From Paracoccus subflavus (GTDB lineage: Bacteria > Pseudomonadota > Alphaproteobacteria > Rhodobacterales > Rhodobacteraceae): a stretch of DNA of 64,000 nt. Shown here piece after piece: positions 1-64,000 of the stretch. Position 1 is the first letter of the stretch; each line of letters begins with the position of its first letter. The notes under the pieces are model-generated. The model was not told the origin of the DNA and did not search any database. It saw only the letters and a program-made list of their open reading frames with translations. Made by a program: the position numbers and the translations under genes. The stretch is taken from assembly GCF_004310345.1 (NCBI RefSeq), contig NZ_SISK01000007.1, positions 62,001 to 126,000 of the forward strand, in the 5' to 3' direction.

Positions 1-343
1 ATCCTCCGCCCACCACCGGATCGGCGCTGATGCGGTGGCGCTTGCCGTTGCCTTCGCCGATGGTGGCGGTCCAGACGCGCGTGGTGCCCGCCCCCAGGAC
101 AGGATGGCCGGGCTGATGCGCCGCATTGCCGGCGCGATGGGTCCATTCGGCATTGGCCTGCGGCGTCATAAGCCGCAGCGCGGTGGAACTGACGGGCGCA
201 GGACCCTCGATGGCCGGACCGTCGGGCGAGGTCACGGCCATTGGGTCCAGCCGCTGCCCCGGCAGGATCGTGTCGCGGTCGCCGCAGGCCGTCAGGCCAA
301 AGGTGGCCGCCAGGGCCAGGGTCAGTCGCAGCGTGGCGGTCAT
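1..343 (-). CDS. bamB: BamB-like PQQ/beta-propeller outer-membrane assembly lipoprotein (N-terminal part)
   Basis: Only the first 114 codons lie in the window; the gene continues past base 1. The translation begins MTATLRLTLALAATFG followed by LTAC, a lipobox, so this is a signal-peptidase II lipoprotein with the lipid on Cys-19. The next stretch (TPQANAEWTHRAGN, then TTRVWTATIGEGNGKRHRIS) resembles the start of the first propeller blades in alphaproteobacterial BamB. Family knowledge: BamB is a periplasmic scaffold of the BAM complex. It sits 36 bp downstream of a YfgM-like TPR gene, an arrangement common in this group. The function is inferred because the propeller itself is outside the window. 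Confidence 0.72.
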   Translation of the reverse strand, partial: MTATLRLTLALAATFGLTACGDRDTILPGQRLDPMAVTSPDGPAIEGPAPVSSTALRLMTPQANAEWTHRAGNAAHQPGHPVLGAGTTRVWTATIGEGNGKRHRISADPVVGGG

Positions 344-379
344 CCTCGCCTCTTTCATGGTTGGTCAGGGCCTGCGGGA

Positions 380-1048
380 TCAGCCTGCGGGCGCAGTCTC
401 GGCGGGGTCGGGTTCGACGCCCAGGGCGATCATCATCTCGGACAGGCGTTGGCGCAAGGGTTCGGTCAGGCCGGCCTTGCCCTGGATCTGGCGGATCAGG
501 GTCACGGCGTCGTCAGACCGGTTCGCTCCGACCAGGGCGATGGCCTTCTGTTCCAGAGCCAGCAGTTCGAACGGCGCGCCGGGGCGCGACAGGCGCGACA
601 AAATCTCGTCGCGCCGCGCAGGGTCCATGGCCTCGCCCTCGATCATCACCAGCTTCAGTTCGGCCAGATCGTGAAGAACGGTGCCGGCCGCGTCATTGCC
701 CGCCACGTTGCGCAGCGCATCCGCCGCTGCCTCGGCATTGCCATTCTTGCTCCAGACCGAGGCGGCCAGCATTGCGGCCAGGATACGCCGGGATTCGGCC
801 CCTTGCGGATCGACGGCCAAGATCGCCGCCGGATCGCCCGATGCCTGGGCCGTCAGCACCGCATCGCCCCAGGCCTGCGCCCGGGCCTCGGCCTGCGCCT
901 GAGTGTATTCGCGCCAAACCACCCCCGCGACGATGCCCAAAACCACCAAGCCCGCGACCCAGCCCCAGCGGCGAAACAGCCGGAACAGCCGTTCGCGGCG
1001 CAGATCGTCAAAGACCTCGTCGATGAAAGTGTCGTTCTGGTTGGCCAT
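380..1048 (-). CDS. YfgM-like membrane-anchored tetratricopeptide protein
   Basis: A 222-residue protein starting MANQNDTFIDEVFDDLRRER. A positively charged segment precedes a single transmembrane helix at about residues 25-45, followed by a periplasmic helical domain of the YfgM/TPR_21 type. Family knowledge: YfgM-like proteins are ancillary to the Sec translocon and periplasmic chaperones, and are often encoded with bamB, as here. An in-frame ATG 15 bp upstream is possible. I chose the internal Met because the MANQND start is what homologues usually show; neither start has a strong ribosome site. Confidence 0.75.
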   Translation of the reverse strand: MANQNDTFIDEVFDDLRRERLFRLFRRWGWVAGLVVLGIVAGVVWREYTQAQAEARAQAWGDAVLTAQASGDPAAILAVDPQGAESRRILAAMLAASVWSKNGNAEAAADALRNVAGNDAAGTVLHDLAELKLVMIEGEAMDPARRDEILSRLSRPGAPFELLALEQKAIALVGANRSDDAVTLIRQIQGKAGLTEPLRQRLSEMMIALGVEPDPAETAPAG

Positions 1049-1123
1049 GCCTGTATTCCGCACTGTCTTGCGAGATGTCTTATACCGCTATGGCGCGGAA
1101 AGCCAATGCCGCCGTGCGCAACG

Positions 1124-1150
1124 AAAAAGGCCCGGCGTGGTCGCCGGGCC
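1124..1150 (-). terminator. Rho-independent terminator of sodB
   Basis: A perfect 9-bp stem (GGCCCGGCG at 1129-1137, CGCCGGGCC at 1142-1150) with a 4-base loop is followed on the minus strand by five Ts (AAAAA at 1124-1128 on the plus strand). It lies 21 bp after the sodB stop codon. Confidence 0.85.
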
Positions 1151-1171
1151 GTGCCCATTGGAAAGCCGCGC

Positions 1172-1771
1172 TTACATCCGCGAGGCGACGTTTTCCCAGT
1201 TCACCAGATTGTTGAGGAAGTTTTCCAGGTATTTCGGCCGTGCGTTGCGGAAGTCGATATAATAGCTGTGTTCCCACACGTCGCAGCCCAGCAGCGCGGT
1301 CTGGCCATGGCACAGCGGGTTCACGCCGTTTTCGGTCTTGGTCACTTCCAGACCGCCGCCCGCAGTCTTGACAAGCCAGACCCAGCCCGATCCGAACTGG
1401 CCGACGCCGCCTTCGGTGAATTTCTTCTTGAATTCATCCACCGAGCCGAACGAGTCGGTGACGGCCCTTTCCAGTTCCGACGGCATGGAGACGGGCTTGG
1501 GCGCCATCATTTCCCAGAACTGGGCGTGGTTCCAGTGCTGGCTGGCATTGTTGAAGATGCCGTTCTGCGCGACCGCGCCTTTCTGGTAGGTTCCCTTGAC
1601 GATATCCTCAAGCGCCTTGCCTTCCCACTCGGTGCCGGCGACCAGTTCGTTCAGCTTGTCCACATAGGCCTTGTGGTGCTTGTCATGGTGGTATTCCAGC
1701 GTTTCCCTGGACATGCCGCCTTCGGCCAGCGCGTCATGCGCATAGGGAAGATTGGGAAGCGTGAAAGCCAT
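1172..1771 (-). CDS. sodB: Superoxide dismutase, Fe type
   Basis: A 199-residue Fe/Mn-family superoxide dismutase that converts superoxide to hydrogen peroxide and oxygen in the cytoplasm. The metal ligands are visible as His-28 (in EYHHDKHH), His-82 (in SQHWNHAQFW), Asp-164 and His-168 (in GCDVWEHSYYIDF). Gln-78 just before the second ligand is the position that marks Fe-type enzymes, whereas Mn-type enzymes carry their Gln later. The start is the Met of MAFTLPNLPY, preceded by AAAGGAC; an upstream in-frame Met would add 14 non-conserved residues. The gene is monocistronic, with its own terminator. Metal preference is inferred from sequence only. Confidence 0.95.
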   Translation of the reverse strand: MAFTLPNLPYAHDALAEGGMSRETLEYHHDKHHKAYVDKLNELVAGTEWEGKALEDIVKGTYQKGAVAQNGIFNNASQHWNHAQFWEMMAPKPVSMPSELERAVTDSFGSVDEFKKKFTEGGVGQFGSGWVWLVKTAGGGLEVTKTENGVNPLCHGQTALLGCDVWEHSYYIDFRNARPKYLENFLNNLVNWENVASRM

Positions 1772-1900
1772 TTTCTGTCCTTTCTGAAGGGGTTTAGCCG
1801 TTGCCGGACGCACAGTCCCGCATTCGCCAGATCAACGCAAGGGGTACAAGGGCGGTTCCTGCGGCAAAGGCCCGTGGTTCTGGTGACCCTAAGGTTCGGC

Positions 1901-1928
1901 ATGATATCTGGGTCCAGATGACAATCAA
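1901..1928 (-). promoter_or_regulatory. Candidate sigma-70 promoter of sodB
   Basis: Read on the minus strand, TTGATT (1928-1923) is followed after 16 bp by TATCAT (1906-1901), matching four of six -35 bases and five of six -10 bases. It would leave a 5' leader of about 120 bases before sodB. This is pattern matching only. Confidence 0.35.
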
Positions 1929-2443
1929 CGCGGAGCCAACTGGCTGCCGGGAATGGCCGCGTTTTCCAGGATCAGACGCAGGTAATCGGCGGTGGACCGA
2001 AAGCCGATCAGGCGAAAGCCACCGGGGATGCGCCACAGGGCCGCCGCCGTCTGCGCCGCACGGCTGCGGCGCAACCCGTCGGGCGGCAGGTTGGCCAGAT
2101 CGACGGGCATCAGCTTGCCGATCACGTCGTCCGCATGGGGGCCGGTCACGTCGAACACCATGCGGGCATCAGAAACATCCGCAACCAGTGCGTGCTCGCC
2201 CGCCAACGCGTCCGTCAGCACCGTGATCGCGTCGTCGCGTTCGGCAACCGGCAGGATCAGCAACAGTTCGTCGGGCGACATCCAGCCAAGGGCGCGGCTG
2301 CCATCGGTCGCGATGCGGGTCATGTCGGGAACCGACAGACCCGCTGCCTCGGCGATGGCCTCGGCCGCGCGCGACAGGTCGGCGCGGATGGTGATCATGC
2401 CCAAGCCTTCGACAGGGGCGATTTGAGCCAGGGCTTCAGCCAT
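1925..2443 (-). CDS. soxG: Sarcosine oxidase gamma subunit
   Basis: A 172-residue protein of the SoxG family, the small GcvT-like subunit of heterotetrameric sarcosine oxidase. Typical features are the central WMSPDELLLILP segment and the VFDVTGPHADDVIGKLMPVDL stretch, with a C-terminal RSTADYLRLILENA. It is the last gene of the sox cluster, and its ATG overlaps the soxA stop by 8 bp, indicating coupled translation and stoichiometric assembly. The enzyme oxidatively demethylates sarcosine to glycine, passing the one-carbon unit to tetrahydrofolate. The role is assigned from family membership and position. Confidence 0.92.
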   Translation of the reverse strand: MAEALAQIAPVEGLGMITIRADLSRAAEAIAEAAGLSVPDMTRIATDGSRALGWMSPDELLLILPVAERDDAITVLTDALAGEHALVADVSDARMVFDVTGPHADDVIGKLMPVDLANLPPDGLRRSRAAQTAAALWRIPGGFRLIGFRSTADYLRLILENAAIPGSQLAPR

Positions 2444-5366
2444 TCACACGCGCTCCTTCCTTGTCGTAAAAGACCGGATCGACGATCCGTGCCTTCATCA
2501 CCTCGCCCGAAGGCATCGGAAATTCCAGCACCTGCCCCATCCGCGCCGGGCCGTGGCGCACCAGGCCCATGGCGATGGGGCGTTCCAGCGTCGGCGAGTG
2601 ATAGCTGGAGGTGACCCGGCCCTGAGTCTTGCGCTGGCCGTTCGCGTTCACCCCCGGTTCCACCGCATAGGCGCCGTCGGGCAGCACGCGCCCATCCAGG
2701 CTCTCCAGCCCGACCAATTGCCAGCGGCCGCCGTCGCGCATGAAGCTGCGGGCCTGCGCGCGCTTGCCGATATAGTCGGCCTTCTTCTTCGAGATCGCCC
2801 AGTCCAGGCCCAGATCCTGCGGAATCACCGTCCCGTCGGTTTCATCCCCAATCATGACAAAGCCCTTTTCGGCGCGCATCACATGCATCGCCTCGGTCCC
2901 GTAGGGGGTGACCCCCAGGTCGCGGCCCAGGTCGTGCAGCTTTTCCCACAACTCTAGCCCGCGATTGGCCGGGACGGCGATTTCATAGCTAAGTTCGCCC
3001 GAAAAGCTGATCCGATAGACGCGCGCGCGAATGCCCGCCAGATCGCCCTCGGCCCAGGTCATGAAGGGCAGCGCCTGCTGGCCCAGGTCGATGGTGCCGG
3101 GCAGGCGTTGCAGCAATTCGCGCGCCCTGGGACCGGCGACGGCGATCTGGGCATACTGTTCGGTCAGGTTGGCGGTATAGACCTGCCAGTCCCACCATTC
3201 GCATTGCAGCCAGTCCTCCATGTGGCCATGGATCCGGTCGGCCCCGCCGGTGGTGGTGTGGCACAGCCAGGTGTCGTCCGACAGGCGCGCGACGACTCCG
3301 TCGTCCATCAAAAAGCCGTTTTCGTTGCACATCAGGCCATAGCGGCATTTGCCGACCGGCAGCGTGGACATCATGTTGGTATACATCATGTCCAGGAACC
3401 GCCCCGCGTCCGGTCCCTTGACGACGATCTTGCCCAGGGTCGAGGCGTCCAGCGTGCCGACCCCGTTCCGCACCGCCAGAATCTCTCGCGTGACGGCCGC
3501 GTGCCGGTCCTCGCCCCCGCGGGGATAGCTGTAGGGACGCCGCCAGTGGCCCACGGGTTCGAAGGCCGCGCCGTTGCGGGCGTGCCAGTCGTGCATCGGC
3601 GTCTTGCGCAGCGGCTGGAAGGCGTCGCCCCTGGCCTCGGCGGCGATGGTGCCCAGGGTCAGGGGCGAATAAGGCGGGCGGAAGGTCGTGGTGCCGGTGG
3701 CCTGGATCGGTTGGTCCAGTGCCGCAGACAGAATCGCCAGGCCATTGATGTTGCTGACCTTGCCCTGGTCGGTGGCCATGCCCAGAGTGGTGTACCGCTT
3801 GGCATGTTCGACGCTGGCATAGCCTTCGCGCGCGGCCAGTTCGACATCCGTGACCTTTACGTCGTTCTGGAAATCCAGCCACATCTTGGCGCGCAGCCTG
3901 TATGGTGCGCGCTGCGGCATCACCCAGACGGGCATCGGCGCACCCTCGGTCCGCTCCAAATCGCCAGCGCAGCGCAGATCGCCGTTCGCCGCGCCAGCGA
4001 CAGTCGCCATGCCCTGCCCGTCCGCGCCCAGGGGCGGGCGGTCGGGATCGGGGCGGAACATCGCCTCGGCCTCGTCCCAGATCAGCTTGCCGCCGCAATG
4101 GCTGTAAAGGTGGACGACCGGGGACCAGCCGCCCGACATCGCCACGACGTCACAATCCAGCGTGCCGGTCACGCGTCCATCGCCCGCCTGGTCGCAGAGC
4201 GCCACGCCCTCGACATGGGGGCCGCCCTTGACCTTGGCGATGGCCTTGCCGGTCATTACCGGAATGTTCGCCGCCCGGACCGCCTGCGGCAGGTCGCCCG
4301 CGGGACGCAGGCGGGCGTCGATGACGGCCACCACCTCCAGCCCCGCACGTTGGGCGGTCAGCGCCGTGCGATAGGCGTCGTCGTTGTTTGTGACGACGAC
4401 GATCCGCTGGCCGGGCGCAACACCATAATCGGTGATGAAGTCGCGCACCGCCGATGCCAGCATCACCCCCGGCACGTCGTTGCAGGCAAAGGACAGCGGG
4501 CGTTCCAGCGCGCCGGTGGCCGTGATGACGTGGCCCGCGCGGATGCGCCACAGCCGCTGACGCGGGATGCCCTGGTTCGGGTCGTGGTCGGCCAGCGTCT
4601 CGCGCGCCAGCAGATAGCCGTGGTCGTAAAGCCCCGTGGCCATACAGTTGCGGCGCAGGGTGACGGTGTCGCGCCCGCGCAGGTCGGCCAGCAGGGCGTC
4701 GATGGCGGCCTGCCCGCCGTCGTGATCGGTGGGCGTGCGCCCGCCCCAGACCGGGTTCTGTTCCAGCACGATCACGCGCCCACCCTTGTCCGCCGCATCG
4801 CGCGCCGCCGTCAGTCCGGCGATGCCGCCGCCCACGACCACCGTGTCGGCAAAGGCATAGGCCTGTTCATAGCGGTCCGGATCGGGATCGACTGGCGCCC
4901 GGCCCAGGCCCGCGCTGCGCCGGATGATGGGTTCGAACACATGCTTCCAGAAGGGGCGCGGGTGGATGAAGGTCTTGTAATAAAAACCGGCCGGCAGCAG
5001 CGGCGACAGCCAGTTGTTGATGGCCCCCATGTCGGCGTCCAGCGACGGCCAGCAGTTCTGGCTGCGCAGCACCATGCCCGGGACCAGCGCCGTGGTGCTG
5101 GCCCGCTGGTTGGGTTCGAACCGGCCTGCCTGGCCCAGGCCGAACAGGGCGTTCGGCTCCTCGGCGCCCGAGGCAAGGGGGCCGCGCGGGCGGTGATACT
5201 TGAAGGACCGGCCCATCAGCATCTGGCCGTTGGCCAGCAGTGCGGATGCCAGCGTGTCGCCCTGAACCCCGCGCAGATGGCGGCCGTCGAAGCGGAAGGC
5301 CAACTGATAGGCGCGGTCGATCAGCCGGCCGCCCTTGGACAAGCGGAAGGGGGGCGTATGGCTCAT
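2436..5366 (-). CDS. soxA: Sarcosine oxidase alpha subunit
   Basis: A 976-residue subunit, the usual size for SoxA. An N-terminal ferredoxin-like segment (GDTLASALLANGQ, then GRSFKYHRPRG) leads into an NAD-binding FAD/NAD(P) Rossmann domain with VVVGGGIAGLTAARDAADKG near residues 175-195. The C-terminal third (from about residue 600) is a GcvT-like aminomethyl/tetrahydrofolate domain (FLDMMYTNMMSTLPVGKCRYGLM, FSGELSYEIAVPANRG). The start chosen is MSHTPPF at 5366; the reading frame stays open upstream but that part overlaps soxD in another frame. The start overlaps the soxD stop by 4 bp (ATGA). Confidence 0.95.
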   Translation of the reverse strand: MSHTPPFRLSKGGRLIDRAYQLAFRFDGRHLRGVQGDTLASALLANGQMLMGRSFKYHRPRGPLASGAEEPNALFGLGQAGRFEPNQRASTTALVPGMVLRSQNCWPSLDADMGAINNWLSPLLPAGFYYKTFIHPRPFWKHVFEPIIRRSAGLGRAPVDPDPDRYEQAYAFADTVVVGGGIAGLTAARDAADKGGRVIVLEQNPVWGGRTPTDHDGGQAAIDALLADLRGRDTVTLRRNCMATGLYDHGYLLARETLADHDPNQGIPRQRLWRIRAGHVITATGALERPLSFACNDVPGVMLASAVRDFITDYGVAPGQRIVVVTNNDDAYRTALTAQRAGLEVVAVIDARLRPAGDLPQAVRAANIPVMTGKAIAKVKGGPHVEGVALCDQAGDGRVTGTLDCDVVAMSGGWSPVVHLYSHCGGKLIWDEAEAMFRPDPDRPPLGADGQGMATVAGAANGDLRCAGDLERTEGAPMPVWVMPQRAPYRLRAKMWLDFQNDVKVTDVELAAREGYASVEHAKRYTTLGMATDQGKVSNINGLAILSAALDQPIQATGTTTFRPPYSPLTLGTIAAEARGDAFQPLRKTPMHDWHARNGAAFEPVGHWRRPYSYPRGGEDRHAAVTREILAVRNGVGTLDASTLGKIVVKGPDAGRFLDMMYTNMMSTLPVGKCRYGLMCNENGFLMDDGVVARLSDDTWLCHTTTGGADRIHGHMEDWLQCEWWDWQVYTANLTEQYAQIAVAGPRARELLQRLPGTIDLGQQALPFMTWAEGDLAGIRARVYRISFSGELSYEIAVPANRGLELWEKLHDLGRDLGVTPYGTEAMHVMRAEKGFVMIGDETDGTVIPQDLGLDWAISKKKADYIGKRAQARSFMRDGGRWQLVGLESLDGRVLPDGAYAVEPGVNANGQRKTQGRVTSSYHSPTLERPIAMGLVRHGPARMGQVLEFPMPSGEVMKARIVDPVFYDKEGARVNG

Positions 5367-5713
5367 CCGACCACCGCCTCGGATGCCTGGGGCCAGTCGG
5401 GCACCCATTCGGGACGGGCTTGGCGCGCATTGCCGACGATGTCGTCCGTGGCATGGGGCGTCTGGGCCCTGTAGGTGCCAAAGACCTGCATGGTCTGCGT
5501 GTCGCGTGCGGCCAGAAACCACTTGCCGCAGCCATAGGCATGGCGCCAGCGTTCGAAATGCACGCCCTTGATATTCTTGCGGGCAAACAGATAGCCCTCG
5601 AATTCCTCGGCGGTGCCGGCGGGACCGATGCGTTTCAGATGCGCCTCGCCACCGGGGGCCAGCTCGGTTTCTTCGGCTTGGACGCCGCAATAGGGGCAAG
5701 TCAGGGTCAGCAT
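5363..5713 (-). CDS. soxD: Sarcosine oxidase delta subunit
   Basis: A 116-residue zinc-binding SoxD subunit. The metal site is visible as CPYCG at residues 6-10 and His/Cys in HAYGCGKWF near residues 59-63, matching the three-Cys, one-His site known for the family. Order on the minus strand is soxD, soxA, soxG with overlapping ends. Unusually, soxB is not directly upstream: a small membrane-protein gene and two hairpin structures (5747-5837) lie between soxB and soxD. Confidence 0.93.
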   Translation of the reverse strand: MLTLTCPYCGVQAEETELAPGGEAHLKRIGPAGTAEEFEGYLFARKNIKGVHFERWRHAYGCGKWFLAARDTQTMQVFGTYRAQTPHATDDIVGNARQARPEWVPDWPQASEAVVG

Positions 5714-5746
5714 GGCGCGCTCATGGCTGGGAAACGAACAGCGAAA

Positions 5747-5775
5747 ACCACCCGCGCCCGAAAGGGGCGGGTGGT
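5747..5775 (-). terminator. Terminator-like hairpin upstream of soxD
   Basis: A 9-bp inverted repeat (ACCACCCGC at 5747-5755, GCGGGTGGT at 5767-5775) is followed on the minus strand by TTTTCGC. It would end transcription coming from the small membrane gene, or attenuate read-through into soxD-A-G, which start only 34 bp further on. Confidence 0.55.
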
Positions 5776-5783
5776 CTGGAGGG

Positions 5784-5837
5784 AAAGGCCGGGGGCAGAC
5801 TGCCCCCGAACCCCTGCGGATATTTCCGTGAACAAAG
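5784..5837 (+). repeat. Dispersed hairpin repeat, copy 1
   Basis: The block aaaggccgggggc...gcccccg.acccc.gc.ggatattt...acaaag closely matches a second block at 48689-48745. The core is a GGGGGCA/TGCCCCC-type hairpin followed by a conserved C-rich then AT-rich tail. Here it lies between a small membrane-protein gene and soxD. I recall similar terminator-associated sequences from other Rhodobacteraceae genomes but cannot verify that here. Confidence 0.75.
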
Positions 5838-5869
5838 AAACCTGCCGGACGATGCCGGCCGGACAGGAA

Positions 5870-6100
5870 TCAGTTGGCCGGTGCCGGGGTTGCCGGCGCG
5901 GCAGGCTCGACCTCGACCGCGTCGTCAACGGCGGGATCGGGCGTGGTCGTCGTTGCCGGAGCGGTCGTGGTCGCGTCGGCGGGCACGGTCGCATCGGCTG
6001 CGGGATCGTCGCCGCCCGACATGAAGAAGAACAACAGTGCCACCACGACGACAATGGCGCCGATGATGAGGTAAAGACGGTTGCTGTTGGGTTCGGCCAT
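5870..6100 (-). CDS. Small single-pass membrane protein with Thr/Ala/Pro/Asp tail
   Basis: A 76-residue protein of unknown function. Residues 1-9 are polar, residues 10-27 form one strong transmembrane helix (LIIGAIVVVVALLFFFM), and the remainder is a low-complexity acidic tail rich in Ala, Thr, Pro and Asp, predicted to be disordered. An AAAGGAC ribosome site precedes the ATG. It lies between soxB and soxD, where most sarcosine oxidase clusters have no gene. Nothing in the protein suggests a role in sarcosine oxidation; it may be a later insertion or an unrelated gene. Confidence 0.7.
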   Translation of the reverse strand: MAEPNSNRLYLIIGAIVVVVALLFFFMSGGDDPAADATVPADATTTAPATTTTPDPAVDDAVEVEPAAPATPAPAN

Positions 6101-6191
6101 GATGTGTCCTTTCGGTCAACCCTTTGACAGCCGCATAATGAGACGGATCGCCCGCAGGTTCCAGAGATTTTCGGGTCGGCCTGGCGCATGG

Positions 6192-7454
6192 CTAGTGTGC
6201 CACGCCGGCGGCAACCGATTCGTCGACGAAACGCCCCTCGCGGAAACGGTTCAGGCCGAAGGCTGCGGCCAGCGGCCCGGGCCGGCCATTGGCCACCAGT
6301 TCGGCCATGGCCCAGCCCGAGCCGGGAATCGCCTTGAAGCCGCCCGTGCCCCAGCCGCAGTTGACGAAGATGCCCCCGACCGGAGTTGCCGACAGGATGG
6401 GCGAGCGGTCGCCGGTCATGTCCACGATCCCCCCCCATTGCCGCAGCATCTTGAGCCGCGAGATCATCGGAAAGGTCTCGATCAGGGCGCGCACCGTTTC
6501 CTCGATGTGATGCCACGATCCGCGTTGCGTAAAGGCGTTATAGCTGTCGGTGCCGCCGCCGATCACCATCTCGCCCTTGTCGGACTGGCTCATGTAGCCG
6601 TGCACGGTATTGGCCATCACCACCACATCCATGCAGGGCTTGATCGGCTCGCTGACGATGGCCTGCAGGGGCACGCTTTCGATGGGCAGGCGGAACCCCG
6701 CCATCTCCGCCAACTGGCTGGAATGTCCCGCGACCACCAGCGCCAGCTTGTCGCAGGCGATGCGGCCGCGGGCTGTATTGACCGCCTGGACCTGGCCGTT
6801 CGCGGTCTCGATCCCCGTGACCTCGCAGTTCTGGATGACGTGCATGCCCATGTCGCTGCACGCCCGAGCATAGCCCCAGGCCACCGCGTCGTGCCGCGCC
6901 GTGCCGCCCCGCGCCTGGTAAAGCCCGCCCAGCACCGGATAGCGCGGTCCCTCGATGTTGATGATCGGCACCAGTTGCTTGACCCGTTCGGGTTCGATCC
7001 ATTCGGTCGCGACGCCCTGCAGGGTATTGGCATAGACCGTGCGCTTGTAGCCCCTGACCTCGTGTTCGGTCTGGGCCAGCATGATCAGGCCGCGCGGGCT
7101 GAACATGACGTTGTAGTTCAGATCCTGTGACAGGTTTTCATACAGCTTCAGCGCCTTGTCATAGATCGCCGCCGAAGGATCTTGCAGATAGTTCGACCGG
7201 ATGATGGTGGTGTTGCGTCCGGTGTTGCCGCCGCCCAGCCAGCCTTTCTCGATCACCGCGACATCGGTGATGCCGAAGTTCTTGCCCAGGTAATAGGCCG
7301 TGGCCAGCCCGTGCCCGCCCGCGCCCACGATCACGACCTTGTAGCGGTCGCGTGGTTCCGGGCTGGCCCAGGCCCGGGTCCATCCCTGGTGCTGGCCCAT
7401 GGCCTGACGCGCGATGGCAAAGATGGAGTAGCGGCCGGAACGCTGTATCGGCAT
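6192..7454 (-). CDS. soxB: Sarcosine oxidase beta subunit
   Basis: A 420-residue flavoprotein, the catalytic subunit of heterotetrameric sarcosine oxidase. A dinucleotide-binding motif VVIVGAGGHGLATAYYLG lies at about residues 40-57. His-188 in GGTARHDAVAWGY corresponds to the His region that carries the covalent FMN in characterised enzymes. The C-terminal CGWGTGGFKAIPGSG is the conserved FAD-site glycine loop. The start MPIQRSGRYS has AGGGAT six bases upstream; the frame is open 18 codons further but without family similarity. It is the first gene of the cluster and diverges from ccmI. Confidence 0.95.
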   Translation of the reverse strand: MPIQRSGRYSIFAIARQAMGQHQGWTRAWASPEPRDRYKVVIVGAGGHGLATAYYLGKNFGITDVAVIEKGWLGGGNTGRNTTIIRSNYLQDPSAAIYDKALKLYENLSQDLNYNVMFSPRGLIMLAQTEHEVRGYKRTVYANTLQGVATEWIEPERVKQLVPIINIEGPRYPVLGGLYQARGGTARHDAVAWGYARACSDMGMHVIQNCEVTGIETANGQVQAVNTARGRIACDKLALVVAGHSSQLAEMAGFRLPIESVPLQAIVSEPIKPCMDVVVMANTVHGYMSQSDKGEMVIGGGTDSYNAFTQRGSWHHIEETVRALIETFPMISRLKMLRQWGGIVDMTGDRSPILSATPVGGIFVNCGWGTGGFKAIPGSGWAMAELVANGRPGPLAAAFGLNRFREGRFVDESVAAGVAH

Positions 7455-7600
7455 GAGAGATCCCTGGTGAATCGTCCGCAGAATGGCGGCCCCGGCCCGC
7501 GGGCTCAAGCCCGGTTGCGGCGGATCACACCAAAATGCGACAGGGTGGCGCTTTCCGCGGGGGCGAAATCGCCCTAGAAGCAGGCGAACGGAGGGTTTCG

Positions 7601-8818
7601 ATGTTCTGGATCATTTGCGCTGCCACCATTCTGATCGTGGGCCTTGCCATTGTCGCGCCCATCCTGCGCACGCGCGGCCAGACCGAGCCCGCCGCGGCCT
7701 TCGACCTGCGCGTCTATCGCGACCAGTTGCGCGAGGTCGAGCGCGATCTGGAGCGCAGGGTGATCGGCCCCGAGGATGCAGACCGACTGCGCGCCGAGAT
7801 CGGGCGCAAGGTGCTGGACGCCGACCGCCGCCTGTCGCAGTCCCGTGCCATGATCCGGGGCGGGGGCCGGGCACTGGCCATCGGCGTTCTGACAGCCCTG
7901 CTGATCGGGGCGGTGGCGCTGTATCTGCGCCAGGGGGCGCCGGGCCGTGACGATCTGCCCATCGGCCAGCGTATCGCCCAGGCACAGACCGCATATGAAA
8001 GCCGCCCCAGCCAGGCCGAGGCCGAAGCCGAGGCCGCCGCGATGCCCCGTCCCCCCGCCCAGCCCGTGCCCGAAGATTTCCAGGCGCTGATCGAACAACT
8101 CCGCGAGGCCGTGGCCCGCAATCCCGACGATCCCCGCGGCCTTGCCCTGCTGGCCACCAACGAGATGCGGCTTGGCAATGCCGCCGCCGCCCGCACCGCC
8201 CAGCAGCGCCTGGTCGACGTGCAGGGCGACGCGGCCTCGGCCGACGATCTAGTCCGCCTCTCGGCCCTGATGACCGAGGCTGCTGGCGGCCTCATCACCC
8301 CCGAGGCCGAGGCCGTGCTGGCCCGCGCCCTCGCGGCCGATCCCGCCCATCCGCAGGGGCGTTACCTGCTGGGGCTGCTGCAATTGCAGAACGGCCGGCC
8401 CGACCGGGCCTTTCCGATCTGGCGCAGCCTGCTGGAGCAAGGCCCTGCCGACGCCCCGTGGATGGCCCCCATCGGCGCTGCCATCCGCGACCTGGCCTGG
8501 CTGGCCGGACAGCCCGATTATGTTCCCCCCGGCCCGATGCCAGGCCCCGATGCCGATGCCCTGGCCGCGGCCGAGGGCATGACGCCCGAGGAGCGTCAGG
8601 ACATGATCACCGGCATGGTTTCGCAACTGGAAGCGCGCCTTTCCCAGCAGGGCGGCACGCCCGAGGAATGGGCCCGGCTGATTTCATCCCTGGTGGTGAT
8701 CGGCAATGCCGACCATGCCCGCATGATCTGGACCGAGGCGCAGAGCCGTTTTGCCTCGTCTCCCGAGGCGTTGGACACCGTGCGTCAGGCCGCCATCTCG
8801 GCGGGGCTTGCCGAATGA
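7601..8818 (+). CDS. ccmI: c-type cytochrome biogenesis protein CcmI
   Basis: A 405-residue CcmI-type membrane protein. The N-terminus ([22 protein letters not shown]) is the first transmembrane helix, followed by the typical Arg/Glu-rich cytoplasmic loop ([20 protein letters not shown]) and a second helix near residues 88-110. The rest is a periplasmic TPR domain. CcmI binds apocytochrome c and presents it to the CcmFH ligation complex. The start is set by GGAGGG eight bases upstream. Its end overlaps the ruvX start by 4 bp (ATGA). No other ccm gene is in the window, so the system must be split. Confidence 0.9.
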
Positions 8819-9285
8819 TCCATGCCGAGATTGCCGATTTCGCCGCCGCCCTGCCCCCGGTCGGCGCGATCGCGGGGCTGGATCTGGGCACCAAGACCAT
8901 CGGCGTGGCGGTCAGCGACGGGCTGCGGCAGGTGGCATCGCCCCTGACCGTGATCCGGCGGCAGAAATTCACGCTGGACGCGGCCGAACTGCTGGCCATT
9001 GCCCGCGACCGGGTGCTGGTGGGGCTGATTCTGGGCCTGCCGCGCAACATGGACGGCAGCGAGGGTCCGCGCGCGCAATCCACACGCGCCTTTGCCCGCA
9101 ACCTGGAACGGCTGACCGACCTGACCATCGGCTTCTGGGATGAACGCCTGTCCACCGTCGCCGCCGAGCGCGCCCTGCTCGAGGCCGATACCTCGCGCAA
9201 GCGCCGGGCCGAGGTGATCGACCAGGTGGCGGCGGGTTATATCCTGCAAGGTGCGCTGGACCGGCTGCGCTATCTGGCGCGATGA
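8815..9285 (+). CDS. ruvX: Putative pre-16S rRNA nuclease / Holliday-junction resolvase homologue YqgF
   Basis: A 156-residue RuvX/YqgF protein with the RNase H-like fold. [15 protein letters not shown] (about residues 20-34) holds the first catalytic Asp, [19 protein letters not shown] the second conserved block with Glu, and [15 protein letters not shown] the third. [15 protein letters not shown] carries the final Asp. Homologues process the 5' end of 16S rRNA. It is translationally coupled to ccmI upstream (ATGA) and to the DUF1289 gene downstream. Confidence 0.93.
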
Positions 9286-9449
9286 TCCGATCACCCTGCA
9301 TCAAGGTCTGTGCGATCGACCCCGCATCCGGCCTTTGCGCCGGGTGTTGGCGAACCTTGGACGAGATCGCAGACTGGGCCAGCCTCACGCCCGAGGCACG
9401 GCGTCGGATCATGGACGATCTGCCCGCGCGTGCGGCACGGCCGGGCTGA
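9282..9449 (+). CDS. DUF1289 small cysteine-rich protein
   Basis: A 55-residue protein that short-ORF filters miss. It starts with the ATG overlapping the ruvX stop (ATGA at 9282-9285). The translation shows the DUF1289 pattern: CIKVCAID, then GLCAGCWRT, then LDEIADW and an Arg-rich helix. The four cysteines (residues 6, 10, 19 and 22) are spaced like a small metal-binding knuckle. Family knowledge: DUF1289 proteins (YdhL-like) are widespread and uncharacterised. It lies between ruvX and pyrB on the same strand and is probably co-transcribed. Confidence 0.88.
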
Positions 9450-9515
9450 TCCGGCGCGCTTGCCGCCCCCTGCGCCATCTGCGATAGAACGCCCGACCCG
9501 ATCACGAGGCCGTCA

Positions 9516-10478
9516 ATGACCTTTCGCGCCCGCCACCTGCTTGGCATCGACCACCTGTCCCCGCCCGAGATCGTCACGCTTCTGGATCTGGCCGAGGATT
9601 ACGTTGCCCTGAACCGCCGCACGGTAAAGCACGCCGATGCGCTGGCAGGGATGACCCAGATCAACATGTTCTTCGAGAACTCGACCCGAACGCAGGCCAG
9701 CTTCGAACTGGCGGGCAAGCGGCTGGGGGCGGACGTGATGAACATGGCCGTGGCGCATTCGTCGGTGAAAAAGGGCGAGACGCTGATCGACACGGCCCTG
9801 ACCCTGAACGCCATGCAGCCCGACCTGCTGGTGGTGCGCCATCCGCAATCGGGGGCGGTGAACCTGCTGGCGGACAAGGTGAACTGCGCCGTCATCAACG
9901 CGGGCGATGGGCGACACGAACACCCGACCCAGGCCCTGCTGGACGCGCTGACCATCCGCCGCGCCAAGGGCCGCCTGCACCGGTTGACCATCGCCATCTG
10001 CGGCGACATCGCCAACAGCCGCGTGGCCCGGTCGAACCTTCTGCTGCTGGGCAAGATGGAAAACCGCCTGCGCCTGGTCGGCCCCGCGACGCTGATGCCC
10101 GCCGGCGCCGGAGAGATGGGGGTCGAGCTGTTCGAGGACATGCGCGCGGGGCTGCGCGGCGCCGACGTGGTGATGATGCTGCGCCTGCAGAAGGAACGCA
10201 TGGACGGCGGCTTCATCCCGTCGGAACGCGAATATTTCCACCGCTTCGGGCTGGACGCCGAAAAGCTGGCCTGCGCCGCGCCCGACGCCATCGTCATGCA
10301 TCCCGGCCCGATGAACCGCGGGGTCGAGATCGACGGCACCATCGCCGACGACATCAACCGGTCCGTGATCCAGGATCAGGTGGAGATGGGCGTCGCGGTG
10401 CGCATGGCCGCCCTTGACCTGCTGGCGCGGAACCTGCGCGCCGAACGGGGCCGCGCGGCGGCGGGGGTGATGGTGTGA
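9516..10478 (+). CDS. pyrB: Aspartate carbamoyltransferase catalytic chain
   Basis: A 320-residue ATCase catalytic chain that joins carbamoyl phosphate and aspartate in pyrimidine synthesis. The carbamoyl-phosphate loop STRT is at residues 56-59 ([15 protein letters not shown]), [16 protein letters not shown] is the second substrate site, and [12 protein letters not shown] lies near the C-terminus. A GAGG site precedes the ATG. No regulatory pyrI is present. Instead the next gene, coupled through a GTGA overlap, encodes a dihydroorotase-like protein, matching the bacterial class in which ATCase pairs with a DHOase homologue. Confidence 0.96.
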
Positions 10479-11749
10479 CCGCAACCCTGTTCATCAACGC
10501 CCGCCTGATCGACCCCGAGGCGCAGACGGATGCCCCCGGCAGCCTGCTGGTCCGCGACAGTGTTATCGAAGGCATCGACGCCGAGGCACCCGAAGGTGCG
10601 GCGGTCATCGACTGCAACGGCCGCGCGCTGGCGCCCGGCCTGATCGACTGGGGCGTCAAGATCGGCGAGCCGGGCGAGCGTCACAAGGAATCCTTCCGCA
10701 GCGCCGGTTTGGCGGCCGCGGCGGGGGGCGTGACCACCATCGTCGCCCGCCCCGACACCATGCCGCCGATCGACACGCCGGAATCGCTGGAATTCGTCAC
10801 CCGCCGCGCCGCCGACGCGCCCGTGAACATCCGCCACATGGCCGCCCTGACCAAGGCCCGCGAGGGCCGCGAGATGGTCGAGATCGGGTTTCTGACCGAC
10901 GCAGGCGCGGTGGCCTTTACGGATGGCGTGCGGCAGGTCACGGATACGCGAATTCTGTCGCGCTGCATGACCTATGCGCGGGGGCTTGGCGCGCTGATCG
11001 TGGGCCATCCCCAGGACGCGGGCCTGTCGCGCGGGGCTGCGGCGACCAGCGGCAAGTTCGCCTCGATCTACGGCATCCCCGCCGTGTCGCCCATGGCCGA
11101 GGTGATCGGGCTGGACCGCGACCTGTCGCTGGTCGCGATGACCGGCTGCCGCTGGCACGCCGACCAGATCACCACGGCCCGTGCCCTGCCCGCCCTGCAC
11201 CGCGCGCGGGATGCGGGGCTGGACGTGACGGCGGGGATTTCGATCCACCACCTGACGCTGAACGAATTCGATGTCGGCGATTACCGCACCTTTTTCCGCT
11301 TTACCCCGCCCCTGCGGTCCGAAGATGACCGGCAGGCCATGGTGCAGGCGGTGGCGGACGGGGTGATCGACGTGATCGCCAGCTTTCACACCCCGCAGGA
11401 CGAGGAATCCAAGCGCCTGCCCTTCGAGGCCGCCGCCCCCGGCGCGGTCGGCCTGCAGACGCTGCTGCCCGCAGCCATGCGGCTTTACCATCAGGGCGGG
11501 CTGACCCTGCCGCAGCTTTGGCGGGCCATGTCGCTGAACCCCGCGAAACGGCTGGGCCTGCCGGGGGGCCGCCTGTCCGTGGGCGCGCCGGCCGACCTGG
11601 TGCTGTTCGATCCCGACGCGCCCTTCGTCCTGGATCGTTTCACCCTGCTGTCGAAATCCAAGAACACCCCCTTCGACGGCGCCCGGATGGAGGGCCGAGT
11701 CCTGGGCACCTGGGTCGGCGGCCGCCGCGTCTTCGGAGGCCACGCATGA
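10475..11749 (+). CDS. pyrC: Dihydroorotase homologue, probably a non-catalytic PyrC-like partner of ATCase
   Basis: A 424-residue amidohydrolase-fold protein of the DHOase type I class, starting at a GTG that overlaps the pyrB stop. Overall similarity is clear ([46 protein letters not shown]). However, the His-x-His metal motif is Gly-60/Lys-62, the later metal His aligns with Gln-231, and the catalytic Asp of the usual DHAP motif aligns with Phe-304. Asp-150 and His-178 are kept. Family knowledge: similar degenerate proteins (PyrX/PyrC-prime) act structurally with ATCase. I infer that this copy is inactive and that a true dihydroorotase lies elsewhere. Confidence 0.85.
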
Positions 11750-12327
11750 TCCTGATCCTGTGGACCGTCTTCGGCTATCTTCTGGGATCGATCCCCTTTG
11801 GGCTGGTGATCGCCCGCGCCCTGGGGCTGGGGGATTTGCGCAAGATCGGGTCGGGCAATATCGGCGCGACCAATGTACTGCGCACCGGCAACAAGCCTGC
11901 CGCTCTGGCGACCCTGTTGCTGGATTCCGGCAAGGGCGCCATCGCCGTGCTGGTGGCCCGCCATTTCGGCGGCGACACGGCGGCAATGCTGGCGGGGGGG
12001 GCGGCCTTTCTGGGCCACTGCTTTCCGATCTGGCTGGGATTTCGGGGCGGCAAGGGGGTTGCGACCTTTCTGGGCACGCTGATCGCGCTGCACTGGCCGC
12101 TGGGCCTGATCGCCTGTGCGGTCTGGCTACTGACGGCAGCCATCAGCCGCATCAGCAGCCTGTCGGCCCTTCTGGCGGCCGCGCTGGCTCCGGTGTTTTC
12201 ATGGGGGATGGGCCGGGGCGATCTGATCGCCGTCAGCCTGTTCATGGCGGTGCTGATCTTTGTTCGTCACCGCGCCAACATCGCCCGGCTGCTGGACGGA
12301 TCGGAACCCCGGATCGGCCGGCGCTAG
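11746..12327 (+). CDS. plsY: Glycerol-3-phosphate acyltransferase PlsY
   Basis: A 193-residue integral membrane protein that transfers acyl groups from acyl phosphate to glycerol-3-phosphate, the first step of phospholipid synthesis. Signature motifs are GYLLGSIPFGLVIAR (residues 5-19), GSGNIGATNVLRTGN (motif 1) and GFRGGKGVATFLG (motif 2/3). Five to seven hydrophobic helices span the length. The start follows GGAGG and overlaps the upstream stop (ATGA). The 3' end overlaps the convergent SGNH hydrolase gene by 4 bp. Confidence 0.96.
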   Translation: MILILWTVFGYLLGSIPFGLVIARALGLGDLRKIGSGNIGATNVLRTGNKPAALATLLLDSGKGAIAVLVARHFGGDTAAMLAGGAAFLGHCFPIWLGFRGGKGVATFLGTLIALHWPLGLIACAVWLLTAAISRISSLSALLAAALAPVFSWGMGRGDLIAVSLFMAVLIFVRHRANIARLLDGSEPRIGRR

Positions 12328-13358
12328 GCGCGCCGGCGCCGCAGGACCGCGACCGCCCCCAATCCCGTCAACAGCAGGGGCAGGCTGCCCGCCAGCGGGA
12401 TCGGCGCCAGATCCGCCTCGATCCTTTCCAGCGCGGCCTGCCCGAACCGTGCATGAGCCACGAGGTTGGGATGAACTGCGTCAAAGAACAGCCATGACAG
12501 GGATTGGTCGTCGGTGCAGACCGGCGCCTGACCCAGGGCACCCGCCACCGCAGGATCGGGAAACAGGCAGGGGAGGGTCGTGTTTCCATAGCCAAAGGCG
12601 GCTGGGTTCGCGAGGATGCCGTTCAACTGCCCGAAGATGTCCAGGTCGATGACGTTCAGCCCGCCCGCCTGAAGGCCGGCAATATTGGCCGCCAGCCGCG
12701 CATTGTAGGCCGAGGTGGCCGCGCTTGCCAGAAACCGGGCCTGTGGCTGGAACAGCGCAAAGGCGGGCGTCGCGCCAAGATCGGGCAGGTTGGCGATCAG
12801 GAAATCGCGCACGCCCTGGGTACCCAGGACATTGGCGGTCTCCGCGACCGCGTCTGCGGCCCGGATCGCGGCAGTCAGGGTGTTGGCGATCGGATCGGGA
12901 CTGGCAAGCCCGGCAAAGATGTCATTCGCCCCTATCAGGATCGAAACCAGCGGTCGCGATCCGAAGCTGGCCGAGGCGCCCGACAGTTGCTGGCGCTGCA
13001 ACGCCAGGCCTGGCGTGGGATCGCCGGGAACGGCCGGCTCGGCAGCCTCTGCCCCGCCATAGGCAAGGTTGCCGGCAGGGCGGCCGGCGGCCTCGAACTC
13101 GGCCGCGATGTATTCCGCAAAGGTCCGGCCGTTGGAAAAGCGCGGCACATCGCCTGGCGCATAATAGGCCGCCTGCCCCGCCACGGGGGAAATCGGCGCA
13201 CCGGGATGGCCTGCGGCAAAGCCCGCCAGCGGCAGGTTGCCGTCATCGGTCAGGCTGTCGCCCAAGGCCCAGAAGCTGGTAAAGGCATCGGTCACCACCG
13301 ATGCCTGTGCCGCCAGCGGTGCCGCGATGACGGCGATGGTCAAAAGAAGCCTGCGCAT
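12324..13358 (-). CDS. Secreted SGNH/GDSL esterase-lipase with VPLPA-CTERM sorting tail
   Basis: A 344-residue exported hydrolase. Residues 1-19 are a signal peptide (ending AAQAS). The GDSL block is WALGDSLTDDGN (catalytic Ser), block III is IGANDIF, and the Asp/His pair is in FDAVHPNLVAH, giving a complete SGNH catalytic set. The C-terminus has a short motif IPLAGSLP, a hydrophobic helix (LLLTGLGAVAVL) and RRRRA, the layout of VPLPA-CTERM tails processed by exosortase-type enzymes. The substrate is unknown; lipid or ester hydrolysis is the family norm. It stands alone, convergent with plsY. Confidence 0.85.
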   Translation of the reverse strand: MRRLLLTIAVIAAPLAAQASVVTDAFTSFWALGDSLTDDGNLPLAGFAAGHPGAPISPVAGQAAYYAPGDVPRFSNGRTFAEYIAAEFEAAGRPAGNLAYGGAEAAEPAVPGDPTPGLALQRQQLSGASASFGSRPLVSILIGANDIFAGLASPDPIANTLTAAIRAADAVAETANVLGTQGVRDFLIANLPDLGATPAFALFQPQARFLASAATSAYNARLAANIAGLQAGGLNVIDLDIFGQLNGILANPAAFGYGNTTLPCLFPDPAVAGALGQAPVCTDDQSLSWLFFDAVHPNLVAHARFGQAALERIEADLAPIPLAGSLPLLLTGLGAVAVLRRRRA

Positions 13359-13454
13359 GATCCCCCCAAAGGTCGCCTGCGAGAGGCTAGACGCACAGGA
13401 GGGCCGGAAACAATCCCAAAGTTCCTGCCCGCGCGGCGGTCCGCGATATGCCGC

Positions 13455-13841
13455 CTAGCGTTCGGCGACAAGGGCCTTGCCACCGGGGCGCAGGGGACGG
13501 TCAGCACCCTGGGTCGAGGCTGCGGACTCGGGCTGGCGTGTCGCATCGCGCAGCGACTGGGCGGTGAACACGCGCGCCGGGGCCGGGCCGGGCTGGATGG
13601 ACACCCTTTGCAACGCCTCGACCCCGCGCCGGGCAGTGATCGCAAGCGAAAGCAGCGCCAGGCAGATCCCCGACAGCAGGATCAGCGCCACGATCCCCAG
13701 AAGCCCAAGAAACACCGGCAGCGGCGGCACCCCCTGGGCCTGGCCGACCTGCGTGACGATCGCGCCGATCAGCGCCGCCACGCCCACTGCAAAGACCGCG
13801 CCGACGATCCGCTGCACCCAAACCATCGCATCCGCCTTCAT
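13455..13841 (-). CDS. Two-helix membrane protein of unknown function
   Basis: A 128-residue protein I do not recognise. Starting at MKADAMVWVQRIVG, it has two transmembrane helices (about residues 8-30 and 41-68), then a cytoplasmic or periplasmic polar tail rich in Arg, Pro and Ser. A GGGGGCAG sequence precedes this start. The frame stays open 47 codons further upstream, but that extension is compositionally poor and crosses an AT-rich probable promoter zone. No operon partner is evident. Confidence 0.55.
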   Translation of the reverse strand: MKADAMVWVQRIVGAVFAVGVAALIGAIVTQVGQAQGVPPLPVFLGLLGIVALILLSGICLALLSLAITARRGVEALQRVSIQPGPAPARVFTAQSLRDATRQPESAASTQGADRPLRPGGKALVAER

Positions 13842-14069
13842 CGCTGCCCCCGTTGCGGTTTGCCCCTGCCCTGCCACCGGGAGGAGCGCCGCGCAAGCCG
13901 GCACGGTTTCATATTGTCGTGCGGTCTGCGGAACGTCCCGGCGTCGGGTCGATTTCAACAAAATAGAGCATAACTGTCGCACAAGCGTTAACCAATCTTA
14001 CCACGATGCGCCGGCGGCGTGCCCGATGGCAGCAGCCTGCATTCACAGTGACAGATCAGGAAAACTCTT

Positions 14070-15128
14070 ATGACCATGCGTTTCGCCGCCGTTGCGGCCC
14101 TTTCCGCATTCGCCGCCGTTTCCCCAGCCCATGCCGCCACCTGGAACACCCTGACGGGCGAGGCGCCGGTCGTCGTGGCCCATCGCGGCGCCAGCGGCTA
14201 TCTGCCCGAGGAGACCCTGGGCAGCTATGAACTGGCGATCCAGTTGGGGGCCGATTACATCGAACCCGACGTGCAGATGACAAGCGACGGCGAACTGGTC
14301 GCCATGCACGACGCGACGCTGACCCGCACCACCAATGTGGCCGACCTGTTCGCGCCGCGCAACGACGGCTATCGGGTCGGCGATTTCACCCTGGCCGAAA
14401 TCAAGCAGTTGACCGTCAAGCCCACCGGGGCGCTGTCGCGGCCCGATTCGACCTATCCCGGTTTCACCCCCAGCATGGCCGATCCCTACACGGTTCCGAC
14501 GCTGGACGAGGTGCTGGGGTTTCTCAAGGACTTCAACACCGCAAACGGCACGTCCGTCGGCGTCTATCCCGAATCGAAGCACCCGTTCGACAGCGAAAAG
14601 AACGGCAAGATCATCGCCTCGTTGAAGAACAACGGCTTCACCGCCGCCGCCGACAAGGTGATCCTGCAATCCTTTGCCCACCAGACGATCAGTGACCTGA
14701 CCAGCCTGCTGGACACGAACGGCATGGAGGCCGAGGTGGCTCAACTGGGCTCGGTCCGCCTGGAGGACGGTGTTTACGGCGTCAACGGCACCGATGGCTT
14801 CAACACGCTGGAAACCATCGCTGGCGTGGCGACCGGCGTGGGCGTCGGCTATACCGGCATCACCGAAGCGTTCATCCAGGCCGCCCACGGGTTCGGACTG
14901 ACGGTCCATGCCTATACCTTCCGCCCGCAGACGGAAGAGGAAGCCTTTTCCATGATCCAGCCGCTGCTGGACTGGGGTCTGGACGGTTTCTTCACCGACT
15001 ATACCGATCTCGGCCGCACGGTGGTCGATGCCCAGCAGCCCGCGCCCGTGCCGCTGCCGGCTGCCGCGCCGCTGCTGCTGGCGGGGCTTGGCGGTCTGGC
15101 GCTGCTGCGCCGCCGCAAGTCCGCCTGA
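14070..15128 (+). CDS. Secreted glycerophosphodiester phosphodiesterase with VPLPA-CTERM tail
   Basis: A 352-residue periplasmic or surface GDPD. A signal peptide spans residues 1-22 (ending AHAAT). The catalytic motif VVAHRGASGYLPEET supplies the HRG and Glu residues, EPDVQ the metal Glu/Asp pair, and AMHDATLTRTTN the second His; YPESKHP and AYTFRP are also typical. The enzyme hydrolyses glycerophosphodiesters to glycerol-3-phosphate. The C-terminus reads VPLPAAAPLLLAGLGGLALL followed by RRRKSA, a textbook VPLPA-CTERM sorting signal. AGGAAA lies upstream of the ATG. The 3' end abuts a strong hairpin shared with convergent gshA. Confidence 0.93.
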   Translation: MTMRFAAVAALSAFAAVSPAHAATWNTLTGEAPVVVAHRGASGYLPEETLGSYELAIQLGADYIEPDVQMTSDGELVAMHDATLTRTTNVADLFAPRNDGYRVGDFTLAEIKQLTVKPTGALSRPDSTYPGFTPSMADPYTVPTLDEVLGFLKDFNTANGTSVGVYPESKHPFDSEKNGKIIASLKNNGFTAAADKVILQSFAHQTISDLTSLLDTNGMEAEVAQLGSVRLEDGVYGVNGTDGFNTLETIAGVATGVGVGYTGITEAFIQAAHGFGLTVHAYTFRPQTEEEAFSMIQPLLDWGLDGFFTDYTDLGRTVVDAQQPAPVPLPAAAPLLLAGLGGLALLRRRKSA

Positions 15129-15148
15129 CCGCCTGACCTGACCGCCTC

Positions 15149-15177
15149 GACAGGCGCCGGCATGTCCGGCGCCTGTC
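15149..15177. terminator. Bidirectional hairpin between convergent GDPD and gshA genes
   Basis: A perfect 12-bp inverted repeat (GACAGGCGCCGG / CCGGCGCCTGTC) with a 5-base loop overlaps the gshA stop codon and lies 20 bp after the GDPD stop. No T-run follows on either strand, so termination efficiency is uncertain. Confidence 0.55.
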
Positions 15178-16546
15178 AGTAGGAATATTCGCGATAGATC
15201 GGGGTCAGGTCGCCGCCCCATTCGCCGTGATATTTGTCAAGCAACTCATCGGCGGGCACCTTGCCGGTATCCACGCTTTCCTTCAGCGCGTTGAGAAAAT
15301 GCGTCTCGTCCGGCACGAGGCCACCGGCCCCGGCGCGGGCGCGGTTCTTCAGGCCCGCTTCGGCGATCTCCAGCACAGTGCGGGCCAGATCATGCATCCG
15401 CATCCCGTTCACCTGTGCGTCCAGCGCGTGAATTCCGGCCTCGCGGCGCCATCCTTCGCGCGTCTCATTGTCCCAGTCCTTGACCAGATCCCAGGCGGCA
15501 TTCAGCGACGACTGGTCATAGATCAGCCCCACCCACAGCGCGGGCAGCGCGCACAGGCGCCGCCAGGGCCCGCCATCGGCGCCGCGCATCTCGATGTATT
15601 TCTTGACGCGGGCCTCGGGGAACACGGTGGTCATGTGGTCGGCCCAGTCCGACAGGGTCGGCACCTCGCCCGGCAGGGCGGGCAGGCGGCCGTCCAGAAA
15701 ATCGCGAAAGCTCTGGCCCAGGGCGTCGATGTATGTCCCGTCGCGATAGACGAAATACATCGGCACGTTCAGGACGTAATCGACCCAGGCCTCGTATCCG
15801 AAACCCTCCTGGAACACGAAGGGCAGCATTCCCGTGCGCGCGGCGTCCAGATTCTGCCAGATATGCGCCCGCCAGCTTTTCCAGCCGTTCGGCTTGCCGT
15901 CCAGGAAAGGAGAATTGGCAAACAGCGCATTGGCCACCGGTTGCAGCGACAGGGCCACGCGCATCTTCTGCACCATGTCGGCTTCGCTGGCGAAATCCAA
16001 GTTCACCTGCACGGTGCAGGTGCGATACATCATCTGCGTTCCCAGCGTGCCGACCCGGCCCATGTAATCGGTCATCAGGCGATATCTGCCCTTGGGCATC
16101 ATCGGCATCTGATCCTGGCCCCAGATCGGCGCGGCGCCCAGGCCGATGAAGCCTGCGCCAATACGATCAGCGACCTCCTGCACTTCGGCCAGATGCTGGT
16201 TCACCTCGTCGCAGGTCTGGTGGATGGTTTCCAGCGGCGCGCCAGACAGTTCCAACTGCCCGCCGGGTTCCAGGCTGATATTGGCGCCGTTGCGTTCCAG
16301 CCCGATCAGTTTGTCCTGTTCCATGACCGGCGCCCAGCCAAAGCGTTCCTGCAGGCCCGCCAGCATGGCGTGAACCGAACAGGCGCCGTCATAGGGCAGC
16401 GGCAGCAGGCTGGCCTTGTCATAGCCGAATTTCTCGTGCTCGGTGCCGATGCGCCAGTCCTCGCGCGGCTTTTCGCCCGATGCGATATAGGCGGCAAGCT
16501 GGTCGCGGCTTTCGATCGGGCCTCCGCCCTGTTGTGGTATCGACAT
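15176..16546 (-). CDS. gshA: Glutamate-cysteine ligase, plant/alphaproteobacterial type
   Basis: A 456-residue GCS2-family enzyme of the plant-like class that joins glutamate and cysteine in the first step of glutathione synthesis. Visible signatures are WRIGTEHEKFGY (residues 31-42), ERNGANISLEPGGQLELSGAP, MYRTCTVQVNLDFASEADM and a C-terminal Trp/Tyr-rich end. The start MSIPQQGGG is conserved; the open frame upstream adds 21 unlikely residues. gshB is not in the window. A GST gene lies about 27 kb away. Confidence 0.94.
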   Translation of the reverse strand: MSIPQQGGGPIESRDQLAAYIASGEKPREDWRIGTEHEKFGYDKASLLPLPYDGACSVHAMLAGLQERFGWAPVMEQDKLIGLERNGANISLEPGGQLELSGAPLETIHQTCDEVNQHLAEVQEVADRIGAGFIGLGAAPIWGQDQMPMMPKGRYRLMTDYMGRVGTLGTQMMYRTCTVQVNLDFASEADMVQKMRVALSLQPVANALFANSPFLDGKPNGWKSWRAHIWQNLDAARTGMLPFVFQEGFGYEAWVDYVLNVPMYFVYRDGTYIDALGQSFRDFLDGRLPALPGEVPTLSDWADHMTTVFPEARVKKYIEMRGADGGPWRRLCALPALWVGLIYDQSSLNAAWDLVKDWDNETREGWRREAGIHALDAQVNGMRMHDLARTVLEIAEAGLKNRARAGAGGLVPDETHFLNALKESVDTGKVPADELLDKYHGEWGGDLTPIYREYSY

Positions 16547-16615
16547 GAGGCGGGGCCTTTCGAAGCGTGTTTGCCGGCCACAGGTGACGCGCGGCGGGGG
16601 CCAAGTCAACCCGCC

Positions 16616-17125
16616 TCAACCCGCCCTCCGCCAAACGGTGCGCACGGCCTCGGGCTGGTCTGCCACATGTGCAAGCGCGGTGGACACTGCGCCCATGTCG
16701 AGGCCCGGCAGCGCGGTAAAGGCATGGGCCAGCGACTCGGACCCGGCGGCATCCACGGGAACCAGGAGGGCCTCTCCGGCAGTGTTGCGCAGGCGCCAAT
16801 GGCCCTGGCCTTTCAGTTGCACCAGACGGATTTCGACCAGATCGCGCAGGGCGATTTCCCCGCCCAGGACGGCTGCGCCATAATAGCGGATGGCGCCCTC
16901 ATCCACCTCGACCAGACCGGGGGCGCCGATCCGGCGGCGGAACGGCAGCCTGCGGACCGCGCCGATCATCAGGGACAGGCCGACCAGCAGGACAAGGCCG
17001 CCCACGGCAGCAAAGAACCAGCCGCCGCGCAGAGCCAGCCACAGCCCGGCCAGCAGGATCGCAGCGGCGATCAGCACCTCGGACCAGCGGGCAGCATGGG
17101 CGCGCAACTCCGGGCGGGTCACCAT
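16616..17125 (-). CDS. Two-helix membrane protein, conserved hypothetical
   Basis: A 169-residue protein of unknown function. Two transmembrane helices near residues 17-33 and 36-54 form a hairpin, followed by an Arg-rich RRLPFRRRIG patch and a soluble beta-rich domain of about 100 residues. Its ATG overlaps the moaE stop by 7 bp, so it is the last gene of a pgsA-moaD-moaE group. The coupling suggests only co-expression. Confidence 0.75.
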   Translation of the reverse strand: MVTRPELRAHAARWSEVLIAAAILLAGLWLALRGGWFFAAVGGLVLLVGLSLMIGAVRRLPFRRRIGAPGLVEVDEGAIRYYGAAVLGGEIALRDLVEIRLVQLKGQGHWRLRNTAGEALLVPVDAAGSESLAHAFTALPGLDMGAVSTALAHVADQPEAVRTVWRRAG

Positions 17126-17553
17126 CGCGACAGGGCATCCTCGTCGCTGGCCCTGGCATCGACCCAGCGGGCGGCGCCATCCCGGCCGATTTCGCGTTTC
17201 CAGAACGGCGCGCGGGATTTCAGCCAGTCCATCAGGTAATCGGCAGCCTGAAAGGCCGCGTGGCGGTGGCGGGCGGCGGTGGCGACCATCATGATCGGCT
17301 CACCCACGGCCAGCCGCCCGTGGCGATGAAGGATGCGCCAGTCCGTCAGGCCAAAGCGGTCCGCCGCCTGCAGGCCGTAATCGGACAGGGCGCGTTCGGT
17401 CATACCGGGGTAATGCTCAATCTCCAGCGCGGCCATGGCTCCGGTATCGTCGCGCACGATGCCCGTGAAGGTGACGACGGCCCCCGCACCGGCGCCGAAA
17501 CCCGCCAATTCGGCCGCGAGGTCAAAGGACGCCGTCTGCACGCGGGCCGACAT
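17119..17553 (-). CDS. moaE: Molybdopterin synthase catalytic subunit
   Basis: A 144-residue MoaE. It converts precursor Z (cPMP) to molybdopterin using sulfur carried by MoaD. Family blocks are AVVTFTGIVRDD, LEIEHYPGMTERAL, HRHGRLAVGEPIMMVATAARHRHAAFQA and the catalytic Lys region DWLKSRAPFWKRE. It begins 5 bp after moaD, its obligate partner. Confidence 0.95.
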   Translation of the reverse strand: MSARVQTASFDLAAELAGFGAGAGAVVTFTGIVRDDTGAMAALEIEHYPGMTERALSDYGLQAADRFGLTDWRILHRHGRLAVGEPIMMVATAARHRHAAFQAADYLMDWLKSRAPFWKREIGRDGAARWVDARASDEDALSRW

Positions 17554-17558
17554 CGCAG

Positions 17559-17810
17559 TCAGCCCCCGGTCATCGGCGGGAAGAACGCAACCTCTCGGGC
17601 GCCGGACAGGGAGGCGTCAAGGTCGGCAAGCTGCTGATCCACGGCGCAGCGGATGGCCGTCAGGTCGGCGAATGCCGCCGCGTGCCAGTCGTCGCGCGAC
17701 GACAGGTCGGCGATCAGGTCGCGGACGGTTTCCGCAGCCGTGTCGATCCGTTCGCGCGGCTGGCCGATGCGTTCGCGCAACCAGGCGAAATACAGCACCT
17801 CAAGCGTCAT
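17559..17810 (-). CDS. moaD: Molybdopterin synthase sulfur-carrier subunit
   Basis: An 83-residue ubiquitin-like protein ending in the Gly-Gly that is adenylated and thiocarboxylated (FFPPMTGG). The N-terminal LEVLYFAWLRERIG is typical of MoaD. It overlaps the end of pgsA by 11 bp and is followed by moaE, forming a compact molybdopterin synthase unit. Other moa/moe genes are not in the window. Confidence 0.93.
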   Translation of the reverse strand: MTLEVLYFAWLRERIGQPRERIDTAAETVRDLIADLSSRDDWHAAAFADLTAIRCAVDQQLADLDASLSGAREVAFFPPMTGG

Positions 17811-18432
17811 GGCCGGGCTCGCGCAGATAGGGGCGCGCCTTGACGAAGTAATCCCAGCCGGTCCAGGCTGTCAGCACCGCCGCGATCCAGATCAGCAGCA
17901 GCCCCGCCTGCGTCGCCAGATCCGCCCAGGACGACGACCATGGCAAGGCCGTTTCGCCCACGCGGGGCGGAAGGCCATGTTCGACATAGGCCAGCCCCGT
18001 GCCCAGGAACAGGACCGAGATGGCGACCATCTGCGTGGTGGTCTTCCATTTGGCCAGCTTCGTGACCTTCAGCAGGCGGGCATTCGATCCCAGGAACTCG
18101 CGCAGGCCCGACACGAAGACCTCGCGGAACAGGATCAGGGTGGCGGGCAGGATCAGCCAGGGGTTCATGCCGGAATAGCCGGTGATGACCACGATCGCGA
18201 TCACCACCATCGCCTTGTCCGCGATGGGGTCCATGGCGGCGCCGAACCGGCTCTCCTGCTGCCAGCTTCGGGCCAGATAGCCGTCGATCCAGTCGGTGAC
18301 GGCGGCGATCATGAACAGCGCCAGCGCCGCCCAGTCCGCAAAGGGGCGGCTGAAATACAGAAACATCAGCGGCACGGCTGGCGCCGCGATCAGCCGAAGC
18401 AGGGTCAGGATATTGGGAACGGTCCAGCGCAT
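17800..18432 (-). CDS. pgsA: CDP-diacylglycerol-glycerol-3-phosphate 3-phosphatidyltransferase
   Basis: A 210-residue membrane enzyme that makes phosphatidylglycerol phosphate. The CDP-alcohol phosphotransferase motif is complete: DWIDGYLAR then GAAMDPIADK (residues about 46-73), containing the Asp residues that bind metal and CDP. Six hydrophobic helices are apparent. The N-terminus MRWTVPNILTLLRL is characteristic. It lies downstream of uvrC, an order seen in many proteobacteria, and leads into moaD. Confidence 0.95.
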   Translation of the reverse strand: MRWTVPNILTLLRLIAAPAVPLMFLYFSRPFADWAALALFMIAAVTDWIDGYLARSWQQESRFGAAMDPIADKAMVVIAIVVITGYSGMNPWLILPATLILFREVFVSGLREFLGSNARLLKVTKLAKWKTTTQMVAISVLFLGTGLAYVEHGLPPRVGETALPWSSSWADLATQAGLLLIWIAAVLTAWTGWDYFVKARPYLREPGHDA

Positions 18433-18446
18433 GGTGGCAAGCTAGT

Positions 18447-18479
18447 GCGTGCCGCAGCCATTGGAAAGGGGCGGCACGC
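18447..18479. repeat. Inverted repeat between uvrC and pgsA
   Basis: Perfect 9-bp arms (GCGTGCCGC at 18447-18455 and GCGGCACGC at 18471-18479) are separated by 15 bases, 15 bp upstream of the pgsA start. Without a T-run it is more likely an mRNA processing or attenuating hairpin than a full terminator. Confidence 0.45.
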
Positions 18480-18491
18480 CGAAATGGCGCG

Positions 18492-20339
18492 TCAGCCCCG
18501 CGCATTGAAATGATCGTGGACCTTCTGCGCCATGGCCGCCGAGATACCCTCGACCGCCTGCAGATCCGTCAGTCCGGCCCGGCTGACCGCCTTGGCGCTG
18601 CCGAAATGGGCCAGCAGGGCGCGCTTGCGGGACGCGCCAATGCCCGCGATCTCGTCCAGGGGATTTGCCATGACGGCCTTGGCACGCTTGGCGCGGTGGG
18701 TGCCGATCGCCCAGCGATGCGCCTCGTCGCGCAGGCGCTGGATGAAATACAGAACCGGGTCGTTCATGCGCAGCGCAAAGGGCGGGCGGCCGGGGCGGTG
18801 GAATTCCTCCTTGCCCTGGTCGCGGTCGATGCCCTTGGCGACGCCAACGACCGGAATATCCTCGACTCCCAGTTCGGCCAGAATTCCCTCGACCGCCGAG
18901 ACCTGCCCTGCGCCGCCGTCGATCAGCAGAAGATCGGGCCAGGCCTCGGACTGGCGGTCGGGGTCTTCCTTCAGCAGCCGGACGAAACGGCGGCCCAGCA
19001 TTTCCTTCATCATGCCGAAGTCGTCGCCCGGCGTGATCTCGGTCCCCTTGATGTTGAACTTGCGATACTGGCTTTTGAGAAAGCCTTCCGGTCCCGCCAC
19101 GATCATGCCGCCCACGGCATTGGTGCCCATGATGTGGCTGTTGTCATAGACCTCGATCCGCCGGGGCGGGGCTGGCAGGTCGAAGGCCTCGCCCAGGCCC
19201 TCCAGCAGACGCAGTTGGGTGGCGCTTTCGGACATGCGGCGGGCCAGGCTTTCGCGGGCGTTGCGCAGCGCGTTTTCCACCAGTTCGAATTTCTCGCCCT
19301 GTCGCGGCACGCCGGTAAGGATACGCCGCCCGGCCCGTTCCGACAGCACCTGCTGGGTCAGATCCGGTTCGTCGGGCAGGTGTGACAGCAGGATCAGCCG
19401 GGGCGGCGGCTTGTCGTCGTAAAATTGCAGCAGAAAGGCCTGCATCACCTCGGCGGGGGATTCCACGCCACCCAAGCGGGGATAGAAATCGCGGTTCCCC
19501 CAGCTCTGGTTGCCGCGGATGAAGAACACCTGCACGCAGGCCTGGCCGCCGTCCATGTGCAGGGCGACGATGTCGGCCTCGGCCACGCGCCGGGGGTTGA
19601 TGGCCTGGACGGATTGCACGGCGGTCAGCGCCTTGATCCGGTCGCGCAGGGCGGCGGCGCGTTCGTATTCCATGTTCTCGGCCGCCGCCGCCATGTCGCG
19701 GGCCAGATTGGCCTGGATGACGGTGGTCTTGCCTTGCAGAAAGCGTTCGGCGTCGGCCACAAGCGCGTTGTAATCCTCGGCAGACACACGCCCCACGCAG
19801 GGCGCGCTGCATCGCTTGATCTGGAACAGCAGGCAGGGGCGGGTGCGCGATTCAAAGGTCGCGTCCGTGCAGTTGCGCAGCAGGAACACCCGCTGCAACT
19901 GCGTCAGCGTGCGGTTGACCGCGCCGGCGCTGGCAAAGGGGCCGTAATAGTCGCCCTTTTCGGACTTGGCGCCGCGATGCTTCTTGATCTGGGGATAGGC
20001 GTGGGATTTCGCGACCAGAATGTTCGGGAACGACTTGTCGTCGCGCAACAGCACGTTGTAGCGCGGCTTCAACTGCTTGATGAGGTTCTGTTCCAGCAGC
20101 AGCGCCTCGGTTTCGGTGCGCGTGGTCAGGAACATCATCGAACAGGTTTCGCGGATCATCCGCGCGATCCGCGCCGAATGGCCCGAGGGCCGGGCATAGT
20201 TCGACACGCGCGCGCGCAGATCGCGCGCCTTGCCGACATAAAGAACGCCGCCTTGCGCATCCAGCATCCGATAGACGCCGGGGCTGCGGTCAAGCTGGCG
20301 CAGATAATCCTGGATCAGCGCATGGCCGGTCTTGTGCAT
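18492..20339 (-). CDS. uvrC: Excinuclease ABC subunit C
   Basis: A 615-residue UvrC, the dual-incision nuclease of nucleotide excision repair. The GIY-YIG nuclease is at the N-terminus ([27 protein letters not shown]). A UvrBC contact helix follows ([18 protein letters not shown]). The RNase H-like endonuclease includes [10 protein letters not shown] and [10 protein letters not shown], and tandem helix-hairpin-helix motifs close the protein ([33 protein letters not shown]). I chose [13 protein letters not shown] as start; 37 codons of open frame upstream are not family-like. No LexA-type box was seen close to the start. Confidence 0.96.
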
Positions 20340-20729
20340 CGTGGTTTCCGTAACGATCCGGGCTGCCTCTGGCTGCGGTTCCGTGCGGCGGATACGCCTT
20401 GGCGATCCGACAGCACATGGCAGGCACGCAAGATAAGGGCATGATGCCAAGGTTCAACCGTCGAACGCCGCTTTCTCCGACCGGCAGCCCTCGATGCGGC
20501 ACCCGACGACGAAGCCCTGCCCTCAAGGCTTCTTTTGTGAACCGCCCAGCAAAGGACTTCTGCGGCCGACAGAGGCGCTGCATCAGGATTGCCGCAGGTC
20601 GCCGGGGATAAGGATCGCCGATCCGCGGTCATTGCAATCACGTCACCCGTTGAAATACCTTGCACAAGCGGGGGTTGACTTTCATGACCCTGACACCCTT
20701 GCCGCCCTTGCAAAGCTGTCCACCGCCGC

Positions 20730-20738
20730 TGTGGATAA
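20730..20738 (-). promoter_or_regulatory. Single DnaA-box consensus 9-mer
   Basis: TGTGGATAA on the plus strand is the exact complement of TTATCCACA. Nearby words such as CTGTGAAT match only partly, so no true cluster is present. Confidence 0.35.
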
Positions 20739-20799
20739 TCCTGTGAATGGCCTGTGAGGCAGAGGGCTTCTGTCCAGCAATCGTTACAAAAGCGTGACT

Positions 20800-20818
20800 T
20801 TGCCTATATAATAGGCAA
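20800..20818. promoter_or_regulatory. Perfect palindrome overlapping a TATAAT box
   Basis: TTGCCTAT and ATAGGCAA form an 8+3+8 inverted repeat. TATAAT (20807-20812) lies inside it on the plus strand, so it could be an operator over a promoter. The possible -35 (TTACAA, 17 bp upstream) is weak, and no gene follows on that strand for over 2 kb. Confidence 0.35.
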
Positions 20819-21121
20819 TCTCTTAGGCTGCTGATTGATATGGAAAAATTCCGAATCGCTGTTTGAAATCAGGAATATTGCGCACATTCAGGGTGTTGTT
20901 TAACGAATCTTACCTCTGCGCATCCGCTTGGGGACCGTCCTGCACCGAAAGCCTTGAGCGATACCTTGCAAGGCCAGATAAGCGCCAAAGACGCTTTGAC
21001 TTGTTTCCGTCTGTGACCTTAAGAACCTGGAAACAGCAGGGCGGTCGTGATGGCGGTTGCACCTCCGGATTCACGAGGGCCTCTGACCATTGCGATCCGG
21101 GAGCGCCATTACCGACCCCGG

Positions 21122-21235
21122 TCAACGACGGCGCGATCCCGTCAGCAGCCAGGCCAGAAACCGCCGAAACCCAGGCCCGCTGACCAGGGCCAGCACAACC
21201 ATCACCAGCAGGAACAGAAGAACCGCGCGAACCAT
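21122..21235 (-). CDS. 37-residue membrane miniprotein coupled to the S49 peptidase
   Basis: A short gene that begins at the TGATG junction ending the S49 peptidase gene. The translation starts MVRAVLLFLLVMVVLALV, one strong transmembrane helix, and continues SGPGFRRFLAWLLTGSRRR with a basic, amphipathic end. It has no known domain. The one-base overlap with the upstream stop, and my recollection that S49 peptidase genes in related bacteria carry a small membrane protein directly downstream, support it as real. A role in anchoring or regulating the peptidase is only a guess. Confidence 0.6.
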   Translation of the reverse strand: MVRAVLLFLLVMVVLALVSGPGFRRFLAWLLTGSRRR

Positions 21236-22044
21236 CAACTGCCCGCGCCGAACCGGGCAAAGCCGGCACGCTCCTCTGCCGCGTCCCAGAACGCCTCGGC
21301 CGACAGGCCCAGGCGGCGGAACAGCGTCTGCCGGGGGGCATGGACCACAAAGCGGGTCTTGCCGCCGTAAACGGCCTTCGTGCGCGGCACCAGATGGCCG
21401 ATGCCGTCGGCCAGTCCCAGATCGACCGACTGCCGACCTGCCCAGAATTCGCCCGTGAACAGGTCGCGGTCGGCAGCCAAGCGCGATCCCCGCCGTGCGA
21501 TCACATGATCCTTGAAGGCGCGGTGGATCGGCTCGAGCACGTTGTGCAGACGCTCCACATCCTCGGGGCGTTCCGGGCGGAACGGATCCAGCGTGGACTT
21601 GGACCGCCCGGCTGTATGGACACGCCGTTCGATTCCCCAGCGGGCAATCAGATCCTGAAACCCGAAGCCCGCCGAGATCACCCCGATCGACCCCAGGATC
21701 GAGCTTTCGTCGGCCCAGATGTCGTCGCCCGCGCAGGCCAGCCAGTATCCGCCAGAGGCCGCCACATCCTCGACAAAGGCGTGGACGGGGATCTTCGTCT
21801 CATCCGCCAGCCGCCGGATGCGCGCGGCGATCAGCGACGACTGGACCGGCGATCCGCCCGGCGAATTGACCGACAAGGCCACGGCCACGGGCCTGCCCTT
21901 GCGAAAGGCACGTTCGATCACGGGGGCAAGCGCGGCGTCGGACAGCGACCCGCCGCGCCCGGCCATGCCGATTGCGCCATGCAGACGGACCACCGACACG
22001 CGGGGACCCTTGTTGATGAAGCGGTCGAGATAGGGAATACGCAT
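21235..22044 (-). CDS. S49 (SppA/SohB-like) serine peptidase
   Basis: A 269-residue Clp-like serine peptidase of the signal-peptide peptidase A family. The catalytic dyad is visible as Ser-97 (in DVAASGGYWLAC) and Lys-149 (in RSKSTLDPF), with NSPGGSPVQS forming the oxyanion region. No transmembrane anchor is evident at the N-terminus, unlike E. coli SppA, so it may be anchored through the miniprotein encoded immediately downstream. These enzymes degrade membrane-embedded peptides. It appears to be transcribed on its own with that small gene. Confidence 0.88.
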   Translation of the reverse strand: MRIPYLDRFINKGPRVSVVRLHGAIGMAGRGGSLSDAALAPVIERAFRKGRPVAVALSVNSPGGSPVQSSLIAARIRRLADETKIPVHAFVEDVAASGGYWLACAGDDIWADESSILGSIGVISAGFGFQDLIARWGIERRVHTAGRSKSTLDPFRPERPEDVERLHNVLEPIHRAFKDHVIARRGSRLAADRDLFTGEFWAGRQSVDLGLADGIGHLVPRTKAVYGGKTRFVVHAPRQTLFRRLGLSAEAFWDAAEERAGFARFGAGS

Positions 22045-22083
22045 GGCGCCAGACTTAATTGCCCCCTGCCCCCATCACAAGCG

Positions 22084-23103
22084 TTACAGCGCGCGAATGG
22101 TGTCGCCCGGCAGGAATGTGGGCGTCAGTGCGATCACCCGATCCTCGGGGATGGCGTCCTTGCCAGCGACAAGCCGCGCCGCACGCCGCCCGATATCGAC
22201 GCGGCGCGCATCCGTGGTGGCCAGGCGAACCGGCAGCCCATCCAGCAGATCGACCCCGTTAAAACCCGCCAGCCCGATCCGGCCGGGAATATCGTAACCG
22301 GCTTCGATACAGTGCAGCAGCCCCCCGGCCCCGATCATGTCGTTCGAGAAGTACAGGAAATCCAGATCCGGCGCGCGGGTCAGAATCCGTTCGGTCAGCT
22401 CGCGCCCCTTCAGCAGCGACGATCCGCCCTGATAATATTCGCGCGCCTCCAGCGGCACCCCGGCCTCGGCCAGGCCATCCTCGAAACCCGCCAGGCGCTT
22501 GCGGGCGCGATGATCCTCGGGCATGTGGGTGCCGACAAAGCCGATCCGGCGATAGCCTGCGGCAACGATCCGCGCGGCCATCTCGCGCCCGGCGCGGCGA
22601 TGGGAAATCCCCACGACAGTGTCGATGCCCTCGCCGTCCACGTCCATGATCTCGACCACGGGGATGCCCGAACTGGCCAGCATGGCCCGCGAGGCCATGC
22701 TATGTTCCAGCCCTGCCAGGATCACCCCGGACGGCCGCCAAGACAGCATGTCGTAAAGCACCATCTCCTCGCGCGCCGGGGAATAGTTCGTGACGCCGAT
22801 CACCGGCTGCAGGCCGGTGTCGTCCAGTTCCGCCGAAATCCCGCCCAGCACGTCGGGAAAGACCAGGTTCGACAGCGACGGGATGACCACCGCGACCAGG
22901 TTCACCCGCTGGCTGGCCAGCCCGCCGGCGATCTTGTTGGGAACATAGCCCAGCGTCTTGGCCGCCGTCAGCACCTTTTCCCGCGTTGCCGCCGACACGT
23001 CGCCCCGGTTGCGCAGAACCCGGCTGACGGTCATCTCGGACACGCCGGATGCTTCGGACACGTCCCGCAGGGTCAGCGGGCGGCGGGGTCTGGGGACAAT
23101 CAT
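22084..23103 (-). CDS. LacI-family transcriptional regulator, GntR (gluconate) type
   Basis: A 339-residue LacI repressor. The helix-turn-helix and hinge are at residues about 11-55 (LRDVSEASGVSEMTVSRVLRNRG, then KTLGYVPNKIAGGLAS). A periplasmic-binding-like sensor domain follows, with VVIPSLSNLVFPDVLGG and SNDMIGAGGLLHCIEAG. The sequence resembles alphaproteobacterial regulators of gluconate or sugar acid uptake, but no such genes are adjacent, so the target is unassigned. MIVPRPRRPLTL is taken as the start; the longer frame would add 22 atypical residues. Confidence 0.85.
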   Translation of the reverse strand: MIVPRPRRPLTLRDVSEASGVSEMTVSRVLRNRGDVSAATREKVLTAAKTLGYVPNKIAGGLASQRVNLVAVVIPSLSNLVFPDVLGGISAELDDTGLQPVIGVTNYSPAREEMVLYDMLSWRPSGVILAGLEHSMASRAMLASSGIPVVEIMDVDGEGIDTVVGISHRRAGREMAARIVAAGYRRIGFVGTHMPEDHRARKRLAGFEDGLAEAGVPLEAREYYQGGSSLLKGRELTERILTRAPDLDFLYFSNDMIGAGGLLHCIEAGYDIPGRIGLAGFNGVDLLDGLPVRLATTDARRVDIGRRAARLVAGKDAIPEDRVIALTPTFLPGDTIRAL

Positions 23104-23200
23104 TGGGCACCACGCAGTCGCAATTTCACCGATGTTAGCGAAGGTCAGGAACCGCGACAACCTTGCCAAACGGCCGGACTGCGGTCAAAAGGGCACAAGC

Positions 23201-23277
23201 GGCCCCGTGGCTCAACTGGATAGAGCAGCCCCCTCCTAAGGGGCAGGTTACAGGTTCAAGTCCTGTCGGGGTCACCA
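23201..23277 (+). tRNA. tRNA-Arg (anticodon CCT)
   Basis: The 77 bases fold as a cloverleaf: acceptor GGCCCCG pairs with CGGGGTC, D stem GCTC/GAGC, anticodon stem GCCCC/GGGGC with loop CTCCTAA (anticodon CCT, codon AGG), T arm ACAGG/CCTGT around TTCAAGT, and an encoded CCA end. tRNA-Arg(CCT) genes are common integration sites, but I found no repeat of its 3' end downstream. Confidence 0.95.
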
Positions 23278-23503
23278 TCCTTTGTCGAGATAGAGAGCAA
23301 AATTCCTGAAGCCCGTCCGGCCGTCAGGGATCGACTTTCCGCATTCTGCAGGAGAACCCGGCTTGCGACCCCCCCCTGCGCAAGACAGCCTCCGGCGCGC
23401 GAGAGATCTGGTCCTCTCGCACCTCAGCCCAGGACTTTTCAGGTTGGTCCTGAAATATGCCGTCCGATGACAGGGGGCCACAAGCTGGCGGCATGGTGTA
23501 AAT

Positions 23504-23518
23504 GTTCTTGTTTTGTTC
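23504..23518 (+). promoter_or_regulatory. Candidate LexA (SOS) box
   Basis: GTTC-TTGTTTT-GTTC is an exact GTTC-N7-GTTC direct repeat, the LexA recognition pattern known for alphaproteobacteria, with the T-rich spacer common in such boxes. It ends 48 bp before the start of the two-gene cassette and would overlap its promoter (possible -35 TTGTTT or TTGTTC, -10 near 23531-23538). A third half-site in inverted orientation (GAAC at 23526-23529) follows at the same 7-base spacing. By base composition about one such match per 64 kb is expected by chance, so position is the main support. Confidence 0.6.
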
Positions 23519-23566
23519 CGATAAGGAACGTGCAATACTGGACCTGAAGCAACCAGGAGCAGTGCA

Positions 23567-24580
23567 TTGCCAAAACGGGCGACCATCCAGTACCGCGAGT
23601 TCAAGGCCGATGGCGCGCTGCGAGGAATGGACCTCAAGGCGACGCTGGTCGATGTCTTGCGTCGGGGGGCCGACGGCCACAGGATCGGCGATAATGCCCG
23701 TCTGAGGGCGATCGACCTGGATGGGGACGGCAGCCATGTCGTTCTGAACAAGGTCTCGTCGCCATCCACATGGAATGGGCCCGTCTTCTGCGGACAGATC
23801 ATCCATATCAGGGCCGGGGCGGATATTCAGGCGGTTCTGCAATCGCTGGACGACGATACGGACGAATTTCTGGTCCAGAACATCGACGTCGGGCGGGGCG
23901 CCCGGATCGTGAAGGGGGTGCTGTATTTCGCCGTCACCCAGAACCATGTGGGGCTGATCGAAAGCGCGGCGGTCAGGGCTTTGACGCTTGAACGCTATAT
24001 CGCTGCGCTGTTGCGGCAGGCCGGCGCGCTTGGCCTTGCGGAAGGGATCATCCTCTTGGCACATTTTTCGGCGGCCGGGGAAAAGGGCCTGACCGAATTC
24101 AGCGATCTTACCCTGTCCACGCGCCCCAGTTGCCGCAAAGGCCGCGATGCGGCGACGGGCGACCTGTTCAGGCGGCAGGCGGGCGCGGCCCGCGACGAGG
24201 GGGCCACGATCCTTCACGTGCTGCGCATGATGGGCTGGCCGGACGATGCCCTGGCGCGGCTCGAGGCCGAGGTGCCCGAAGGCGGGCGGCTTGAAGGACT
24301 GATCAGGGTCTTCATCAAGGATCGCCGCCGCAAGATCCGCATCTCGAGGGCGGCGGTCGAAGAAGCTCTGAGGCATGTCGATCCCGCTGATCTTGGCCTG
24401 CAGGGCGACGGCAGCGAACGGGGGGGCATGGTCAGGCTTTCGGTCGTCAAGGAGATTGCGGCCGAGGGCTCCCTTCTTGATCCAACCGATGCTATGCTTA
24501 GGATTGTCGAGGCCCTGAAGGAATGGGCCGCTGCCGGGAAGATCGATTGTCGCTTCGAGGGTCAGGATATGCCGCGCTGA
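23567..24580 (+). CDS. Unrecognised 337-residue soluble protein, first gene of a possibly SOS-controlled cassette
   Basis: I cannot name this protein. It starts at TTG, chosen because AGGAG lies 7 bases upstream and no ATG in frame is close. No signal peptide or transmembrane helix is seen. The N-terminal half looks beta-rich (KRATIQYREFKA, HVVLNKVSSP, CGQIIHIRAG). A distinctive block at residues 113-150 reads KGVLYFAVTQNHVGLIES and then LTLERYIAALL. The C-terminal half is charged and helical (KDRRRKIRISRAAVEEAL). It overlaps the downstream membrane-protein gene and lies between two tRNA genes. A soluble-plus-membrane pair behind an SOS-type box recalls defence or toxin cassettes; that is inference. 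Confidence 0.75.
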   Translation: MPKRATIQYREFKADGALRGMDLKATLVDVLRRGADGHRIGDNARLRAIDLDGDGSHVVLNKVSSPSTWNGPVFCGQIIHIRAGADIQAVLQSLDDDTDEFLVQNIDVGRGARIVKGVLYFAVTQNHVGLIESAAVRALTLERYIAALLRQAGALGLAEGIILLAHFSAAGEKGLTEFSDLTLSTRPSCRKGRDAATGDLFRRQAGAARDEGATILHVLRMMGWPDDALARLEAEVPEGGRLEGLIRVFIKDRRRKIRISRAAVEEALRHVDPADLGLQGDGSERGGMVRLSVVKEIAAEGSLLDPTDAMLRIVEALKEWAAAGKIDCRFEGQDMPR

Positions 24581-25131
24581 TCGCAGCCGCCGCAGCCGGT
24601 GCGGTTCTGCCGCCGGCCCTGCTGATCGGCGACCCTTCGCGGATGCTCGTGACCTTTCTGGGGTTGGTCTCGGCCAGCATCCTTCCGGCGGTTTCGCTGG
24701 TGATCGGCAGCCTGTCATCCTCGGGGCGCTCGGTCATGAGGATCGACGCCCTGGCGCAGGAACTGATGGACGCCATCCGCACCCTGTTTGCCATATTGGG
24801 CCTGGTTGCGATTGTCGTGGCGTTGCTGATGCTGATTGCGATCCTGCCGAAGGTCGGCTGGCAACTGCCTTATTCCGCCGTCGAAATTCCCGATGCCGCG
24901 CGGCGGGCTCTGCAGTCGCTGGCGCTGCTGTTCGCCGTGGCGGCCACCTGCAAGGCCATGGCCATTCCCCGAATCCTGGTCCGCGTTCTGATGATCCGGA
25001 AAGACATTGCCATCCACGAGGCGCGCAAGGCGTTGGCCGAGACATCCCCGTCCGAGGCCGACATCCGGCAGATGTTCGCGACCAGGGAAGGGTTCGGAAA
25101 AACCGTTCCTCTGGACAGCGTCCGGCGGTGA
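24523..25131 (+). CDS. Four-helix membrane protein, second gene of the cassette
   Basis: A 202-residue protein I do not recognise. Four transmembrane helices are visible at about residues 15-35, 41-63, 85-108 and 129-150, with a cytoplasmic-looking C-terminal tail of about 50 residues rich in Lys, Glu and Arg (IRKDIAIHEARKALAE). The ATG at 24523 lies 58 bp inside the upstream gene with AAGGA touching it. A TTG at 24547 with GGGAAG five bases upstream is an equally good start. The deep overlap implies coupled translation and a stoichiometric or regulatory relation to the soluble partner. Confidence 0.75.
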   Translation: MGRCREDRLSLRGSGYAALIAAAAAGAVLPPALLIGDPSRMLVTFLGLVSASILPAVSLVIGSLSSSGRSVMRIDALAQELMDAIRTLFAILGLVAIVVALLMLIAILPKVGWQLPYSAVEIPDAARRALQSLALLFAVAATCKAMAIPRILVRVLMIRKDIAIHEARKALAETSPSEADIRQMFATREGFGKTVPLDSVRR

Positions 25132-25205
25132 TCGGGATCGGGATTGGGCAAGGTCTGACCATGCGGACCATGACGCAATCCGACAGGGACAGTCTGGATG
25201 GAAAA

Positions 25206-25289
25206 TGGTGGGCGACCCTGGAATCGAACCAGGCATGGGTCTCCCCGGCGGAGTTACAGTCCGCTGCCGCACCTTGCAGCACGTCGCCC
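25206..25289 (-). tRNA. tRNA-Tyr (anticodon GTA)
   Basis: On the minus strand the 84 bases fold as a class II tRNA: acceptor GGGCGAC with GTCGCCC, anticodon stem GCGGA/TCCGC with GTA in loop CTGTAAC, a long variable arm typical of tRNA-Tyr, T arm CCTGG/CCAGG, discriminator A and an encoded CCA. It is convergent with the cassette upstream and divergent from rlmB. Confidence 0.95.
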
Positions 25290-25413
25290 GCCGAACGCCT
25301 CGGCGTGGGGGGGTGATTAGCGGGCGGGGCCCAAGGCGTCAAGCGGATTTCCGGCCCTTGCATCCGGCGCCCCCGGCACGCCATGAAGGGCCAGATTGAC
25401 AAGGATCACGCAG

Positions 25414-26217
25414 ATGGCCGAGCAACCGGGAAAGCCCAAGAAACCCGCATGGGTGATCGACAAGGAACGGGCACGCCGCGCCGGGGCGGCGGAAACGGTG
25501 TGGCTGTTCGGGCTGCATGCAGTGCGCGACGCCCTGGCCAACCCGGACCGTGACCGACTGCGGCTGGTGGTGACGCAGAACGCCCTGGACCGTTTGGGCG
25601 ACCTGCATGGCATGGTGCCCGAGATCACCGACCCCCGCCTGTTCGGAAAGTCCGTGCCGCTGGCCCCCGACAGCGTCCACCAGGGCGCCGCCCTCGAGGT
25701 GCGGCCGCTGAAATGGGGCGGGCTCAGCGATGTTGTGCTGCGCGCCGCGCCGGGCGAACGGCGTCCCCTGCTGGTGGCTCTCGACCGCGTGACCGACCCC
25801 CACAACATCGGCGCCATCCTGCGATCGGCCGAAGTGTTCGGCGCCCGCGCCGTCATTGCCCCCGCCCGCCATTCGGCCCCCGAAACCGGCGCCTTGGCCA
25901 AGTCTGCCTCGGGCGCCCTGGAACGCCAGCCCTACCTGCGGGTGCCCAACCTGGCCGAGGCGCTGACGCAGATACGGAACATGGGATTTACGCTGATCGG
26001 CCTTGACGGTGCCGGCCAGACCCCCCTGCCCGACCTGCTGGACCGCCTGGCCGGGCGGGCCATCTGTCTGGTTCTGGGCGCCGAGGGGCCGGGGATGCGC
26101 GACCTGACGATGAAAAGCTGCGATCATGTCGCACGCATTCCTTATGCCGCGGATTTCGGGTCGCTGAACGTATCGAATGCGGCCGCCGTGGCGCTGTATG
26201 CCGCCGGTCGCTCCTGA
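25414..26217 (+). CDS. rlmB: 23S rRNA 2'-O-ribose methyltransferase, TrmH/RlmB family
   Basis: A 267-residue SPOUT methyltransferase. The N-terminal substrate-binding domain begins WLFGLHAVRDALANP. Motif 1 is DRVTDPHNIGAILRSAEVFGA, motif 2 LVLGAEGPGMRDL, and motif 3 DFGSLNVSNAAAVALYAAG, which forms the knotted SAM site. RlmB methylates G2251 of 23S rRNA in E. coli; family members also modify tRNA, so the exact site is inferred. The start at ATG 25414 follows AAGGAT; a TTG 18 bp upstream is less likely. Confidence 0.9.
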   Translation: MAEQPGKPKKPAWVIDKERARRAGAAETVWLFGLHAVRDALANPDRDRLRLVVTQNALDRLGDLHGMVPEITDPRLFGKSVPLAPDSVHQGAALEVRPLKWGGLSDVVLRAAPGERRPLLVALDRVTDPHNIGAILRSAEVFGARAVIAPARHSAPETGALAKSASGALERQPYLRVPNLAEALTQIRNMGFTLIGLDGAGQTPLPDLLDRLAGRAICLVLGAEGPGMRDLTMKSCDHVARIPYAADFGSLNVSNAAAVALYAAGRS

Positions 26218-26310
26218 GGCATCACATCGCTGCGACGGGCCGTCCCGGATATTGAGATCCGGGCAGGGAACTGGCAATGAGTTCTCCTGCTGCCGGAACC
26301 TGCCCATGCC

Positions 26311-26715
26311 ATGAAGATCCTGCTTCTTTCGTTGACCCTGATTTCGGCGTCCGTGGCGCCTGCTGCCTCACAGGACTGGGCCATCGACGGCTTCGATGCC
26401 GTGGACTTTCTGGAGCGTGGTCGGCCCGTACCGGGCCGCGGCGACATCGCGACCATGTGGAAGGGTCAGGTCTGGCATTTCGCCACCGAGGAGAATCGCA
26501 ACCGCTTCGAGGCCGATCCGCGCAGCTTTGCCCCGGCCTTTGGCGGTCTGTGTCCCGTAGCCCTGTCCCAGGGAAAGCGGGTTCGGGGCGATCCGCGCCA
26601 TTTCGTCGTGATTGGAAACCGTCTTTATCTGCTCGGTTCGCCGCGAGCCTTACAGGAATTGCGCCGCAATCCCAAGGATGTGCTGGCAAAGGCAAGGACC
26701 AACTGGGGCCGCTGA
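26311..26715 (+). CDS. Secreted YHS-domain protein
   Basis: A 134-residue exported protein with a signal peptide (residues 1-20, ending VAPAAS). It has a YHS-like domain: GFDAVDFLERGRPVPG, MWKGQVWHFATEENRNRFEADPRSFAPAFGGLCP. YHS domains bind metal or sense small ligands in several contexts; no specific role can be given. It is monocistronic, ended by the hairpin terminator at 26842-26875. Confidence 0.82.
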   Translation: MKILLLSLTLISASVAPAASQDWAIDGFDAVDFLERGRPVPGRGDIATMWKGQVWHFATEENRNRFEADPRSFAPAFGGLCPVALSQGKRVRGDPRHFVVIGNRLYLLGSPRALQELRRNPKDVLAKARTNWGR

Positions 26716-26841
26716 ACTGGTCACGCCTTCTTTCACGAATGCGCGATTTGTCTGGAACTTTTTCCCCTGTGTCCCATTTACAATCTGGAACATGGCCTCG
26801 GAACCGTCATGTTCAGATCACTGTCCCTCGTTCCGCGACTT

Positions 26842-26875
26842 GCGCCCGGCCAGCCTTCTGGACCGGGCGCCTTTT
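26842..26875 (+). terminator. Rho-independent terminator after the YHS gene
   Basis: A two-step stem (GCGCCCGG with CCGGGCGC, inner CCAG with CTGG, loop CCTT) ends in CTTTTATAT on the plus strand. It separates the YHS gene from the CoA-binding protein gene. Confidence 0.85.
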
Positions 26876-26921
26876 ATATGGCATGGTTCTACAACCTTTG
26901 GACGAGGAGGGGAGGCCCGTC

Positions 26922-27353
26922 ATGGAGATCGATTTCAAGGATGACGAGGATATTGCAAGGGTCGCGCAGACCACCCGGGTGATCGCTGTCGTCGGAATGT
27001 CCCCGAACGAGTCACGCGCCAGTTGGGGGGTCGCCCGCTATCTGCAAGCCAATGGGTTCCGGGTCATTCCCGTGAACCCCGGCCATGCAGGCAGCCGCAT
27101 TCTGGGCGAACCTGTTTATGCAAGCTTGACAGACATTCCGAAATCGGCAGGTGTGCAGATGGTCAATGTCTTCCGCCGCCCCGAGGCCGTGGGACCCGTC
27201 GTGGACGAGGCGCTGAAACAGCTTCCCGACTTGCAGACGATCTGGTTGCAGCTTGGCATTCGCAACGATGCCGCAGCCGAAAAAGCACGGCAGCGGGGGG
27301 TGACCGTGATTCAGGACCGATGCTCAAAGATCGAGTTCGCGCGATATATCTGA
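26922..27353 (+). CDS. CoA-binding (Rossmann-fold) protein, YccU family
   Basis: A 143-residue cytoplasmic protein of the CoA-binding/YccU family. The nucleotide-binding fold is visible as VIAVVGMSPNESRASWGVARYLQANG, then VIPVNPGH, LTDIP and a C-terminal conserved QDRCSKIEFARY. The start is fixed by GAGGAGGGGAGG just upstream of the ATG at 26922; an in-frame ATG 39 bp earlier lies before that site. The molecular role of the family is not established. A strong bidirectional terminator follows. Confidence 0.88.
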   Translation: MEIDFKDDEDIARVAQTTRVIAVVGMSPNESRASWGVARYLQANGFRVIPVNPGHAGSRILGEPVYASLTDIPKSAGVQMVNVFRRPEAVGPVVDEALKQLPDLQTIWLQLGIRNDAAAEKARQRGVTVIQDRCSKIEFARYI

Positions 27354-27370
27354 TTGGCGGCAGTTCATGC

Positions 27371-27402
27371 AAAAAGGCCCCGGCATAGCCGGGGCCTTTT
27401 TT
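27371..27402. terminator. Bidirectional rho-independent terminator
   Basis: AAAAAGGCCCCGGC, ATA, GCCGGGGCCTTTTTT is a symmetrical 9-bp stem flanked by A and T runs. It ends both the CoA-binding gene (plus) and the OmpA-family gene (minus). Confidence 0.95.
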
Positions 27403-27415
27403 ACGTCTTGGCCGA

Positions 27416-29629
27416 TTACTGGGCGTCTGCCGTTTGCAGCAGTTCGGTGATCCGGCGCACCGCAGCGCGGCGGTTTTCGCGCACGTCGCCTTCTTGTTGC
27501 ACCAGCGGGAAGCTTTCGCCGTAACCCTGCACCACCATGTTTTCGGGCGGGACCTGGAAATATTCGGTCAGGGCAAGCGCCACCGATTCGGCGCGACGGT
27601 CAGACAGCGCCAGATTGGCTGCATCCGAGCCGACAGTGTCGGTATGCCCCTCGATTAGGAACATCTCGCGCGGATTGCGGCTGACGGCATCGCGGATAGC
27701 GTTGCCCAGGGCCGACAACTGCTGTGCCTGGTCCGGCGTGATGGCGGCCGATCCCGTGTCGAAGGTGATCGAATCGATGGTGATCGGCGGCACAAGCGCA
27801 CGGACCTCGGCAATATTGCGGACCTGACCCAAGGTAAAGGTGCGGTTCACATCCACTTCACTGCGCAGGGCTTCCTGCAAGGCGGCCTCGTCCTGATAGA
27901 TCCCTGCGCCATAGGCAGGCGCCGGAGCGGGCAGCGTCGAGACATCCACCGGCTCGACCTGGGCCGTATCGTCGATCAGGCGCGTCTGGGTACCGTCGGC
28001 AGACACCAGCGTGCGCCGCAGCACACGCAGATCGGCGTCGCGGATGGTGACAACCCGGCTGCCGTCGGCACGGGTCACGATGGTGCGCGACGATCCGTCG
28101 TCAAAGTTCTCGGTCGTCACGGTCGATCCCGGCTGACGCAACAGGGCCACGTCATCCTTGATCAACTGCTGGCTGCCATCGGGAAGCGTCACAACCACCC
28201 GATCCGGCGCGCTGAGCGCGACCTGACGGTTGTTGTTGAGATAGGTTCCCACGGCAACCGCACCCAGGCCCAACAGCAGTGCGCGGGCCAGATCGTTGTT
28301 GTCGTCATCCTCCTCGGCACGCGGCGCGGCCTCGTCCTCGGCCTGCTGCTGCTGAGGCTCGAGGGCGTCCCGCAGGCTGGTTTCAAAATCCTCCGAGGAC
28401 GACCGGCTGTTTTCTTCGGTGATCTGCTGCTCGACCACCTCGCCCTGGGTGTTCTCATCCAAGGCGGCGGCCGTGGGTGCCGCCGTTTCCTGTGCCGCCT
28501 GGCGGGATGCCTCGGTCGCGGTGGCATTGGTCTGGGCCTGCTGCGCATCGGCGGATTGCGGGGATGCAGGCGCTGTGGCCGTGCCCGGAGCTGCCGTTCC
28601 GGTCGCCGCCGGTTCCGTGGCCCCGGTCGTTGCCCCAGTCGTGGCAGGGGCTGCAGGCTGGCTGGCTACGGGCTGGCTGGCGGTGGGCTCGGCCTGCTGG
28701 TCGCGGGTCAGGGCGTCCCGCAGGGCGTCCTCGTCGCTTGTGGCCGTGTCATCCGCGGCTGTCCCGGACGCAGTAGCCTCAGGGGCGGCTTCGGCTTCCA
28801 GCGCGTCCTGCAGCGGATCGGCATCTGGCGCCCCCGACTCTGCAGAGCCCGAATCCGCTGATCCCGAATCCGCAGATCCTGCGGCGCTGTCGGCCTGAGG
28901 CTCGTCCGTCGTTTCCACCGAGGCTTCGGCCTCTGCTCCGACTTCGGTCGAGGCATCGGCCGACGTTGGAGCAGGCTCTGAAGGCGTCGCATCCTGGGCA
29001 GGAGCTTCGGCGGCAGGTGCCGGCTCAGCGGGCGCCGCCTGCGCCGCGGGCTCGGCGGCAGGCTCGCTTGCCTCAGGTGCGGGTTCGGCCGTAGGGGCAG
29101 TGTCGGTGGGGGCGGTGTCCGGCTGGGCAGGGGTGGTTTCAGGCGCTGCCGCTTCTTCCGGGGCCGCTGCAGGCTCCTCTGCAGGCATCGGTTCGGGGGC
29201 GGGCTCGGATGCCGGTTCTGTCGGCGCATCGGCGGCCGCAGCGTCCTCGGTCGGGGCAGCCTCCTCGGCTGCCGCCTCCGGTGCCGGTTCATCGGCGGCA
29301 GCCGGCTCTTCGGCCGCCGGGGCCTCGGCGGCAGGGGCATCGGCTGCAGGTTCCTCGGCCGGGGCGGGTTCTTCCGTGGCAGGGGTGTCGGCCACGGGCT
29401 CATCGACCGTCTGTTCGCTTGTGGCCGGCTGCGTGGCCGTATCGCCCGAAGGCGCTTCGGTCGGCGGCGGGATCTCGGCCTGAGCCAGGATCACGGTGCC
29501 GCCCTGATCGGCGGCACCTTGATCCGCAATGGCGGGATCCAGGGTCAATACCTGGGCCTGCACAAGCTGGGGGGCCAGCAAGGACAGGCAGGCGGCGATG
29601 GCGGTGGTATTGCGTATCATCCTGCGCAT
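27416..29629 (-). CDS. OmpA-family outer-membrane/peptidoglycan-binding protein with long Ala/Pro/Glu-rich region
   Basis: A 737-residue exported protein. A signal peptide ends near residue 26 (LVQAQ). Residues about 45-440 are low-complexity Ala/Pro/Glu/Thr sequence with repeated EPAAEAPA-like words and are probably disordered. A short hydrophobic stretch (ARALLLGLGAVAVGTYL) follows, then a beta-rich segment (PDGSQQLIKDD, TRADGSRVVTIRDAD). The OmpA C-terminal domain is at about residues 610-730 (DSITFDTGSAAITPDQAQQL, IEGHTDTVGSDAANLALSDRRAESV), with the residues that bind diaminopimelate. It likely links the outer membrane to the wall. Confidence 0.88.
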   Translation of the reverse strand: MRRMIRNTTAIAACLSLLAPQLVQAQVLTLDPAIADQGAADQGGTVILAQAEIPPPTEAPSGDTATQPATSEQTVDEPVADTPATEEPAPAEEPAADAPAAEAPAAEEPAAADEPAPEAAAEEAAPTEDAAAADAPTEPASEPAPEPMPAEEPAAAPEEAAAPETTPAQPDTAPTDTAPTAEPAPEASEPAAEPAAQAAPAEPAPAAEAPAQDATPSEPAPTSADASTEVGAEAEASVETTDEPQADSAAGSADSGSADSGSAESGAPDADPLQDALEAEAAPEATASGTAADDTATSDEDALRDALTRDQQAEPTASQPVASQPAAPATTGATTGATEPAATGTAAPGTATAPASPQSADAQQAQTNATATEASRQAAQETAAPTAAALDENTQGEVVEQQITEENSRSSSEDFETSLRDALEPQQQQAEDEAAPRAEEDDDNNDLARALLLGLGAVAVGTYLNNNRQVALSAPDRVVVTLPDGSQQLIKDDVALLRQPGSTVTTENFDDGSSRTIVTRADGSRVVTIRDADLRVLRRTLVSADGTQTRLIDDTAQVEPVDVSTLPAPAPAYGAGIYQDEAALQEALRSEVDVNRTFTLGQVRNIAEVRALVPPITIDSITFDTGSAAITPDQAQQLSALGNAIRDAVSRNPREMFLIEGHTDTVGSDAANLALSDRRAESVALALTEYFQVPPENMVVQGYGESFPLVQQEGDVRENRRAAVRRITELLQTADAQ

Positions 29630-29744
29630 GGGGTTTCCTCTTTTTCCCTTGGGCGGAGCTTCGTTGTCACCCTAACCGAAAGCCGGGGGCCACAGTTCCC
29701 AACATGCGCGTGACCGGCCCGTGATGGGCGATCAGCCCCAACGC

Positions 29745-29771
29745 AAAAGGCGCGCAGCCCTGCCGCGCGCC
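29745..29771 (-). terminator. Rho-independent terminator of the fpr gene
   Basis: GGCGCGC and GCGCGCC (29749-29755, 29765-29771) form a 7-bp stem followed on the minus strand by TTTTGCGT. It lies 27 bp after the reductase stop codon. Confidence 0.75.
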
Positions 29772-29797
29772 CGTCGTTCCGGTCCGATGGCTGCGTC

Positions 29798-30640
29798 TCA
29801 GACGCCGTCGCCGACAAAAGCCTTTTCGACCACGAATTCACGCGGTTCAGAATTGGCCCCCTCATGCAGGCCAAAGCCTTCCAGCACCGCCTTGACATCC
29901 ACGTTGAAGGCCAGGCTGCCGCAAACCATCGCCCGATCGGTGTCCGGGCCGATCGGAGGCAAGCCCAGGTCATCGAAGACCTTGCCCGAGGTCAGGTTGT
30001 CGGTGATCCGCCCCATCAGCGGCGTTTCTTCGCGCGTGGTGGTCGGATAATACAGCAGGCGGCTGGCGAAATCCTCGCCGTACAGTTCGCTCAGCAGCGG
30101 GTCGTGGCGCAGGTCTTCGACCAGTTCGCGGCCATAGGTCAGTTCCTCGGCCGTGCGGCAGGTGTGCATCATCACCACCTGCTCATACCGCTCATAGGTT
30201 TCGGGATCGCGCATCAGGGACGCAAAGGGTGCGATGCCGGTGCCTGTCGCCAGGAACCACAGCCGCTTGCCGGGCAGCAGAGCATCCAGCACCAGCGTGC
30301 CCACGGGCTTGGGCCGCAGGATGATCTCGTCCCCCGGCCGGATATGCTGCAGCTTCGATGTCAGCGGCCCGTCCGGCACCTTGATCGAATAGAACTCCAG
30401 TTCGTCGTCCCAGTTGGGCGAGGCAATGGAATAGGCGCGCAGCAGCGGCTTGCCGTTGTCGCCAAGCAGACCGATCATCACGAATTCGCCGGACCGGAAC
30501 CGCAGGCTGGCAGGCCGCGTCACGCGGAACGAAAACAGGCTGTCGGTCCAGTGCCTGACCGCCGTCACGGTCTGCGCGTCGGGAAGAGTCTTGGCAACGG
30601 TCTTGGGGGCGGCGTCGGCCACGGTGATGTCCAGCGTCAT
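29798..30640 (-). CDS. fpr: Ferredoxin/flavodoxin-NADP+ reductase
   Basis: A 280-residue FNR of the bacterial subclass. The FAD site is LLRAYSIASPNW, and the NADP site is ATGTGIAPFASLMRDPETYERY with CRTAEELTYG. The C-terminus (EFVVEKAFVGDGV) is of the Rhodobacter Fpr kind, which lacks the terminal Tyr of plant FNR. It can supply reduced ferredoxin. It lies 48 bp downstream of the sulfate-assimilation genes, so it could provide electrons for the sulfite reductase encoded there; this is a contextual inference. Confidence 0.94.
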   Translation of the reverse strand: MTLDITVADAAPKTVAKTLPDAQTVTAVRHWTDSLFSFRVTRPASLRFRSGEFVMIGLLGDNGKPLLRAYSIASPNWDDELEFYSIKVPDGPLTSKLQHIRPGDEIILRPKPVGTLVLDALLPGKRLWFLATGTGIAPFASLMRDPETYERYEQVVMMHTCRTAEELTYGRELVEDLRHDPLLSELYGEDFASRLLYYPTTTREETPLMGRITDNLTSGKVFDDLGLPPIGPDTDRAMVCGSLAFNVDVKAVLEGFGLHEGANSEPREFVVEKAFVGDGV

Positions 30641-30688
30641 GATGAAATCCTGCGTGTTCTAGTCGATGGGGCGGCGGGGCGAAACCCC

Positions 30689-31075
30689 TCAGCCGGCCAG
30701 CGTGGCGCGGTGGTCATAGGCCTGCCAGTCGGCCCGCGCGATCCATTGGTCCTGCGGCTGGCGCGCGGCGATGTCGGGGGCAACCTCCACCTCGTCGAAT
30801 CCCACGCGGCGGGCCATGGCAAATTGATCGGCGATCAGGCGGCCAGACGCGCGCAAACGGCCCTTGTAGCCCATCTCTCGCAGGCGGCGGGCCAGCGAAA
30901 AGCCGCGCCCGTCGCTGAAGGACGGAAAGTCGATGGCGATCAGGTCGCGATGCAGGTGCTGTTCCAGATCAGCCAGCGGGGTGTCGGGGGCCAGCGTTTC
31001 CTCGGCCTCGTCCACCAGGGGGTGAAAGCCGTCGTCGCGCGCCAGCACGCGTTCGCTGTTCAGTCGTTCGGTCAT
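30689..31075 (-). CDS. DUF934 protein of the sulfur-assimilation cluster
   Basis: A 128-residue protein of the DUF934 family, recognised by DLIAIDFPSFSDGRGFSLARRLREMGYKGRLRASGRLIADQFAMARRVGFDEVEV. Such proteins are nearly always encoded beside cysH or cysI and are often called oxidoreductases without proof. Its ATG overlaps the cysH stop (ATGA), so it is tightly coupled. Conserved Phe, Asp and Arg residues suggest a binding role; the reaction is unknown. Confidence 0.9.
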   Translation of the reverse strand: MTERLNSERVLARDDGFHPLVDEAEETLAPDTPLADLEQHLHRDLIAIDFPSFSDGRGFSLARRLREMGYKGRLRASGRLIADQFAMARRVGFDEVEVAPDIAARQPQDQWIARADWQAYDHRATLAG

Positions 31076-31803
31076 GCCGGAACCTTTCCGCGGACCATCT
31101 TGCCGCCGATGAAGTGGATGCCGCATTCGGTCTTGTCGCTGCCGCGCCAGCGTCCCGCACGAGGGTCTTCGCCCGGTTTCACCGGCGAGGTGCAGGGCGC
31201 ACAGCCGATCGAGGGATAGCCACGCGCCACCAGGGGATGACGCGGCAAATTATTCTCGACCATGTATTCCTGCACGTCCTCGCTGCGCCAATGCGCCAGC
31301 GGGTTGATGCGCAGGCGCAAGGGCGGCTCGGGTTCAAAGAACTCCAAAGCGGCGCGGTCGGTGTTCTGGAACCGCTTGCGCCCGGTGATCCAGGAATCAT
31401 AGCCCGAGAGTGCCCGTTCCAGCGGAACCGTCTTGCGGAGATCGCAGCAGGCATTGGCGTCGAACCGGTGCAGCGTGCCGTCGGGATCGTGCCGCGCGAC
31501 CTCGGCCCGATCGGCGCGGATCACCTGCACATTGGTCAGACCCAGCCTGGCAGAGACTTTCCCTTGATAGGCCAGCGTTTCGGGGAACAGCATCTGCGTG
31601 TCGATGAACAGCACCGGCAGGCCCGGCGCCACCCGGCTGACCATGTGCAGCAGCACCACCGATTCCGCGCCAAAGGACGACACCAGCGCCACCCGCCCCA
31701 GGTCGGGATCGGTCACGGCGCGGCGCAGAACCTCGGTCGCGGCATGGTGGCGATAGCGGTCGTTCAGCCGCCCTGCCCGCGTGTCCAGGTTTCCGTCAAG
31801 CAT
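31072..31803 (-). CDS. cysH: Adenylyl-sulfate (APS) reductase, iron-sulfur type
   Basis: A 243-residue reductase of the assimilatory pathway that makes sulfite from activated sulfate. The PP-loop-like VALVSSFGAESVVLLHM is near residue 40. The paired cysteines of ACCDLRK and the CAPCT motif give the CC...CxxC ligand set of the [4Fe-4S] cluster that marks APS rather than PAPS reductases. The catalytic Cys is in KTECGIHF near the C-terminus. The start MLDGNLDTRAG overlaps the end of cysI by 8 bp; upstream open frame is a shadow of cysI. Confidence 0.94.
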   Translation of the reverse strand: MLDGNLDTRAGRLNDRYRHHAATEVLRRAVTDPDLGRVALVSSFGAESVVLLHMVSRVAPGLPVLFIDTQMLFPETLAYQGKVSARLGLTNVQVIRADRAEVARHDPDGTLHRFDANACCDLRKTVPLERALSGYDSWITGRKRFQNTDRAALEFFEPEPPLRLRINPLAHWRSEDVQEYMVENNLPRHPLVARGYPSIGCAPCTSPVKPGEDPRAGRWRGSDKTECGIHFIGGKMVRGKVPA

Positions 31804-33454
31804 GGGCAGGCTCGGGATAGAGCGCGGCCTTGAAGGGTGCCGGGCCCAGCCGGCGATAGGCATCGATGAAGCGTTCCGACGCATCCGCGCGCAGGTCCAG
31901 ATAGGCGCGCAGCAGGCGGTCGATGGCGGGCACGACCTCTTCGGCCGGAAAGCCCGCGCCGGCACGTTCGCCGATGGCCGGGATGTCGTATCCGTCGCCG
32001 CCCAAGGTGATCTGGTAGTTTTCCACCCCTGCACGATCCAGACCCAGGATGCCGATATGGCCAAGATGGTGATGCCCGCAAGCGTTGATGCAGCCCGAAA
32101 TGCGGATGTTCAGCTTGCCGATTTCATCCTCAAGCCCGGCTTCCTTGAAATGCGTGGCGATGTCCTGCGCGATCGGGATCGACCGGGCGGTCGCCAGCGT
32201 GCAATAGTCCATGCCCGGGCAGGCGATGATGTCGCTGGTCAGCCCGGCATTGGCGACAGCCAGCCCGGCCTTTTGCAGAGCCGCATAGACGGCGGGCAGG
32301 TCCGACTTGTGGACATGGGGCAGCACCACGTTCTGGTCGTGGCTGACGCGCAGGTCGGCATGGCCGTACCGGTCGGCCAGATCCGCCAAGAGGCGCATCT
32401 GATCCGCGCTGGCATCCCCCGGCGTCTCTCCATGGGTCTTGAAGGTCACGATGACGCTGGCATAGCCCTCGATCTTGTGGGGGTGCAGGTTGGTATCGGT
32501 CCAACTGCGGAAGGCGCCGTTCTTGACCCGCTCGGCCTCAAAGCCGTCGGTGGCGGCATTGCGAAAGGCGGGGGCGGCGAAGCGGTCCCTGAAGATCGCC
32601 AGGGCCTCGCGGTCGGCGCCGTGGAAATCGCGGCGGCGGTTTGCGAATTCCTCCTCGACCTCGGCCTTGAACACCTCCAGGCCGCGTTCGTGGACGGTGA
32701 TCTTGATGCGGGCCTTGTACTTGTTGTCGCGCCGCCCCGACAGGTTGTAGGTGGCGATGATCGCCTCGATATAGGCCAGCAGGTCGGCCTCGGGCAGAAA
32801 GTCGCGGATCACCTTACCCAGCATGGGCGTGCGGCCCAGGCCACCGCCGACCCAAACCTCGAATCCGGTTCGGCCATCCTTCTGGATCAGGCGCAGCCCG
32901 ATGTCATGGGCGGCCACCAAGGCGCGGTCGCGCTGCGCGCCGCTGATGGCGATCTTGAACTTGCGCGGCAGGAACTGGAATTCGGCGTGGTCGGTGGACC
33001 AACTGCGCAGCAGTTCGGCATAGGGGCGCGGATCCATCCATTCGTCGGCGGCCGCACCTGCGAATGCGTCGGTGGTGACGTTGCGGATCGTATTGCCGCT
33101 GGTCTGGATGGCGTGCATCCCCACGGATGCCAGCTTGTCCAGCATGTCGGGAATGTCCACCAGACGCGGCCAGTTGAACTGGATGTTCTGGCGCGTGGTC
33201 CAGTGGCCATAGCCCTTGTCATAGGTTTCGGCCAGATGGGCCAGCATCCGCATCTGGTCGGGACTGATCGTTCCGTAAGGAATGGCAACCCGCAGCATAT
33301 AGGCATGCAGTTGCAGATAGACGCCGTTCATCAGGCGCAGGGGGCGGAATTCGTCTTCGGTCAGGCTGCCGTCAAGACGACGGTCCACCTGGGCGCGGAA
33401 CTGGGCCGCGCGGTGGCGCACATAGTCGGTCTCGACAGGGCGGACGTCAAACAT
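31796..33454 (-). CDS. cysI: Nitrite/sulfite reductase hemoprotein, assimilatory sulfite reductase
   Basis: A 552-residue siroheme and [4Fe-4S] reductase with two ferrodoxin-like and two catalytic half-domains. Substrate-binding Arg/Lys occur in GHWTTRQNIQFNWP. The cluster and siroheme ligands are in ACPGMDYC and NIRISGCINACGHHHLG. The enzyme reduces sulfite to sulfide with six electrons, probably from ferredoxin, given the size and the nearby fpr. The gene overlaps DUF2849 upstream (8 bp) and cysH downstream. Siroheme synthase (cysG), often in this cluster, is absent here. Confidence 0.94.
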   Translation of the reverse strand: MFDVRPVETDYVRHRAAQFRAQVDRRLDGSLTEDEFRPLRLMNGVYLQLHAYMLRVAIPYGTISPDQMRMLAHLAETYDKGYGHWTTRQNIQFNWPRLVDIPDMLDKLASVGMHAIQTSGNTIRNVTTDAFAGAAADEWMDPRPYAELLRSWSTDHAEFQFLPRKFKIAISGAQRDRALVAAHDIGLRLIQKDGRTGFEVWVGGGLGRTPMLGKVIRDFLPEADLLAYIEAIIATYNLSGRRDNKYKARIKITVHERGLEVFKAEVEEEFANRRRDFHGADREALAIFRDRFAAPAFRNAATDGFEAERVKNGAFRSWTDTNLHPHKIEGYASVIVTFKTHGETPGDASADQMRLLADLADRYGHADLRVSHDQNVVLPHVHKSDLPAVYAALQKAGLAVANAGLTSDIIACPGMDYCTLATARSIPIAQDIATHFKEAGLEDEIGKLNIRISGCINACGHHHLGHIGILGLDRAGVENYQITLGGDGYDIPAIGERAGAGFPAEEVVPAIDRLLRAYLDLRADASERFIDAYRRLGPAPFKAALYPEPAHA

Positions 33455-33791
33455 TGCGGGCCTCGGTCTGCTGGGTGGGTTGCTTCAGGGTCTGGATGCC
33501 GTGGAAGTAATTGGACGGGCCGCGCTGGCGGAACGCCTCGCGGAAATGGGTGGGTTCGGGGCCGTTTGGGCCGCGCCGCGCCTCGACGATGTAGGGCCCG
33601 ACGACAAGGTGCGACTGCCCGACCGCCTTGAGCAGCGCCAGATCGGCAATCGCCTCGTCCTCGAACAGGGTCGCCTGCGCAGGATCGGCCGTCCAGCCGT
33701 CTTCGCACATCCACAGGTTATGGCCTTCGCGCAGGTCGTTTGCGGTAATAACGCCGGGCTTGGCGGCCGTCGGGGCAAAGGCTTTGCTCAT
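33447..33791 (-). CDS. DUF2849 protein, first gene of the sulfur-assimilation operon
   Basis: A 114-residue protein of the DUF2849 family, seen from VITANDLREGHNLWM and the VGPYIVEARRGPNGPEPTHFREAFRQRGPSNYFHG block. Members occur almost only beside cysI-type genes in alphaproteobacteria, and a role as an accessory or regulatory factor is presumed. It is the promoter-proximal gene, divergent from an Lrp-type regulator across a 104-bp AT-rich interval. Confidence 0.88.
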   Translation of the reverse strand: MSKAFAPTAAKPGVITANDLREGHNLWMCEDGWTADPAQATLFEDEAIADLALLKAVGQSHLVVGPYIVEARRGPNGPEPTHFREAFRQRGPSNYFHGIQTLKQPTQQTEARNV

Positions 33792-33895
33792 GATGCGGAC
33801 CCTTTCGGATTGATGATGGTAATATAGAATTTTGTTCTGTAAAAACGCTACAGGGTTGCGGAAATAAGGACACGGGCCACAGCGTTCGAAACATC

Positions 33896-34408
33896 ATGGA
33901 ACAACATTCACCCAATCCGGATACAGCAAAAACAAATCCCCGGCTGGACGAGGTCGATCGCAAAATCCTGTCCCTGCTGCAAACCGACGCCAGCCTGTCG
34001 CTGGATCAGATCGCCGACCGGGTGGGCGCGTCCAAGACCCCGGTCTGGAACCGCATCCGCAAGCTGCGCGAGGCGGGCGTGATCCGCCGCCAGGTCGCCA
34101 TCCTCGACCCCGAGGCCCTGGGATTGGAGGCCTGCTTCTTTGTCCTGATCCGCACCAGCGAACACGACAGGGACTGGGCCGCGCGGTTTCTCAAGGCGCT
34201 GCGCGACCGCCCCGAGGTGATCGAGGCGCATCGCCTGGCAGGCGACATCGACTATATCTTGAAGGTGCAGGTCCGCAACGCGCGCGCCTATGACCGCTTC
34301 TATCAGTCGCTGATCGGCGAGGTGAAGATCCACAATGTCACCGCCCTGCTGTCGATGGAGGAGATCAAGGCCACCAGCGCGCTGCCGATCCCCGAGGCGG
34401 GACTCTAG
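33896..34408 (+). CDS. Lrp/AsnC-family transcriptional regulator divergent from cys genes
   Basis: A 170-residue Lrp-type regulator. The helix-turn-helix is at residues about 19-60 (LDEVDRKILSLLQTDASLSLDQIADRVGASKTPVWNRIRKLREAG), followed by an effector-binding RAM domain (EVIEAHRLAGDIDYILKVQVRNARAYDRF). Divergent placement from the sulfur-assimilation operon suggests it controls it, probably in response to cysteine or a related amino acid; this is inferred from position. The intergenic region holds an AGAATTTTGTTCT imperfect palindrome near 33820 that could be its site. Confidence 0.88.
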   Translation: MEQHSPNPDTAKTNPRLDEVDRKILSLLQTDASLSLDQIADRVGASKTPVWNRIRKLREAGVIRRQVAILDPEALGLEACFFVLIRTSEHDRDWAARFLKALRDRPEVIEAHRLAGDIDYILKVQVRNARAYDRFYQSLIGEVKIHNVTALLSMEEIKATSALPIPEAGL

Positions 34409-34417
34409 GTCCGGTCA

Positions 34418-34774
34418 ATGGTGGAATTCACCCTCTGGCATCATCCGGACTGTTCGGCCTCGGGCCTTGTGCTGCAGACACTGCATGATGCCGGGACAAC
34501 GGTCGCGGTCCGCGACTGTCAGGCGCAACTGCCTTCGGTCGATGCGTTGCGGGCGGCATTGACCCGGATGGAGAGGGTGCCGCGCGACCTGCGCCGACGC
34601 GGGAACACAGCTTGCGACGATCTGGGTCCGGACGATCCGCCGCTGTCCGACGACGTCCTGATCGCGGCCATGACGGCCCACCCGGCATGGATCGAACGAC
34701 CAGCGACCGTTGGCCCCAAGGGCGCATGGCTGTGCCGCCCCCGCAGGGCCGCCGCAGACGTGCTGGGCGATTGA
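34418..34774 (+). CDS. ArsC/Spx-like thioredoxin-fold protein
   Basis: A 118-residue ArsC-family protein. The N-terminal HHPDCSASGLVLQTLHDAG gives the active-site Cys (CSAS) in the normal position of glutaredoxin-dependent arsenate reductases. The C-terminal HPAWIERPATVGPKGAWLCRP holds the conserved Arg region. It begins 9 bp after the Lrp gene and overlaps the next gene at TGATG. There is no arsenical resistance gene nearby, so an unidentified thiol-redox role is as likely as arsenate reduction. Confidence 0.82.
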   Translation: MVEFTLWHHPDCSASGLVLQTLHDAGTTVAVRDCQAQLPSVDALRAALTRMERVPRDLRRRGNTACDDLGPDDPPLSDDVLIAAMTAHPAWIERPATVGPKGAWLCRPRRAAADVLGD

Positions 34775-35754
34775 TGGCGGCGCCAAACCTGCTTATCGTG
34801 GTCCAGGCCGGGCGGCTGGAATTTCAGGCGATCATCCTTGCCGCCAGCCTGCGCCACGCCGCCCCCGGTTTCGCAGGCCGCCTGATCGTCGCCGAACCAC
34901 AGCCCGAGGGTGCATGGTCCGGCCATGACACCCGGATCGGAGAGGACACGCGTGCCCTGCTGGCGTCCCTGGGGGCCGAGATCGTTCCCTTTGTTGCCTG
35001 CCATTTCGGCGCTTCCTATCCCCATGGCAACAAGATCGAGGCGCTGTCGGTCCTGCCCCCGGACGAACCCTTTGTCTTTTTCGACACGGATACGCTGATT
35101 ACCGGGCCGCTGGACCGGGTGCCCTTCGACGGCAGGCCCACGGCATCCATGCGTCGCGAAGGAACATGGCCCCAACCGCCGCTGTATGGTCCGGGCCATG
35201 AAGCGATCTGGAAATCGCTTCATGACCGCTTCGGGCTGGATTTCGCGTCCTCGCTGGATCTGTCGCATCGCCATGAATACTGGGAACGGTACCTGTATTT
35301 CAACGCAGGCTGGTTTCATGGCCCGGACCCCGCGGCTTTCGGGCAGCGATTTCTCGACTGGGCGCTGTCCGTCCGCGACGACCCGCCCGAGGCGCTGGCC
35401 AGCCAGAGCCTCGACCCCTGGCTGGACCAGGTGGTCCTGCCCCTGGTCATCCACAGCCTGGGCGGCGGGCGTCCGGGACCGGAACTGGCGGGTCTGGATG
35501 GTGATGTCACCTGTCATTACCGCAAGCTTCCCCTGCTTTATGCCCGCGAACCAGAGGGGGTTCTGAACGTGCTGGAATCAGCGGTTGCCCCCCATCGCAT
35601 CAAGATGCGCCTGAAAGAATGGGAGCCTGCGAAAAAGCTGATTTATCAGGGCAAGGGCCGCGGCAAGGTGCGTCCCTTGTTCATGCAGGGCCTGCCCGTC
35701 CGGGAAAGGCCGATCCGGCAGATTTTGAAAAAGAACGGCTGGTGGGGGGATTGA
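34774..35754 (+). CDS. Putative GT-A-type glycosyltransferase-like protein
   Basis: A 326-residue cytoplasmic protein, not recognised precisely. A nucleotide-sugar transferase fold is suggested by the N-terminal strand-helix (NLLIVVQAGRLEFQAIILAASLRH) and by VFFDTDTLITGPL, where Asp-Thr-Asp fits the metal-binding DxD motif. YLYFNAGWFHG and CHYRKLP resemble later parts of such transferases. The basic C-terminus (KKLIYQGKGRGKVRP) could contact membrane or nucleic acid. It is coupled by a one-base overlap to the ArsC-like gene. The acceptor is unknown. Confidence 0.65.
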   Translation: MAAPNLLIVVQAGRLEFQAIILAASLRHAAPGFAGRLIVAEPQPEGAWSGHDTRIGEDTRALLASLGAEIVPFVACHFGASYPHGNKIEALSVLPPDEPFVFFDTDTLITGPLDRVPFDGRPTASMRREGTWPQPPLYGPGHEAIWKSLHDRFGLDFASSLDLSHRHEYWERYLYFNAGWFHGPDPAAFGQRFLDWALSVRDDPPEALASQSLDPWLDQVVLPLVIHSLGGGRPGPELAGLDGDVTCHYRKLPLLYAREPEGVLNVLESAVAPHRIKMRLKEWEPAKKLIYQGKGRGKVRPLFMQGLPVRERPIRQILKKNGWWGD

Positions 35755-35966
35755 ATGCCTCTTACCCGCCTCACCCGCGTCCTTGGTCGTTCCGCGCCAG
35801 ATGTTCACGTCGCCCGCTGCCGACAAACACCAATCCGGGTCAGTTCGTCTGCCGTGAAATCCATCCGGTCCAGCGCACTGGTCATGCGTCCGTCATGCAG
35901 CGTCCGGGCCCCCGCAAGCCCAGGCGGCGGTCAAGTACCGGTGCCGATGGCCGCCGACCAGCCGTG

Positions 35967-36458
35967 CTAGGGGCGCAGGTAGGCGAAGCCCTCTTGCTGC
36001 AAGCGCACGATCTCGACCACCCCGGCAGGCACGATATCTTCGGGCCAGACATCGAACAGATCGGTTTCGGCATTGATGTCGCGGCCGGTCAGGGTGTTGT
36101 TGCATACCAGAAAGCGCACGCCCTCGGACTTGAGGCCTGCGATCAGGCCCTGCAAGGTCTGGTCGTTGCGGGCGATCTGCAGCAGGTTGATGCCGTCTCC
36201 GTGCAGCACGACCCGGATATCGGCGTTTTCCGTTCCCACGGCGTCCAACTGGTTGCGAATGTTGTTCAGGGCCGGCTTGTATCCGGCCCCGTCATCCCCG
36301 CCCTTGTAATTGACATGATAGACGGTCTTCTGCATGGCGATGGCTTGGTCCGATGCCGCCGCCGGCGCAGCCGTCGCCGTTTCCTGGGCCAATCCCAGCA
36401 CCGGGGTTCCCCCGATCACGATGGCCGACAAGACGATCCGAGTCACAAAATGTCGCAT
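35967..36458 (-). CDS. Secreted DsrE/DsrF-like protein
   Basis: A 163-residue periplasmic protein. A signal peptide covers residues 1-24 (ending LGLAQ). The mature part has the DsrE-like fold pattern: KTVYHVNYKGGDDG, IRVVLHGDGINLLQIA, LKSEGVRFLVCNNTLTGRDI and GVVEIVRLQQEGFAYLRP. The single Cys sits at the position that carries persulfide in some sulfur-transfer relatives. GAGGGAAG precedes the start. The upstream region carries TGCAA-ATA-TTGCA. A link to sulfur or electron transfer is possible but not shown. Between 35755 and 35966 I see no gene. Confidence 0.83.
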   Translation of the reverse strand: MRHFVTRIVLSAIVIGGTPVLGLAQETATAAPAAASDQAIAMQKTVYHVNYKGGDDGAGYKPALNNIRNQLDAVGTENADIRVVLHGDGINLLQIARNDQTLQGLIAGLKSEGVRFLVCNNTLTGRDINAETDLFDVWPEDIVPAGVVEIVRLQQEGFAYLRP

Positions 36459-36562
36459 GGCTTCCCTCCTCTGCCAAGGTCCAGAGGGACATACCAATGC
36501 AAATATTGCAATAACTGAATTCCGCCCTGGCTATTATTGTGGGCGGGCCACGCCGGCTGCCT

Positions 36563-39500
36563 TCATGTTTCCAGAACGTCGTCGCAGCGCCCGCAGACGC
36601 CGGGATGCCGATGCGTTCCGACATCGGGCAGGATCTTCCAGCAACGCTGGCATTTTTCGCCTTCGGCCAGTTCAAAGACGACACCGATGCCGGGGGTTTC
36701 AGACATGCGGAACGCTTCGGACGGGGCCGGATCGGCGGTCAGCGACAGGTCCGAGGTGATGCAGACATCCGCGAAATCCACCGATGTCAAGGCAGCCAGC
36801 ATATCGCGGTCCTCGACATGAACGACCGGTGCGGCTTCCAGGCTGGCGCCGATGGTCTTGTCGCCGCGCCGCACCTCCAGCGCAGCCGTGACCACGCGGC
36901 GGGCGCGCCGCACCTGATCCCACTTGACCGCCAGCGGCTCGTTCAGCCAGTCGGCGGGGGTGTCGGGGAAGTCATGCAGATGGACGCTGTCGTCCTCGGA
37001 TGGAAAGCGCGACAGCCATACGTCCTCGGTCGTGAAGGGCAGGATCGGGGCCAGCCAGGTGACAAGGCGGTGGAACAGGATGTCCAGCACCGTGCGCGCG
37101 GCCCGGCGGCGCGGGCTGTCAACCGCGTCGCAATAGAGCGAATCCTTGCGGATGTCGAAGTAGAAGGCCGACAGATCCACGGTGCAGAACTGGAACAGCG
37201 TCTGGAACACGCCCTGGAAATCGAAATGCTCGTAACCCCGGCGCACCGCGTGATCCAGTTGCGCCAGCCGGTGCAGCACCCATTGGTCCAGTTCGGGCAT
37301 CTGCTCGGGCGCGATCCGTTCGGCATCCGTGAATCCGTCCAGCGCGCCCAGCAGGAAGCGCAGCGTGTTGCGCAACCGGCGATAGCTGTCGGCGGTGCCC
37401 TTGAGGATTTCCGGCCCGATCCGCTGATCGGCGGTATAGTCGGCCTGGGCCACCCACAGCCGCAGGATGTCGGCCCCGTATTGCTCGATCACCTTGGCGG
37501 GCACGATGGTGTTGCCCAGCGACTTGGACATCTTCATGCCCTTTTCGTCCAGTGTAAAGCCATGCGTGACCACGTTGCGATAGGGCGCGCGGCCCCTGGT
37601 GGCGCAGCCTTGCAGCAGGGACGACTGGAACCAGCCGCGATGCTGGTCCGTGCCTTCCAGGTAAACATCGGCGATCCCGTCCGGCGCGCCGTCCGCCCGG
37701 TCGCGCAGCACGAAGGCATGGGTCGAGCCGCTGTCGAACCATACGTCGAGAACGTCCGTGACCTGGTCGTAGTCTTCGGGATCGACGATCCCGTCCAGCA
37801 CCTGCGCCTTGAAGCCGGGGCGATACCAGACATCCGCGCCGTCCTGTTCAAAGGCGGCGATGATGCGGTCATTGACCTGCGCGTCGCGCAGCAGGAAATC
37901 GTCGTCGGTGGGCTTGGCGCCGCGACGCACGAAACAGGTCAGCGGCACGCCCCAGGCCCGCTGACGCGACAGCACCCAGTCGGGGCGGTTTTCGACCATG
38001 GAATGGATGCGGTTGCGCCCGGTCTGCGGCCACCATTTGACCAGCGTGTCGATGCTGGTCAGCGCGCGCGTGCGGATGGTCTGGCCGTAATCGTTCATAC
38101 CGTCGGCCAGCGGCTTGTCGATGGCCGCGAACCATTGCGGGGTGTTGCGATAGATCAGCGGCGCCTTGGACCGCCAGCTATGGGGGTAGGAGTGCTTGAC
38201 CTTGCCTCTCGCAAGCAGTGCCTCAGCTTCAATAAGCTTGTCTATTACGACAGTATTGGCACGACCATCTTTTCCGTTAGGCAAGATGATACGTTGTCCA
38301 GCAAGCCATTCAGGTAACCCAATAGAAAAGGCAGAGTCTTCATCGACCCAATGTGTCATCTCAGACGTAAGACCTTTGCGGACAAACAACTCGTAGTCGT
38401 CTTGTCCATGAGATGGCGCTGTATGCACGAAGCCCGTGCCAGCATCTGAGGTAACAAAATCGGCTGGCAGCACGGGCCGAGGGTGATCCCAAATTCCCTG
38501 ATCAGTGCCTTTAAATTTTGCCCATGTTTGATTGTGCCACGGATGATACACTTCCATCCCTTCAAAGCTGGAAGACGGTATATTACGCTGCGCCCACCGA
38601 CGCACACGAGCTTTGGTCAAAGTCTCTGTTGCAAGATCATTTGCAATGACTAATTTATCACCGACCCTAGCCCATGCGTCGCCGTCAGTTTCTAAAACCT
38701 CGAAGACCGAATAATTAATCGACGGGTTGTAAGCGATTCCTGCGTTTGAAGGAATGGTCCATGGGGTGGTAGTCCACACAACAATGTCCGCACTCAGTAA
38801 ACCATGCGGATCGTTATATGATGTATATCCGTTTTTCGTATGTGACGCTTCTTTGTAATCAACTACTCGGAAGCGAACCCAAATTGTGGGACTTTCCTTG
38901 TCGTGGTATTCGACCTCGGCCTCGGCCAGCGCGGTCTTTTCCACCGGCGACCACATCACCGGCTTCGAGCCCTGATACAGCGCGCCGTTCATCACCAGCT
39001 TCATGAACTCGGCCGCGATCACCGCCTCGGCGTGGAAATCCATCGTCAGGTAGGGGTCGTCCCACGTGCCGGTGATGCCCAGGCGCTTGAATTCCTGGCG
39101 CTGGATGTCGATCCATTCGTCGGCAAAGCGGCGGCATTCCTGGCGGAACTCGACCACGTCGACGGCGTCCTTGTCGCGCCCCTCGGCGCGGTATTTCTCC
39201 TCGATCTTCCATTCGATGGGCAGGCCGTGGCAGTCCCAGCCGGGGACATAGCGCGCATCCCGGCCCATCATCTGGTGGCTGCGCACCACGATGTCCTTGA
39301 TCGTCTTGTTCAGCGCGTGGCCGATATGCAGGTGGCCGTTGGCATAGGGCGGGCCGTCATGCAACACAAAGGGCGCCCGGCCTGCGCTGCGTTCGCGCAG
39401 CCGGTCATAGATGCCGATCCGGTCCCAGCGGGCCAGCCATTCGGGCTCGCGCTGCGGCAGGCCCGCGCGCATCGGGAAATCGGTCTGCGGCAGGAACACG

Positions 39501-39568
39501 GTGTCGCGGTAATCGGGGGCCGTGCCGGGGTCGGCGGCAACGGGGTCGGCGGGGGTATCGGCGGCCAT
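36563..39568 (-). CDS. ileS: Isoleucyl-tRNA synthetase
   Basis: A 1001-residue class I synthetase. The HIGH-type motif is in PPYANGHLHIGHAL, the KMSKS loop in DEKGMKMSKSLGN, and the CP1 editing domain (about residues 200-450) has TTTPWTIPSNAGIAY and AGTGFVHTAPSHGQDDYE. An anticodon-binding domain and a C-terminal zinc finger (GEKCQRCW, CGRCDDVLE) complete the enzyme. The start is MAADTPADP. The bases encoding residues about 225-455 are far poorer in G+C than the rest, although the reading frame and motifs are intact (see the separate entry). The gene is probably monocistronic and essential. Confidence 0.97.
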   Translation of the reverse strand: MAADTPADPVAADPGTAPDYRDTVFLPQTDFPMRAGLPQREPEWLARWDRIGIYDRLRERSAGRAPFVLHDGPPYANGHLHIGHALNKTIKDIVVRSHQMMGRDARYVPGWDCHGLPIEWKIEEKYRAEGRDKDAVDVVEFRQECRRFADEWIDIQRQEFKRLGITGTWDDPYLTMDFHAEAVIAAEFMKLVMNGALYQGSKPVMWSPVEKTALAEAEVEYHDKESPTIWVRFRVVDYKEASHTKNGYTSYNDPHGLLSADIVVWTTTPWTIPSNAGIAYNPSINYSVFEVLETDGDAWARVGDKLVIANDLATETLTKARVRRWAQRNIPSSSFEGMEVYHPWHNQTWAKFKGTDQGIWDHPRPVLPADFVTSDAGTGFVHTAPSHGQDDYELFVRKGLTSEMTHWVDEDSAFSIGLPEWLAGQRIILPNGKDGRANTVVIDKLIEAEALLARGKVKHSYPHSWRSKAPLIYRNTPQWFAAIDKPLADGMNDYGQTIRTRALTSIDTLVKWWPQTGRNRIHSMVENRPDWVLSRQRAWGVPLTCFVRRGAKPTDDDFLLRDAQVNDRIIAAFEQDGADVWYRPGFKAQVLDGIVDPEDYDQVTDVLDVWFDSGSTHAFVLRDRADGAPDGIADVYLEGTDQHRGWFQSSLLQGCATRGRAPYRNVVTHGFTLDEKGMKMSKSLGNTIVPAKVIEQYGADILRLWVAQADYTADQRIGPEILKGTADSYRRLRNTLRFLLGALDGFTDAERIAPEQMPELDQWVLHRLAQLDHAVRRGYEHFDFQGVFQTLFQFCTVDLSAFYFDIRKDSLYCDAVDSPRRRAARTVLDILFHRLVTWLAPILPFTTEDVWLSRFPSEDDSVHLHDFPDTPADWLNEPLAVKWDQVRRARRVVTAALEVRRGDKTIGASLEAAPVVHVEDRDMLAALTSVDFADVCITSDLSLTADPAPSEAFRMSETPGIGVVFELAEGEKCQRCWKILPDVGTHRHPGVCGRCDDVLET
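38205..38900 (-). other. Low-G+C block inside ileS covering the CP1 editing domain
   Basis: Counting 38221-38880 by hand gives 316 G or C in 660 bases, about 48 per cent, while flanking ileS lines are well above 60. Both edges are abrupt: near 38203 (after accttgcctctcgc) and near 38900 (before gtggtattcgacctcgg). The block falls on codons about 225-455, nearly the whole editing domain. The simplest reading is gene conversion from a lower-G+C donor. Boundaries are approximate, within about 20 bp. Confidence 0.85.
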
Positions 39569-39698
39569 CGGGGCTTCCTTGGTGCGGAGGGTTCGGACAG
39601 GGGGCGACCCGGCGGCGCGAAACCTCACGCCACCGGGTTGCTAATTCGGGGTCCGAACGCCAGAAATTCCATGCCGCCCTCTATAGAAAGCCGCCCAC

Positions 39699-40523
39699 GT
39701 GCCCGCAACCCTGACCGATGACGCCGTGGCCCGCCGCCGGGCTGCCGTGTCACGATTTGTCCGCGACCGGTACGGCCCGCGCGGCACGCTGCGGCTGCAT
39801 CGCGCGGCATTGGGGTGGGATCTGCTGCGCGCGCCGGTCAATGTGATGCTGTCGCCGGTGTTTCTGCTGACACGCCTGGCGGGATGGCTGTTGTCGCGGC
39901 TGGGGGCAACCCGTGCGGGCGCGTGGCTGTCGGCACGGCGGGTGTTCCTGCCCTCGGACATGGGCCGGGTGATCCAGGCGGATCTGACGCGGCTGATCGC
40001 GGACCTCGATGCGCAGGGTATCGGCCCGGACGCCCCGCCCGAAACCACGCGTCATCAGGTCGCCACCCTGGCCGAAACCCGCAACGCTGTGGCCGAGATC
40101 ACCACATCGCTGATCGTTCTGGTTTCGGGCTGGCTGCTGTTCGACCGGACGACGCCGGGCGTGATCTCGCTGGCCGGACCGCTGGCGGAACTGCGCGCCC
40201 ATGCCACGGCGGTCAACGATTTCCTGTTGGGCGACACGCTGGGCCGGGCCTGGTACTGGGCCTTTCCCGTGCAGTTGTCACCCTGGCAGGTGATCCTGAC
40301 CGGGATCGGACTGGCGGTGGCCGGGTCGCTGGTCACGACCTTTGCAGGGCTGATCGCCGATCCGGTGCAGGTCGCGACCGGCACCCACCGCCGCCGCATC
40401 CTGCGCCTGCTGGCCCGGCTGGACCGGGCCGAAGCCGCCGGGGGGATCGAGCGCGAACACCTGCTGGCCCGCGCGGGCGATCTGTCCGATGCCCTGCTGA
40501 TGCTGTGGCGCAGCCTGCGCTGA
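39699..40523 (+). CDS. Conserved membrane protein of unknown function
   Basis: A 274-residue protein starting at GTG. An N-terminal amphipathic region (RLHRAALGWDLLRAPVNVMLSPVFLLTRLAGWLL) is followed by a Thr/Glu-containing segment (TRHQVATLAETRNAVAEITTSLIVLVSGWLLF), and two clear transmembrane helices near residues 133-149 and 199-220. The C-terminus is a charged helix. It resembles a family I only dimly recall as an alphaproteobacterial DUF; I do not assign a function. It diverges from ileS and converges on queF. Confidence 0.7.
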   Translation: MPATLTDDAVARRRAAVSRFVRDRYGPRGTLRLHRAALGWDLLRAPVNVMLSPVFLLTRLAGWLLSRLGATRAGAWLSARRVFLPSDMGRVIQADLTRLIADLDAQGIGPDAPPETTRHQVATLAETRNAVAEITTSLIVLVSGWLLFDRTTPGVISLAGPLAELRAHATAVNDFLLGDTLGRAWYWAFPVQLSPWQVILTGIGLAVAGSLVTTFAGLIADPVQVATGTHRRRILRLLARLDRAEAAGGIEREHLLARAGDLSDALLMLWRSLR

Positions 40524-40531
40524 CCCTTGAA

Positions 40532-40993
40532 TCAGCCCCTGCCGCGATAGGTCGGCACGTCCTGGTCCGGCAACCACAGCCCGGCAGGCGCGGCGCCGGT
40601 CTGCCAGAACACGTCGATGGGCATCCCGCCGCGCGGATACCAGTATCCGCCGATCCGCAGCCACTGCGGCGCAATGGTTTCCACCAGCCGCTTGCCGATG
40701 CCCACCGTGCAATCCTCGTGAAAGGCGCCGTGGTTGCGGAAACTGCCCAGGAACAGTTTCAGCGATTTCGATTCGACCAGCCAGTCGCCGGGCACATAGT
40801 CGATCACCAGATGCGCAAAGTCCGGCTGGCCGGTGATCGGACACAAGCTGGTGAATTCGGGCTGGGTGAAGCGGACAGCGTAAACCTCGTCCGCCTGCGG
40901 GTTCGGCACGCGCTCCAGCACCGCCCGGTCGGGGCTGGCAGGCAGATCGGTCGGGGCGCCAAGCTGGGTCAGCGCGTCGGTATAATGCGGCAT
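40532..40993 (-). CDS. queF: NADPH-dependent 7-cyano-7-deazaguanine reductase QueF
   Basis: A 153-residue short-type QueF that reduces preQ0 to preQ1 in queuosine synthesis. The catalytic Cys is in [12 protein letters not shown], and the NADPH-binding motif is [27 protein letters not shown] precedes the ATG at 40993; the open frame upstream is not family-like. I looked for a preQ1 riboswitch in the 100-bp divergent interval and did not find one. Confidence 0.95.
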
Positions 40994-41093
40994 GGGGCAT
41001 CCTTCTGAATGGCGTGCCGCGATAGCAGCCGCCGTGACAAGCGTCAAATCGCACCTTGCGCCCGGTTGCTGGCGGCGCCACATGGGGATTGCC

Positions 41094-41495
41094 ATGATTT
41101 CGCCCCGCTTTGACGTCACGTCTGACCAGATCGACCAGATCGTCGCCGTTTTCTACGCCGCCATCCGCCGGCACGAGGTGCTGGGTCCGGTCTTTGCCAA
41201 CCATGTGACCGACTGGCCTGCGCACGAAGCCAGGATCGCCGCCTTCTGGCGCAACGCGATCCTGTACGAACGCAGCTATGACGGCAGCCCGATGCGCGCG
41301 CATAGGCGGGCGGGTGACGTGCGGGCCGACCACTTTCCGATCTGGCTGGCGCTCTTCGACGAAACCCTGCGCCGCACCCTGCCCCCCGGCGCGGCCCGCG
41401 CCTGGTCGGCCCTGGCCCATCGCATCGGCCAGGGGTTGCGCATGGGGGTCGAGGACATCCGCCCCCCCCGCGAAGGCCCGCCGGTCCTGCGCTAG
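41094..41495 (+). CDS. Group III truncated haemoglobin
   Basis: A 133-residue globin of the group III truncated class. The B/E region includes [20 protein letters not shown], then [23 protein letters not shown], and the proximal His is in [16 protein letters not shown]. Proteins of this kind bind O2 or NO and are often near nitrogen or stress genes; no such partner is present. The start MISPRFDV is used because TGGGGAT lies just upstream; an in-frame ATG 12 bp earlier is possible. It diverges from queF and overlaps the convergent channel gene by 4 bp. Confidence 0.87.
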
Positions 41496-42124
41496 TTCCG
41501 CGGCGGCCGCGCCCGATAGGTCGGCAGGCTCCACCCCAGAGCCAGGCTGCCGGCACGCAGGGCGATCACGATCAGCCCGCAAAAGATCAGCGCCACCGGC
41601 CGGGGCATTCCGACCCCGATCAGCGCAACCGCGACAACAGCGCCGCCAACGGCCGCGGTGACATACAGTTCCCCCTGCTTCAGCACCAGGGGCAGTTCGT
41701 TGCCGATCACGTCGCGGATCAAGCCGCCAAAGGTGCCGGTGACGACCCCCATCGCCACCGCCACGACCGGGCTGACCCCCGCCTCGAGCGCCAGCCCGAC
41801 GCCCGCGGGCACGGCCACCGCCAGGGCAAAGGCATCCAGCCAGACGATCAGGCGATAGCGGCTTTCAAGCAGATGCGCGGTAAAGAATACCAGAACCGCC
41901 GCGCCCGCCGTCAGCAGGATCAGTTCCGGCCTGTGCACCCAGAACACCGGATCGCGGCCCAGGACCAGATCCCGCACCGTGCCGCCGCCGATCCCGGTCA
42001 GGGTTGCGAAGAAGATGAAGCCCACTAGATCCAGTTGCGCCCGGCTGGCGACCAGGGCGCCGGTCAGCGCAAAGACCAGCACGCTGGCATGATCCAGCAG
42101 CGGGACCAGCGATGCCAGCGTCAC
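41492..42124 (-). CDS. TRIC-type (UPF0126) cation channel family protein
   Basis: A 210-residue membrane protein with two UPF0126 repeats: [35 protein letters not shown] and [20 protein letters not shown]. Each has the GIGGGTxRD-like glycine motif of bacterial homologues of trimeric intracellular cation channels. About seven helices are visible. The GTG start overlaps the rnhA stop (GTGA), so it is the last gene of a GST-lysE-rnhA group. The physiological ion is unknown. Confidence 0.88.
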
Positions 42125-42588
42125 CCCGCGGCCTTCGCGGGCTTGAACGGCGCCATGCCTGCGCGCGCCAGTTCGTCGGCCCGTTCGTTTTCGGGATGGC
42201 CCGCATGGCCCTTGATCCAGGACCATGTGACCTGATGGCGGCGTTGCGCGTCATCCAGGCGCTGCCACAGCTCGATGTTCTTGACGGGTTTCTTGTCGGC
42301 GGTGCGCCAGCCGTTGCGCTTCCAGCCGTGGATCCATTGGGTGACGCCGTTCTTCACATAGGCGCTGTCGGTGGTGATGGTGATGGCGCTTGGCCGGGCC
42401 AGCAGCTCCAACGCGGAAATCGCCGCCATCAGTTCCATGCGGTTGTTGGTGGTCAGCGCCTCTCCGCCCGCCAGTTCGCGTTCCTTGACGACGGTATCGC
42501 CGTCCATGGCCCGGATCAGCACGCCCCAGCCGCCGGGTCCGGGATTGCCGCTGCATGCGCCATCCGTCCAAGCGTAAAGCGCCGTCAT
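42121..42588 (-). CDS. rnhA: Ribonuclease HI
   Basis: A 155-residue RNase HI that cleaves RNA in RNA-DNA hybrids. Active-site residues are Asp in [17 protein letters not shown], Glu in [14 protein letters not shown], Asp in [15 protein letters not shown], with His/Asp in [17 protein letters not shown]. Its ATG overlaps the LysE-type gene stop (ATGA), and its own stop overlaps the channel gene. Confidence 0.96.
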
Positions 42589-43187
42589 GCCCGCGCCAAG
42601 GCCAGCTTCAGCCCCAGCGCGGCAAAGGACAGCGCAAAGGCCCGGCGCATCCAGCGCATCGCGCGTTCGGACGCCAGCAGCATGTCGCGGCCCGAGGCCG
42701 CAAGCAGGGCGTAGCCCAGAAACGTCGCAAGGGTGATCGCCGAGAATGCGGCGCCAAGCTGGACCAGCAGCCCCAGGCCCGACCCCTGCGGCATGAATTG
42801 CGGAATGAAGGCCATGAAGAACAAGGGCAGCTTGGGATTGAGCAGGTTCAGCAGGATTCCCCGCCGGACGATCCGGGCCGCCGGGGCCGGGACGGCGGGC
42901 GCGACCGACATGCCGCCCCGGTCGCGCAGCACCGCCCAGGCCATCCACAGCAGATACAGCACCCCGGCAAGCTTCACCGTCTGGAACAGGACCGCGCTGG
43001 CGTGCAGGATGGTGGCCAGCCCCGCCATGGCCACGGCCATGTGGACCACCGTCGCGACGGTGCAGCCGATCGCGGCCCAGAACCCTGCCCGCAAGCCGCC
43101 GCCCAAGGTCATCGACAGCGTATAGACGACCCCGATGCCGGGCGAGACGCACACGATAAATGCCGTCAGAATGTAATCCCAGCTCAT
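42585..43187 (-). CDS. LysE/RhtB-family amino-acid exporter
   Basis: A 200-residue transporter with six hydrophobic helices. The LysE family signature is [31 protein letters not shown], together with [19 protein letters not shown] in the middle. Substrates in the family are amino acids or their analogues; none can be assigned here. The ATG overlaps the GST gene stop (ATGA). Confidence 0.9.
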
Positions 43188-43783
43188 GCGTCTATCCCCA
43201 CATATCCCGGCAGGCCCGCCAGCCGGTCCAGCCAGCGAATGATCGCAGGAAATCGCGCCATGTCAAAGCCGCCGCGTTCGCCCGCCGTGTGGGTATAGGC
43301 GTAAAGGCAGATATCGGCCAGACTGGCCGCATCGCCCACCAGCCAGTCGCGATCCGCCAGGCGATCCTCCATTACCTGCAACACGGCATGGCCCCGATCC
43401 AGCAGGTCCGACAGCCGTTCGGGCGTCGCCGCAGCCGCCCGGTCGGGATAGGATCGCAAGGCGGCGCGGACAGCGATAACGGGTTCGTGGGTGTATTGCT
43501 CCCAGAACATCCAGGACAGCATCTGCGCGCGTGTCACGGAATCCATGGGGATGAACCGCGAGCCCTCGCCCAGATACCACAGGATCGCATCGGATTCGGC
43601 CAGGATCCGTCCGTCTTCCAGGACCAGCCCCGGCACCTTGCCAAAGGGCAGACCTGCCTTGGCCCGGTCCAGACTGTCCGATCCCGGTTCGCAGTCCACG
43701 ACCTCGGCCGCCTGCCCCAGCAGGGCCAGAAGCAGCCGAACCTTGTAGCTGTTGCCCGACGAAGGCATGGAATACAGTCTCAT
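43184..43783 (-). CDS. Glutathione S-transferase family protein
   Basis: A 199-residue GST. The thioredoxin-fold N-terminal domain begins [22 protein letters not shown], with the likely catalytic Ser/Asn in SSGNSYK, then [27 protein letters not shown] for glutathione binding. An all-helical C-terminal domain follows with [24 protein letters not shown]. The substrate is unknown. An upstream Met at 43804 could add seven residues. It heads the GST-lysE-rnhA-channel group. Confidence 0.9.
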
Positions 43784-43837
43784 TCGCCATGCCTCGCTTT
43801 GCATATCCCGGAGAGTCGCGCCTGGCGCAACGCCCCT

Positions 43838-44794
43838 TTATCCCGTTTCCCGCAAGACGCGCGGCACCTTGAATTCGACGTTTTCCTGCGCCGTCTCGAC
43901 GATCTCGACCGTCAGGTCATAGCGGTCGCGAAAGGCGTCGATGACCTCGTTCACCAGCACTTCGGGGGCGCTTGCACCGGCGGTCACGCCCACGGCGCGG
44001 GCGCCGCTTATGGCGCGCCAGTCGATCTGGTCCGCGCGCATCACCAGTTGGGCATAGGCGCAGCCCGCCGCCCGGCCCACCTCGACCAGCCGTTTGGAAT
44101 TAGACGAATTCGGCGCGCCGATCACCAGCAGCGCGTCGATCTTGTGGGCGATCGCCTTGACCGCCGCCTGGCGGTTGGTGGTGGCATAGCAGATGTCTTC
44201 CCTGGCCGGGCCGACAATGGACGGAAAGCGCGATGTCAGGGCCGCGACGATCTCGGCGGTATCGTCCACCGACAGGGTGGTCTGGGTGATGAAGGCCAGC
44301 CGGTGGGGGTCGCGGGGGGCGATGCGCGCCACATCCCCGACCGTCTCGACCAGGATCACCTCGCCTTCGGGCAACTGGCCCATGGTCCCCAGAACCTCGG
44401 GGTGGCCGGCATGGCCGATCATGACCATCTGCAAACCCTCGGCGTGATGGCGGGCGGCTTCGTTATGGACCTTGGTCACCAGCGGGCAGGTCGCATCCAC
44501 ATGGATCATGTTGCGGCGCTGTGCCTCGGCGGGCACGGCCTTGGGCACGCCATGGGCGGAAAAGATCACCGGGCGGTCGTCGGGCACCTCGTCCAGTTCC
44601 TCGACAAAGACGGCGCCCTGGTCGCGCAGGCTGTCCACGACGAACTTGTTGTGGACGATCTCGTGGCGGACATAGACGGGGGCGCCCCATTTCTGCAACG
44701 CCAGTTCCACGATCTTGATGGCGCGGTCCACGCCCGCGCAGAACCCGCGCGGCGCGGCAAGATACAGCATCAGGGACGGTTTGAGATATTCCAT
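43838..44794 (-). CDS. ispH: 4-hydroxy-3-methylbut-2-enyl diphosphate reductase
   Basis: A 318-residue [4Fe-4S] enzyme of the MEP isoprenoid pathway, converting HMBPP to IPP and DMAPP. The three cluster cysteines are in [25 protein letters not shown] and [11 protein letters not shown]. Further substrate residues are in [14 protein letters not shown] and [14 protein letters not shown]. The start [12 protein letters not shown] is probable; Mets 14 and 17 codons upstream are also in frame. It follows cobQ by 47 bp. Confidence 0.95.
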
Positions 44795-44841
44795 GCGCCC
44801 GAGGTAGCGTGCGGGCAGCGGTTCGTCCAGCGCCATGACTG

Positions 44842-46299
44842 TCACAAACCGGCAACCGCCAGCAGCCCTGGCACGTCCAGATGGCGTTCCAGATGCTGGG
44901 CCAGATCGTCCAGGGACTGTTCCACCCCCTTATCGTATCCCGGTTGCGACTGCGCGCCCAGCCGCCCCAGCCAGGCGGCGCGGAATGCATCACCCGCGAA
45001 CAGTCCGTGCAGATAGGTGCCCGCAATCCGGCCATCGTCGCTGACGGCGCCATCGGGGGCCGGGACATGCGCGAAGGGGCGTGCGCAGTCGGGACCGGCG
45101 GTGCGGCCCATATGGATCTCGTAACCCGCCACAGGCTGACCAAGCGCGGTGCCGGTGATCCGTCGCAGGCGCTTGTCCGCAGCCATCACGGTGTCCACGT
45201 CCAGCAGTCCCAGGCCTGCGACCTCTCCTGCCGTCCCGTCGCTGCCTGACGGATCGCGGATCGTCCGGCCCAGCATCTGGTAGCCGCCGCAGATGCCCAG
45301 CACATGCCCGCCGCGCCGGACATGGGCGGCCAGATCCACATCCCAGCCCTGGTCCCGCAGAAAGCCCAGATCCCCCAGGGTGGACTTCGTGCCGGGGATC
45401 AGGACCAGATCGGCATCCCCCGGAACGGCCCGGCCCGGCCCCAGCATGGTCAGCCGCACCCCCGGTTCGGCAGCCAGGGGGTCGAGGTCGTCGAAATTCG
45501 CGATGCGCGACAGCGCCAGGCAGACGACATGCAGCCCCGCCCCGCGCGATCCGCGCAGGTCCATCGCATCCTCGGCCGGCAGGCGGTGCGCACCGGGAAA
45601 CCAGGGCACCACTCCGAACCCGCGCCAGCCTGTATGCCGTTCGATCAGCCGATAGCCGTCGTCGAACAGGCGTGGATCGCCCCTGAACTTGTTGACCAGG
45701 AATCCCTGGATCATGGCGGCGTCTTCCGGTTCCAGAACGGTTTTCGTTCCCACGATCTGGGCGATCACCCCGCCCCTGTCGATGTCGCCCACAAGGATCA
45801 CCGGAACTGTGGCCGCACGCGCGAAGCCCATGTTGGCGATGTCGCGAGGGCGCAGGTTCACCTCGGCCGGGCTGCCCGCCCCTTCGACGATCACCAGATC
45901 GTGGCGCGCGGACAAACGGGAAAAGCTGTCCAGAACCCCCGCCAGCAGGCGCGGCTTCAGCCCCTGATAATCGCTCGCCCCGGCCCGGCCGATGGCCCGG
46001 CCGTGCAGGATGACCTGCGCCCCGGTATCGGATTCGGGTTTCAGCAGCACCGGGTTCATGTCGGTCAGCGGCTCCAGCCCGCAGGCGCGTGCCTGCAGGG
46101 CCTGCGCGCGGCCGATCTCTCCTCCGTCTGCCGTGACTGCGGCATTGTTCGACATGTTCTGCGGCTTGAACGGCGCGACCGCCAGTCCGCGCCGCCGCGC
46201 GGCCCGGCACAGGCCCGCCACCAGCAGCGACTTGCCCACGTTGGAACCGGTACCCTGGATCATCAGCGCGGGCATGGGACTTCTCTTGCTTGCCATCAT
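44842..46299 (-). CDS. cobQ: Cobyric acid synthase
   Basis: A 485-residue CobQ, the glutamine-dependent amidase that adds four amides to adenosylcobyrinic a,c-diamide in B12 synthesis. The P-loop-like N-terminal domain has [20 protein letters not shown] and [11 protein letters not shown]. The glutaminase domain has the nucleophile Cys in [17 protein letters not shown] and the His in GTYLHGLF. Other cobalamin genes are not in the window. No cobalamin riboswitch fits in the 49-bp gap to secG. Confidence 0.96.
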
Positions 46300-46348
46300 C
46301 AGCCCGGATGACTAGATAGGCGCGTCCGAAAGCGAAAGGCCGAAAGCC

Positions 46349-46873
46349 GTGGAAAACGTCGTCCTGACCATCCATCTGATCCTCGCGGTGCTGCTCACCG
46401 GGGTGGTGCTGCTGCAACGATCCGAAGGCGGCGGGCTGGGCATGGGCGGCGGCGGCGGCGTGATGACCGGCCGGCAGGCCGCCAATGCGCTGACCCGGCT
46501 GACCTGGATTTTCGGCATCGCGTTGTTCGTGACCTCGATTGCGCTGACCATCATCGCCGCCCGGCAGGTGTCCAACAGCTCGATCATGGACCAGCTTGGC
46601 GTTCCGGCCAGCCGCCAGCAGGACCCGAACTTGCCCGCCGCGCCGACCTATGTGCCCCCGCCCTCGACCGGAACGGCGGGCGATCCGCTGACGCCGCCCG
46701 CGCCGGAACCCGCCGCCCCGCCAGCCGGGGCCGGGGATACCCCCGGCGCAGCGGCGCCGGCTGCCCAGGCACCGGCATCCCCGGCGCCCGCGGCAGAGGC
46801 TGTGGCCCCGCCGCCCGCGGAGCCGGTGACGCCTGCCCCGGTGGAACCCGGGTCGCCCGCACCCGCGAACTGA
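46349..46873 (+). CDS. secG: Preprotein translocase subunit SecG with long Pro/Ala-rich tail
   Basis: A 174-residue SecG starting at GTG. Two transmembrane helices (residues about 3-23 and 52-72) flank the Gly-rich loop [27 protein letters not shown] that contacts SecYE. From about residue 85 to the end, the protein is an unusual tail dominated by Pro, Ala, Gly and Glu, far beyond the length of E. coli SecG. Similar extensions occur in related bacteria; their role is unknown. It is divergent from cobQ. Confidence 0.93.
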
Positions 46874-47025
46874 TCCGGACATCATCCGGCAAGGGCGCTG
46901 TCCTTGCCTTTCCTTCACGGCGGTTCCTTGCGGCACCGGGGCGAATCGGTTATTCCACAAGTCCCGTGATGCCGGTCGCAGGGCGGCCCGCAGCCATCAG
47001 TCTTTGCGAAATCACGGGGGCCTTC

Positions 47026-48669
47026 ATGGCGCGTTACATCTTCATCACGGGCGGCGTCGTATCCTCGCTTGGCAAGGGCCTGGCTTCGGCGGCACTGGGC
47101 GCGCTGTTGCAGGCACGGGGTTTCACCGTGCGGCTTCGCAAGCTGGACCCCTATCTCAACGTCGATCCCGGCACCATGTCGCCGTTCGAGCATGGCGAGG
47201 TCTTCGTGACCGACGATGGTGCGGAAACCGATCTGGATTTGGGCCATTACGAACGATTCACGGGCGTCGCTGCGCGCCGCACGGACAGCGTGTCCTCGGG
47301 ACGCATCTATTCCAACGTGCTGGAAAAGGAACGGCGCGGCGAATACCTGGGCAAGACCATTCAGGTGATTCCGCACGTCACCAACGAGATAAAGGACTTC
47401 ATCTCGATCGGCGACGACGAGGTGGATTTCATGCTGTGCGAGATCGGCGGCACCGTGGGCGACATCGAGGGACTGCCCTTTTTCGAAGCGATCCGCCAGT
47501 TCATCCATGAACGCCCGCGCGGCCAGTGCATCCTGATGCACCTGACGCTGCTGCCCTATCTGGCCGCCTCGGGCGAACTGAAGACCAAGCCGACCCAGCA
47601 TTCGGTCAAGGAACTGCAGTCGATCGGCCTCGCGCCCGACGTGCTGGTCTGCCGGTCGGAACATCCGATTCCGGAAAAGGAGCGCGCCAAGATCGCGCTG
47701 TTCTGCAACGTGCGCCCCGACGCCGTGATCCCCGCCTATGACCTGAAATCGATCTACGAGGCGCCCCTGGCCTATCACCGCGCGGGACTGGACCGCGCGG
47801 TTTTGGACGCCTTCCAGATCAGCCCCGCCCCCCGCCCCGACCTGTCGAAATGGGAGGACGTGATCGACCGGCTGGAGAATGCCGAAGGCCAGGTCAACAT
47901 CGCCGTGGTCGGCAAGTATACGCAGCTCGAGGACGCCTACAAATCCATCGCCGAGGCGCTGACCCATGGCGGCATGGCCAACCGCGTCCGCGTCAAGGCC
48001 GACTGGGTGGACAGCGAGAAGCTGGAGGGAGAGGGCGCGCATCTGCTGGACGGATACCACGGCATCATCGTGCCCGGCGGCTTTGGCGAGCGCGGCACCG
48101 AGGGGATGCTGGCTGCCGCCAAATACGCGCGAGAGAAGAAGGTCCCCTATCTGGGCATCTGCCTGGGGATGCAGATGGCCGTGATCGAGGCCGCGCGCAA
48201 CCTGGCCGGGATGCCCGATGCCGGGTCAGAGGAGTTCGATCACGAGGCGGGCAAGACCCGCTTTACCCCGGTCGTCTATCATCTCAAGGAATGGGTGCAG
48301 GGCAACTATACCGTGCAGCGCAAGGTGACCGACGACAAGGGCGGCACCATGCGGCTGGGGGCCTATACCGCCGTGCTGACGCCCGAGTCCCGGATCAGCG
48401 AGGTTTATGGCGGGGCGGTCCAGATCGAGGATCGTCACCGCCACCGTTACGAAGTGGACGCGACCTATCGGGATGCGCTGGAACAGGCCGGCCTGTGCTT
48501 TTCCGGCATGTCGCCCGACGGCAAGCTGCCCGAGGCGGTCGAATACGCCGACCACCCCTGGTTCATCGGCGTGCAATCGCACCCGGAACTGAAATCAAAG
48601 CCCTTCGCGCCCGCGCCGCTGTTTGCAGGCTTTGTGCGGGCGGCGATGCAGGAAGGACGGCTGGTCTGA
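47026..48669 (+). CDS. pyrG: CTP synthase
   Basis: A 547-residue enzyme that aminates UTP to CTP with glutamine. The synthase domain starts [18 protein letters not shown] with the ATP P-loop and contains [21 protein letters not shown] and [11 protein letters not shown]. The glutaminase domain (from about residue 290) has Cys in [16 protein letters not shown] and the His/Glu pair in [10 protein letters not shown]. The start at 47026 matches the invariant N-terminus. A hairpin repeat lies immediately downstream. Confidence 0.97.
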
Positions 48670-48688
48670 ACGATCGGCCTGCGCCCGC

Positions 48689-48745
48689 AAAGGCCGGGGG
48701 CTTTCCGCCCCCGGACCCCCGCAGGATATTTTGGTCAAGACAAAG
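48689..48745 (+). repeat. Dispersed hairpin repeat, copy 2, probable pyrG terminator
   Basis: The block shares AAAGGCCGGGGGC, GCCCCCG, GGATATTT and ACAAAG with the copy at 5784-5837. The stem CCGGGGGC/GCCCCCGG (48694-48701, 48707-48714) begins 25 bp after the pyrG stop and is followed at some distance by ATATTTT, so it may serve as its terminator. Confidence 0.75.
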
Positions 48746-48781
48746 AGGCTGCCCACCAGGGACGGCCGCAGCAGGATCGGC

Positions 48782-49336
48782 TCATCCGTTGTCGCTTGCC
48801 TGCGGTTCCCGCGGCGGCCGCCCGACGATATCCCGCAATGCATCCAGTTCGATGAAATTGTCCGCCTGCCTGCGCAGGTCATCGGCGATCATCGGGGGCT
48901 GGCTGCGGATGGTGGAGACCACGGACACCCGCACGCCCTGGCGCTGCAAGGCCTCGATCAGGGGGCGGAAATCGCCGTCGCCGGAAAACAGAACGGCATG
49001 ATCCAGCCGGGGGGCAAGCTGCATGGCGTCGATGGTCAGTTCGATGTCCATGTTGCCCTTGACCTTTCGGCGGCCCAGGGCGTCGGTGTATTCCTTGGCG
49101 GGCTTGGTGACGACGCAATAGCCGTTGTAATGCAGCCAGTCGACAAGCGGGCGGATCGGAGAATAATCCTCGCCCTCCATCAGGGCGGTATAGTAATAGG
49201 CGCGCATCAGTTTGCCGCGACGATCGAATTCCTGCCGCAGCAGCTTGTAGTCGATGTCGAAGCCCAATGCCTTGGCGGAAGCGTAAAGATTGGCGCCGTC
49301 GATGAAGATCGCCAAGCGATCATCCTTGTAAAACAT
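48782..49336 (-). CDS. NYN-domain (LabA/DUF88-like) putative RNase
   Basis: A 184-residue PIN-like NYN-domain protein. Acidic metal-binding residues are in LAIFIDGANLYASAKALG, NMDIELTIDAMQLA and AVLFSGDGDFRPLIEALQRQGVRV. NYN proteins are typically RNA-processing nucleases; the substrate is unknown. The ATG at 49336 has GAAGG eight bases upstream; a TTG five codons earlier is the alternative. It converges on pyrG. Confidence 0.9.
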   Translation of the reverse strand: MFYKDDRLAIFIDGANLYASAKALGFDIDYKLLRQEFDRRGKLMRAYYYTALMEGEDYSPIRPLVDWLHYNGYCVVTKPAKEYTDALGRRKVKGNMDIELTIDAMQLAPRLDHAVLFSGDGDFRPLIEALQRQGVRVSVVSTIRSQPPMIADDLRRQADNFIELDALRDIVGRPPREPQASDNG

Positions 49337-49434
49337 TCCTGTTGCCTTCAATGGGTCTGCGCGTTCGCGTTCCGGGCTGGCCGGGATGAGGACACCGGCA
49401 GAACGGGCCCGTCGCCCCGACTACATAAACCGAT

Positions 49435-50043
49435 ATGATGCCAATGGAAAACTTGTCTTTCGGTATCGTTGCGCTGGGCGCCAATCTGCCGACGGCGGCA
49501 GGCGATCCGGTCCACGCCCTGGCAACGGCCGTCGCAACCCTGGGCCGCGAGCCGGGCCTGTGGATCGCCGATGTCAGCCGCGTCTGGCGCACGCCGGCCG
49601 TTCCCGCCGGATCGGGGCCCGATTACGTCAATGCGGCGGCCACAATCCGCACGACACTGGACGCCCGTGCGCTGCTGGACCGGCTGCATGGGATCGAAGC
49701 CGCTCATGGCCGCGATCGCAGCACGGGCCGCTGGTCGGCGCGGGTTCTGGACCTGGATCTGATTGCGTTGGACGGCCTGATCCTGCCCGATCCGGCCACC
49801 CTGCGCCACTGGATCGGCATGGCCCCTGACCGCCAGCGCGTCAAGACACCCGACCGGTTGATCCTTCCTCATCCCCGGATGCAGGACCGCGGCTTTGTTC
49901 TGGGCCCGCTGGCCGAGATCGCGCCGGACTGGCACCACCCCTTGACGGGTCTTTCGGTGTCGCAGATGCTGGCGGAACTGGGCCCTGCTGCCCTGTCGGG
50001 GATGATGCCCCTGCCGGACCGAATCGGTACCGGCGAACCTTGA
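49435..50043 (+). CDS. folK: 2-amino-4-hydroxy-6-hydroxymethyldihydropteridine pyrophosphokinase
   Basis: A 202-residue HPPK of folate synthesis. Visible motifs are IVALGANLP, VSRVWRTPAVPAGSGPDYVNAA, LHGIEAAHGRDRSTGRWSARVLDLDLIALDG (metal-binding Asp pair) and LILPHPRMQDRGFVLGPLAEIAPDW. It is longer than the E. coli enzyme because of inserts near residues 120-140. The start may be at MMPM or the MEN three codons later. It is followed 71 bp later by rpoZ, and no folP or folB is adjacent. Confidence 0.94.
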   Translation: MMPMENLSFGIVALGANLPTAAGDPVHALATAVATLGREPGLWIADVSRVWRTPAVPAGSGPDYVNAAATIRTTLDARALLDRLHGIEAAHGRDRSTGRWSARVLDLDLIALDGLILPDPATLRHWIGMAPDRQRVKTPDRLILPHPRMQDRGFVLGPLAEIAPDWHHPLTGLSVSQMLAELGPAALSGMMPLPDRIGTGEP

Positions 50044-50114
50044 CAAATGCGCCCATGCTGTCCAGAACCTCGGTTTCGTCCCGAATGTCCGATTCGCAAC
50101 TGCACAGGTGACCC

Positions 50115-50468
50115 ATGGCCCGCGTAACCGTCGAAGACTGCGTCGACAAGGTTCCGAACCGCTTTGATCTGGTGATGCTGGCCGCCCATCGCGCGCGAGA
50201 GATCACCGCCGGCAGCCCGGTCACGGTGGACCGCGACAACGACAAGAACCCGGTCGTGGCCCTGCGCGAGATCGCCGAGGAAACGCAGCCCGTGGACGAT
50301 CTGCGTGAGCGGATGATCGAATCGACCCAGACCCAGATCGAGGTCGACGAGCCGGAAGAAGACGCCATGGCCCTGTTGCTGGGCGCCGAGATCGACCGGC
50401 CCAAGCCCGCCGACGAGGAATCCGAGGAGCGGATGCTGCGCATGATGCTGGAAGCCAATCAGCGTTGA
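50115..50468 (+). CDS. rpoZ: RNA polymerase omega subunit
   Basis: A 117-residue omega subunit. [30 protein letters not shown] is the canonical N-terminal half, with the conserved [13 protein letters not shown] segment. The tail (about residues 75-117) is acidic and longer than in E. coli, as usual in alphaproteobacteria. It is directly upstream of relA/spoT, the classic rpoZ-spoT arrangement, which links the ppGpp-binding subunit to the ppGpp enzyme. Confidence 0.96.
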
Positions 50469-50496
50469 GGCATCAGGAACAAGGTCTTCGACAGGC

Positions 50497-52611
50497 ATGA
50501 TCGACGTCGAAGACCTTATCGCGCTTGTCCGCAACTACAATCCCCGCTGCAATGTCCCGCTGATCCGCAATGCCTATGAATACGGCATGCGGATGCACGA
50601 AGGACAGTTCCGCCATTCGGGCGAGCCCTATTTTACCCATCCGATCGCCGTGGCTGCCATCCTGACCGAGATGCGGCTGGACGATGCCACCATCGTCACG
50701 GCGCTGCTGCACGACACGGTCGAGGACACCCGGTCCACCAAGGAGGATCTGGCCCGGACCTTTGGCGCCGAGATCGCCGAACTGGTCGACGGCGTCACCA
50801 AGCTGACCAACCTGCAACTGTCCAGCGCGCAATCCAAGCAGGCCGAGAATTTCCGCAAGCTGTTCATGGCCATGTCGCGCGACTTGCGCGTGATTCTGGT
50901 CAAGCTGGCCGACCGGCTGCACAACATGCGCACCATCCGGTCCATGCGCCCGGAAAAGCAGGTCAAGAAGGCGCGCGAGACGATGGACATCTATGCCCCC
51001 CTGGCAGGCCGCATGGGGATGCAGTGGATGCGCGAGGAACTGGAGGATCTGGCCTTCAAGGTCATCAATCCCGAGGCGCGCAACTCCATCATCCGCCGCT
51101 TTGTCAGCCTGCAACGCGACAGCGGCGACATCATCGGCCAGATCACCGCCGACATCCGCGCCGAAATGGAAAAGGCCGGGGTCGAGGCGGACGTGTTCGG
51201 CCGCGCCAAGAAGCCGTTTTCGGTCTGGCGCAAGATGCAGGAAAAGCAGTTGGCCTTTTCGCGACTGTCCGACATCTACGGCTTTCGCATCATCACCCGG
51301 TCGGAAATGGACTGTTATCGCGCTCTTGGGGTGATTCACCACCGCTGGCGGGCCGTGCCGGGGCGGTTCAAGGACTATATCAGCCAGCCGAAATCGAACG
51401 GCTACCGGTCGATCCACACCACCGTCTCGGGCCGTGACGGCAAGCGGGTCGAGGTGCAGATCCGCACCCGCCAGATGCACGAAGTGGCCGAGGCGGGCGT
51501 GGCCGCCCATTGGGCCTATCGCGACGGGGTGCGCACCAAGAACCCCTTCGCGGTCGATCCCGCGGAATGGATCGACAGCCTGACCGACCGTTTCGAGGGC
51601 GAGGATCACGACGAATTCCTCGAAGCGGTCAAGCTGGAGATGTATCAGGACCAGGTGTTCTGCTTCACCCCCAAGGGCGATGTGCTGCAACTGCCCAAGG
51701 GGGCGACACCCATTGATTTCGCCTACGCGATCCATACGCGGCTGGGCAATTCCTGCGTTGGCGCCAAGGTCGACGGCATTCGCGTGCCCCTGTGGACGCG
51801 GCTGAAGAACGGCCAGTCGGTTGATATCATCGCTGCGTCGGGCCAGCGGCCGCAATCGACCTGGCTGGATATCGTCGTGACGGGCCGCGCCAAGGCCGCC
51901 ATCCGTCGTTCCCTGCGCGAGGAGGACCGCGAACGTTATATCCGTCTGGGCCGCGAACTGGTGCGCGTCAGCTTTGAGCATGTCGGTCGCAAGGTTACGG
52001 AAAAAGCGCTGCGCACCGCCGCCCGGCAGATGGGACTGCCCGACGGGGACGAACTGCTGGCCCGGATCGGCAGCGCCGAGAATTCCGCCAAGGAGGTTCT
52101 GGAGGTCCTGTATCCGAATCTGGCCGCCCACCAGGACGAGATCGACGGCGCCCGACCCTTTGCCGGGGTCGAGGCCGACGCCGATTTCAAGCGCGCGTCC
52201 TGTTGCAATCCCTTGCCGGGCGAACGGATCGTGGGCATCACCTATCGTGGCAAGGGGGTGGTGATCCACGCCATCGACTGCCCGGTCCTGGCCGAATTCG
52301 AGGACAGTCCCGACCGCTGGGTCGATGTCCAGTGGCGCGCGGGGCGCCATCCGGCCGCCTATTCCACCCATCTGTCGCTGACGATCCGGCACGACGCCGG
52401 GGTTCTGGGGCGCATCTGCGGACTGATCGGGGCGCAGGGGGCCAATATCTCGAACCTTGAATTCAAGGACCGCAAGCCCGACTTCTATCGCATCGAGGTC
52501 GAGGTCGAACTGCGCGATCAAGAGCATCTTCACAACCTGCTGACCGCGCTCGAGGCGGAAAGCGATGTGGCCCAGGTCGCGCGCATTCGCAATGTCGCAA
52601 TGAAACCCTGA
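50497..52611 (+). CDS. relA: Bifunctional (p)ppGpp synthetase/hydrolase
   Basis: A 704-residue long RelA/SpoT homologue (Rsh). The HD hydrolase domain has His-72/Asp-73 in LLHDTVEDTRST and KLADRLHNMRTI. The synthetase domain has RLSDIYGFRIITRSEMDCYRALG and SNGYRSIHTTV. A TGS domain (VFCFTPKGDVLQLPKGATPIDFAYAIHTRLGN), a conserved Cys pair (SCCNPLPGERIVGI) and a C-terminal ACT domain follow. All hydrolase signature residues appear present, consistent with a bifunctional enzyme, as alphaproteobacteria usually have just one. It is 28 bp after rpoZ. Confidence 0.95.
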   Translation: MIDVEDLIALVRNYNPRCNVPLIRNAYEYGMRMHEGQFRHSGEPYFTHPIAVAAILTEMRLDDATIVTALLHDTVEDTRSTKEDLARTFGAEIAELVDGVTKLTNLQLSSAQSKQAENFRKLFMAMSRDLRVILVKLADRLHNMRTIRSMRPEKQVKKARETMDIYAPLAGRMGMQWMREELEDLAFKVINPEARNSIIRRFVSLQRDSGDIIGQITADIRAEMEKAGVEADVFGRAKKPFSVWRKMQEKQLAFSRLSDIYGFRIITRSEMDCYRALGVIHHRWRAVPGRFKDYISQPKSNGYRSIHTTVSGRDGKRVEVQIRTRQMHEVAEAGVAAHWAYRDGVRTKNPFAVDPAEWIDSLTDRFEGEDHDEFLEAVKLEMYQDQVFCFTPKGDVLQLPKGATPIDFAYAIHTRLGNSCVGAKVDGIRVPLWTRLKNGQSVDIIAASGQRPQSTWLDIVVTGRAKAAIRRSLREEDRERYIRLGRELVRVSFEHVGRKVTEKALRTAARQMGLPDGDELLARIGSAENSAKEVLEVLYPNLAAHQDEIDGARPFAGVEADADFKRASCCNPLPGERIVGITYRGKGVVIHAIDCPVLAEFEDSPDRWVDVQWRAGRHPAAYSTHLSLTIRHDAGVLGRICGLIGAQGANISNLEFKDRKPDFYRIEVEVELRDQEHLHNLLTALEAESDVAQVARIRNVAMKP

Positions 52612-52651
52612 TAATGACCCGCGCATTCGGTCGGCGGCACGGGGGGAAACG

Positions 52652-53290
52652 GTGTTCAAGCGCAAGAAGCCGCGCACATACGGACAGTTGGCCAGCGAAC
52701 TGGTCTATCCGCCCGGCGGCTTTCGCCGGGCCACGGCCTATCTGTGGCACCGGCTGCGCCGCCTGCCCGACCAGCCGCACCGCATCGCGCGGGGCATGGC
52801 GGCGGGGGTGTTTCTGTCCTTCACGCCCCTGCACGGGTTCCATTTCATCGTTGCGGCCCTGGTGTCGCTGGCCATCCGCGGCAACGTGCTGGCCGCCTTT
52901 CTGGGCACCTTTGCCGGCAATCCGCTGACCACGCCGTTTATCGCCCTGGGCGCCGTGGGCCTGGGCCGCACCATCCTGGGCATGCCGGGCGACATGTCGC
53001 CACAGGTGATCTTTCGCGAATTCGCCCATGCGACGGCGGAAACATGGCGCAACGTCATGGCAGCCCTGGGCCCCGGCCCCACAAGCTGGAGCGGGCTTTC
53101 CGAATTCTGGCACGGCATCTTCGTGCCTTATGCCGTTGGCGGTGCGGTCATGGGGGCGGTGGCCGCCACGATCGCCTATTACCTGACGATCCCGATCGTG
53201 CGGCGCTATCATCGGCGCAAGTCGTTGCTGATGGCTCGCCGCATTGCCCGTATCCAGGGCAGATCGCATCGCGTCCGCGACGACCCCTGA
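52652..53290 (+). CDS. DUF2062 membrane protein
   Basis: A 212-residue membrane protein starting at GTG, with GGGGGGAAAC just upstream. The DUF2062 pattern is clear: QPHRIARGMAAGVFLSFTPLHGFHFIVAALVSLAIRGNVLAAFLGTFAGNPLTTPFI, followed by further helices near the C-terminus. The function is unknown, though some relatives are fused to glycosyltransferases. It follows relA by 40 bp and converges on otsA. Confidence 0.88.
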   Translation: MFKRKKPRTYGQLASELVYPPGGFRRATAYLWHRLRRLPDQPHRIARGMAAGVFLSFTPLHGFHFIVAALVSLAIRGNVLAAFLGTFAGNPLTTPFIALGAVGLGRTILGMPGDMSPQVIFREFAHATAETWRNVMAALGPGPTSWSGLSEFWHGIFVPYAVGGAVMGAVAATIAYYLTIPIVRRYHRRKSLLMARRIARIQGRSHRVRDDP

Positions 53291-53301
53291 TGGGGGCGCC
53301 G

Positions 53302-54657
53302 TCAGTGCCGCAACGGCCTTAAGGCTTTCAGGTAGGTCGCCGACCACCAGCCCACATCCCTTTCCGTCACGCAGCGCAGCAGCGCCTCGTGCCGTGCCTG
53401 GCGTTCGTGCAGCGGCATGTCCAGGGCCTGCCGCATCGCCAGGGCCACATCGCTGGGATCGTGGGGATTGACGATGAGGGCATCGGTCATCTGTTCGGCC
53501 GCGCCGGCAAAGCGCGACAGGATCAGCACGCCGGGATCGTCGCGATCCTGGGCCGCGACATATTCCTTGGCCACCAGATTCATCCCGTCGGCAAGCGGCG
53601 TCACCAGACCGATCCGGGCCTGCCGATAGAGCCCCGCCAGTTCGTTTCGCGGAATGGGCCGGTGGATAAAGCGGATGGGGGTCCAGTTCACGGTCGCGAA
53701 CTGGCCGTTGATGCGGCCTGCCAGATGCTCGGTTTCCTCGCGGATCTGCTGATAGGCATCCACGGATTCGCGCGTTGGAGGGGCGATCTGCAACAGCATG
53801 ACCCGCTCGGTCAGCGACGGGTCGCTGTCCAGCAGGGCCTGGAACGCCCTGAACCGCTGGGGAATGCCCTTGGAATAATCCAGGCGGTCCACGCCGATCA
53901 TCACCTGGGCATGGGTCAGGCTGCGCATCCGGTCCTCCTCCCGGGCGGCCTCTGCCTCGGCGATAAAGGCCCGGGCGTCGATGCCGATGGGAAACACCCC
54001 GGCCTGCACCCGTTGCCCCGCGATCCGGAACTGGTTGTCCGAAAGCGGCTCGAAATCCGACAGGCTCCGTGCGCTGGCGATGAAATTGTCCAGATCGCGC
54101 TGGGCCTGAAAACCGATCAGGTCATAGTGGGACAGCCAGACGAACAGTTCGTCCGGATCGGGCAGCGTGGCGCAATCGGAAGGACCGGGAAAGGGAATGT
54201 GCAGGAAATGCCCGATGGGTGCCGTGACCCCCAGCTTGCGCAATTCCTGCGCCAGCGGAAACAGGTGATAGTCCTGCACCCAGATCCGGTCATCGGGGCG
54301 CAGATGCGGCAGCAGCAGGCGCGCGATGCGTTCGTTCACCCGACAATAGCCGTCCCGGTATTCGGGCTGGATGCGCATCAGATCGGCGCGGCTGTGACAG
54401 ACCGGCCACAGAACCGAATTGGAGAAGCCCAGATAATAGCTGTCGTGATCCTCGGGCGTCAGGTCAAAGGACGCACGGCGGAAGTCGGCGCCCTCGTGGA
54501 AAGTCAGTTCCTCTGCAGGCACGTCCGCCGTTTCCCCCGAAAAGCCTACCCACAGGCCGCCCGAACTGCGCAGCGCGTCGTCCAGGGCGACGACCAGCCC
54601 CCCGGACGGATTGTCGCCCAGGGGAATCCGGTTCGACACGGCCACCAAGCGGGACAT
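53302..54657 (-). CDS. otsA: Trehalose-6-phosphate synthase
   Basis: A 451-residue GT20 glycosyltransferase that joins UDP-glucose and glucose-6-phosphate. The N-terminal loop SNRIPLGDNPSGGLVVALDDAL binds substrate; IWVQDYHLFPLAQELR, GVDRLDYSKGIPQRFRAF and TPLADGMNLVAKEYVAAQ are family blocks, with acceptor residues in RFIHRPIPRNELAGLYRQA. The start MSRLVAVSNR overlaps the otsB stop by one base (TGATG). Together the two genes make trehalose, a compatible solute. Confidence 0.96.
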   Translation of the reverse strand: MSRLVAVSNRIPLGDNPSGGLVVALDDALRSSGGLWVGFSGETADVPAEELTFHEGADFRRASFDLTPEDHDSYYLGFSNSVLWPVCHSRADLMRIQPEYRDGYCRVNERIARLLLPHLRPDDRIWVQDYHLFPLAQELRKLGVTAPIGHFLHIPFPGPSDCATLPDPDELFVWLSHYDLIGFQAQRDLDNFIASARSLSDFEPLSDNQFRIAGQRVQAGVFPIGIDARAFIAEAEAAREEDRMRSLTHAQVMIGVDRLDYSKGIPQRFRAFQALLDSDPSLTERVMLLQIAPPTRESVDAYQQIREETEHLAGRINGQFATVNWTPIRFIHRPIPRNELAGLYRQARIGLVTPLADGMNLVAKEYVAAQDRDDPGVLILSRFAGAAEQMTDALIVNPHDPSDVALAMRQALDMPLHERQARHEALLRCVTERDVGWWSATYLKALRPLRH

Positions 54658-55403
54658 CACGCGCCCCCTTGCAGACTGCGATCCAGCCATTGCGCCAGCG
54701 CAGACGGATCGGGCAGCCGGTAAAAGGCAAGGCTCTCGCCCTCGCCAATCTTGACGCCGAAGCCCCCATAGGCCTGCGCAACCGCCATGGCCTCCTCGTC
54801 CGTCAGGTCATCGCCCGCATAGACGGGGGTCCGGCCGCCAAAGGGCGGGGTCGCCATCAGCCGCTCCACCGCTCCGCCCTTGCCGGTCCCCGCAGGACGC
54901 AATTCGATCGCCATCTTGGCCGGTTGCAGGATCATGCCGGGATGAGCGCGGGCCAGGCGCCGCATCGCGGCCTCTGCCACGGCGCGCAGGGACGGATCGG
55001 CCCGGTAATGCAGCGCGACGCCGTGGGGCTTGGGCTCGACCAGGATCGAGGGATGAACCGATACCGCCTGCGCGGCGTCGGCGTGCAAGGCCGCCACATC
55101 CAGATCGATGTCATGCGCCTTCTGGATCGTGGTTCCGTCCAGCGACAGTTCCGCCCCGTGGCTGCCTGCGATCACGCCGGGAAAATCGGGCAGCCAGGAT
55201 CTCAGATCCGCGATGTCGCGGCCAGACACCAGGGCCAGCGCGCCGTTCAGCCGGTCGTGCAGGCGGTCCAGCCGTTGGAACAGTCCGTGGGGAATTTCAA
55301 CGGCATCGGGGCGCGGCGCTATGTCCACCAGGCAGCCGTCAAAATCCAGAAACAGGGCGACATCGGCAGAAAGAACGGGCGGAGACAAGACGGATGGCTG
55401 CAT
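54657..55403 (-). CDS. otsB: Trehalose-6-phosphate phosphatase
   Basis: A 248-residue HAD-superfamily phosphatase. Motif I is LFLDFDGCLVDIAP with the nucleophile Asp, motif II is LALVSGRDIADLRSW, motif III the Lys in GTGKGGAVERLM, and motif IV the Asp pair in YAGDDLTDEEAM. It removes phosphate from trehalose-6-phosphate and is the first gene of the otsBA pair. Confidence 0.95.
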   Translation of the reverse strand: MQPSVLSPPVLSADVALFLDFDGCLVDIAPRPDAVEIPHGLFQRLDRLHDRLNGALALVSGRDIADLRSWLPDFPGVIAGSHGAELSLDGTTIQKAHDIDLDVAALHADAAQAVSVHPSILVEPKPHGVALHYRADPSLRAVAEAAMRRLARAHPGMILQPAKMAIELRPAGTGKGGAVERLMATPPFGGRTPVYAGDDLTDEEAMAVAQAYGGFGVKIGEGESLAFYRLPDPSALAQWLDRSLQGGA

Positions 55404-55549
55404 CGGCGGGACATTCTCCTGTGGCGCGGGAACAGTGTTCCAACCCCTGACGCGGCGTCGGGTTCACATGCAGCCTCGGTTTTCCGTGGCGTCAAGCCTT
55501 GCGGCAGGTCCGGCCGCGCGGCATCGTTTCCCCAAACCCGGAGGAACCC

Positions 55550-56515
55550 ATGCTGCCCGCCATCCTGTCCGACCTGCGCATTCCCGTTGTCGGCTCGCCC
55601 ATGTTCATCGTCTCGGGGCCGGATCTGGTTATTGCACAGTGCAAGGCGGGCATCGTGGGCAGCTTCCCGGCCCTGAACGCGCGCGAAAAGGACGGAGAAG
55701 CGCCCCTGCTGGACGTCTGGCTAACCCGAATTGCCGAGGAACTGGACCGCCACAACCAAGCCAACCCGGACCGTCCGGCCGCGCCCTTTGCCGTGAACCA
55801 GATCGTCCATCGCAGCAATGCCCGGCTGGAACGCGACATCGAGATCTGCCATCGCCACAGGGTGCCGGTCTGGATCACCAGCCTTGGCGCGCGGGTCGAG
55901 GTGAACGAGGCCGCCCATGACTGCGGCGGCATCGCGCTGCATGACGTGATCAACAACGTGTTCGCGAAAAAGGCCATCGAAAAGGGCGCCGACGGGCTGA
56001 TCGCGGTGGCCGCCGGCGCGGGCGGCCATGCCGGGCCGCTGTCGCCTTTTGCGCTGGTCCAGGAAATCCGCGACTGGTTCGACGGCCCCTTGCTGCTGTC
56101 GGGCGCCATTGCCACGGGCCGCGCCGTGCTGGCGGCGCAGGCCATGGGCGCCGATCTTGCCTATATCGGCAGCCCTTTCATTGCCACGACCGAAGCGAAT
56201 GCCGCGCCCGACTACAAGCAGATGATCGTGGACAGCGCGGCGGGCGATGTGGTCACGTCATCGCTGTTCACGGGGATTTCAGGCAATTACCTGGCGCCCT
56301 CGATCCGGGCCGCCGGGATGGACCCCGACAATCTGGACAGCGCCGATCCGATGACCATGAACTTCGGTTCCGGTTCGGCCAAGGCCAAGGCCTGGAGCCA
56401 GATCTGGGGATCGGGTCAGGGCATCGGGGCGGTGCGCGACATCGTGACGGCTGGCGAACGCATCGACCGGCTGGCGGCCGAATACGCGGCGGCGCGCGCG
56501 GCGCTTTGCCGCTGA
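55550..56515 (+). CDS. Nitronate monooxygenase (2-nitropropane dioxygenase family)
   Basis: A 321-residue TIM-barrel flavoprotein. The N-terminus [37 protein letters not shown] is the phosphate/FMN region, and [23 protein letters not shown] carries the catalytic His, with [28 protein letters not shown] completing the flavin site. Such enzymes detoxify propionate-3-nitronate or similar. GGAGGAAC precedes the ATG; upstream open frame is unlikely. It is not obviously in an operon. Confidence 0.9.
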
Positions 56516-56576
56516 CCTTTGCGATCTTGCCCTGGGCTCCCATATTGGGTCGGACAAGGACCAGCGGAGGACAAGC

Positions 56577-57026
56577 ATGGCCTATCAGAAAACCGCCGAC
56601 GCGGTTTCCCGGCTGACGCCGGAGCAATACCGCGTCACCCAGCAGAACGGCACAGAACGCGCCTTTACCGGCGAATACGACCATCATTTCGAACCCGGCA
56701 TCTATGTGGACGTGGTGTCCGGGGAACCGCTGTTCGCATCCTCGGCCAAATACAATTCGGGTTGCGGCTGGCCGGCCTTCACCAAGCCCATCGACGGCAA
56801 CGTGACCGAACACCGCGACATTTCTCATGGAATGATCCGCACCGAGGTGCGGTCCCGTCATGGCGACAGTCATCTGGGCCATGTCTTTCCCGATGGCCCG
56901 CCCGAGGCCGGGGGCCTGCGCTACTGCATCAACTCGGCCGCGCTGCGCTTTGTCCCGCGCGACAGGATGGAGGCCGAGGGTTACGGCCAGTATCTGTCTC
57001 AGGTCCAGGAGCCGCATCATGGCTGA
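56577..57026 (+). CDS. msrB: Peptide methionine-(R)-S-oxide reductase
   Basis: A 149-residue MsrB. The catalytic Cys is in [13 protein letters not shown] near the C-terminus, with the family block [16 protein letters not shown] and [17 protein letters not shown]. The two Cys-x-x-Cys pairs that bind zinc in many MsrB proteins are absent, so this is the zinc-free form. It repairs the R epimer of oxidised methionine. The start of msrA lies within its last codons. Confidence 0.95.
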
Positions 57027-57525
57027 ACGCGCGGTTCTTGCGGGCGGGTGCTTCTGGGGAATGCAGGATCTGATCCGGCGACTGCCCGGCGTCATCTCGA
57101 CCCGCGTCGGCTATACCGGGGGCGAGGTGGCGAATGCCACATATCGCAACCACGGCAACCATGCCGAGGGGATCGAAGTGATCTTTGACCCCGGCATCCT
57201 ATCCTATCGCAAGCTGCTGGAGGTGTTCTTCCAGATCCACGACCCCACGACGCCGAACCGCCAGGGCAACGATATCGGCCCCGGCTATCGATCGGCGATC
57301 TATTACGGGAACGACGATCAGCGGCGCGTGGCCGAAGACACGGTGGCCGATGTGAATGCCTCGGGCCTGTGGCCGGGGCCGGTGGTGACCGAGATCGAAC
57401 CCGTGGGCGACTTCTGGGAGGCCGAACCCGAACACCAGGATTACCTGGAACGGTTCCCCAATGGCTATACCTGCCATTATCCCCGACCGAACTGGGTGCT
57501 GCCGAAACGCAGTGCGGCCGAATAG
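57019..57525 (+). CDS. msrA: Peptide methionine-(S)-S-oxide reductase
   Basis: A 168-residue MsrA. The active site AGGCFWGMQ has the catalytic Cys, and [30 protein letters not shown] and [26 protein letters not shown] are family blocks. The ATG lies 8 bp inside msrB, so the R- and S-specific repair enzymes are coupled. It is shorter than many MsrA proteins, with no C-terminal recycling cysteines evident. Confidence 0.95.
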
Positions 57526-57532
57526 GCCCTAT

Positions 57533-58123
57533 TCAGGCCCGGCCCGCCGCTGCCGACAGCAGCGACGGGTCGATGCCCTGGGCGCGCAGCGCCTTTTGCC
57601 ATTTGTCGGTATGGGCGGGCCCGAAGATCAGGTCATCGGCCCCCTCGCCTGTCAGCCAGCCGTTCTGCATCATCTCGGCCTCGAGCTGGCCGGGGGCCCA
57701 GCCGGCATAGCCCAGGGTCAGCACCGCGGCATCGGGGCCGTGCCCTTGGGCCAGATCTTCCAGGATATCGCGCGTGGTGGTCATCGCCAGCGTCCGCCCG
57801 ATGCGCAGGCGCCCCTCGGGATCGTCGCCATGTTCGGGAACGCTGTGCAGGACGAAGCCCCGGCCCGGTTCCACAGGCCCCCCGAAACGCACCTCGATCC
57901 GCCTGGCCGAGCCATCGGTGGCGATGCCCAGTTGTTCCAGCAGGTCGCCAAAGTCGATTTCGGGCAGGGGCCGGTTCAGGACCAGGCCCATCGCCCCCTC
58001 GGCCGTGTGGGCGCAGATCAGCACCACCGAACGTTCGAATCGCGGATCGGCCATGCCCGGCATCGCGATCAGCACCTTGCCGGTCAGATTGGTCTGGGTG
58101 GAGTTGTCGAAATGTCCCGCCAT
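57533..58123 (-). CDS. YqgE/AlgH family protein
   Basis: A 196-residue protein of the UPF0301 (YqgE/AlgH) family: LTGKVLIAMPGMADPRFERSVVLICAHTAEGAMGLVLNRP, VRFGGPVEPGRGFVLHS and GYAGWAPGQLEAEMMQNGWL. The function is not established; AlgH affects alginate in Pseudomonas. AAGGAC sits close to the ATG at 58123. It converges on msrA with a 7-bp gap. Confidence 0.92.
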   Translation of the reverse strand: MAGHFDNSTQTNLTGKVLIAMPGMADPRFERSVVLICAHTAEGAMGLVLNRPLPEIDFGDLLEQLGIATDGSARRIEVRFGGPVEPGRGFVLHSVPEHGDDPEGRLRIGRTLAMTTTRDILEDLAQGHGPDAAVLTLGYAGWAPGQLEAEMMQNGWLTGEGADDLIFGPAHTDKWQKALRAQGIDPSLLSAAAGRA

Positions 58124-58227
58124 GTCCTGTCCTTCCCGCACAGAAATCGGTGCTTTACAAGGCTGTTGCAAGAACCGCGCAGCTTTGTGACTTCATCGCC
58201 CCTGCGTCAAAGGCTATCGCTTGCTTC

Positions 58228-58998
58228 ATGATCCGCATCCTGTTCCCCCTTGCCTGCCTCGCCCTGTCGGCCCTTCCGCTGGCGGCCCAGACGTCGCCCG
58301 GCCTTGCCGATGCGCGCATCCTGCCCGGATGGACCCTGTCTGACGGAAGCCGCATGGCCGCCATCGAGTTCCAGCTTGAACCCGGATGGAAGACCTATTG
58401 GCGCAATCCCGGCGACAGCGGGCTGCCGCCCGTGTTCGACTGGACGGGATCATCGAACCTTGGCCAGATCACCCTTCACTGGCCGGCGCCCGAGCCGATT
58501 TCATCGGGCGGCGACATGACGCTGGGCTATCACGACCGGCTGATCCTGCCCTTTACCGCACGCCCTGCGGACCCGGCCCGGCCCGTCGATCTGGCGGTGG
58601 ATGTGGATTTCGGACTGTGCCAGGATATCTGCGTGCCGGGCCGCGTCTCGTTGCGGGCCGAGGCCGCGGGCGATGCGCCCGATCCCGCGATCCTCGAGGC
58701 CATGGACCGCGTGCCCCGTCCCGACCCGCTGCGCCCGGTCTGCGACATCCAGCCCATCGCGGACGGGATGCGTGTCACCGCCACCCTTCCCGAGCCGGTC
58801 GAGCTTGCAGCCGTCGAACTGCCGGACAGCGATGTCTGGGTGTCGGCCACGGAAATCGACGCCGGCCCCGACAGGACGATCCTCAGCGCCGATCTGATTC
58901 CGCCCGATGCGGCGCCCTTTGATGTGCCCCGCGACCGGCTGGTCTTCACCGCCATCGGCAAAGACGGCGCGGTCGAGATGCGGGGCTGCGCAGGCTAG
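58228..58998 (+). CDS. Periplasmic protein with DsbD-alpha-like (DsbC) domain
   Basis: A 256-residue exported protein with a signal peptide (residues 1-21, ending LAAQT). The mature part resembles the N-terminal domain of DsbD/ScsB: FQLEPGWKTYWRNPGDSGLPPVFDW, with VDVDFGLCQDICVPG carrying the paired cysteines. It is encoded alone, without the transmembrane and thioredoxin domains of full DsbD. It may hand electrons to a periplasmic target or act in copper handling. Its 3' end overlaps the convergent glycosylase gene by 4 bp. Confidence 0.85.
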   Translation: MIRILFPLACLALSALPLAAQTSPGLADARILPGWTLSDGSRMAAIEFQLEPGWKTYWRNPGDSGLPPVFDWTGSSNLGQITLHWPAPEPISSGGDMTLGYHDRLILPFTARPADPARPVDLAVDVDFGLCQDICVPGRVSLRAEAAGDAPDPAILEAMDRVPRPDPLRPVCDIQPIADGMRVTATLPEPVELAAVELPDSDVWVSATEIDAGPDRTILSADLIPPDAAPFDVPRDRLVFTAIGKDGAVEMRGCAG

Positions 58999-59813
58999 CC
59001 CAGGCCGTCCAGCCGGGCCGCGAGCGACAGAAGATCCGCCCAGGCCTCGCGCTTGGCGGGGGGATTGCGCAGCAGATAGGCCGGATGCGTCATGGGCAGG
59101 GCCGGCCGGCCGAAAGCCTCGGCCCAGGTGCCGCGCAGGCGCAGGATGCCGCGTCGGCCCAGTCCCGCATCGCAGGCGATATTGCCCATCAGCACGATCA
59201 GCTCTGGGCCCACCAGGTCGATGTGGCGGCGCACGAAAGGCAGGCTCGTCGCCATCTCGTCGGGCTGCGGGTCGCGGTTTCCCGGCGGCCGCCACGTCAG
59301 GACATTGGTGATGTACAGCGCGCGTTCCGCGTCGGCTGCGGAACGCGAAAGGCCGATGGCGCCGAACATCCGATCCAGCAATTGCCCCGACCGACCCACA
59401 AAGGGGCGGCCCTGGCGATCCTCCTCGTCCCCGGGTGCTTCGCCCAGAATCAGGACGCGCGCCTTGGGATTGCCATCCGCAAAGCAGAAATTGCGCGCGC
59501 CCTTCTTCAATTCGATCCCGTCCCAGGCCTCCTGCACGGCGGCCAGATCGTCCAGCGTCGCCGCCGAGGCGGCAAGTCGTTCGGCCTGCGTCACGCGGTC
59601 GGCCAGATCATTCCCGGCCTGCAATGTCAGCGCGGGCGCGGCAGGCGGGGGCTGCACGGGGGCAACCTCGCTGCGCGCAACAAGGGCGAAACGATCCACG
59701 GGGCTGTCCCCGACGGGCTCGTCAGCCCCCATTTCGGCCTGCCATTCCAGCAGCGCCAGCGCCGTTTCCGCGTCAAGCGGAACCCCCCGCCAGCCAGGCC
59801 CGCCCCCGGTCAA
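58995..59813 (-). CDS. Uracil-DNA glycosylase, family 4-like, lacking Fe-S cysteines
   Basis: A 272-residue glycosylase. Motif A is ILGEAPGDEEDRQGRPFVGRSGQLLDRMF, motif B is MTHPAYLLRNP, and the segment LYITNVLTWRPPGNRDPQPDE is typical of family 4. The cysteines that hold the [4Fe-4S] cluster in classical family 4 enzymes are replaced: the first pair aligns with WDGI, and the later two with TW and TS. The N-terminal ~90 residues are an extra region. The TTG start overlaps the petR stop (TTGA), so it is read last in a petP-petR-glycosylase run. Confidence 0.85.
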   Translation of the reverse strand: MTGGGPGWRGVPLDAETALALLEWQAEMGADEPVGDSPVDRFALVARSEVAPVQPPPAAPALTLQAGNDLADRVTQAERLAASAATLDDLAAVQEAWDGIELKKGARNFCFADGNPKARVLILGEAPGDEEDRQGRPFVGRSGQLLDRMFGAIGLSRSAADAERALYITNVLTWRPPGNRDPQPDEMATSLPFVRRHIDLVGPELIVLMGNIACDAGLGRRGILRLRGTWAEAFGRPALPMTHPAYLLRNPPAKREAWADLLSLAARLDGLG

Positions 59814-60517
59814 TCCACCACCAGCATATAGCCGGTGCCCCGCACGGTCTGAAGAAATCGCGGTTCGCGCGGGTCAGGTTCGATCTTGCGGCGCAGGCGG
59901 GTGATCTGCACGTCGATGGCGCGTTCGCTGTTGTCGCCCTCGTCGCCGCCACCGCCGCGGCCCAGATCCTCGATCAGGTCGGCGCGGCTGACGGGTTCGC
60001 CCCGGCTGGCGGCCAGGCGGCGCAGCAGCGACTGTTCGGTGCCGGTCAGGCGCAGATGCGTCTCGCCCTGCCACAATTCTCCCTTGTCGATATCGTATCG
60101 CAGCCCGCCCAGGGTCAGGAACTTGGGCTGATGGGCTTCGGGGGCGGGAACGCGGCGCAGGATGGCGGCAATGCGCAGCAGCAGTTCGCGCGGCTCGAAG
60201 GGCTTGGCCAGATAATCGTCGGCGCCCACCTCCAGCCCGGTGATGCGGTCCTCGGTCTCTCCCCGGGCGGTCAGCAGCAGGATCGGAGTGGTCAGCCTTT
60301 CGCGAAGGCTGCGGGTCAGGGAAAATCCGTCCTCGCCCGGCATCATGACGTCCAGCACGATCAGGTCGAACTGCAACCCGGCCAGCAAACGCCGCGCCTG
60401 CGCCGCATCGCGCGCCAGCGTGACCATGAAGCCGTTCTTGCGCAGGAACCGGCCCAGCAGCTCGCGGATGCGTTCGTCGTCATCGACGATCAGCAGATGG
60501 GCGTCAGGCTGGCTCAT
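59810..60517 (-). CDS. petR: OmpR-family response regulator PetR
   Basis: A 235-residue response regulator. Receiver: acidic DDD at residues 12-14, phosphoacceptor Asp-56 (LIVLDVMMPGEDGF), and Lys in YLAKPFEP. The winged-helix DNA-binding domain contains LTGTEQSLLRRLAASRG and RAIDVQITRLRRKIEPDPREPRFLQTVRGTGYML. No histidine kinase is adjacent; instead a MarR-type gene precedes it, matching petP-petR of Rhodobacter capsulatus. There, PetR is needed for cytochrome bc1 and growth. The assignment rests on that gene pair and similarity as recalled. Confidence 0.85.
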   Translation of the reverse strand: MSQPDAHLLIVDDDERIRELLGRFLRKNGFMVTLARDAAQARRLLAGLQFDLIVLDVMMPGEDGFSLTRSLRERLTTPILLLTARGETEDRITGLEVGADDYLAKPFEPRELLLRIAAILRRVPAPEAHQPKFLTLGGLRYDIDKGELWQGETHLRLTGTEQSLLRRLAASRGEPVSRADLIEDLGRGGGGDEGDNSERAIDVQITRLRRKIEPDPREPRFLQTVRGTGYMLVVD

Positions 60518-60526
60518 ATTCGCCCC

Positions 60527-61039
60527 TTACTCTGGCAAGTCCTTCATCGACTGATACTGCGACCGGGTTTCGGGGTCCATCATCGCCTCCAACACCTGAC
60601 GGAACCCCGCCACCGCCTGGGGCCCGGCCTTGCGATAGGCCTGGCGCATCCGCGCCCGCTGCGCCTCGGACAGGCGGCGTTCCAGCGCGGCGCCGTCCTC
60701 GGTCAGATACAGCAGCCGCTCGCGCCGGTCGCGCCGGCCCACCCGGCTTTCGACCAGTCCGTCGTCGATTAGGGTGCGCAGCACCCGGTTCAGCGACTGC
60801 TTGGTCACCCCCAGGACCGCCAGCAAGGCGTTCACGGTCAGGCCCGGATCGCGATGGATGAAATGCAGCGCCCGGTGATGGGCCCGGCCATAGTCCAGAT
60901 CGGCGAGGATCATGTCTGGATCGGCGGTAAAGGCGCGATAGGCAAAGAACATCGCCTCGATTCCCCGGCGCAGCTTGTCGTCGGTCAGAAACAGCAGATC
61001 GTCGCCCATCATGCCATGAACGCGCAGCGGCTCGGCCAT
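60527..61039 (-). CDS. petP: MarR-family regulator PetP
   Basis: A 170-residue MarR regulator: the winged helix covers HHRALHFIHRDPGLTVNALLAVLGVTKQSLNRVLRTLIDDGLVESRVGRRDRRERLLYLTEDG. It precedes petR by 9 bp in the order known from Rhodobacter capsulatus, with ilvE divergent upstream. A palindrome lies 19 bp upstream of its start (61058-61073) and is a candidate self-binding site. Confidence 0.85.
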   Translation of the reverse strand: MAEPLRVHGMMGDDLLFLTDDKLRRGIEAMFFAYRAFTADPDMILADLDYGRAHHRALHFIHRDPGLTVNALLAVLGVTKQSLNRVLRTLIDDGLVESRVGRRDRRERLLYLTEDGAALERRLSEAQRARMRQAYRKAGPQAVAGFRQVLEAMMDPETRSQYQSMKDLPE

Positions 61040-61057
61040 ATGTCACCCCTTGGTTCT

Positions 61058-61073
61058 GTTCCTATCGTGATAG
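61058..61073. promoter_or_regulatory. Palindromic operator candidate upstream of petP
   Basis: TCCTATC and GATAGGA form a perfect 7+2+7 inverted repeat in the divergent petP/ilvE interval. The length fits a MarR dimer site, so autoregulation by PetP is an attractive inference. Confidence 0.5.
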
Positions 61074-61192
61074 GACAGCGATGTTGACTTTCCATGATTA
61101 CACCGCTACCCGTCAAGCACTTCGCGCAATAATTGGTCTGTTCCGGGCAGGGCCGCGCAAGAAACGCAAACCCATAGCTGAGGGAGAGGATG

Positions 61193-62062
61193 ATGACGGC
61201 GGCCTATGACGATCGTGACGGTAAGATCTGGATGGATGGCGAACTGGTCGACTGGCGCGACGCCAATGTGCATATCCTGACCCATGCCCTGCATTATGCC
61301 AGTTCCGTCTTCGAGGGCGAGCGTTGCTATGACGGCAAGATCTTCAAGGGCCACGAACATTCGCTGCGGCTGATCGAATCCGCCCGCCTGCTGGATATGG
61401 AATCGCCCTATACCGCGCAGGACATCGACGCCGCGAAAGAGGCCGTGTTGCAGGCCAACGGGTTGCACAACGCCTATGTCCGCGCGGTGATGTGGCGCGG
61501 ATCCGGCCCCGACATGGGCGTATCGGCGGCGCGCAACAAGGTGCGGATGGCGGTGGCCGTTTGGGAATGGGGCAGCTATTACGGCGACGCGAAATGGCAG
61601 GGCGCCAAGCTGGATGTGGCGAAATGGAAACGCCCGTCGCCCGAAACCATCCCCACCGCCGCCAAGGCCGCGGGCCTTTACATGATCTGCACGATGTCCA
61701 AGCACGCGGCCGAGGCCAAGGGCTGTTCCGACGCGCTGTTCATGGACTGGGAGGGTTACGTGGCCGAGGCGACCGGCGCCAACATCTTCTTCGTCCGCGA
61801 CGGAGAGGTCCACACCCCCCTGGCCGACCGCTTTCTGAACGGCATCACCCGCCAGACGATCATCCAGATGCTCAGGGACAACGGCACGACCGTCCACGAA
61901 CGCCGCATCCGCCCCGAGGAACTGGAGGATTTCCAGGAATGCTTCCTGACCGGAACGGCGGCCGAGGTGACCCCGGTCGGCCAAATCGGCGACTGGCATT
62001 TCCAGGTCGGCCAAGTGACGCGCAAGGTGGCCGAGGATTATGAGCGGCTGGTGAGGGCGTGA
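61193..62062 (+). CDS. ilvE: Branched-chain amino-acid aminotransferase
   Basis: A 289-residue PLP fold-type IV transaminase that interconverts Leu, Ile and Val with their keto acids. Family blocks are VHILTHALHYASSVFEGER, YVRAVMWRGSGPDMGV and the lysine region IPTAAKAAGLYMIC (PLP Lys about residue 158). DWEGYVAEATGANIFFVRDG and the C-terminal EECFLTGTAAEVTPV-like stretch complete the site. AGGGAG lies upstream; the second of two adjacent ATGs gives better spacing. It is divergent from petP. Confidence 0.94.
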   Translation: MTAAYDDRDGKIWMDGELVDWRDANVHILTHALHYASSVFEGERCYDGKIFKGHEHSLRLIESARLLDMESPYTAQDIDAAKEAVLQANGLHNAYVRAVMWRGSGPDMGVSAARNKVRMAVAVWEWGSYYGDAKWQGAKLDVAKWKRPSPETIPTAAKAAGLYMICTMSKHAAEAKGCSDALFMDWEGYVAEATGANIFFVRDGEVHTPLADRFLNGITRQTIIQMLRDNGTTVHERRIRPEELEDFQECFLTGTAAEVTPVGQIGDWHFQVGQVTRKVAEDYERLVRA

Positions 62063-62083
62063 GGGACGGGGGGCTGACCCCCG

Positions 62084-62432
62084 GAATGTCGGGCGCACCA
62101 AGGGCGGGCTGAACTCGAAACTGCACGCCGCCTGCGGCAACGAGGTCCGCCCCCGCGACCTGTTTCTGACGGCAGGCCAGGTCAGCGATCATACCGGCAG
62201 GCCGCCCTGTCGTGTCGCTGCCCCCGGCGAAGGCGCTGCTGGCCGACAGGGGCCACGATGCCGACGGGCTGCGCGAGGCCCTTGCAGACCGGAAGACCGA
62301 AGCCTGCATCCCACCGAAAAAAAACAGGAAAATCAAGCTCAAGGACGGGCGCCGCATCGCCACACGCTACGACCGCTGCCCCCACACCTTCATGTCAGCC
62401 ATCGCAGCCATCGTCATCTGCTGGCTAGGATC
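62084..62432 (+). pseudogene. Remnant of an IS5-family (IS427-like) transposase
   Basis: Broken similarity to IS427-type DDE transposases. The first piece reads GRTKGGLNSKLHAACGNEVRPRDLFLTAGQVSDHTG; a one-base frame change near 62200 leads to SLPPAKALLADRGHDADGLREAL, CIPPKK and LKDGRRIATRYDRCPHTFMSAI. The usual arginine-rich stretch with the last catalytic Glu (the RRNRIEIMFGR-like region) is missing between CIPPKK and LKDG, so there is an internal deletion as well as a lost N-terminus. No intact terminal inverted repeats were recognised. Confidence 0.85.
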
Positions 62433-62727
62433 AGGAAGTCATGAGGTTAGATCTGGCGTTCCGGCATCTGCACGACCAGCCCGCCCAGGGCGGGCGCGCG
62501 CAACGCTTGACTTGTGCGTCAGGATGCTCCATTTGAACCAGGTCGCCGCCCGCTGCCGCGTGAGCAGCCGCGATTTTCGCCAGGGCCCGGCACTCATCCA
62601 GTTTCCCATTCACGCGGGGAGGCTTGCGGGCACCCCTGTATCGCGCCCGCATCCCTGCTGAACGCCGCGCATCGACGCGGTCATTGCCGCGCGTCCGATA
62701 CGGGGGGACACGGGGACGAGAGTTTTG

Positions 62728-64000
62728 ATGGACCACAAGAATACCCACCGCCCCGCGCGCGGCCAGAAACCGCGCACCGCACCGCATTTCGATGCAAACG
62801 AAGGCCGCCGGGCCCCCGCCCGCGATCCGCTGCCGACCGGCCCCTTTGCCGACATGGGCATCGACCACCGCATCAACGCCAATGTCGCCGCGCTTGGCCT
62901 GACCACACCCACCCCGATCCAGACCGAGGCGATCCCGGCGGTCGTCAAGGGCCGGGACGTGCTGGGCCTGGCGCAGACCGGCACCGGCAAGACGGCGGCT
63001 TTCGGCCTGCCGATGCTGACCCGGCTGATCAATTTCGGCAAGAAGCCCGACCCCAGGACCTGCCGGGCGCTGATCCTGGCGCCGACCCGCGAACTGGCCA
63101 CCCAGATCGCCACCAACCTTGACGCCTATGCCGAAGGCACGCCCATCCGGTCGTTCCGCGTCGTGGGCGGCGCATCCATCAACGTGCAGACCGAACGGCT
63201 GTCGCGCGGGGTGGACGTGCTGATCGCCACGCCGGGCCGCCTGATGGACCTGATCGAACGCCGCGCGATCAGCCTCGAGGCCACCACCTATCTGGTGCTG
63301 GACGAGGCTGACCAGATGCTGGACATCGGCTTCATCCACACGCTGCGCAAGATCGCGCGGATGCTGCCCAAGGACCGCCAGACCCTGCTGTTTTCCGCCA
63401 CCATGCCCAAGCTGATGGAGGAACTGGCCGACACCTATCTGACCGATCCGGTGCGCGTGGCCGTGAACCCTCCGGGCCAGGCGGCCAAGCAGATCGAACA
63501 GGGCGTGCATTTCGTGACCCAGGGCGACAAGGCGACGCTGCTGGCCGAGTATCTGTCCAAGCATCCGGGCGAATTGGCGATGGTCTTTGGCCGCACCAAG
63601 CACGGGTCGGAAAAGCTGGCCAAGCTGCTGGAAAAGTGGGGCTTTGCCGTCGCCGCGATCCATGGCAACAAGTCGCAGGGCCAGCGCGAACGGGCGCTGG
63701 ACGCTTTCCGCAAGGGGCAGACGCAGGTGCTGGTGGCGACCGATGTGGCCGCCCGCGGCCTGGACATCCCCGAGGTTGCGCATGTCTATAACTACGACCT
63801 GCCGAACGTGCCGGAAAACTATGTCCACCGGATCGGCCGCACCGCGCGGGCGGGCCGCGACGGCCGCGCCGTGGCGCTGTGCGCGCCCGCCGAGGTGGGC
63901 GAGTTGCGTGCCATCGAAAAGGCCATGAAGGCCGTGATCCCGGTGATCGGGGGCGAGGTTCCGGTGGGCCCGATCCCGTCGGCCCGGCCGCAGGGCGGAC
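62728..64000 (+). CDS. DEAD-box RNA helicase, C-terminus beyond the window
   Basis: 424 codons are visible. After a basic N-terminal stretch (RPARGQKPRTAPHF), the motifs appear in order: Q motif (TPIQTEAIP), Walker A AQTGTGKT, PTRELA, VLDEADQMLD (DEAD), LLFSATMP (SAT), ATDVAARGLDIP and HRIGRTARAG. The end is cut after GPIPSARPQGG, which looks like the start of a low-complexity RNA-binding tail. DEAD-box proteins remodel RNA in ribosome assembly or decay; RhlE-like is the likeliest class. The 295-bp 5' region (62433-62727) after the IS remnant shows no gene; TTGACT near 62503 could be a -35 element. Confidence 0.93.
   Translation, partial: MDHKNTHRPARGQKPRTAPHFDANEGRRAPARDPLPTGPFADMGIDHRINANVAALGLTTPTPIQTEAIPAVVKGRDVLGLAQTGTGKTAAFGLPMLTRLINFGKKPDPRTCRALILAPTRELATQIATNLDAYAEGTPIRSFRVVGGASINVQTERLSRGVDVLIATPGRLMDLIERRAISLEATTYLVLDEADQMLDIGFIHTLRKIARMLPKDRQTLLFSATMPKLMEELADTYLTDPVRVAVNPPGQAAKQIEQGVHFVTQGDKATLLAEYLSKHPGELAMVFGRTKHGSEKLAKLLEKWGFAVAAIHGNKSQGQRERALDAFRKGQTQVLVATDVAARGLDIPEVAHVYNYDLPNVPENYVHRIGRTARAGRDGRAVALCAPAEVGELRAIEKAMKAVIPVIGGEVPVGPIPSARPQGG

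Follow-up and report, generated by a model that had tools for sequence, protein, structure and literature searches.

A candidate Rex-like gene pair behind a LexA-type box in a variable slot between two tRNA genes of Paracoccus subflavus

The gene pair and its surroundings

The window analyzed here, a stretch of 64,000 nucleotides from the genome of Paracoccus subflavus, contains a tRNA-Arg gene and a tRNA-Tyr gene that delimit a slot occupied by two overlapping genes, denoted A and B below, with a LexA-type box in front of them. The features of the locus are as follows:

23201..23277, forward strand: tRNA-Arg (CCT), the left edge of the variable slot (ARAGORN)
23278..25205, no strand: the variable slot, 1,928 bp here and 86 bp in the empty genome G019
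23504..23518, forward strand: LexA-type box GTTCTTGTTTTGTTC, 48 bp before the start codon of gene A
23526..23529, forward strand: third half-site GAAC, present in the window and in L010 only (2 of 6 orthologs)
23530..23540, forward strand: likely -10 region GTGCAATACTG, with 7 of the 11 columns invariant in 6 orthologs
23555..23559, forward strand: Shine-Dalgarno sequence AGGAG, with all 12 columns of 23551-23562 invariant in 6 orthologs
23567..24580, forward strand: gene A, encoding a soluble protein of 337 aa, TTG start
24523..25131, forward strand: gene B, encoding a four-helix membrane protein of 202 aa, with an alternative in-frame TTG start at 24547
25206..25289, reverse strand: tRNA-Tyr (GTA), the right edge of the slot (ARAGORN)

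When the frames are read from the sequence, the start of gene B overlaps the 3' end of gene A on the same strand, and protein B contains four hydrophobic stretches on the Kyte-Doolittle scale. The preliminary description of this DNA, which reported overlapping genes for a soluble and a membrane protein with a TTG start and a good Shine-Dalgarno sequence, is thereby confirmed. A soluble protein encoded first and a four-helix membrane protein encoded second, on the same strand and in overlapping frames that are predicted to form a single operon, is the layout of RexA and RexB of phage lambda; judged by this correspondence, gene A, in the RexA position, is likely to encode a sensor or activator, and gene B, in the RexB position, is likely to encode the effector. 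The slot is flanked by a gene for a LacI-type regulator on the left and by an rlmB-like RNA methyltransferase gene on the right (both named by eye). Elsewhere in the window, positions 27416-29629 of the reverse strand encode an OmpA-type protein (737 residues; also named by eye) that includes a very long Ala-, Pro- and Glu-rich region.

A variable slot with an accessory cassette

The contents of the slot were read in 20 of the 125 genomes of the same genus, and the same tRNA-Arg gene forms its left edge in G019, G028, G032, G070 and G042. The slot is empty in G019, where the two tRNA genes are 86 bp apart, with the same LacI-type gene (95% identical), both tRNA genes and the rlmB-like gene all in place. 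The cassette is the only content of the slot in G070, and in G042 it is accompanied, before tRNA-Tyr, by a phage-like or satellite element (L245:4740-14766) with genes for an integrase, a primase-polymerase, a terminase, an HNH protein, a capsid protein and a portal-like protein. The slot of G028 holds a gene for a 990-residue type IIG restriction-methylation enzyme (L237:8120-11089; PADLOC PDLC03627, E 0; Pfam MmeI domains), and that of G032 a gene for a 291-residue protein with no Pfam match above the cut-off and no PADLOC match (L241:11146-12018). In G122 and G001, the cassette lies beside tRNA-Tyr, with no tRNA-Arg gene within about 10 kb, and in the remaining 12 of the 20 genomes tRNA-Arg is absent from the stretch that was read. 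The tRNA-Tyr gene was matched by BLASTN in all 30 same-genus loci that were fetched. A search further into the slot for an att-like repeat, in the form of an exact same-strand repetition of at least 9 bases from the 3' end of tRNA-Arg, found none.

Gene A itself is present in 6 of the 125 same-genus genomes and in 3 of the 295 genomes of a family-wide sample, the genome analyzed here included. The cassette is accessory and is not part of the core genome, as had been supposed at the outset, and the neighborhood comparison in relatives, which uncovered both empty and differently filled sites, agrees with the initial view of the tRNA gene as a hotspot.

A conserved LexA-type box and putative SOS control

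The GTTC-N7-GTTC box 48 bp upstream of gene A, already noted in the preliminary description, is found, as one or the other of two similar sequences, equally far from gene A in all six Paracoccus orthologs (the window, L009, L010, L011, L012 and L024). The motif is that of the Caulobacter LexA consensus, GTTCN7GTTC, as it is given in an excerpt of PMC12700426. Among the six orthologs, 13 of the 15 columns of the box are invariant compared with 4 of the 40 columns just upstream, so that the box is selectively conserved; between the box and the -10 region, 1 of the 11 columns is invariant. The box also stands above chance because the 64 kb window, with both strands counted, has only three GTTC-N7-GTTC sites and because its distance from gene A is kept in every one of the orthologs. 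The third GTTC/GAAC half-site, which was thought to continue the same spacing, does exist in the window, but its conservation is limited to 2 of the 6 orthologs (the window and L010) and it is probably incidental.

The genome contains one gene with a LexA domain and one RecA gene (both by Pfam), with GTTC-N7-GTTC just upstream of each. The tighter pattern GTTCNTGTTNNGTTC is found at four sites in the 3.18 Mb genome, compared with none when the pattern is read backwards as a control. One of these sites is that of the cassette; the second belongs to an ImuA-like gene (E 1.1e-14, below the curated cut-off) that adjoins a weakly DNA-polymerase-IV-like gene; the third precedes a metallopeptidase-like gene (also below the cut-off); and the fourth lies between a radical-SAM DNA modification or repair gene and a lolA-like gene. 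The boxes of the metallopeptidase-like and the radical-SAM/lolA-like genes are located near position 1501 of L258 and near position 1501 of L259, respectively. Within Paracoccus, then, the cassette has what characterizes the alphaproteobacterial LexA regulon, a GTTC-N7-GTTC motif that lies over the promoter and is kept in orthologs. This conservation, along with the like boxes at lexA, recA and the imuA-like gene, lends support to the LexA-type control postulated originally: LexA would be expected to bind the box, and DNA damage would raise the expression of the cassette.

The same evidence, the conserved box and the like boxes at lexA, recA and the imuA-like gene, would also fit a host SOS growth-arrest pair, in which B, a LexA-controlled membrane toxin, keeps damaged cells arrested, A either activates or restrains it, and phage are affected only incidentally. 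We consider this explanation rather unlikely, given that the cassette is rare and patchy both in the genus and in the family-wide sample, that the slot holds a restriction enzyme in a relative, and that relatives of gene A are found on viral contigs. For the Rex-like reading of the pair, there is an adverse observation as well: outside Paracoccus, a LexA-type box within 300 bp upstream was detected in 1 of the 19 genome loci (L014, in the reverse orientation, at -133).

The upstream stretches of the non-Paracoccus copies have a feature of their own. The 6-mer CTCGAC occurs in 10 of the 20 stretches, with a maximum of 7 for any 6-mer in 200 shuffles, and, followed by T or A, it lies 51-65 bases before the matched start in L014, L015, L017, L018, L019, L022, L035 and L036. 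It is perhaps a promoter element or the site of another regulator.

Gene A belongs to a prophage gene family

Gene A has no family in Pfam, NCBIfam or PADLOC, where a few weak matches lie far below the cut-off. To this extent, the original statement that no family is recognized holds; it does not hold for PHROGs, in which gene A matches phrog_3482 over residues 3-323 (E 3.8e-11), the family that the A protein of Escherichia phage Perceval matches at 2e-135. This PHROG is annotated as 'unknown function' and differs from the present case in being silent on LexA control and on the tRNA slot. The open-licence PMC paper texts that were searched yielded no mention of phrog_3482 and no related paper that combines Paracoccus, RexA and prophages.

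Database searches collected 116 relatives of A and 86 of B, those of the window included, and the named ones among them come from Alphaproteobacteria. About 8,000 candidates were scored in the search with gene A and about 8,000 in a further search for relatives, which contributed the best 120 of 151 matches. Searches with tblastn reached Acinetobacter phages and then Escherichia phage Perceval and Shigella phage SfIV. Of the A sequences gathered, 69 entered alignment A1, 67 entered A3 and 57 entered A7, from which L195 was left out on account of a stop codon; of the about 86 B sequences, 62 entered A2 and A4. The alphaproteobacterial and gammaproteobacterial A families are linked by hhalign over 309 columns with a probability of 98.2% (E 3e-14). 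Their B proteins have no detectable relation by profile (0.4%), a point against the Rex-like reading; judging from these profiles, A is shared and its membrane partners are diverse. A PDB sequence search with the A or B profiles returned nothing credible; 8twq is retrieved from this library when lambda RexA is the query.

In the alphaproteobacterial branch, 23 of the 24 genome loci have gene B behind gene A, the single miss resulting from a contig end, and the A frame is split in L021. Several of these copies lie, by eye, behind phage tail genes or beside methylase or type I restriction genes. The pair of L016 is near type I restriction genes and that of L023 near cytosine methylase genes (by eye), which suggests that these flanks are other defense neighborhoods.

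The gammaproteobacterial phages show several arrangements. The order in Perceval is CI, A, a transmembrane gene and kil; the order in the Acinetobacter phages is CI, a small gene, A and a gene for a 167-residue membrane protein; and the A homolog of SfIV adjoins holin and lysin genes. The membrane gene behind this homolog in SfIV (L121:3501-3827) encodes only 108 aa, and an IS1 gene starts at its end. The pair of Perceval was matched in 42 of 5,426 complete E. coli genomes, in 41 of them over at least 80% of its length, and the matches are hypothetical proteins in the 12 records listed.

A survey of the gammaproteobacterial family covered 156 loci (77 and 75 from viral contigs and 4 from phage records), which a rough criterion, shared 4-mers (0.6), divided into 33 clusters; counts by cluster are fairer than counts by locus because two contigs were counted twice (L106/L193 and L116/L130) and one Acinetobacter cluster comprises 75 loci. 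Seven loci with less than 560 bp downstream and 16 with less than 1,500 bp upstream were left out of the respective counts. In 148 of 149 loci, and in 32 of 33 clusters, the frame immediately behind A encodes three or more hydrophobic helices; the one exception is the locus L111, in which A itself is truncated. As a control, 461 further open frames from these loci, 150-220 aa in length, included 2 with as many helices; the comparison is rough, since most control frames are not real genes and the frame chosen behind A was the best of several. Upstream of A, 105 of 140 loci (17 of 31 clusters) encode a CI-type repressor in the same direction; the copy in the window lies between tRNA genes instead; the 14 of 31 clusters in which the five-sequence CI model detected no repressor count against the Rex-like reading. 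Altogether, the phage context of the relatives supports the notion of a phage-linked module of a soluble and a membrane protein. The picture in the preliminary description of a pair with no recognized family has to be corrected, for it is not an orphan pair: gene A is a member of a wide family that occupies the position of lambda rexAB in many prophages.

The adjacency to CI in 17 of 31 clusters, together with the bias that lambda RexA is reported to exert on the bistable switch (excerpts of PMC11077077), would be compatible with a captured lysogeny regulator, such that A tunes the CI/Cro switch in prophages and, in its chromosomal form, has resident prophages and not infecting phage as its target. 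This possibility appears quite improbable because the membrane partner, needless for a pure regulator, is kept in 148 of 149 loci and because some copies are located elsewhere, beside lysis genes in SfIV and, by eye, behind tail-like genes in others. There is even less to recommend a phage-derived lysis or holin remnant, with B as the holin and A as its control protein: one record calls an Acinetobacter B 'holin-x' and the SfIV copy adjoins holin and lysin genes, but the pair lies by a CI-type repressor in 17 of 31 clusters and no endolysin is annotated beside it in Perceval or in the two Acinetobacter stretches read, so that the chances of this explanation are slight.

Comparison with Rex and other known systems

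The likeness of the Rex-like candidate to its lambda counterpart extends to gene position, inasmuch as relatives of gene A often directly follow a CI repressor gene, as in lambda cI-rexA-rexB. The copy in the window differs from RexA/RexB in that it is chromosomal, is located between tRNA genes and has a LexA-type box instead of CI. By sequence, gene A matches none of the RexA families (PF15969, PDLC02339 and phrog_12654; hhalign 0.1-0.5%) and gene B neither of the RexB families (PF15968 and PDLC02340; hhalign 0.3%), and none of the 57 family members examined matches Pfam RexA at E up to 1. Comparison of gene A by hhalign with lambda RexA, actinophage Rex proteins and DUF4747 gave 0.1-0.6%, that is, no link; this silence is weak evidence because hhalign cannot link lambda RexA with the actinophage Rex proteins either (0.5%), and both are treated as Rex-like in the excerpts of PMC11077077. 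A search for RexA in 398 genomes of the phylum produced no match, but its controls were equally silent. Because the pair has the layout of Rex, and its relatives often have the position as well, but without detectable sequence similarity, it is classed as one that works like Rex and not as one that is Rex; what is put forward, by analogy, is a likely Rex-like mode of action and not membership of the Rex family. The RexAB of Staphylococcus is unrelated.

The RexABpp pair of P. putida (PP_5643/PP_5644) is, according to excerpts of PMC12894663, likewise composed of a cytoplasmic protein and a four-helix membrane effector encoded after a CI-like repressor, but PP_5643 is reported there to match RexA in HHpred, whereas family A does not in hhalign. 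When the seven published residues of RexBpp (PP_5644) were compared with B, the best agreement was 4 of 7, with 235 candidates tried at 65 offsets each; as these residues match no B in the set, the P. putida analogue is not demonstrable as a member of the family. A soluble protein with a membrane partner is also described, in the parts of the papers available, for the actinophage pairs CarolAnn gp44/gp43, Sbash gp30/gp31 and Butters gp30/gp31; the Rex-like soluble proteins of actinophages are given there as 337-403 aa in length, and include Toast gp42, the neighbor of which is gp41. In CarolAnn, genes 44 and 43 share an overlap like that of the cassette, but CarolAnn, Butters and Toast are all without detectable sequence relation to the cassette.

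Other families were considered and rejected. DUF4747 (PF15931), reported for RexA and for Sbash gp30, has no Pfam match in gene A, with the hhalign values quoted above (0.1-0.6%). For a CBASS-type 4TM effector, B of the window has no PADLOC match, and an Acinetobacter B reached only E 0.0014 over 36 residues. The KwaA/KwaB lead of the preliminary description, a Kiwa-type system of the membrane protein KwaA and KwaB to which a soluble protein of more than 300 residues with a four-helix partner would conform, is scarcely tenable, since there is no KwaB (PF16162) match in Pfam or PADLOC, profile comparison with ten KwaB proteins by hhalign gives 0.1%, and kwaA precedes kwaB, an order opposite to that of the cassette.

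Proposed mode of action

On balance, the evidence tilts slightly in favor of the cassette working like lambda RexA/RexB, that is, aborting phage infection through the opening of the membrane, from behind a LexA-type box. The analogy starts from an overlapping gene pair, a conserved box, an empty-site polymorphism and prophage kin of A that are often located beside CI and a membrane gene. Infection, or DNA that is damaged and replicating, would be sensed by protein A, which would bind DNA or a complex of DNA with protein and would activate the membrane protein B; B would then depolarize or permeabilize the membrane and stop growth, and the phage infection would fail. If the pair resembles that of P. 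putida, derepression of LexA would raise A and B together and could prime them or set them off. In lambda and in P. putida, an increase in RexA by itself is reported to be enough to activate RexB (excerpts of PMC12894663), so LexA derepression could itself be the trigger, both against incoming phage and in cells that are inducing their own prophages.

The analogues lend this scheme some of its steps. According to the same excerpts of PMC12894663, PP_5643 and PP_5644 are both needed for defense, RexBpp damages the membrane, and RexA of P. putida binds DNA and, when overexpressed, causes RexB to halt growth and injure the membrane in the absence of phage; for Sbash, two alterations of the central loop of gp31 are reported to abolish defense (excerpts of PMC6426596). 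Other reports run against the scheme: overproduction of RexA or of RexB abolishes exclusion in lambda, binding of RexApp to RexBpp was not shown in the two-hybrid tests described, membrane damage in P. putida is found in a small subpopulation, and the roles are reversed in Butters, with gp30 as the effector (all from excerpts of PMC12894663); furthermore, the DNA binding of RexA is described as not strictly required for exclusion (excerpts of PMC11077077).

Implications for prophage exclusion and SOS control

A more tentative reading, which we put forward as a possibility, is that a Rex-type pair was taken from prophages and its control inverted, to become a host trap behind LexA in a tRNA-tRNA defense slot, with phrog_3482 as a new Rex-like family. 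The inversion of control, which is deduced from the control elements seen in the sequence and from their presumed action, is to be taken with the same reserve. A prophage copy behind CI would be on in the quiet lysogen and would fall once SOS destroys CI. The Paracoccus copy behind LexA would be on when a prophage is induced or when an infecting phage damages DNA, and this LexA-run timing would be opposite to that of the prophage-owned copy.

Under the Rex-like reading, a large, unannotated prophage gene family would gain a testable function, and the tRNA-Arg/tRNA-Tyr slot would be a ready place to seek further defense genes in Paracoccus. The cassette and its prophage relatives would represent a natural case in which the same kind of exclusion pair is wired to opposite phases of the SOS response, through CI and through LexA, respectively, and in which it may be tested whether an SOS-timed collapse of the membrane protects a population from its own prophages and, with that, what Rex is for.
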